The notes under the pieces are model-generated. The model searched no databases. It was not told the origin of the DNA and saw nothing but the letters and a program-made list of their open reading frames with translations. This document shows, piece after piece, positions 1 to 24,789 of a stretch of 24,789 bases of DNA (its first letter is position 1; every line of letters starts with the position of its first letter). The stretch is from a virus, in the IMG/VR virus record IMGVR_UViG_3300027801_000155, positions 1-24,789 of that record. One strand, written 5' to 3'. A program made the position numbers and the translations under genes.

Positions 1-133
1 AATGAACTCGTTAGATATTCTGACAGATATAGATGCAGATAAAATTATTAAAAAAATAAAAGAATATGAAATTAAAACCGACCCCAAAGACCAGTACGAA
101 GAAATGCGAAGAAACGGAATGTTTGAAGGTTAG
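1..133 (+). CDS. Short reading frame at the left edge, probably the 3' end of an upstream phage gene
   Basis: The frame is open from the first bases and stops with TAG at 131-133. An ATG at position 2 is in frame, so this is either a 43-residue protein or, more likely, the C-terminal tail of a gene that begins outside the window. The peptide is highly charged (Lys, Asp, Glu) and predicted helical. I recognise no family. It overlaps the next reading frame by 68 bases, much longer than the 4-30 base overlaps seen elsewhere in this block, so either this frame or the start chosen for the next one may be wrong. Confidence 0.4.
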   Translation, partial: MNSLDILTDIDADKIIKKIKEYEIKTDPKDQYEEMRRNGMFEG

Positions 134-329
134 CATATATAAGAATCACAGTAGAGCATTTTGCTATACTATATGGAATGGAGATAATTTTCTAGGAGAG
201 GTGGTTGAAGATGATATAATGAAACTGCTAGGAAGTGAAGTTAAAAAATTCTATTCTGAAAACAAGGTTAATTTTTTAGTGCCTGTAAATCTAATTAAAA
301 ATTTAGTTAATAAACCAAAATATTATTAA
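66..329 (+). CDS. Small hypothetical protein (87 aa)
   Basis: An 87-residue protein with a basic, Thr/Lys-rich N-terminus, a central mixed region and an Asn/Lys-rich C-terminus. No signal peptide or membrane segment is evident and I do not recognise the family. The ATG at 66 gives a 68-base overlap with the preceding frame. An in-frame TTG at 123 would shorten the overlap to 11 bases and remove only the Lys/Thr-rich leader, so the true start is uncertain. Its stop lies 1 base before the ATG of the HTH gene, consistent with co-transcription in a compact early operon. Function unknown. Confidence 0.6.
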   Translation: MKLKPTPKTSTKKCEETECLKVSIYKNHSRAFCYTIWNGDNFLGEVVEDDIMKLLGSEVKKFYSENKVNFLVPVNLIKNLVNKPKYY

Positions 330-330
330 A

Positions 331-642
331 ATGAAAAATGACTATGAGAATGTAAGGAGCTCAAGAAATGAACTTGAGGCTATCTTAAGAATAAGAGGAA
401 TTTCCAAACAAAGATTTGGAAGAATATTAAATATTAAAGGATCAACTATTGAGAAGTATTTAGACAATCCATACTTCCTTAGATATTACCAAATGCAAAG
501 AATAGCTAAATTTCTAAATGTAGGTGTTAAGGATATTATAGATATTATAGAGATTGATTTAAAATCTGAGATGATTATAGTGGAGGGAGAGCAGGGATTC
601 TCAGGTGTTGATTCTATAACTAAGACAATAAGTAATGAATAG
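331..642 (+). CDS. Small XRE-like helix-turn-helix DNA-binding protein
   Basis: A 103-residue protein whose residues ~15-70 fit the Cro/C1 (XRE) pattern: a first helix (ELEAILRIRGIS), a second helix with the KQRFGRIL turn region, a recognition-helix-like segment (STIEKYLDN) and two closing helices (QMQRIAKFLNVGVKDII). The last ~30 residues are acidic and polar. In phages such proteins are usually repressors, Cro-like regulators or small accessory DNA binders; which one cannot be read from the sequence. It is translationally coupled to the next gene, whose ATG at 635 lies 8 bases inside this one. Palindromes at 1334-1354 and 6199-6215 are possible operators for it, but no direct link is visible. 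Confidence 0.7.
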   Translation: MKNDYENVRSSRNELEAILRIRGISKQRFGRILNIKGSTIEKYLDNPYFLRYYQMQRIAKFLNVGVKDIIDIIEIDLKSEMIIVEGEQGFSGVDSITKTISNE

Positions 643-1096
643 ATATAAGCTAGAACTAACTGAAGAAAGACACCATACAATTAAATCTGAAATATCATCA
701 AGGTATAATTTAGGGTGGAGTGCTATAGAGTCAAGAAGTAGAAAAAGAGCTATTATAGATGCTAGAAGGCTTTATTGCGGTGTATTAAGAAATGTTTTTG
801 GATTAACCTTTCACCAAATAGGAGAAATGCTTAATAAAAACCACGCAACAATAGTTCATAGTATGAAAATTCACGATAACTTTGTAAAGATTTTAAAATC
901 ATATAAAAAGAATTATGAAGAAATAGAATCTATGTTTTACTTAAGTGAAAATTATTATGAACACGAAGTCCTTTCAGTTGAAAGAAAAATGGATAGCCTA
1001 GCCAAAAGGCTTAGCGGTTTAATAGAAAAGAAAAACGAATATAAATTAAAAATTAAAAAACAAAATCATGGCAGACAAGAATTATGTAGTAAGTAG
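635..1096 (+). CDS. DnaA domain IV-like DNA-binding protein without an ATPase domain
   Basis: A 153-residue protein. Residues ~34-80 match the C-terminal DNA-binding domain of DnaA: a helix with the Arg/Ala pattern (RKRAIIDARRLYCGVL), a hydrophobic turn (FGLTFHQIGEML) and the signature NHATIVHSMK, corresponding to the DHTTVxHA motif that contacts the DnaA box. No Walker A or B is present, so this is only the box-binding module. Residues ~95-153 are Lys/Glu-rich and likely coiled coil. It overlaps the preceding gene by 8 bases and the following SSB-like gene by 29. Stand-alone DnaA-IV proteins occur in Bacteroidetes phages; an inferred role is recognition of a phage or host origin. The alternative is a transcription regulator. 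Confidence 0.72.
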   Translation: MNRYKLELTEERHHTIKSEISSRYNLGWSAIESRSRKRAIIDARRLYCGVLRNVFGLTFHQIGEMLNKNHATIVHSMKIHDNFVKILKSYKKNYEEIESMFYLSENYYEHEVLSVERKMDSLAKRLSGLIEKKNEYKLKIKKQNHGRQELCSK

Positions 1097-1319
1097 TATC
1101 AAAAAAGTAACTACGCAGTATGGAGAATTATTCAATGCAAGTTTCAAAATGGATGAACTTCAAAAAATGTCCAAGAGAGGTTGGGTAAACATTACAATAG
1201 CAGAAAGGAGAGAACCTTCCGAGAAAGGAGCAACTCACTATGCTTATGAGAACACTTATGAGCCGCCTAAAGATGTATCTTCAGATAAGGTTAAGGAGGA
1301 AGATGACTTACCTTTCTAA
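1068..1319 (+). CDS. Small protein with an SSB-type acidic C-terminal tip; possible single-strand DNA-binding protein
   Basis: An 83-residue protein. The N-terminal ~55 residues look like short beta strands (YVVSSIKKVTTQYGEL, FNASFKM, WVNITIAERRE), plausible for a reduced OB-like fold. The last residues (KEEDDLPF) copy the acidic tip of bacterial SSB and T7 gp2.5, which ends in Asp/Glu residues and a terminal Pro-Phe used to recruit partner proteins. True SSBs have an OB domain of ~110 residues, so this one is short and its fold is inferred. Its place between the DnaA-IV-like protein and the replication genes supports a role in phage DNA replication or repair. Confidence 0.55.
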   Translation: MADKNYVVSSIKKVTTQYGELFNASFKMDELQKMSKRGWVNITIAERREPSEKGATHYAYENTYEPPKDVSSDKVKEEDDLPF

Positions 1320-1333
1320 ATAATATTAAAATA

Positions 1334-1354
1334 ACTACCAAATTATTTGGTAGT
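1334..1354. promoter_or_regulatory. Perfect 9-bp inverted repeat overlapping the -33 element of promoter P1
   Basis: ACTACCAAA (1334-1342) and TTTGGTAGT (1346-1354) are perfect inverted repeats separated by TTA. The right arm contains the TTTG used as the -33 box of the promoter. This is the expected layout of an operator for a dimeric repressor. It could instead be a terminator-like hairpin for the upstream operon, but no T-run follows it. Confidence 0.6.
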
Positions 1355-1377
1355 GTCAGATATTATTCGTATCTTTG
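1346..1377 (+). promoter_or_regulatory. Bacteroidetes-type promoter P1 (TTTG-N20-TATCTTTG)
   Basis: TTTG at 1346-1349 and TATCTTTG at 1370-1377 (matching TAnnTTTG) are separated by 20 bases, the layout recognised by the Bacteroidetes primary sigma factor. Transcription would begin around 1383-1386, directly at the base of the RNA structure at 1385-1455, and read into the peptidase gene at 1496. Confidence 0.75.
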
Positions 1378-1384
1378 TATAGAA

Positions 1385-1455
1385 TTTAAGGGGGAGTAGA
1401 GCCAATAGACGACCTAAGCGATTTATCGCATAAATGATGAGGCTCTCCCCTTAAA
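1385..1455 (+). ncRNA. Structured RNA leader upstream of the peptidase gene
   Basis: A closing stem pairs 1385-1393 (TTTAAGGGG) with 1447-1455 (CCCCTTAAA). After an asymmetric bulge (1394-1398 opposite 1446) a second helix pairs GAGCC at 1399-1403 with GGCTC at 1441-1445. The large loop contains a GCGA-TTTA-TCGC hairpin (1418-1429). The structure begins at about the predicted transcription start and lies ~40 bases before the peptidase ATG. It lacks a T-arm and anticodon layout, so it is not a tRNA, and no T-run follows, so it is not a standard terminator. It may be a stabilising 5' leader, a regulatory leader or a small RNA. I recognise no known class. Confidence 0.55.
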
Positions 1456-1495
1456 CTCTAACTAACTAACTATTAACTAAAACAAGAAAACACTT

Positions 1496-2692
1496 ATGAA
1501 TAAACAATTATTACAAAGAAAAAGATTACTGATGGATGTCTTGTCAATTCAAACCACAAGTGGTAATGAATTTGATATGATAGCATACATACATAAATTT
1601 TGCAGAGAGAATGTCCCTCAAGCAAAAGTAGAAATAAAGGATAGCAACATATATGTGACTAAGGGACATGCAGATACATACCCCTGCATAGTTGCACACA
1701 CAGATACAGTTCACGAAATACATAAATACTATAAGGTTTTTGATGATGATAATTGCTTATTTGCATTTAACTCAGAATCAGGTAAACAAGTGGGTGTAGG
1801 TGGAGATGATAAGGTGGGTATATGGTTGGCACTAGAAATGCTAATGAATACAAATTCTATAAAATGCGCCTTCTTTCATTCAGAGGAAATTGGATGCGTT
1901 GGAAGTATGGCTGCAGATATGGAATGGTTTAAGGATGTAGGGTATTGCCTACAAGGAGATAGACGAGGTTCTACGGATTTTGTAAATAATATATCAGGCA
2001 AACTATTCAGTAAAGCATTTAGCAAAACTATAGCACCGATATTAAAACATCATGGATATAAAGAAACTTCAGGAGCAATTACTGATGTAGGTCAATTAGC
2101 AGAGAATGGCATAGGTGTATGTGTAGCTAATATGAGTTGTGGATATTACGATCCCCATTCTGATACTGAAATTGTAGAGTTCTATGACGCTAATAATTGT
2201 TTAGATATGATAGAGAATATCGTAAATGAATTAGGTTGTAATAAATATGAGTATCAATTTACAACATCATACGGATATGGATATGGAACGAGTAAATGGG
2301 GGGACTTCTCAGGAGCAAGTAGAGGTTATTGGTATGGAAATAATGGTCAATCAAGTAGAGATAAAGAAGTGATCTATGATGACCAAACAGGAATAGAGAG
2401 TTGCTACTATTGTCATTGTGAGGAATTAATGGATAGTGAGTTTACGGATGAAACTATGGAATGCAGATATTGTCCTGATTGCTGCTCGGACATTCTTGTG
2501 GAAATGAAAGATGTTCCTAACTCCAATCAAATAGAAATGGCGCTTGATGAGAATGAAGAAGATATGAACTCTTGGAATAAATCATTTGGAGTTAAAGAGA
2601 TTGATTACGAGGATGTATCAGATAACTATGATGGCTCAATGAAGCATAAGTCAATAGTAAACGAATACTTAACTAACTATCAAAATAAATAA
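1496..2692 (+). CDS. M20/M28-like zinc metallopeptidase with a C-terminal zinc ribbon
   Basis: A 398-residue protein with the metal ligands and catalytic residues of di-zinc (clan MH) peptidases in order: H68 and D70 in VAHTDTVHE, D104/D105 in GVGGDDKVGIW, the catalytic/ligand pair E130-E131 in FFHSEEIG, D155 in QGDRRGSTDF and H221 in DPHSDTE. Only ~65 residues separate D155 from H221, so the dimerisation insert of typical M20 enzymes appears to be missing. A Gly/Tyr-rich linker (~258-282) leads to a cysteine cluster (C303, C306, C308, C323, C326, C329, C330) resembling a zinc ribbon, then an acidic tail. No signal peptide, so it probably acts in the cytoplasm. It has its own promoter, palindrome and structured leader. 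Substrate unknown; host peptide processing or disabling a host factor are inferences. Confidence 0.82.
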   Translation: MNKQLLQRKRLLMDVLSIQTTSGNEFDMIAYIHKFCRENVPQAKVEIKDSNIYVTKGHADTYPCIVAHTDTVHEIHKYYKVFDDDNCLFAFNSESGKQVGVGGDDKVGIWLALEMLMNTNSIKCAFFHSEEIGCVGSMAADMEWFKDVGYCLQGDRRGSTDFVNNISGKLFSKAFSKTIAPILKHHGYKETSGAITDVGQLAENGIGVCVANMSCGYYDPHSDTEIVEFYDANNCLDMIENIVNELGCNKYEYQFTTSYGYGYGTSKWGDFSGASRGYWYGNNGQSSRDKEVIYDDQTGIESCYYCHCEELMDSEFTDETMECRYCPDCCSDILVEMKDVPNSNQIEMALDENEEDMNSWNKSFGVKEIDYEDVSDNYDGSMKHKSIVNEYLTNYQNK

Positions 2693-2694
2693 TT

Positions 2695-3336
2695 ATGGCA
2701 AAGAGATTGACCGATTCAGACAAATGGAAGAAGGGTTTCATAAGAGGACTAGCTCCTAAGTATAAACTATTTTGGCTCTACATATTAGATGACTGCACTC
2801 ATGCAGGGATATGGGAAACTGATTTTGAAGTAGCATCAATTAGAATTGGAAGCAAGGTAACGGAAGCTGAAGCAGTTAGAGTTATGGCTAGTCATATAGT
2901 AATATTTGATGGAGGCAACAAATGGTTCATTCCTAGCTTCATTGACTTTCAGTATGTTTCTCTTAATGAGAACTCAAGAGTTCACCAATCAGTTATAAAA
3001 GCACTAGATAAATATGATGTGTATAATATAAAAGGCATTAGCCCTAATGATATAGATGGAGTGTCTTTATTAGATAAGGATGGTATAGTCATCAAGAAGC
3101 CTATTATAAAGCGTTTTAAGCAACCTACGGTACAGGATGTACATGAGTATTGCAATGAGAGGAAAAACAAGGTCTGTGCTGATACATTTATAGATTTTTA
3201 TGAAAGCAAAGGTTGGATGGTAGGAAAAGTAAAAATGAAAGACTGGAGAGCTTGTGTTAGGACTTGGGAGAAAAATACAGTTAAAGATAAGACAGGCAGA
3301 AAAGAATTATCAGGGAAAGATTATACAACATTTTAA
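2695..3336 (+). CDS. DnaD-like replisome organiser / replication initiation protein
   Basis: A 213-residue protein. The N-terminal ~110 residues (SDKWKKGFIRGLAPKYKLFWLYILDDC, then the IWETDFEVAS region) resemble the winged-helix N-domain of phage replication proteins of the Lin1244/DnaD type. The C-terminal ~50 residues (PTVQDVHEYC, then FIDFYESKGW and MKDWRACVRTWEKN) carry the motif that often ends such Bacteroidetes phage and prophage proteins. These proteins bind the origin and help the loader place the replicative helicase. It begins 2 bases after the peptidase stop and is followed 1 base later by the DnaC-like loader, the typical initiator-loader gene pair. Confidence 0.72.
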   Translation: MAKRLTDSDKWKKGFIRGLAPKYKLFWLYILDDCTHAGIWETDFEVASIRIGSKVTEAEAVRVMASHIVIFDGGNKWFIPSFIDFQYVSLNENSRVHQSVIKALDKYDVYNIKGISPNDIDGVSLLDKDGIVIKKPIIKRFKQPTVQDVHEYCNERKNKVCADTFIDFYESKGWMVGKVKMKDWRACVRTWEKNTVKDKTGRKELSGKDYTTF

Positions 3337-3337
3337 T

Positions 3338-3916
3338 ATGAGAACATTAGAAGAAACATTAAAGAACGCTACTCATATAAAGGTAAGAGATTATCAGAGG
3401 TATAGCTTTGGAACTTATGATGAGTGCTTATCTTTATTTAAAGAAGCATTTATGCTAGTAGATAAAACAGTTAAAGGATATAAACACTTACCTGAATACG
3501 ATACGATTATACATTGGCTATCTGACACTCAAGGTAAGGGCTTGTTTCTGATAGGAAGCTGTGGTAGAGGTAAGTCAATTATTATAACAGGAGTATTGCC
3601 TTTAATTTTTAACGCTAAGAAAGGAAAGATACTTAAGCCTATCCCTGCTCGTAAGCTTCATCAGGTTACTGAGTACGCTAGTCCATTCATTGTTATAGAT
3701 GACATAGGAACTGAAGAAATAGTTAATAACTATGGAACAAAGATAGATGCAGTAGAAAACGCTATATTTGAAGCTGAAGATGATCTGAAGCTATTACTAC
3801 TAACATCTAATTTAGATGCGGCAGCCATCAAGCAGAGGTACGGAGAGAGGATATACGATAGAATAAAAAGATTATGCTTAGTAGTGTTCATAAAAGGAGA
3901 AAGTTTAAGGAAATAA
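3338..3916 (+). CDS. dnaC: DnaC-like AAA+ ATPase, replicative helicase loader
   Basis: With the start at the ATG at 3338 the product has 192 residues; the frame stays open upstream to 3254 but that would overlap the preceding gene. Visible motifs are Walker A GSCGRGKS (73-80), Walker B FIVIDD (117-122), sensor 1 LLLTSN (153-158) and a DnaC/IstB-type arginine motif RYGERIYDRI (167-176). These define the helicase-loader branch of AAA+ ATPases, which load the DnaB ring onto origin DNA. The usual N-terminal helicase-binding domain appears short. With the DnaD-like gene upstream and no helicase gene in view, recruitment of host DnaB is the simplest reading. Confidence 0.85.
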   Translation: MRTLEETLKNATHIKVRDYQRYSFGTYDECLSLFKEAFMLVDKTVKGYKHLPEYDTIIHWLSDTQGKGLFLIGSCGRGKSIIITGVLPLIFNAKKGKILKPIPARKLHQVTEYASPFIVIDDIGTEEIVNNYGTKIDAVENAIFEAEDDLKLLLLTSNLDAAAIKQRYGERIYDRIKRLCLVVFIKGESLRK

Positions 3917-3921
3917 AAGCT

Positions 3922-4152
3922 ATGAATAAAAAATACTATCTATCTTTACCTTATGATGATAAGATAAAAAAACTAAAAGAGTTACTTGACAAGGATTTTG
4001 CATCCTACATAATTGTTTCTAGGTATTACATTGACTCAGACATAGATAAAGGAGGCCTATCTGCTTCCCTGATAAATACCGAGTTTGAATTAGAAGTAAA
4101 AAGAAAACATTATTGGAATCAACGAAAACAAAAACAAAAAAAATATGATTAA
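3922..4152 (+). CDS. Small basic hypothetical protein (76 aa)
   Basis: The frame extends upstream to 3874 inside the loader gene, but the ATG at 3922, 5 bases after the loader stop, is the natural start and gives 76 residues. The N-terminus is Lys/Tyr-rich (NKKYYLSLPYDDKIKKLKELL), the middle has a SRYYIDSDIDKGG turn region, and the C-terminus is basic and helical (KRKHYWNQRKQKQKK). It is predicted soluble and possibly nucleic-acid-binding from its charge. No family recognised. It overlaps the next small gene by 8 bases. Confidence 0.6.
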   Translation: MNKKYYLSLPYDDKIKKLKELLDKDFASYIIVSRYYIDSDIDKGGLSASLINTEFELEVKRKHYWNQRKQKQKKYD

Positions 4153-4288
4153 AATTATTGCAGTAATTGTGGTGTTGGCATTATTATTAGAGATACCACT
4201 ATTAAAAAATCGCATTAAAGAACTAAACTTTAAAATGAAAAGTAATAAAAAATGGAGGGAAGAAGAAGATCATTCAGATGAAGGATAA
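4145..4288 (+). CDS. Tiny single-span membrane protein (47 aa)
   Basis: ATG at 4145 to TAA at 4286-4288. Residues ~3-20 form a strongly hydrophobic segment (IIAVIVVLALLLEIPLL) followed by a basic stretch (KNRIKEL, KMKSNKKWR) and an acidic tip (EEEDHSDEG). This is the profile of a small inner-membrane protein with a cytoplasmic tail. It overlaps its upstream neighbour by 8 bases and its downstream neighbour by 11, supporting coupled translation. Such peptides in phage early operons are often host-interaction or lysis accessories, but no specific function can be read here. Confidence 0.55.
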   Translation: MIKIIAVIVVLALLLEIPLLKNRIKELNFKMKSNKKWREEEDHSDEG

Positions 4289-4529
4289 TAGAATACCACA
4301 TTACTACATAGGTAGCAATGGATATGAAGCAAGGAAGGTTGTGTCAGGATTTGATTTATCGTATAATGTCGGAACTGCCACGACATATTTGCTCCGTTGT
4401 GAGAGGAAGCACTCATCTCCTGTTGAGTGTATCACTAAAGCTATAGCTCATTTAGAATTTGAGCTAGAAAAAATTGAAGAAGCGAATATTAAACATGCAG
4501 TTAAATCAGTAAGAGAATTACCACAATAG
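4278..4529 (+). CDS. DUF3310 family protein (T7 gp1.7-like)
   Basis: An 83-residue protein matching the DUF3310 layout: an N-terminal P-H-Y motif (IPHYYIG), a central aromatic helix (FDLSYNVGTATTYLLR), a basic turn (CERKHSSP) and a closing helix with the KA..HLEFEL pattern. In T7, gp1.7 of this family is a nucleotide kinase that affects dideoxythymidine sensitivity; for most phage homologues the function is unknown. The canonical N-A-x-K-Y region is altered here (NVGTATTYLLR). It sits in the replication block, consistent with nucleotide metabolism. The assignment rests on pattern recognition only. Confidence 0.65.
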   Translation: MKDNRIPHYYIGSNGYEARKVVSGFDLSYNVGTATTYLLRCERKHSSPVECITKAIAHLEFELEKIEEANIKHAVKSVRELPQ

Positions 4530-4531
4530 AT

Positions 4532-4756
4532 ATGAGTTATTTAACACACTTAAAGAGAGCCGACCATTGTAGTACCTGCAGATGGGTGGTTAAGTTTGAT
4601 TCAAAAGAATTAGTAAGAGAGGTTAAGTTAGTTTACAAACCATCAGAGTATAGCAAGGCTAACGCTAAGAGGTATGGGAATAAAGCTAGGAAGCTTCATA
4701 ACAAAGAGCAGTTGATTACCGTCTTAGAGTATGATAAAGAAAAGAGAATTGTCTAG
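4532..4756 (+). CDS. Small basic hypothetical protein (74 aa)
   Basis: A 74-residue soluble protein starting 2 bases after the DUF3310 stop. It has one Cys-x2-Cys pair near the N-terminus (HCSTCRW) and a very basic centre (SKANAKRYGNKARKLHNK). One pair is not enough for a stand-alone zinc finger. It overlaps the following gene by 26 bases. No family recognised. Confidence 0.6.
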   Translation: MSYLTHLKRADHCSTCRWVVKFDSKELVREVKLVYKPSEYSKANAKRYGNKARKLHNKEQLITVLEYDKEKRIV

Positions 4757-4988
4757 CCCTATCTATAGGGTTATCATAGAGTACGGTTACCGTAAGAAAA
4801 ACTCGTTAAGGAAGCATCAGTTTAAAATAATTGATACATTTGCTTTAACTAATGATGTAGAGTTGATAAAGAAAGATGAAAGAATAATGGAAAAGATAAT
4901 TACGAGAATTAAATCAAAGCATAAAGATTTGGATATTATATTTAAAAGCATCTATGTTGAGGGTCAATATGGAAACACAACTTATTAA
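4731..4988 (+). CDS. Small hypothetical protein (85 aa)
   Basis: An 85-residue protein rich in Lys, Ile and Tyr with alternating hydrophobic strands at the start (IYRVIIEYGY), a central helix (DERIMEKIITRIKSK) and a closing strand (DLDIIFKSIYVEG). The beta-alpha-beta impression suggests a small globular fold, but no motif is diagnostic. Its ATG lies 26 bases inside the previous gene. A short perfect hairpin (CCCTA-TCTA-TAGGG, 4757-4770) sits in its early codons directly after the upstream stop. Confidence 0.6.
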   Translation: MIKKRELSSPIYRVIIEYGYRKKNSLRKHQFKIIDTFALTNDVELIKKDERIMEKIITRIKSKHKDLDIIFKSIYVEGQYGNTTY

Positions 4989-4999
4989 AAATTATTATT

Positions 5000-5236
5000 A
5001 TGGTAGTTATATTATTTGTTGCTCTTAGTTTTTATTGCATCTATCTTAACTTAAGAGTAAGGGAAATTCAAGAGGAATTGACCGAGCTGAATATTGATAT
5101 AGACACACTAGAGATTAAAGTTTACAACAAGATGATGGATGTGCGTACAGAAATCAAAGGATTAATTAAATCAAAGACAGTTGAGAAATCAAGAAGAAGA
5201 AGTACAAAAAGGAGTCGTAAATTACCTGAAGCTTAA
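5000..5236 (+). CDS. Small membrane-anchored coiled-coil protein (78 aa)
   Basis: Residues ~2-17 (VVILFVALSFYCIYLN) form a membrane segment, followed by a heptad-like coiled coil (REIQEELTELNIDIDTLEIKV) and a very basic C-terminus (KSRRRSTKRSRK). The layout resembles small phage membrane proteins such as spanin subunits or host-takeover peptides, but there is no outer-membrane partner nearby, so I do not call it a spanin. Its last 56 bases also encode the start of the nuclease gene in another frame, which may explain the unusual Arg/Ser-rich tail. Confidence 0.55.
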   Translation: MVVILFVALSFYCIYLNLRVREIQEELTELNIDIDTLEIKVYNKMMDVRTEIKGLIKSKTVEKSRRRSTKRSRKLPEA

Positions 5237-5573
5237 GTACCCTAAAGCTTGGTACTGTGCTAGTTTAGGAGGTATAAGAACTTCCTTTAAGCAAGCTGTC
5301 AAGGCTAAGGCTACAGGATATGTAAAGGGATTCCCTGATCTACAAATTTGTGTCCCTATGGAGAGGGGGATAGATGGGGAGGGGGGTACTAGGAGGGGGG
5401 GGGTATATCATGGATTGTTCCTTGAAATAAAAAAGGATAAGAAATCCTACCCAACCAAAGAGCAGAAAGAATGGATAGCATACTTAAACGAACAGGGGTA
5501 TTGTGCCAGGGTTACTAAAGGCATTGATGAGAGTATGCAAACAATAGATGATTACTTTAATAAAAAGATATGA
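5181..5573 (+). CDS. VRR-NUC family nuclease (PD-(D/E)xK fold)
   Basis: A 130-residue protein with the VRR-NUC core: E7 in the N-terminal helix (EEEVQKGVVNYL), a Gly-rich turn (SLGGIRT), GYVKGFPDLQI with catalytic D53, the LEIKK strand with E82 and K84, and Q95 in the following helix. These nucleases act as structure-specific or nicking DNases, and phage versions usually lie in replication operons. The start is TTG at 5181; the frame has a stop at 5163-5165 and no ATG between, so this non-ATG start inside the preceding gene seems required. Residues ~60-76 are a Gly/Arg-rich insert encoded by an extremely G-rich tract, replacing the short loop normally found between the Asp and the ExK strand. 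Confidence 0.82.
   Translation: MRNQEEEVQKGVVNYLKLKYPKAWYCASLGGIRTSFKQAVKAKATGYVKGFPDLQICVPMERGIDGEGGTRRGGVYHGLFLEIKKDKKSYPTKEQKEWIAYLNEQGYCARVTKGIDESMQTIDDYFNKKI
5365..5403 (+). other. G-rich tract with four G-runs (G-quadruplex-type pattern) inside the nuclease gene
   Basis: Runs of 5 (5365-5369), 4 (5376-5379), 6 (5381-5386) and 9 (5395-5403) consecutive G residues are separated by loops of 6, 1 and 8 bases. This satisfies a four-layer G-quadruplex pattern on the + strand, including the mRNA. The surrounding genome is AT-rich, so the tract stands out sharply. Confidence 0.6.
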
Positions 5574-5770
5574 GTATAAGTATATATGAAAGGAAAGACC
5601 GTAGAGGTGGTGGCTATTCAAAGCGTAAATTCACATTCAAGGAAGCTCAGATGGTTAGACTAGAGTATGAAACAGGAACATATACGCAGGTGCAGTTAGC
5701 CATTAAGTACGCTGTAAGCCAATCAATCATAAATAAGATACTCAGGTATAAAACATATATAAAACTCTAA
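5570..5770 (+). CDS. Small helix-turn-helix protein (66 aa)
   Basis: A 66-residue protein. Residues ~20-60 fit a homeodomain-like/resolvase-type HTH: a first helix (FKEAQMVRLEYE), a spacer (TGTYTQ), a second helix (VQLAIKYAV) and a recognition helix (SQSIINKILRY). The N-terminus is basic and Gly-rich. It overlaps the nuclease stop by 4 bases (ATGA) and is the last gene before the intrinsic terminator, so it is co-transcribed with the replication module. Possible roles are a late-gene regulator or an endonuclease-associated DNA binder; the sequence does not decide. Confidence 0.65.
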   Translation: MSISIYERKDRRGGGYSKRKFTFKEAQMVRLEYETGTYTQVQLAIKYAVSQSIINKILRYKTYIKL

Positions 5771-5814
5771 ATAGAAAGCAACTTCATAAAGCTTGTTTTA
5801 GTTGGTTAAAGAAC

Positions 5815-5851
5815 AGTCAGAGTGCTCATAATGCATCTGACTATTTTTTTT
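5815..5851 (+). terminator. Intrinsic terminator of the replication block
   Basis: AGTCAGA (5815-5821) pairs with TCTGACT (5836-5842). TGC (5823-5825) pairs with GCA (5833-5835) after a one-base bulge, leaving a 7-base loop. A run of eight T follows at 5844-5851. It lies 45 bases after the last gene of block 1. Confidence 0.85.
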
Positions 5852-5914
5852 ATACGAAAATCCTGAGAGTATGTTGCATTAGTGATCCACTATTATATAA
5901 GTACAAACCACCCT

Positions 5915-6059
5915 TGAAACTGCTAGGGCTGTATATTAAAAAACTATTTTTTATTTTTTATTTTTCAAATTTTTTTTTGACAAATTTTTTTTTTGAACCT
6001 ATTGAAACTGCCAAAGCCCCTGAAACTGCTGGAGCCCTGAAACTGCTAGGGCTGTATAT
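5915..6059. repeat. Repeat-rich AT region: four TGAAACTGC iterons and T-tract repeats (candidate origin)
   Basis: TGAAACTGC occurs at 5915, 6003, 6021 and 6038. The last three head 17-18 base tandem units of the form TGAAACTGCynrrGCCC. The unit at 5915-5936 and that at 6038-6059 are identical over 22 bases. Between them lie T-rich tracts and a tandem repeat of CAAA-T9-GA (5966-5980) and CAAA-T10-GA (5981-5996). Iterons beside an AT-rich stretch, at the end of a replication gene block, suggest an origin of replication. A regulatory or packaging site is possible. The rest of the gap 5852-6302 holds only the palindrome and promoter listed separately. Confidence 0.6.
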
Positions 6060-6198
6060 AGAGAGATTTACTACCCCACCCCCATTGAGATTTTTTAAGA
6101 TTTTCATAATTTAACATAATAAAAAATAAATGCTTTTTTATATTGTCAATTCAAAAAATTTACTATTCGCGGTCTATATATACACAAATTATCTCTTA

Positions 6199-6215
6199 TT
6201 TAGAATCATTCTAAA
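6199..6215. promoter_or_regulatory. Perfect palindrome TTTAGAAT-C-ATTCTAAA upstream of promoter P2
   Basis: Two perfect 8-base arms (6199-6206 and 6208-6215) flank a single C. The inner 7-1-7 layout (TTAGAAT-N-ATTCTAA) is the layout of binding boxes for Fur/PerR-type regulators. The palindrome lies 25 bases upstream of the -33 TTG of promoter P2, a position suited to activation or to repression by looping or extended binding. Which protein binds is inferred only. Confidence 0.55.
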
Positions 6216-6240
6216 TATCAAAACTTTTAAATAATTTGTA

Positions 6241-6268
6241 TTGTTTATTAAAATTATTGTTATCTTTG
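6241..6268 (+). promoter_or_regulatory. Bacteroidetes-type promoter P2 (TTG-N17-TATCTTTG)
   Basis: TATCTTTG at 6261-6268 matches TAnnTTTG exactly and is preceded by TTG at 6241-6243 with 17 bases between; a second candidate -33 is TTTG at 6235-6238. Transcription would begin near 6275 and give a leader of about 28 bases before the ATG at 6303. It is the only clear promoter for block 2. Confidence 0.75.
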
Positions 6269-6302
6269 CAGTGTCAATAAGACATAATAAAAACTTTATA
6301 AG

Positions 6303-6455
6303 ATGAAAATAGTAATTAGCACAAACGAAAGAGGGGCAAGAGTTTACACCCTACAAGAAACAAAGCCAAGCGGACAAGTGTTTTATATAGCACAGTCCAC
6401 CAATGTAAATCTAGTAATACAAAAACAAATGCAATTAAATAACCTTAAAAAATAA
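6303..6455 (+). CDS. Small hypothetical protein (50 aa), first gene after promoter P2
   Basis: A 50-residue protein, soluble, with two probable beta strands at the start (KIVISTN, ARVYTLQE), a further strand (GQVFYIAQ) and a C-terminal helix (LVIQKQMQLNNLKK). No family recognised. It is supported by its place just after a strong promoter, an A-rich leader and the tight spacing to the next small gene (2 bases). First genes after strong phage promoters are commonly host-takeover peptides, but that is inference here. Confidence 0.55.
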   Translation: MKIVISTNERGARVYTLQETKPSGQVFYIAQSTNVNLVIQKQMQLNNLKK

Positions 6456-6457
6456 TT

Positions 6458-6556
6458 ATGTATAAAACAAAACAAACAACAGGAGAGAAAATTTTTAACT
6501 ACTTTTATTTATGTTCTCCAATTATAGCAATAATAATTTATATAACTAATCTTTAA
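6458..6556 (+). CDS. Very small membrane protein (32 aa)
   Basis: ATG at 6458, 2 bases after the previous stop. The product has a short basic N-terminus (MYKTKQTTGEK) and a hydrophobic C-terminal half (FYLCSPIIAIIIYITNL) able to span a membrane. At 32 residues the coding call rests on position and hydrophobic pattern alone. Function unknown. Confidence 0.4.
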   Translation: MYKTKQTTGEKIFNYFYLCSPIIAIIIYITNL

Positions 6557-6567
6557 AAAACAAAAAA

Positions 6568-6792
6568 ATGACAAACTACCAAAAAAATACAGTTTCTTAC
6601 TGTGTAAATTCCAAAGGTATCAAGATACCACCATACAAAAACAACTATAAAAGAGAAAAGAAAAGTATCTTTTCAGGAAACAAAACTTTTTCAGATGTAA
6701 TATGCGAGGGTTTAATTTTTGTAATCGGTACAGGAGCAGCCCTACTAATTGCAGCGGCAATAATTATAATTTTTACTAACTTAATAAATTAA
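6568..6792 (+). CDS. Small membrane protein with C-terminal transmembrane segment (74 aa)
   Basis: The first ~40 residues are polar and basic (KGIKIPPYKNNYKREKKS). Residues ~47-72 form one long hydrophobic segment (EGLIFVIGTGAALLIAAAIIIIF). This is a tail-anchored arrangement, with the N-terminal part likely cytoplasmic. A holin role is possible for any small phage membrane protein, but a single span and an early position argue against a confident call. It lies in a run of four very small genes driven by promoter P2. Confidence 0.55.
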   Translation: MTNYQKNTVSYCVNSKGIKIPPYKNNYKREKKSIFSGNKTFSDVICEGLIFVIGTGAALLIAAAIIIIFTNLIN

Positions 6793-6796
6793 AAAG

Positions 6797-6976
6797 ATGA
6801 AAACATTAAAAACAAAATACAAAAACTGGCTATTAAAAAAGCATAAGCAATTAAGCCACAAAATTGCAATTAAAGAGCAATTAAAAAGAATGAACAAAGA
6901 CAATTCATTTAGAAACAATTTATGCGACAAGATGAAATTAAGAGTTTCAGGCACTAATTTATATTTTTACTATTAA
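6797..6976 (+). CDS. Very basic small hypothetical protein (59 aa)
   Basis: ATG at 6797 (4 bases after the preceding stop) to TAA at 6974-6976. The 59-residue product is dominated by Lys, Asn and Leu (LKTKYKNWLLKKHKQLSHKI, then KEQLKRMNKDN) and is likely helical and strongly positively charged, as seen in small nucleic-acid- or RNA-polymerase-interacting phage proteins. No family recognised. It is followed after 22 bases by the large zinc-ribbon gene. Confidence 0.5.
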   Translation: MKTLKTKYKNWLLKKHKQLSHKIAIKEQLKRMNKDNSFRNNLCDKMKLRVSGTNLYFYY

Positions 6977-6998
6977 CTAAAAACTAAATAAAAATTCA

Positions 6999-8243
6999 AT
7001 GAAAACAAAAACACTCAACAAATTATTAAAGGATTACCAATTAATTTTTGCAAATTTAGGCTTTAAAATTAATAAGGACTTTAAAAAAGATTATTTACAT
7101 ATAAAAAGAATGGCAACAAACGGCACAAAAATAAGTTATATAAAAGCCGATAAAATAAAAGGACTAAAAGAAAATATAAAGGGTTTTAAGTTAAAGCCGA
7201 ATGATCCAGAGCAAAGAAACAAATACTTTACAGCCGTTAAGCCTAGCAAATTTTTAGATTCTATGATAATAGCACCAACAAACAGGACAACACTTTTTAA
7301 TAGTTTATCGGAACAATTCACAAAGGACTTTATAAGTAATTTAAAAAGTAAATTAGTTTTGTTTAGCGGTTCAGATATTTGCGAACAATACAATATAAAT
7401 AGTAGTATTGTTGGGTGTATGTCAGGAAGTTCTGAAAATTGGTTCAGGGTGTACGCAAGGACTGAGGGGCTACAATTAGCAACCATACAAGATACGGAAG
7501 GTTCTATATTAATGCGTTCACTACTTTGGCACGATAAAGAAACAAATAATTATTGGCTAGATAATTCATACGAACAATCGGCAATAAATGGAGATAATGA
7601 AATACGGCAGGATTATCAAAAGAAGTTAATTGCTGAAGTATTAAAGCACTTAATGGATAAGCAAAGGGAAACATATAAAACATTAGAAACGCCTCAGTTT
7701 GGTTTTGGTTGTGCTTTTGCTGATAGATTAGATAATACACAAGTAAAAGAGATACAAGAAAAATTTAATGTAGAAATATTTAGAGATGTTAAGCGTAAGG
7801 TAATAACTGAAACGCTTACCGATTTAGAAGGCAAAGAAACGGAAAGAGAAACGGAAAGAAGTAAAGAATGTATTTTATTGAAGCCAATAATAAAGGATTT
7901 TGATGCTGATGATTTTGAGAGTTTCCCATATAGCGACACCTTCCAAAGCATTGGAAGAAATTCGGGCAGATGGTTTATAGATTCTAATTCAGGAGATGAT
8001 AGTTTTATTTGTTGTAGAAGTACGGAGGGACAAGATGAGAACGATAGCGGATCAATGTGTGATTGTTGTGAGGAGAGAACCCACGAAGATGAAATACACT
8101 ACTCAGAAGTAGAGCAGGAGTATCTGTGTGATGAGTGCGGTGTATGGATAGAGGAACGAGATGATACAGCAAGGATAGGGAATACAACCTACAACAATCA
8201 TACAGGAGAAAGCCACTACTCTCACGACTTAAGCCAACAGTAA
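6999..8243 (+). CDS. Large protein of unknown function with a C-terminal zinc ribbon (414 aa)
   Basis: Residues 1-110 are Lys-rich and helical. Residues ~118-180 hold a more conserved-looking core (LFSGSDICEQYN, IVGCMSG, FRVYARTEGLQLAT, then ILMRSLLWHD), reminiscent of an uncharacterised phage family in which a Ser-Cys-Met segment precedes an RALLW-like strand. I recall this pattern but cannot confirm it. Residues ~270-290 are Glu/Arg/Thr-rich. The C-terminal ~60 residues hold a zinc-ribbon-like cluster C354-x-C356-C357 and C377-x2-C380 in an acidic context, resembling the tail of the peptidase at 1496-2692. It is the last and largest gene of block 2. No enzymatic motif visible; function unknown. 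Confidence 0.7.
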   Translation: MKTKTLNKLLKDYQLIFANLGFKINKDFKKDYLHIKRMATNGTKISYIKADKIKGLKENIKGFKLKPNDPEQRNKYFTAVKPSKFLDSMIIAPTNRTTLFNSLSEQFTKDFISNLKSKLVLFSGSDICEQYNINSSIVGCMSGSSENWFRVYARTEGLQLATIQDTEGSILMRSLLWHDKETNNYWLDNSYEQSAINGDNEIRQDYQKKLIAEVLKHLMDKQRETYKTLETPQFGFGCAFADRLDNTQVKEIQEKFNVEIFRDVKRKVITETLTDLEGKETERETERSKECILLKPIIKDFDADDFESFPYSDTFQSIGRNSGRWFIDSNSGDDSFICCRSTEGQDENDSGSMCDCCEERTHEDEIHYSEVEQEYLCDECGVWIEERDDTARIGNTTYNNHTGESHYSHDLSQQ

Positions 8244-8399
8244 AAGGTTTAACGCTTACCACCTTTAAAGAGTGGGCAAAACTAATATATTTTTATATGA
8301 TAAGATACTTTTAATCAGTTTGACAAAATACCATTTAACGAGTTTACAGTTGCATTTTTATTTATTATTGTTTTGTTATTCGGTTGCTAAAAATTAATT

Positions 8400-8457
8400 G
8401 CAGTTAGTTAAAAGAATTTAGATAATACTCTTTTAATTAGCTGCTTTTTTTCTTTTT
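8400..8457 (+). terminator. Strong intrinsic terminator of block 2
   Basis: A 16-base stem pairs 8400-8415 with 8429-8444, with only two G-T (wobble) positions and a 13-base loop, followed by TTTTTTTCTTTTT (8445-8457). It lies about 155 bases after the zinc-ribbon gene. The intervening 8244-8399 contains a weak AAAGGT/ACCTTT hairpin and no convincing gene. Confidence 0.85.
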
Positions 8458-8698
8458 ATACGCAAGTTTTCAGCCAAAAAGATTTAAAAAGTTATCATTT
8501 AGCAATAAAAAACAGTATTTTGTTTTGTTTTATGATGTTTTGAATAAAAAAAGGGTTAAAAGGATATAAAAAAAGGGGTTTTTCAAATTCCGTAATTTTC
8601 CATATACTACATCTTTGAGCAACTCCACATACACGCAAGAAATCTAAATCCAATTTCATAATTATATATTCCAAGTTATTTTAGGAGGTAATAATTGT

Positions 8699-8818
8699 AT
8701 GGTTATTTTACCAATCTTGAATTTAAACATAATATGTATTTTTAGTGGGAGGAAGGTTATCAAATATGCTAGTTGCGATATGAGCAACAGTATATTCTAT
8801 AAGAAGTCAAAGGTATAG
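8699..8818 (+). CDS. Possible 39-residue peptide preceded by a perfect Shine-Dalgarno sequence
   Basis: ATG at 8699 opens a 39-residue frame ending at TAG 8816-8818. AGGAGG (8683-8688) lies 10 bases upstream, unlike the A-rich leaders of the other genes here. The peptide has a hydrophobic start (VILPILNLNIICIF) and a basic end (YKKSKV). No homologue is recognised and it may be fortuitous. Confidence 0.22.
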   Translation: MVILPILNLNIICIFSGRKVIKYASCDMSNSIFYKKSKV

Positions 8819-8891
8819 TAAATAAAATGGAATATTCAGAAGTTTTTGGAAGCAAAAAAAAATTATAAAAAAATTTGAAATGGGTTTTATT

Positions 8892-9059
8892 GAAAGGAGT
8901 GGAAAGGAATGGAAGGAAAGTGAAATGGATTGTAGTTGTAATGGAAAGGAGTGGAAAATAGTTACATTTAGGTGAAAGTAAACATAGGGTATGTTAAGGG
9001 TATGCTATACCATTAAAGATAAAGATAAAAACAAGGATAAAGATATGAATAAAGATAAG
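8892..9059. repeat. Purine-rich direct repeats and AAAGAT hexamers
   Basis: GAAAGGAGTGGAAA occurs at 8892-8905 and again at 8944-8957, within a G/A-rich stretch with GGAATGG and GGAAGG variants. GGGTATG occurs at 8988-8994 and 8998-9004, the second merging into the palindrome GGTAT-GCT-ATACC. From 9015 to 9058 AAAGAT/AAGGAT units recur. One strand is strongly purine-biased. Confidence 0.6.
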
Positions 9060-9127
9060 TTAATAAAACTTCTTAAAGTTTCGTAGGATATGTAAAATAA
9101 ATTCCTTTATTTGTGCAAAAGAAAATT

Positions 9128-9511
9128 ATGGGAATTTACAATCCACCTAAAATGATCACCAATAACGCGGCTCCTATATTGAGTGCAGATTTGGCTTATG
9201 AAGCTCATGGGAAGTGTGGGAGTAGTTTTACCATAGAGAATAGCAGGCTTTTGGATGCTAATATATTTAATGCTCATACTCTGCTTACCCTTACTAAGGC
9301 TTGGAAAATTGTTTTCTTGACTGAAACTTTAATTATTGATTTTCAAGCAGACAATATGGCTACTGCTGATTATGAAAAACTAGGCACAGCACTTAGGCCT
9401 AAAAAATATGCAGCAGGAGTTGAAATTATGGCGGATATAACTTATGTTAAGATAGATGATAGACACGCTACAGGATGTGCAATACTTTATTCAGATTGTA
9501 CACAATCATAA
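9128..9511 (+). CDS. Hypothetical protein at the start of the late block (127 aa)
   Basis: A 127-residue protein. A GTG at 9113 would add five residues, but the ATG at 9128, preceded by an A-rich leader, is preferred. The sequence has strands and loops typical of a small beta-rich domain (CGSSFTIENSRLL, WKIVFLTETLIIDF, VEIMADITYVKI) and ends CAILYSDCTQS. No signal peptide or membrane segment. It may be a small virion or decoration-type protein, given its place ahead of the terminase genes, but I do not recognise it. It is followed after 35 A-rich bases by the acidic protein. Confidence 0.6.
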   Translation: MGIYNPPKMITNNAAPILSADLAYEAHGKCGSSFTIENSRLLDANIFNAHTLLTLTKAWKIVFLTETLIIDFQADNMATADYEKLGTALRPKKYAAGVEIMADITYVKIDDRHATGCAILYSDCTQS

Positions 9512-9546
9512 AAAAAAATTATAAAAAAAACTAAAAAATAGAAATT

Positions 9547-9981
9547 ATGCCTTGCGAACAATGCGAAGAAGGATTATATAAATGGGGAGAAACAGGCGAA
9601 TGTCTTTATGAAACCCTAGAAGATTGTCAATTAGCAAATCAAGATACTTATCTTGAAGAAACTTTAAAGCCTCAAGCAGATGAACCTGTAGATGTAGATT
9701 GGACTTATAACTTTACTAAAGAACAAATGGAAGTTCTGCACGAAGAAGGGGAGCTTTTAGTTACAGTAGAAAAAGAAGAAGAAGAATCAATGACACTTTT
9801 ATTTACTTATAAAAAAGAAGAAGTGGAGGAGGAGCTAGAAGAAGAAAAAGAAGATGATGAGGAGGAAAAAGAGGAAGATGAATTAGAAAGAGAATATGCT
9901 AAACTAACTAAGTCAATGTTAGATGATGAGCTTGATGAATATATAGATAGAATAACAAGTGCTATAAAAAAATTGAAATAA
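9547..9981 (+). CDS. Acidic coiled-coil protein with a cysteine-containing N-terminal motif (144 aa)
   Basis: The N-terminus (MPCEQCEEGLYKWGETGECL, with a further Cys in LEDCQL) carries four Cys at residues 3, 6, 18 and 27, plausible for metal binding. Residues ~80-125 are almost entirely Glu, Asp and Lys and predicted helical/coiled coil. The C-terminal ~30 residues are amphipathic (LDDELDEYIDRITSAIKKLK). I have an impression of similar N-termini in flavobacterial phage proteins but no function to attach. An acidic helical protein just before terminase could be a scaffold-like or DNA-mimic protein; both are guesses. Confidence 0.62.
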   Translation: MPCEQCEEGLYKWGETGECLYETLEDCQLANQDTYLEETLKPQADEPVDVDWTYNFTKEQMEVLHEEGELLVTVEKEEEESMTLLFTYKKEEVEEELEEEKEDDEEEKEEDELEREYAKLTKSMLDDELDEYIDRITSAIKKLK

Positions 9982-9984
9982 TTT

Positions 9985-10386
9985 ATGAGTGAAGATGAAA
10001 GATATAAATTAAGAGAAAGTAATCTTAACAAACTTAATCCTTACAAAGAAACCTCTGAAAAGTTCTTTCCAAATGGGGGGAAGATAAATACCGAAGGAAG
10101 AAAGGCAGGGGAGAAGAATAATGTTGTGGTTAATAAAATTAGTAGAAATGCTCTAACTTGGGCATTAGAAGGACATTCTACTAAAATAAGAATGGCATTA
10201 GATAAATTATTTGACCAAAATCCTGAAGCTTATATAAACGCAGTATCAAAACTACTTAACTATACAGTTCCAAAACTTACATCTTCTGAAATAAACGATA
10301 ACACAACCAAGAAAGTCAAAATTGAATTAAATGATGATGTAACCATTGAGGAGCTAAGAGCAAAACTTGATGAAATCAATAGCTGA
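9985..10386 (+). CDS. terS: Probable terminase small subunit
   Basis: A 133-residue protein directly upstream of, and overlapping by 17 bases, the terminase large subunit. The N-terminal 50 residues are basic with a FFPNGGKINTEGRKAG stretch. Residues ~57-100 form helices with the pattern ALDKLFDQNPEAYINAVSKL then LNYTVPKL, which recurs in Bacteroidetes phage and prophage proteins next to TerL. The C-terminus (VTIEELRAKLDEI) is a short amphipathic helix. TerS recognises the packaging site and regulates the ATPase. A clear N-terminal HTH is not obvious, so the call rests on position plus the central pattern. Confidence 0.68.
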   Translation: MSEDERYKLRESNLNKLNPYKETSEKFFPNGGKINTEGRKAGEKNNVVVNKISRNALTWALEGHSTKIRMALDKLFDQNPEAYINAVSKLLNYTVPKLTSSEINDNTTKKVKIELNDDVTIEELRAKLDEINS

Positions 10387-11824
10387 TGAAGCACTTAAAT
10401 TTGCATTAGAAAAAAAGTTATGCGAATTATCATTTTATGAATTTTTCCAAAAGGCTTGGCATATTGTTGAACCTAGCATTGAGCTTTCTACTAATTGGCA
10501 TCATAAATATCTATGTGATATTTTACAAGAGGAAGCAGAGAGAATAATAGCCAATAAACCAAAAACCAGAGATATTGTAATTAATATCCCATTTCGTTCA
10601 ACTAAATCACTCTTAGTTACCGTTATGTTTCCAGTATGGGCTTGGATAAAGAACCCTAAGTTCAGATTTATAACGGCATCATATTCTGCAGAACTTTCAA
10701 TAGAACATTCTACAAGAAGTAGAGATATAATAAACTCACAATGGTTTAAATCAAGATGGGGGGATTTATTTCATATCAAAAAAGATCAGAATCTAAAATC
10801 AAGATACGAAAATAATTTTCTTGGGGTAAGGAGAGCTACATCCGTTGGAGGAACAGTAACAGGACAGGGTGGAGATTTCTTATTGGTAGATGACCCTGTA
10901 TCTCCTCAACATGCTGCATCAGAAATAGAAAGAGAAAATGCTAACGAATGGTATAGAACAACATTCTACTCAAGGCTTAACAATCCCTTAACAGGAATTA
11001 GAATAATTATCATGCAAAGAATACACGATAACGATTTGAGTGGATTTTTATTGTATGGTAATGAGAGTAGATTGAAATATCAACACATCTGCATACCTGC
11101 AGAGCTTTCAGATGATGTTAAGCCTAAAATATTAGAATCAAATTATGATGAGAATGGATTATTTTGGTCGGATAGATTTAGTAGAGATATTTTAGATGAT
11201 TATAAGCAAGCATTAGGTAGTTATGGATATGCAGGGCAACTTATGCAAACTCCCACACCTTTAAACTCTGGAATGATAAAAGCAGAGTGGCTAAAAATTG
11301 ATAAATTTAAGATGATAGATGTTGGAGAGCAAGTAACAGTTGATTTCGTTATAGACCCTGCATATACTTCTAGCGAAAAGAATGATCCCTCAGCTTTATT
11401 AGCTTATATATTCAAAGATAATAAATGGCAGATAATAGATTGTGTAAATGTATATAAAGAATTTCCTGAATTAGTAAAATTTATACCTCAATGGGTGCAG
11501 AAAAACGGATATTCCAATAGAAGTAGGATTTATGTAGAGCCAAAAGCATCAGGAAAGTCAATAGTTCAGACATTAAAGAAAGAAACAGGGCTTAATGTTA
11601 GAGAAGATAAGCCACCATCTAAAGATAAGGTTGCAAGAGTACAAGATATTTCTGCTTCTTTAGAGTCAGGAAGGGTAAGTTTATTGAATGGGAAATGGAA
11701 CGAGGAATTTGTACAGCAGTTAGTGAAATTTCCATCAGCAAAACATGATGATATGGTGGATTGCTTAGTGATGGCTATAACTAAAAATATGTGGAGTGGA
11801 AGTAAGGTGGTTTATTTTGCCTGA
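10370..11824 (+). CDS. terL: Terminase large subunit (packaging ATPase-nuclease)
   Basis: A 484-residue protein. The ATG at 10370 is preferred over a TTG three bases earlier. ATPase domain: Walker A variant NIPFRSTKS (72-80), Walker B DFLLVDDP (169-176), and a coupling motif in IIIMQRIHDND (~212-222). Nuclease domain of RNase H-like fold: D329 in VIDPAYTSS, E390 in YVEPKASGKS and D460/D461 in KHDDMVD. All key residues are present, so the enzyme should be functional: it powers DNA translocation into the prohead and cuts concatemers. The length matches the family. The next gene lies 66 bases downstream and is not a recognisable portal protein. Confidence 0.95.
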   Translation: MKSIADEALKFALEKKLCELSFYEFFQKAWHIVEPSIELSTNWHHKYLCDILQEEAERIIANKPKTRDIVINIPFRSTKSLLVTVMFPVWAWIKNPKFRFITASYSAELSIEHSTRSRDIINSQWFKSRWGDLFHIKKDQNLKSRYENNFLGVRRATSVGGTVTGQGGDFLLVDDPVSPQHAASEIERENANEWYRTTFYSRLNNPLTGIRIIIMQRIHDNDLSGFLLYGNESRLKYQHICIPAELSDDVKPKILESNYDENGLFWSDRFSRDILDDYKQALGSYGYAGQLMQTPTPLNSGMIKAEWLKIDKFKMIDVGEQVTVDFVIDPAYTSSEKNDPSALLAYIFKDNKWQIIDCVNVYKEFPELVKFIPQWVQKNGYSNRSRIYVEPKASGKSIVQTLKKETGLNVREDKPPSKDKVARVQDISASLESGRVSLLNGKWNEEFVQQLVKFPSAKHDDMVDCLVMAITKNMWSGSKVVYFA

Positions 11825-11890
11825 TTTCTTAAAACTTCTAGTGTAGTATAAAAAAAAATCATATAATTGCGAAATATTAAGAATAATCTA

Positions 11891-12304
11891 ATGGAATTAG
11901 CTAGTTTAAATAAAAAGCATGAAGAAATTTTACAGAAATATGTAAATTTTGTAAAATCTACAGTATTTGAGGCTACTGATGACTATACTGTTCAAAAATT
12001 CATAGACTTTAATGAAATAATAAAAAATATTATAAATTATACAAACTCATTTAATAGAATTGTTAAAACTTCAAGCAGGAGAAATGAATGGGCATATATG
12101 ACTCCAAATTTAATGCTTTACGCTACAATGGGTTTTTTGTCAGGTATCAAAAATGACACCAATGAAGGTGCGATTGATGAATTAAGCGAAGAACTATTTG
12201 AAACAACCGTTGATTTTATTGGAGAAACAACAGACATACTTCAGGACATACAAACAAAAGAAACCTTACAGAAAGAATTATTAACTATTAATAAAAAAAA
12301 ATGA
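11891..12304 (+). CDS. Helical hypothetical protein (137 aa)
   Basis: The frame is open upstream to a TTG at 11867, but the ATG at 11891 is the better start. The protein is nearly all alpha-helical by composition, with Lys/Glu heptads (LNKKHEEILQKYVNFVK), an aromatic-Asn middle (IINYTNSFNRIVKTSS) and a hydrophobic helix (MTPNLMLYATMGFLSGI), then an acidic tail. A TATAATTG near 11862 resembles a -7 element but has no partner. Its stop overlaps the ATG of the tail chaperone gene by 4 bases, suggesting a shared tail-assembly function. No family recognised. Confidence 0.62.
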   Translation: MELASLNKKHEEILQKYVNFVKSTVFEATDDYTVQKFIDFNEIIKNIINYTNSFNRIVKTSSRRNEWAYMTPNLMLYATMGFLSGIKNDTNEGAIDELSEELFETTVDFIGETTDILQDIQTKETLQKELLTINKKK

Positions 12305-12987
12305 GCATAACGATTAGATTGAATGAAGAAGAAGAATGGATTGAATTTGATATACCTACGGAGTGGAAAGATATGAGTGTTTCTTATTGGGCAGAACTCA
12401 CAGGAATAATACAAAAACATCAAGAAAGAAATAAATTGCAGCAAACTCATTACGAAGAAAAATATGAAGGAGAGGAGGATTTAAAAAAAATAATAGGAAA
12501 TATTGAAATTGTAGATGAGATTCGTTTAAATGGAGAAATATTCAGTTTTTTATCAGGTCTTTCAAAGGAAGATATGAAAAGAGTAGATATGGATCAGGTT
12601 ACTGAAGTTATAAACACATTAGGTGTTCTTACGGAAGAATATAAGCCTACAGGAGCTAGGTCGTTTGAGTTTGAGGATGAAACTTATTATTTTCCATCTG
12701 AAATGTTAAAGAAAAATACTTATGGTGATTTTATTGAATCTACTCAGCTTGATATGACTATTGATGGCATGCAAAATGGCAGATATGATATTCTTCCTGA
12801 GCAGATGGCTATATTATGCAGGAGAATAGGGGAAGAATATGATGAAGATTTAATAGCCGCAAAAACCGAAAAGTTTAAAAACTTAAAAATGGACTCAGTT
12901 ATGGAGTTCGCTTTTTTTTTGACCAATCAAAGCAGAAGATTGCAGAGAACTTTCAATACATATTCGGAGAAAAAAGCAAATCTATGA
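12301..12987 (+). CDS. Tail assembly chaperone (lambda gpG-like), upstream frame of a frameshift pair
   Basis: A 228-residue protein: an N-terminal strand pair (ITIRLNEEEEWIEFDIPTEW), a helical middle with FSFLSGLSKEDMKRVDMDQV, a beta segment (FEFEDETYYFPSE) and helices (YGDFIESTQ, then DILPEQMAILCRRIGEEYDE). This matches the layout of Bacteroidetes phage tail chaperones, which bind tape measure protein during tail assembly. A T9 tract near the end gives the in-register slippery heptamer T-TTT-TTG at 12915-12921 (codons 206-207). A -1 shift there leads into the downstream frame. The unshifted tail after residue 207 is 21 residues. Overlaps its neighbours at both ends. Confidence 0.68.
   Translation: MSITIRLNEEEEWIEFDIPTEWKDMSVSYWAELTGIIQKHQERNKLQQTHYEEKYEGEEDLKKIIGNIEIVDEIRLNGEIFSFLSGLSKEDMKRVDMDQVTEVINTLGVLTEEYKPTGARSFEFEDETYYFPSEMLKKNTYGDFIESTQLDMTIDGMQNGRYDILPEQMAILCRRIGEEYDEDLIAAKTEKFKNLKMDSVMEFAFFLTNQSRRLQRTFNTYSEKKANL
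12915..12921 (+). promoter_or_regulatory. Candidate -1 ribosomal frameshift site T-TTT-TTG
   Basis: The zero-frame codons are TTT (12916-12918) and TTG (12919-12921), preceded by T, giving the X-XXY-YYZ pattern within a nine-T run (12912-12920). The -1 frame is open from upstream of this site through to 13223, so slippage yields a 307-residue protein: residues 1-207 of the chaperone plus 100 residues read in the downstream frame. This is the G/GT arrangement of tail assembly chaperones. Confidence 0.6.
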
Positions 12988-13223
12988 TGGAAGTAAAAAC
13001 AAAAGGGCTTTATAATAATTATATAAAGCCATTTGGATGGTTAAATAGCCTTTATGTTCTTGCAGAGAAAGGGGTTTTTAAAAGTGAAGGTAAAAATGGA
13101 ATAGACAGCGTTAAAGATACTAATTTATATAAAGTATTGACTTATTTAAGCTGGATAACAGCTAAAAATGAGTATGAATCAAAGGTTAGTGAGAAAATAT
13201 CTAATCCAAATAAAGTAAGCTAA
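12984..13223 (+). CDS. Downstream (T) part of the tail assembly chaperone frameshift pair
   Basis: Read from the ATG at 12984 the frame gives 79 residues, but it is open further upstream to the slippery T9 tract. The extra codons encode a plausible helix (QKIAENFQYIFGEKSKS) continuous with this segment. The core YIKPFGWLNSLYVLAEKGVF, then LYKVLTYLSWITAKNEYE, resembles the small second frame that follows tail chaperones in Bacteroidetes phages (aromatic-Gly-Trp, then a Leu-rich helix and a closing charged helix). It is therefore probably made mainly as a C-terminal extension of the preceding protein. The ATG overlapping the upstream TGA also permits separate re-initiation. Confidence 0.65.
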   Translation: MMEVKTKGLYNNYIKPFGWLNSLYVLAEKGVFKSEGKNGIDSVKDTNLYKVLTYLSWITAKNEYESKVSEKISNPNKVS

Positions 13224-13227
13224 AGAT

Positions 13228-14403
13228 ATGGCAATAAAATTAACAGATATAGTAACAGTAATGAAATCCAAATGGACTTATGGAGATAAGTTTTTTGGAT
13301 ATACAGAGGAGTTTAATGATAATCACAACACTCAGTACCCTTCATTACTAATTACACCGCCAACATCAGTATTTCCTGAAGTTGGACTAAATAATGGTTG
13401 GGAGAATTATACTTTTGAGATTTATTTTTCAGATTTATACAATAGAACAGCGCAAGCAAACGAAGCTATAGACCAAAGGTGGGAAAACCTGCAAGATTTA
13501 TCTACTGAATGGTTAGATAATTTCTTAAAATACTACCAAGCTAATGCTCCAATTCTTGCATTTTTAGAAGATGAAAGCGTTACCTTAGAAAGGAACAAAG
13601 AAGTGGCTAACGACCAATTACTTCAGATTAAAATGACTTTCAGTTGGAGAGTTTTAAGTAAATGCTTTAGACCTCAATCAACATATCCTAATCAAATTGA
13701 GGACTTAGTTTCTTGGTTAAGAGCAGACAGTAATGTTACATTTAGCATCCCTACTAAAAAAGTAAGTGCTATTGGTGATGGATCAGGTGATGGGAATGGT
13801 ATATCACAATCAGTTTCAGGTTCTCAGCCATTAAGATATACTTATGGTGGTGGGTCAGACAAAACAAGAATTGAATTTAATGGAACAAGTGATTATTTAG
13901 TATCAGACAACAACTGTCCGCTAACAGGAAACGATTTAACTATTTTTTATGTTGGAAAATCTAATGCCTTGACAGTAAGCACGCAAAGAGCTGTAGGGTA
14001 TAGAGATTCGGCAGGTGGAGGTAGTGATAGGTTGAATTTTGGAATAGCTTCAAATGGTAGGCTTTATTTTAAGGCGAAAGATGATACAGGAAATAACGGT
14101 TTGATAACTAGCACCAATCTTGATCTAGGAACAAGTCTTCACATAGGTCGTGCTAGTATTAAAAATACTGACTTTTATCTTCAATACAATAACAGTACTG
14201 AAGTTACAGTCAATGTTCCTTTATATTCAAATGCTAATGGATTTAATTTAGCTCCATTCAGAGTAGGGTTTATAGAGTCAGGAATAGTAGGGGATTATTG
14301 GAATGGATATATACAAGAAGTAATTATCTATAATAGAGCATTAAACTCTCCTGAGATTGGACAAGTAAAAGATTACTTAAATAAAAAATATAGAATATAT
14401 TAA
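13228..14403 (+). CDS. Tail protein with a C-terminal LamG-like lectin domain
   Basis: A 391-residue protein in two parts. Residues 1-~150 (LTDIVTVMKSKWTYG to LLQIKMTFSWRVLSKC) form a compact domain of the kind found in Bacteroidetes phage tail genes, role unclear. Residues ~160-391 match a concanavalin/LamG jelly roll: the start (DLVSWLRADSNVTF), a strand (RIEFNGTSDYLV), a strand (LTIFYVGKS) and the closing motif GYIQEVIIYNRALNSPEIG followed by a terminal DYLNKKYR helix. Such domains bind glycans or proteins, so surface adsorption is likely. It begins 4 bases after the chaperone frame and ends 3 bases before the next tail gene. Confidence 0.75.
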   Translation: MAIKLTDIVTVMKSKWTYGDKFFGYTEEFNDNHNTQYPSLLITPPTSVFPEVGLNNGWENYTFEIYFSDLYNRTAQANEAIDQRWENLQDLSTEWLDNFLKYYQANAPILAFLEDESVTLERNKEVANDQLLQIKMTFSWRVLSKCFRPQSTYPNQIEDLVSWLRADSNVTFSIPTKKVSAIGDGSGDGNGISQSVSGSQPLRYTYGGGSDKTRIEFNGTSDYLVSDNNCPLTGNDLTIFYVGKSNALTVSTQRAVGYRDSAGGGSDRLNFGIASNGRLYFKAKDDTGNNGLITSTNLDLGTSLHIGRASIKNTDFYLQYNNSTEVTVNVPLYSNANGFNLAPFRVGFIESGIVGDYWNGYIQEVIIYNRALNSPEIGQVKDYLNKKYRIY

Positions 14404-14406
14404 GAT

Positions 14407-16572
14407 ATGGCATACGGAATAAATGGAACTATACTGAGATTACAAGACCCTGCTGGTAATACGGCTTCGTCTTTAAATAGAGCAAGAAATTTTACTGGGA
14501 GTTACTCAACTACATGGAGTGTAAATCATCCTATAGTGCATAGTGTTATTTGTAATCCAGTTTTAACTGAAGCTGAGGAGCCAAGTGCACTTAATTTTAG
14601 TGGTGGTAATGGAGATGTGGTAAATGTAATTTTTGATGTTTACCAATGTAATTCAATACAAGACACTACTGTATTCCCTAGTGAATGGACATTAGTATCT
14701 TCTGTAAGAAAATCAAGAGATATAAGAAATATAAGTCAGAAAGATAGGATATGGGGGGGAGATGGTGTTGCTGGTATTTATGGTCATATATTTACAGTAG
14801 ATATTAGTGAGATTTGTAGAGATTTGTTAAGTTATAGTTTGCTGCCACATGGAAAGGGGACTTATACTGACTATAGGTATGGCGGATTAAATGGAGGGCC
14901 TAGACAGCAAGATAATCTTGCACAACCTGTATGGAGTGATAATTATATCTTAACAAGAAATGGAACATACAGGAAAATACGAGTTCGGTATAGAACTGAA
15001 ATTATTGATGGTGATGGATTTATTAGGGAGGCTACTACTCCAGCAAGCCAACTGAGTAGTGAATCTAATTATGGTATAATAAATAGTGCATTAGATTTTG
15101 ACAGCAATAAGCCTGCAAGTCCATGGACTCATGCAAGTATATTTGTCCATAGTGGATGGGGGTGTTCTAATACTTACCCTAGGCAGCATCAATCCCTAGC
15201 TCCAAATTGGAATTATGACTCGTCTTCTAGTAAGGGCACGACTATGGTAACTAAGGATATTAGAATGACTGAGAACATGGAAGCTCTTTATTGGACTCAA
15301 GGAAATATAAACAATTATAATATTTGGAGTAATGATAACTACGATTCAGGTACAGCTCCAGGAGGAGAAGGTAATCCTGAAGATTGTAAATACTGTAGTT
15401 CCAATACTTCTGACTTGATTGCAGATGCACAGATAAGGGTTACCGCTTATGATGCTAGTGGTGTAATTGTAAGAACTGCTATACTTTATGACTGGAATCA
15501 AAACTTAATTCCAAAAACAACTATAAATGGAGTTACAGGTGTATGGCCTAGAAGTCATTACAGGCCATGTGTTCAAAATATATCTCCTGTTTTTATTAAT
15601 GCTAACTGTATACATGAATTATCTGCAGTAAAAAATATATGGGAGAATGGTGGAGAAACATATACAAGGAGAAGGATAGATGTTGATGGAGCTACTGCTG
15701 ATGCCGCAAATGCTTTATTTTTAAATGATGAGATTTCTTATTACTCTATTTCAGGGGTTACTGTAACCACCACTCAAGGAAGTGGTCTAGGAGAAACTAA
15801 GACGAACTTATTTGAATATAGATGGTATAGGATAGACCGAGATAGAAGCTTGGTAACCAAAAATACAGGAGCTTACTATAATGGGATTTATTATACGGAG
15901 CTTAGTACTGATTATGCTACAAATACTAAAAAGATTAGGTGTAAGGGGCTAAATTGGGGTAATAGCGAAGTACCTTATTTTAGGGTGCATTGGCTGAATA
16001 AGGCAGGAGGAATAGATTCCTATACCTTTAAAGGAGATACTAAGGTTTCTTATAGTGCGAGTAGAGATATTATATTAAGGCCAGAGCCTAGAGCAGTTGG
16101 AAATGTTGGTTATGGTGTTTCTGCAGGTACAAGTCCAAATCCTTATCCTTCTGATAATGCTCCGACTAAAGGAAATTATCAGTCAGACACAATGAGAGGA
16201 GGGGATGTTTACCATGGAGGGTCAGAAGTTCTTAATGTAGATTCAACTAAAAGTGGAATGTTCTCTAGTTTACCATTAAATCAACTCAAGGCTGATTGGC
16301 TGAGAGAAATAGTATCATCTCCAAATGTTTGGACAGAACGGATAACTACTGATGTGGTAACTGGATCAACTACTTTTTACAATGTTGCCTATAGGTCTGT
16401 ATCAGACATTGAAAAAGGAAGTAATATGGATGGTAGAACTCCATCTAATACGCAGTATATCCCAATTATAATCACTAACTCATCAGTAGATATTTACGAT
16501 AGTGCAAAAGGTCTTACAACAATGTCTTTTGAATATACTCATGCTCATGCAGTTGTAACTCAAAGAAATTAA
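14407..16572 (+). CDS. Large virion/tail protein of unknown type (721 aa)
   Basis: A 721-residue protein rich in Gly, Ser, Asn, Tyr and Trp, typical of beta-rich tail or baseplate proteins. Scattered Cys residues cluster at CKYCSS near residue ~330. Segments such as TYRKIRVRYRTEII, then FEYRWYRIDRDRS and IRCKGLNWGNSEVPYFRVHW, look like successive beta sheets, perhaps immunoglobulin-like or jelly-roll modules. No enzymatic motif, signal peptide or membrane segment. It sits between the LamG tail protein and the 1120-residue tail protein, with gaps of 3 and 5 bases, so the three are made together and probably assemble into the same distal tail structure. Family not recognised. Confidence 0.72.
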   Translation: MAYGINGTILRLQDPAGNTASSLNRARNFTGSYSTTWSVNHPIVHSVICNPVLTEAEEPSALNFSGGNGDVVNVIFDVYQCNSIQDTTVFPSEWTLVSSVRKSRDIRNISQKDRIWGGDGVAGIYGHIFTVDISEICRDLLSYSLLPHGKGTYTDYRYGGLNGGPRQQDNLAQPVWSDNYILTRNGTYRKIRVRYRTEIIDGDGFIREATTPASQLSSESNYGIINSALDFDSNKPASPWTHASIFVHSGWGCSNTYPRQHQSLAPNWNYDSSSSKGTTMVTKDIRMTENMEALYWTQGNINNYNIWSNDNYDSGTAPGGEGNPEDCKYCSSNTSDLIADAQIRVTAYDASGVIVRTAILYDWNQNLIPKTTINGVTGVWPRSHYRPCVQNISPVFINANCIHELSAVKNIWENGGETYTRRRIDVDGATADAANALFLNDEISYYSISGVTVTTTQGSGLGETKTNLFEYRWYRIDRDRSLVTKNTGAYYNGIYYTELSTDYATNTKKIRCKGLNWGNSEVPYFRVHWLNKAGGIDSYTFKGDTKVSYSASRDIILRPEPRAVGNVGYGVSAGTSPNPYPSDNAPTKGNYQSDTMRGGDVYHGGSEVLNVDSTKSGMFSSLPLNQLKADWLREIVSSPNVWTERITTDVVTGSTTFYNVAYRSVSDIEKGSNMDGRTPSNTQYIPIIITNSSVDIYDSAKGLTTMSFEYTHAHAVVTQRN

Positions 16573-16577
16573 ACTAT

Positions 16578-19500
16578 ATGCCTAAAAATGACATCTCTAT
16601 AGAAATTTTAGAGGAAGTAAATAATGTGCGAATCCCAAACTTGTACGGAGGTAATATCCTTTCTAATGGGGATTTTAGTAATAGTAGTATTTGGGATTTA
16701 ACTCAGCCATCCAGCTCTACTTGTTCTATAAACTGGTCTATATCAGGGGGTGTTATAATTAAAACAGCAGGAGCATGCTCTTACTTTGAGCAGCCATTAA
16801 CGCTTGTAGAGGGTAGGACTTATGAGATAGAGGTAGGAGTTAAAGATTACAATAGGTCTGGTTCTTTCCTCTTAGCTAATCATGGGATTGGAAATTCAAA
16901 TGTAACGGTGTTTAATTCTACTGATATTTGTTTGGGGTGTGACGGAAATACAAATCAGTATGCTCACATTACTAAGCAATGGGTTCAAGGCGCATATAAT
17001 ACTAACCTGATAAGATTCTATGCACATAGTTCTTCAGCTATGACGATAACTTATATAAGGGTATATGAAACTATAGCTGATGACAGTAAAGTTATGGGAA
17101 GGCTAGATGCTGCTACAACTGACGATTTTCCTTTAGCAATTACATTTGCGGTAAACGACCCTTCAGATATTGATGCTAGAAAAGGAGCATACAGTAAGAC
17201 ATTCCAAGTCCCTGCTTCTAATAATAACAATCAGGTATTAAAACACCTTAATATAGCAAATTCTAATAATCTTGAGGCTATACTAACGGAAAAATTTAGA
17301 TGTAGAATTTTGGTTGGTAATTTATTTTCATTAGTAGGATTGCTTCAAATAAAAGGAGTACAAAGATTAAACAATAAGCCAATATATTATGATGTTACCT
17401 TTTTAGGAGATAATCTAGCTTGGAGTACATTTTTAGATGGAAAATATTTAAGCGACTTACAACTCGCAAACTCTACAGACCTTAAATTAGGAGCAAAAGA
17501 AATCGTTAAGACTTGGCAGGCAGATAGCTGTGAGAGTTCTACAGAAAGAGATGGAACTAATACCGTTAATACATCTCCTGTTGTTTATCCTTTTGTCAGT
17601 TATGGTCAGGCTAACGAAACAGGTAATGAATTTGGTGCTGCCGTTCAAATGCTTAGGACTAAATATGAATATGATTGGATTAATAACGGAAACTTTGGTA
17701 TACCAAACTCATCACAAACAGGAGTTTATGGAGCTGTAGACAACGGAGGAAGTTTTGCTCCTACCCCATACACCAGCAAAAATCCTGTAAATGATTGGCG
17801 ACCAATGGTGTGGATTTATAATATGATTATGAAGATATTTGAAGATGTAGGATATACTGTATCATCTAATTTTATGGAAACTTTAGATTTTAAAAAATTA
17901 GTATATGCTAGTCCAAATTTTCTTTTTAATAATCCTGACCAAAGATATCAAGCTAATAGTTATTTAGGTAACTTTAAAGATGATTCTAGTTGCCCGGCAA
18001 CTGCAATTAATCTTAGATTTCTTAATGAAACTTTAACGGATAGTATTTCCGTTCAGAATAATGGCAATACCCAAGGAGGGCACTCTGGTTTCCCTGAATG
18101 TCCACTTCAGTTTGGGGGTCTCTGTTATGGTGGTAGTGGAGCGGGTAGTGCTAGATTTCAACCTGCTACTGGTGTTATTGTAAATCAAGGAGCAACACTC
18201 CAGCAAGACCTTACTGTATTTACAGGATCAGGATTTACAGGCTGGAATATACCAGTCGCAGGGTATTATAAGTTTTCCACCTCAAACATCATGTGGGGTA
18301 TAGAGTTTCAGGGACATTCAGGAACAGGAGGGTCAAGTGATTGGTCAGGGAGTGGAAATTTTACTAATTCGTCACAGACAGGGATTCAGTTTTTTGCAAA
18401 AATAGGGGTTCAATGTAAAACTGTAGGGGAAACAGGTTATTGCAGTAGAGAAACTATCCCTGATGGTGAAGGTCAGCAGCTTACAGGGTTTTTAGATGCT
18501 AATGGAGCAGGCCCTACAGGGACTTATGCTATATATGAAACTTTAGACCCAACTGAATATATTGGGTACTTTAATAAAGGAGATGAGGTAAGGTTTGAAC
18601 TGTTAATGAATAATTATATGCAGGTTGAAAGCCCAGAAGACAATTATACAGGTTCAACTACCTTAGCTTTCAAGATGATGCTATGGGGTACAACCCTTAA
18701 TAATTGGTATGGCTCAAATGGAACAGTAATGATAGAGATGTATGACCAACAAGTCCCTGTTTATGGTGGGGAATATAACCTTCAAGATATTTTTCCTGCC
18801 GACCAAAAGCAAATTGATTTCGTGAAGGGAGTAGCTCATTGTTTTAACCTTCAATTTAATACAGTAGAAGCAGAAAAAACAGTATATATAGAGCCTTATA
18901 ATGATTTTTATTTACCCCCTTCAGATGCTATTGATTGGACTTGGAAGTTATCTAGGAATCAATCAGATGGCCAACATTTCATTGAAAACATTTTTTCAAG
19001 AAAGATTGTGTTTAAATATAAGTTAGATTCTGCTGATTGGAGAGTAAATGACATGAGTGAGCAGTTTTTTGACAGCCTAGGGGATATATATCCTTATCAA
19101 AAAGATTTAGGCCAAACATATCCTTCAGGAGTTAAGGAATTTGAGAATCCTTATTTCGCAGGTACTTATGATTCTCATAATAGGTGGGGAATTACTAAAG
19201 ATAATTATGCTAATAATTTCTATTCTGCAGCAATGTGGACTAGTTCTACCGCTATCTCATCTCCAAAAGGATATGGCTTTATGCCTAGAATATTACTGTA
19301 TAACAAAATGATTATGCCTGCGATTAACGACCCAATATGGCAGGGTTTTTGGGTTGAGTCATTGCCTGCGGCTCCTGCTTCTAGTAAATTTTCTGCAAAA
19401 GCAGTTCAGGTTTCTGATGTTACAGCATACAATTATTTAAGTTTTCCTACTGGGGATTTTACTAATTCATTTTATACTTCAGCAACATTTATAAATAGAC

Positions 19501-19940
19501 ATAATTATACCACTCAATTTGGGTTGTCTTATGGGGATTATTGGGCTGGAGATTATGATGCTGCTTCTAATACTTATGGTGATAGTGCGACAGGGTTAGG
19601 TCTTTACTCTAGGTATTATCAGGCAATGATAGATGGATTGATAGACAAACCAAAAGTAAGGATTTGCTATGTAGATTTAAAAATATCCGACATAACGCAG
19701 CTTGACTTTAGAAAAATGGTATATATTGATGGAGTCTATTACCGATTGATTAAGGTTTTAGATTATGCTCCACACCTAAACACCCCTACAAAAGTAGAGC
19801 TACATCAATATAGTCCTAAGAGTGGAAGTGCATTGTCAAATTCAGCAATTTGGATAAATAATAATGGAACTACTGGAGGTGGAGGGGGTGATCCTGTAGG
19901 TAGCGGCCCTATTTTGGATAATAATAATTCTGATGGGTAA
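16578..19940 (+). CDS. Very large tail protein with an N-terminal carbohydrate-binding-like domain (1120 aa)
   Basis: The start (ISIEILEEVNNVRIPN) is followed at residues ~23-165 by a jelly roll of the CBM4/9 kind: NILSNGDFSN, then WDLTQ, the FEQPLTLVEGRTYEIEVGV motif and a closing strand (AMTITYIRVYET). Residues ~175-300 (DDFPLAITFAVNDPSDIDARKGAYSK, shortened here to DARKGAYSKTFQVPAS) carry the RK-x2-YSKT-x2-VP motif common in Bacteroidetes phage tail proteins. A further beta module lies around ~535-600 (LQQDLTVFTGSG). The C-terminus is Gly/Asn-rich. Such proteins likely form the tail tip or baseplate and contact the host surface. The N-terminal module reads like a domain inserted into a conserved backbone. 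Confidence 0.78.
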   Translation: MPKNDISIEILEEVNNVRIPNLYGGNILSNGDFSNSSIWDLTQPSSSTCSINWSISGGVIIKTAGACSYFEQPLTLVEGRTYEIEVGVKDYNRSGSFLLANHGIGNSNVTVFNSTDICLGCDGNTNQYAHITKQWVQGAYNTNLIRFYAHSSSAMTITYIRVYETIADDSKVMGRLDAATTDDFPLAITFAVNDPSDIDARKGAYSKTFQVPASNNNNQVLKHLNIANSNNLEAILTEKFRCRILVGNLFSLVGLLQIKGVQRLNNKPIYYDVTFLGDNLAWSTFLDGKYLSDLQLANSTDLKLGAKEIVKTWQADSCESSTERDGTNTVNTSPVVYPFVSYGQANETGNEFGAAVQMLRTKYEYDWINNGNFGIPNSSQTGVYGAVDNGGSFAPTPYTSKNPVNDWRPMVWIYNMIMKIFEDVGYTVSSNFMETLDFKKLVYASPNFLFNNPDQRYQANSYLGNFKDDSSCPATAINLRFLNETLTDSISVQNNGNTQGGHSGFPECPLQFGGLCYGGSGAGSARFQPATGVIVNQGATLQQDLTVFTGSGFTGWNIPVAGYYKFSTSNIMWGIEFQGHSGTGGSSDWSGSGNFTNSSQTGIQFFAKIGVQCKTVGETGYCSRETIPDGEGQQLTGFLDANGAGPTGTYAIYETLDPTEYIGYFNKGDEVRFELLMNNYMQVESPEDNYTGSTTLAFKMMLWGTTLNNWYGSNGTVMIEMYDQQVPVYGGEYNLQDIFPADQKQIDFVKGVAHCFNLQFNTVEAEKTVYIEPYNDFYLPPSDAIDWTWKLSRNQSDGQHFIENIFSRKIVFKYKLDSADWRVNDMSEQFFDSLGDIYPYQKDLGQTYPSGVKEFENPYFAGTYDSHNRWGITKDNYANNFYSAAMWTSSTAISSPKGYGFMPRILLYNKMIMPAINDPIWQGFWVESLPAAPASSKFSAKAVQVSDVTAYNYLSFPTGDFTNSFYTSATFINRHNYTTQFGLSYGDYWAGDYDAASNTYGDSATGLGLYSRYYQAMIDGLIDKPKVRICYVDLKISDITQLDFRKMVYIDGVYYRLIKVLDYAPHLNTPTKVELHQYSPKSGSALSNSAIWINNNGTTGGGGGDPVGSGPILDNNNSDG

Positions 19941-19970
19941 TATACTATATATGATTAAAACAACAATATA

Positions 19971-20717
19971 ATGCCAACAAATTTAAACGCAAGGAATGTA
20001 ACAAGAGCAGGAACTAGGCTCAATTCAGGGTTAGATACTATCACTACTTTTGATCTAGTAACCTCTGCTCCAATGCAATGGTCGGAAAATGTAAGAATGA
20101 GATTTACCTCTAGTCAGAGTGGTTCAAATGACTTCCTGTCTAGTGAAGTGCATACTCCTCAGTTTAGCGTTAATTCAGGAAGTATATTGGTAGATGGAAG
20201 TAGTTATAGTAATAAGTTTACATCTAAACATTCTCAATTTATAGCTCCACAAGAGGGCTATGTTAAAAGTATTCAAGGGTATATATCTGCTACAGGTTCA
20301 TCAGGGTGTGCTGAAGAATCCGTAGTGATTAGTGCTTGGAGTAAAACAGTAGATGCGTCAGGAACATCCTCAACTCCTATGAATTTAATATTTTCACAGA
20401 CATTTACATTTAATGGTTCTTCAGATAACCTTGTCTTTGCTGTAGATTCAAAATTATACGGAACATACAGTAAAATTACAATGAATGAAATGGAGGGGGT
20501 TATCTTTTCTATAAAAAGGATTCCAAAGGTAGGGGCACTTTGCTTGAAATGTGCAGCAAGCCTCACTATGGTTTTTGAATCTACTTCTAAAGGAACGAGA
20601 GAAGAATTTATGTTTCCTTCTTTGTCTTCAGCGTTTAATAGGCTTAATGAAACTATAAGTAGTCCTGATTCTCAGTATAAGAATACTCCTGGCCCTATTA
20701 AAACAATATCTGAATAA
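19971..20717 (+). CDS. Beta-rich virion protein, possible fibre or tip component (248 aa)
   Basis: A 248-residue protein. An N-terminal ~30-residue linker (NLNARNVTRAGTRLNSGLDT) is followed by Ser/Thr-rich beta strands. The stretch FIAPQEGYVKSIQGYIS (~90-106), with VVISAWSKTV, then the FSQTFTFNGSSDN strand and the FSIKRIPKVG strand, resembles the barrel found at the C-terminus of phage structural and fibre proteins, in which an Ala-Pro-x-x-Gly turn opens the sheet. The short C-terminal tail may anchor it. It overlaps the next gene by one base (TAATG). Its role in receptor binding is inferred from position between two large tail genes and the tape measure. Confidence 0.6.
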   Translation: MPTNLNARNVTRAGTRLNSGLDTITTFDLVTSAPMQWSENVRMRFTSSQSGSNDFLSSEVHTPQFSVNSGSILVDGSSYSNKFTSKHSQFIAPQEGYVKSIQGYISATGSSGCAEESVVISAWSKTVDASGTSSTPMNLIFSQTFTFNGSSDNLVFAVDSKLYGTYSKITMNEMEGVIFSIKRIPKVGALCLKCAASLTMVFESTSKGTREEFMFPSLSSAFNRLNETISSPDSQYKNTPGPIKTISE

Positions 20718-21256
20718 TGGGTAAATATAAATTCATAGAAGATGCGTTAAGAAAAGAAGCTCCTTATGTAAAGAGAGAGCTTAGAAAAGAATTAAAAAAG
20801 CAACAACATATAGCTTCAGGAAAGTTATATGATGGATTTAAAGATACGATAAAAACAGGCTCTGATAGCATATCTCTTTTGATTACTAATGACACTCCAT
20901 ATATGTGGCTTGTTAATGATGGTAAGAGTGGAGGGGTAACAGCTTCTTTTAACGCTATATATAATTGGGCTCAAGAGAAATGGAAAGGAGGAAAACTAAC
21001 ATTTAGTAGTGAAAGTGATATAGAGAGGTTTGTTCAAAAAGTAAAAAATAATTTAGAAGAACAATATTTTACCAAGTCAGGAGATAGAAATGTCCCTCCT
21101 TATGGATATAAAAGATACTTTTTTATTGATATTACTAAACACAAGATAGCTAAGGGAAAAATGAGTTCAAGGATAGGAAATGCAATAACTAAAGAGGTTG
21201 AGGGTATTATAAATAAAGAATTGATTAAGGCAGAAATTAAATTAACAATAGGATAA
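20717..21256 (+). CDS. Tail completion / HK97 gp10-like minor tail protein (179 aa)
   Basis: A 179-residue protein. Residues 1-40 are a charged helix (IEDALRKEAPYVKRELRKEL). The centre has the pattern of HK97 gp10-like proteins: a buried strand and loop YMWLVNDGKSGG, a helix (FNAIYNWAQEKW), then a segment with ESDIERFVQKVKNNL. The C-terminal helix (IGNAITKEVEGIINKEL) is typical of proteins that seal the top of the tail or attach it to the head. It is encoded just before the tape measure gene. Similar helical proteins are also annotated as neck proteins, so the exact role is uncertain. Confidence 0.6.
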   Translation: MGKYKFIEDALRKEAPYVKRELRKELKKQQHIASGKLYDGFKDTIKTGSDSISLLITNDTPYMWLVNDGKSGGVTASFNAIYNWAQEKWKGGKLTFSSESDIERFVQKVKNNLEEQYFTKSGDRNVPPYGYKRYFFIDITKHKIAKGKMSSRIGNAITKEVEGIINKELIKAEIKLTIG

Positions 21257-21263
21257 TAAAGAC

Positions 21264-24200
21264 ATGGCATTAAACAGTAAGGTAGCAATAGATATTCAGA
21301 TAAAAAACATTAAAAAGGTTGCTGATTTAAAAAAAGAATTACAAGGCTTAAGGAAGGAGCAGAGAGATTATGAAAAAAAGGTTGCTGATGGAGAAAAACA
21401 AACCAGAAAATCAGCTAAAGCATATAGTGATTCTGCTAAAGTCGTTAAGAATAAATCTAAATCATTAAGAGATTTAAATAAAAATCTTAACGGAACGACT
21501 AAAGCTACAAAGGCATCTACAAAATCTAGCAACTCCCTATCAAAATCTTTCGTTAAGGCTGCCGCTGCTATAGCTGTGGTGGTTGGAGCTTTCAGATTTT
21601 TAAGTAGAGCTATAAGTTCTGTAGTAACTACATTTTCAGAGTTTGAATTTGTAATGGCTAAAGTTAATGCCGTTTCAGGTGCTACTGATTCGGAGTTTAA
21701 ACAATTAACAGATTCTGCAGAGGAGTTAGGTAGAACAACATTCTTTACTGCAACACAGGTAGGAGAATTACAACTAGCATTTTCTAAATTAGGTTTTACT
21801 GCATCTGAAATAATGGATGCACAGAAAGCAACACTAGATTTAGCTACAGCTACAGGTACTGATTTGGCTAGGGCAGCACAGGTAGCAGGGGCAGCAGTAA
21901 GAGGTTTTGGATTAGATGCTAGTGAAACTGAAAGAGTGGTAGATGTTATGGCTGTTTCCTTTGCAAGTTCTGCTATGGATATTGAAAAGTGGAGTACATC
22001 TATGACTAAGGTTGCACCTATTGCAAAGTCGGCAGGATTCTCTATTGAAGATACTGCAGCTATGATGTCAAAGCTTACTGATTCAGGTATTGAAGCATCT
22101 ATTGCAGGTACATCTTTAAGAAATATATTGCTTAAAATGCAAGACCCTACATCAGATTTATCAATGAACTTTGGAAAAACTATACATAGTTTAGATGAGT
22201 TAGTTCCTGCTATGAAAGGGTTTATAGCAGATGGTGGGGATATGGCTGATATTTTAGAGGTTGTAGATTTAAGACAAGCAGCAGCTTTTGAGCAAATGCT
22301 TACTACTGCAGATGGAACTTTAGCATTAAGAGATTCATTGAAAGAAGCTAACGGAGAAGGAAAAAGAATGGCAGGTATTGTTGGAGATACTTTGCAGGGT
22401 TCATTTTTGAAATTTACCTCAGCAGTACAGGGTGTGTCTATATCTGTTATGAAAGGATTTTCAGAAGGACTTCAAGGTGCTATAGAAAATATAGCATCAT
22501 TCTTTAATGTTATTGCTAAAAATAGTAAAACAATAGTAACTATAATAAAAGGAATTACAACTCTAGCTAAATGGTTTGGTATATATAAGCTTACAATCAT
22601 AGCAGTTACAGGTCTTACCTTTGCCTACAATAAAGCTTTAGTAATGCAAAGGTTTTTAGCTATAAAGGCTGCAAGTGGAATGACAACGCTATCTGTAGCA
22701 ACTATGGTTGCAAAAAGGTCTATTAATGCACTTATGGGTAGTACAGGAATAGGTCTTTTAATAATAGGCCTTACAGAGTTAGTTCCTTTGCTAATGAAAA
22801 CTGAAGAAGCTGCAGAATTGGTTGCTTCTAAAACTGATTTGATTACAGATTCTTTTCACGATTCTATACAGCCAATAGAAAAGATTAAAACAAGCTCAGA
22901 AGAATTAATAAGAGTTAGGGGGTTGATGAATAAAATGATAGATGATGGCCTGATTTCTTTAGATAAAGAGGGGGTGGCTATAAAGGGTGGTCTTGTTAAT
23001 CAAAAAACCTACAATAAGTATAAGGGTCAGGCAGCTATCTTAACAAGAAGTTTAAGTAGAGAGCTAAAAAAGAATGATGAATCTTTAATTACTGAAAAAA
23101 CATCTATTGAGGATGTGGCTTTGGCTATTGAAAATCTAACTAAATCATTAATGAATCAAGCTTTAATAAAAGGATTTGAGAAGCAAATGGAGAAGGTTAC
23201 TGAAATTGCTGCTAATGCAGAGATTACTAGACAAAAAATTGCAGCTTCTTTTGATTGGGGGAGCTTAGACAATGTAGAGAGATTTAAAAGGTTTTATGAA
23301 TACGCAAGGAAAAGTGCTAAAAACATGTCAGCAGAACAGAGAGCGACAGGGGAAGCTTCTTTTGATATTTTTAACAAAATAATGAAGGAGGGTGGTTTTG
23401 ATAACATTGACCAAATGGTAAAAGGTCTTACAGATTCAGATAAAGAGATAGAGATTGTAACAGCAGCATTTGATAAATTAGCAGGGGAAGGGGGAATAGG
23501 AGCATTGATTTTGGCAGGAATAAAATCAAAGAAAGTTACAGATGATAATATCACAACAATTAAGAATTGGTCAACTGAAACTGCAATAGCAATAAATAAA
23601 GTAAAAGATGAAAGGCTCAAGTTAGGACTAAGTGACGAACAGTATGCTACAAGAGTATTACAGGTTCAGCTTGATATGATAAAAAAAGAAAAGTCAGCCT
23701 ACCTAGAAACTCTTAAAGGCAAGGAAAAAGACAAGAAAGCTAATGTAGATAAGATGACTGCATTTGAGCAAAAAGAGTTAGACCTTAAGCTGAAGCTACA
23801 AGCCAATGCTTTTAAAATAGAAATGAGTAATCTAAATAAAAAGAATATATTTAGAAAAAATGAGATAAAAGAAGAATTTACTGTTAATGGGAGTTTGACA
23901 GAACAAGGGCAAACTGCATTAATTCAGCAAGAGATAAACTTTCTTACTACTAAAGGTAATCTTCACGATATTTATAGAATGGTATTAACAGGTAATAACG
24001 AGAAGATAGCACAAAGCAACAGGCAGTTACACGAACAGAATATGGCTGAACTTCAGGAGCAGATAGGAGCTATGAGTGGGGTTGGTAGTGCGTTGACAAA
24101 CTTGGCAGGAGATAATGAAAAACTTAATCATATAAAAGAACTAGGCAATAAAATATCTCAAGCTGCAAATATAATATCCGCTATAACATCTCTAACTACA

Positions 24201-24789
24201 AACCTAGAAACTTTAGCTAATACGAAAAAGGCTGCATCAGAAAATATAGCTACAGGCTCAACAATAGCAAATACAATAGCCACAACTCTTGGGCTTATAC
24301 CAAAAGCAATAAGTGCTATTTTAGATTCGGCTAAGGGTTTGGGGCCTTTCGGTATAGTTGCTATGGTAGCTATGGCCGCTATGGTTGCGAAGGTTATGCG
24401 GATGAAATTTGAGCATGGCGGAGTTATTGATGGTGAGAATAAATTCGCCAATGGAGGAATGGTTCATGGAGCAAGTCATGCACAGGGGGGAGTTAAGTTT
24501 GCAGTAGGTGGTAGGGTAAACGAATTAGAAGGTGGAGAAGCTGTTATAAATAAAAGAAGTACAGCAATGTTTAAAAATCAATTATCATCTATGAATCAAG
24601 CAGGAGGTGGTGTTAAGTTTGCTGATGGAGGGTTAATGAGTTCTCCTGCTTTTTCAGAGGCACAATTTAATGCTAATAATCAAAGTCAAATGATTGGAGC
24701 TATGAGTGGCCAAAGGAAAGTAGTGGTAGTGGAATCTGATATAACTAATAGTCAGTCAACTGTTAGTGTAATCCAGGCTAATGCAACCT
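21264..24789 (+). CDS. Tape measure protein, 3' end outside the window
   Basis: ATG at 21264, open to the window edge (at least 1175 residues). Residues ~1-110 are a Lys-rich coiled coil. A hydrophobic segment (FVKAAAAIAVVVGAF) and the TP901/PhageMin_Tail core follow at ~125-385 (FSEFEFVMAKVNAVSG, then SEELGRTTFFTATQ-like, FSKLGFTASEI, SIEDTAAMMSKL, IAGTSLRN). The middle has further helices and hydrophobic stretches around ~425-515. The last ~140 residues are Gly-rich with two GGVKFA copies and ELEGGEAVINKRSTAMF, a motif recurring at the end of Bacteroidetes tape measure proteins, so only a few residues are probably missing. It sets tail length and helps DNA entry. Confidence 0.92.
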   Translation, partial: MALNSKVAIDIQIKNIKKVADLKKELQGLRKEQRDYEKKVADGEKQTRKSAKAYSDSAKVVKNKSKSLRDLNKNLNGTTKATKASTKSSNSLSKSFVKAAAAIAVVVGAFRFLSRAISSVVTTFSEFEFVMAKVNAVSGATDSEFKQLTDSAEELGRTTFFTATQVGELQLAFSKLGFTASEIMDAQKATLDLATATGTDLARAAQVAGAAVRGFGLDASETERVVDVMAVSFASSAMDIEKWSTSMTKVAPIAKSAGFSIEDTAAMMSKLTDSGIEASIAGTSLRNILLKMQDPTSDLSMNFGKTIHSLDELVPAMKGFIADGGDMADILEVVDLRQAAAFEQMLTTADGTLALRDSLKEANGEGKRMAGIVGDTLQGSFLKFTSAVQGVSISVMKGFSEGLQGAIENIASFFNVIAKNSKTIVTIIKGITTLAKWFGIYKLTIIAVTGLTFAYNKALVMQRFLAIKAASGMTTLSVATMVAKRSINALMGSTGIGLLIIGLTELVPLLMKTEEAAELVASKTDLITDSFHDSIQPIEKIKTSSEELIRVRGLMNKMIDDGLISLDKEGVAIKGGLVNQKTYNKYKGQAAILTRSLSRELKKNDESLITEKTSIEDVALAIENLTKSLMNQALIKGFEKQMEKVTEIAANAEITRQKIAASFDWGSLDNVERFKRFYEYARKSAKNMSAEQRATGEASFDIFNKIMKEGGFDNIDQMVKGLTDSDKEIEIVTAAFDKLAGEGGIGALILAGIKSKKVTDDNITTIKNWSTETAIAINKVKDERLKLGLSDEQYATRVLQVQLDMIKKEKSAYLETLKGKEKDKKANVDKMTAFEQKELDLKLKLQANAFKIEMSNLNKKNIFRKNEIKEEFTVNGSLTEQGQTALIQQEINFLTTKGNLHDIYRMVLTGNNEKIAQSNRQLHEQNMAELQEQIGAMSGVGSALTNLAGDNEKLNHIKELGNKISQAANIISAITSLTTNLETLANTKKAASENIATGSTIANTIATTLGLIPKAISAILDSAKGLGPFGIVAMVAMAAMVAKVMRMKFEHGGVIDGENKFANGGMVHGASHAQGGVKFAVGGRVNELEGGEAVINKRSTAMFKNQLSSMNQAGGGVKFADGGLMSSPAFSEAQFNANNQSQMIGAMSGQRKVVVVESDITNSQSTVSVIQANAT

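Follow-up and report, generated by a model that had tools for sequence, protein, structure and literature searches.

A conserved partner gene and an in-frame UGA codon in relatives accompany a lid-less phage di-zinc peptidase

The peptidase locus

The window (i.e. the whole stretch of viral DNA analysed, 24,789 nt in length) carries at 1496..2692 (+ strand, as for all window features given below) an ATG-initiated open reading frame of 398 aa, which we describe, based on its PHROG 4191 match, invariant residues and Foldseek comparisons, as a putative lid-less di-zinc peptidase with a zinc-ribbon tail. The gene is preceded by a predicted promoter of the Bacteroidota type (TTTG-N20-TATCTTTG, 1346..1377, a consensus match), in an arrangement that recurs in 30 of the 32 relatives examined. 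Between this promoter and the start codon lies a hairpin leader (1380..1460; arms 1380-1393 and 1447-1460), whose inverted repeat is 93% complementary (predicted fold -28.0 kcal/mol) and which is present in the related contig L001 too. The neighbouring genes encode a protein resembling the C-terminal domain of DnaA (635..1096; Pfam PF08299, 9.8e-12), a DnaC-like helicase loader (3254..3916; PHROG 3277, 4.2e-20) and a VRR-NUC / Holliday-junction-resolvase-like nuclease (5181..5573; PHROG 824, 8.1e-24; PHROG 5702, 3.7e-11; Pfam VRR_NUC, 2.6e-4). They bear out the replication-gene surroundings proposed in an earlier sequence-only reading of this DNA, and would agree with an early expression of the peptidase. 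Further along the same strand (6999..8243) lies the gene of a 414-aa protein (hereafter the partner or CM protein), with a probable GNAT-fold core and a C-terminal zinc ribbon, as judged from a cross-phage profile, alignment, the order of predicted structural elements and Foldseek.

Small hairpins, of at least six kinds, were observed in various intergenic regions as well as between or near the promoter and the start of the peptidase. Upstream of the peptidase they occur in the window (1380-1460) and in L001, L002, L003, L005, L036, L041, L052 and L054 (also at L032:9740); their interiors are common across phages, and their end stems vary yet stay complementary (e.g. GAGAGG/CCTCTC, GGGAGG/CCTCCC, AAGTGG/CCACTT). 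One of these kinds is present in 10 IMG/VR contigs, and a search of Rfam gave no match for these elements.

Catalytic site, fold and nearest families

The product of 1496..2692 matched the PHROG 4191 'peptidase' profile over residues 9-243 (1.2e-55), as well as three clan-MH families in Pfam, each below its gathering score (M42: 20.4 bits vs. 23.2; M20: 15.7 bits vs. 24.6; M28: 14.5 bits vs. 21.3); the M42 gathering score was reached by its relative in phage Jenst (54.0 bits). The full set of metal ligands (H68, D104, E131, D155 and H221) and catalytic residues (D70 and E130) is intact in the window peptidase, and all seven remain unchanged when 17 proteins from phages or elements are aligned with four cellular M20 proteins (the latter being relatives found in genome contigs); D105, beside D104, is replaced by C or N in three aligned proteins. 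Thus, the positions that the sequence-only reading had singled out (H68, D70, D104, E131 and H221) are invariant and no aligned homologue lacks them, although the list was incomplete, lacking E130 as well as D155, a metal ligand.

The AlphaFold model of the catalytic domain (residues 1-250, 1496..2245, delimited also by alignments) was mostly well predicted (pLDDT mostly >85), and its Foldseek matches included 1vho (M42), 3gb0 (PepT) and lid-deleted DapE domains, at E-values of about 1e-9 to 1e-8. The spatial convergence of the catalytic and metal residues was judged via this fold match and the alignment. By ligand set and fold, the protein is best classed as a putative di-zinc peptidase of clan MH, in agreement with what had been proposed from the sequence, and the features observed across 1496..2692 lie far above chance expectation.

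Comparison with M20, M28 and M42 enzymes, as previously suggested, placed the protein near the first and the last of these families. M42 aminopeptidases (PDB 1vho, 2gre) gave its best Pfam and Foldseek scores and have the ligands in common with it, but the window peptidase has no counterpart of the insertion that M42 enzymes carry from the first His to the bridging Asp (36 residues separate the two). M28 aminopeptidases likewise have no lid between the last two ligands, yet they match more weakly in sequence and fall outside the 50 best fold matches. The closest curated family by sequence is PepT-like (TIGR01883: phi40:1 5e-8, Jenst 9e-27), with the phi40:1 peptidase scoring 32.4 bits against a cut-off of 274. 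M20 PepT-like enzymes (TIGR01883; PDB 3gb0) and DapE (PDB 4h2k, 4op4) share the catalytic fold and all catalytic and metal positions with the window peptidase, which in contrast to them lacks the lid, scores far under the cut-offs, shows a DRRG signature at the fourth ligand and possesses an additional ribbon tail.

The spacing between D155 and H221 amounts to 66 residues in the window peptidase and to 62-71 across the phage family, as compared to 181 in the aligned cellular M20 relatives, and Pfam returned no match to the M20 dimerisation domain. Based on these distances, we consider that the ~115-residue lid (dimerisation domain) is really absent, as the sequence-only reading had recognised; its figure of ~65 residues between the fourth and fifth positions is right for D155-H221, and wrong for the pair that it actually listed (E131-H221, 90 residues). 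Since a DapE with its lid deleted was reported to be inactive (PMC4012986), it is not certain that the lid-less window peptidase is active. A natural and conserved lid-less M20-like enzyme bears on the necessity of the lid for catalysis.

The catalytic domain is followed by a flexible linker rich in Gly, Tyr and Ser (residues 254-290, 2255..2365; pLDDT <50 over 254-288, predicted as disordered) and by a moderately confident zinc ribbon (C303-x2-C306 ... C326-x2-C329, 2402..2482; pLDDT ~80), so that both the Gly/Tyr linker and the cysteine cluster noted from the sequence proved real. All of the 50 close relatives keep the four ribbon cysteines, and a pair of CxxC knuckles is likewise present in Cellulophaga phi40:1 and in a single copy from megaphage LR756504; the ribbon is absent in 14 other representatives (phages of Vibrio, Klebsiella, Rhizobium, Pectobacterium, Brevibacillus and Thermus, and Bacteroidales elements included). 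As it is universal among the close relatives and missing from these distant representatives, the ribbon is a clade-specific addition, being fixed (as the sequence-only reading had suggested checking) within its own clade and not within the PHROG 4191 family.

The enzyme is not a lone oddity, contrary to its earlier portrayal as unusual: the PHROG 4191 peptidase family is already known in hundreds of phages, and lid-less peptidases have long been annotated in KP34-like and PhiM1-like phages. A 'putative peptidase' is listed for both (PMC4411677 and PMC6115819, respectively), the passages concerned giving no function beyond peptidase. Phage records with relatives numbered 106 when searching with the window's protein and 382 with the VP93 protein. 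The PHROG 4191 members KP34 p11, VP93 gp7, PhiM1_10 and Cellulophaga phi38:1/phi40:1 belong to the same family by profile and tblastn, and have the catalytic residues, the absence of a lid and a nearby partner gene in common with the window peptidase, but unlike it are mostly devoid of the zinc ribbon. New here are the conserved partner gene and an in-frame UGA at Trp110 in seven contigs.

A conserved partner gene

The main context missed by the sequence-only reading is the conserved partner gene, whose products are recognisable by the motifs G-S-C-M, RA-x-x-W, R-x-Y and P-Y-x-D, and in most cases by an acidic zinc-ribbon end. Look-alike genes adjoin the peptidase in phages of Cellulophaga, Vibrio, Klebsiella, Shigella, Rhizobium and Bradyrhizobium. 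A search with the window's own partner sequence gave no matches, and the cross-phage profile alone succeeded; this profile, built from ten proteins (the window's 6999..8243 product and the L013 copy included, both chosen by eye on the same motifs), found further members among the window's relatives. Aligned with 15 relatives, the window's CM protein diverges at one motif (LDNSY instead of LDRIY).

Within the window's group, the partner lies on the same strand as the peptidase in 21/21 loci (those with at least 5.6 kb downstream, several of them near-copies), at a median gap of 4.3 kb and a range of 1.8-5 kb, and is thus not adjacent, though part of the same operon-like array. In other PHROG 4191 phages, by contrast, it is adjacent: this arrangement was observed in Autographiviridae, Cellulophaga phages, a Bradyrhizobium phage, megaphages and Bacteroidales elements, and in most phages with unrelated genomes the two genes directly adjoin or overlap. 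Pseudomonas YMC11 (weak score) and Pectobacterium CB5 (weak score but clear motifs) likewise have the partner as the peptidase's neighbour, and in megaphage LR756503 the peptidase is found amid four partner copies. Furthermore, for each host genus the two genes occur in closely similar numbers of records. In Thermus P23-45 and Bacillus BcoS-136 the surroundings of the peptidase yielded no partner, and a neighbouring gene in a Brevibacillus phage gave a marginal structural match (Foldseek). Among the open-access papers found by our searches, mostly judged by title and abstract, none was seen to describe the pairing. Hundreds of sequenced phages (many of them phages of Klebsiella, Pectobacterium and Vibrio) carry a 'putative peptidase' without a known role. 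With a constant partner, what was an orphan annotation becomes a two-gene system, early in the genome, that can be put to the test.

Several genomes show peculiar arrangements of these genes. In Pectobacterium phage CB5 (L127:3245-4990) the partner seems to be divided between two ORFs (gp13, gp14) that lie upstream of the enzyme's gene, and in megaphages LR756504 (L026) and LR756503 (L130) the partner family occurs at 14-15 places per record, together with more than one peptidase copy. In three Bacteroidales contigs, from Marseilla, Prevotella and Tannerellaceae (L131, L132 and L133), the DNA of which is probably prophage or other mobile DNA, the partner lies directly upstream of the peptidase.

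The predicted order of strands and helices in the partner fits the GNAT fold, and about 48 of its 50 best Foldseek matches in the PDB are, by our reading, GNAT-fold proteins (best E 0.016, none individually significant). Pfam gave no match for the partner, and the acetyl-CoA pyrophosphate loop (R/Q-x-x-G-x-G/A) was not recognisable in its alignments. We argue from this predicted topology that the partner is probably GNAT-like.

Possible functions of the pair

We favour, at a probability of about one half, the reading in which an early, active exopeptidase constitutes one half of a two-protein module with the CM protein. The peptidase would act early and in the cytoplasm as a di-zinc exopeptidase of clan MH (M20/PepT-like branch) whose lid (dimerisation) domain was lost, and its clade would have gained a zinc ribbon, attached through a flexible linker, as a tail for docking; the substrate, a peptide or a protein, would be trimmed by the peptidase and bound, presented or modified by the CM protein (probably of the GNAT fold, with its own zinc ribbon). 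Such a module may serve in host takeover or in protein processing. In line with such a module are the invariance of the residues over great divergence, the fold match (E about 1e-9) and the pairing across phages; against it stand the inactivity of lid-deleted DapE, a GNAT call derived from predicted topology and non-significant Foldseek matches, the partner's absence from the vicinity of the Thermus P23-45 and Bacillus BcoS-136 enzymes, and its non-adjacent position in the window's group.

Alternatively, though rather improbably, the protein may be a stand-alone metabolic exopeptidase, with oligopeptides of degraded host protein feeding synthesis and the partner being linked via shared early expression. 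Such a role would suit both the closest family (i.e. the tripeptidase PepT) and the phages in which the enzyme occurs without a detected partner, but it leaves the persistence of the mostly adjacent or overlapping pairing across unrelated phage genomes, and the four partner copies around a megaphage peptidase, poorly accounted for.

Within the favoured two-protein module, a specific hypothesis is that the CM partner provides what the lid provides in M20 enzymes, a possibility raised by the inactivity of lid-deleted DapE (PMC4012986). In its fullest form, which we consider unlikely, this would amount to an undescribed two-protein enzyme, in which the active site or its specificity is completed in trans by the CM protein, and programmed UGA-to-Trp readthrough within the catalytic domain (see below) throttles synthesis of the peptidase in one sub-lineage.

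A role in counter-defence or host takeover, where peptidase and partner would jointly hit one host protein (e.g. a transcription or translation factor) and the ribbons would serve in docking, appears distinctly unlikely. To our knowledge, clan-MH enzymes are exopeptidases rather than endoproteases; moreover, PADLOC matched no defence-system model, and nothing found bears on the action on an immune factor that the sequence-only reading had contemplated. On the other hand, the peptidase lies in the early region ahead of the primase in Autographiviridae (PMC6115819), and Rac, a phage GNAT of phiKMV-like phages, triggers cleavage of the RNA polymerase alpha subunit (PMC7552054). Rac would resemble the probably GNAT-like CM protein as a GNAT-type phage protein tied to proteolysis in Autographiviridae, but it has a predicted acetyl-CoA pocket, is encoded elsewhere in the genome and acts without a phage peptidase (PMC7552054), the likeness so far being one of type.

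Very improbable, lastly, is a pseudo-enzyme in which the lid-less domain has lost catalysis and serves as a binding module. Removal of the lid does leave the M20 catalytic domain of DapE inactive (PMC4012986), but across the great divergence of the family not one metal ligand and neither catalytic residue varies, whereas pseudo-enzymes usually lose such residues.

An in-frame UGA codon in relatives of the peptidase

The codon of Trp110 (1823..1825) is TGG in the window and TGA in seven related IMG/VR contigs (L032, L045, L046, L047, L048, L051 and L069), each with a single TGA exactly at this position. The contigs bear seven dataset numbers, two of them sharing an identical peptidase sequence, and a motif scan of the whole collection found no TGA-bearing peptidases beyond these seven. 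Five of the six distinct sequences formed one supported clade in the tree and the sixth stood apart; all six were recovered as one group in 0/200 bootstrap trees, the branch of the sixth being long and its placement unsure. The dN/dS values around the codon are low (about 0.02-0.22 upstream and 0.05-0.20 downstream), and the part of the peptidase downstream of the TGA thus appears to be under purifying selection. The three codons past the TGA (ATA GCN, then Leu) show synonymous variation only, and position 110 is mostly Trp in relatives, otherwise Tyr, Phe, Val or Ala, and never Cys.

Three other accounts of this codon were considered. A genome-wide recoding of TGA to Trp was rejected, as in the 36.8 and 37.5 kb records the peptidase TGA is the sole sense-strand in-frame stop at a Trp position; in ORFs of at least 100 aa these records use TGG for 133 and 138 Trp codons, and TGA ends 2 and 4 ORFs, respectively. 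Comparison with other reference ORFs also showed in-frame stops, but none at a Trp position; these cases were taken for antisense or shadow ORFs. Selenocysteine insertion or structure-stimulated recoding was likewise rejected, given that no structure beyond that of shuffled sequences was found near the codon and that Cys never occupies position 110. Re-initiation at the next ATG is less likely, since the three codons following the TGA vary only synonymously.

Natural UGA readthrough mainly inserts Trp, and this is the residue present in the close relatives of the TGA contigs. Taken together, the purifying selection downstream of the codon, the continued use of UGA to end other genes and the absence of any tRNA detected by ARAGORN in the 36.8 and 37.5 kb records suggest that programmed UGA readthrough in the seven relatives is the simplest reading, and a probable one. 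If true, such an in-frame UGA, conserved in a single phage enzyme while the rest of the genome is not recoded, would represent an uncommon case of regulated readthrough. A further interruption of the reading frame was observed in Pseudomonas phage YMC11/06/C171_PPU_BP (L129:4968-5980), where a frameshift that may be a sequencing error, unrelated to the TGA, breaks the peptidase into two annotated genes.
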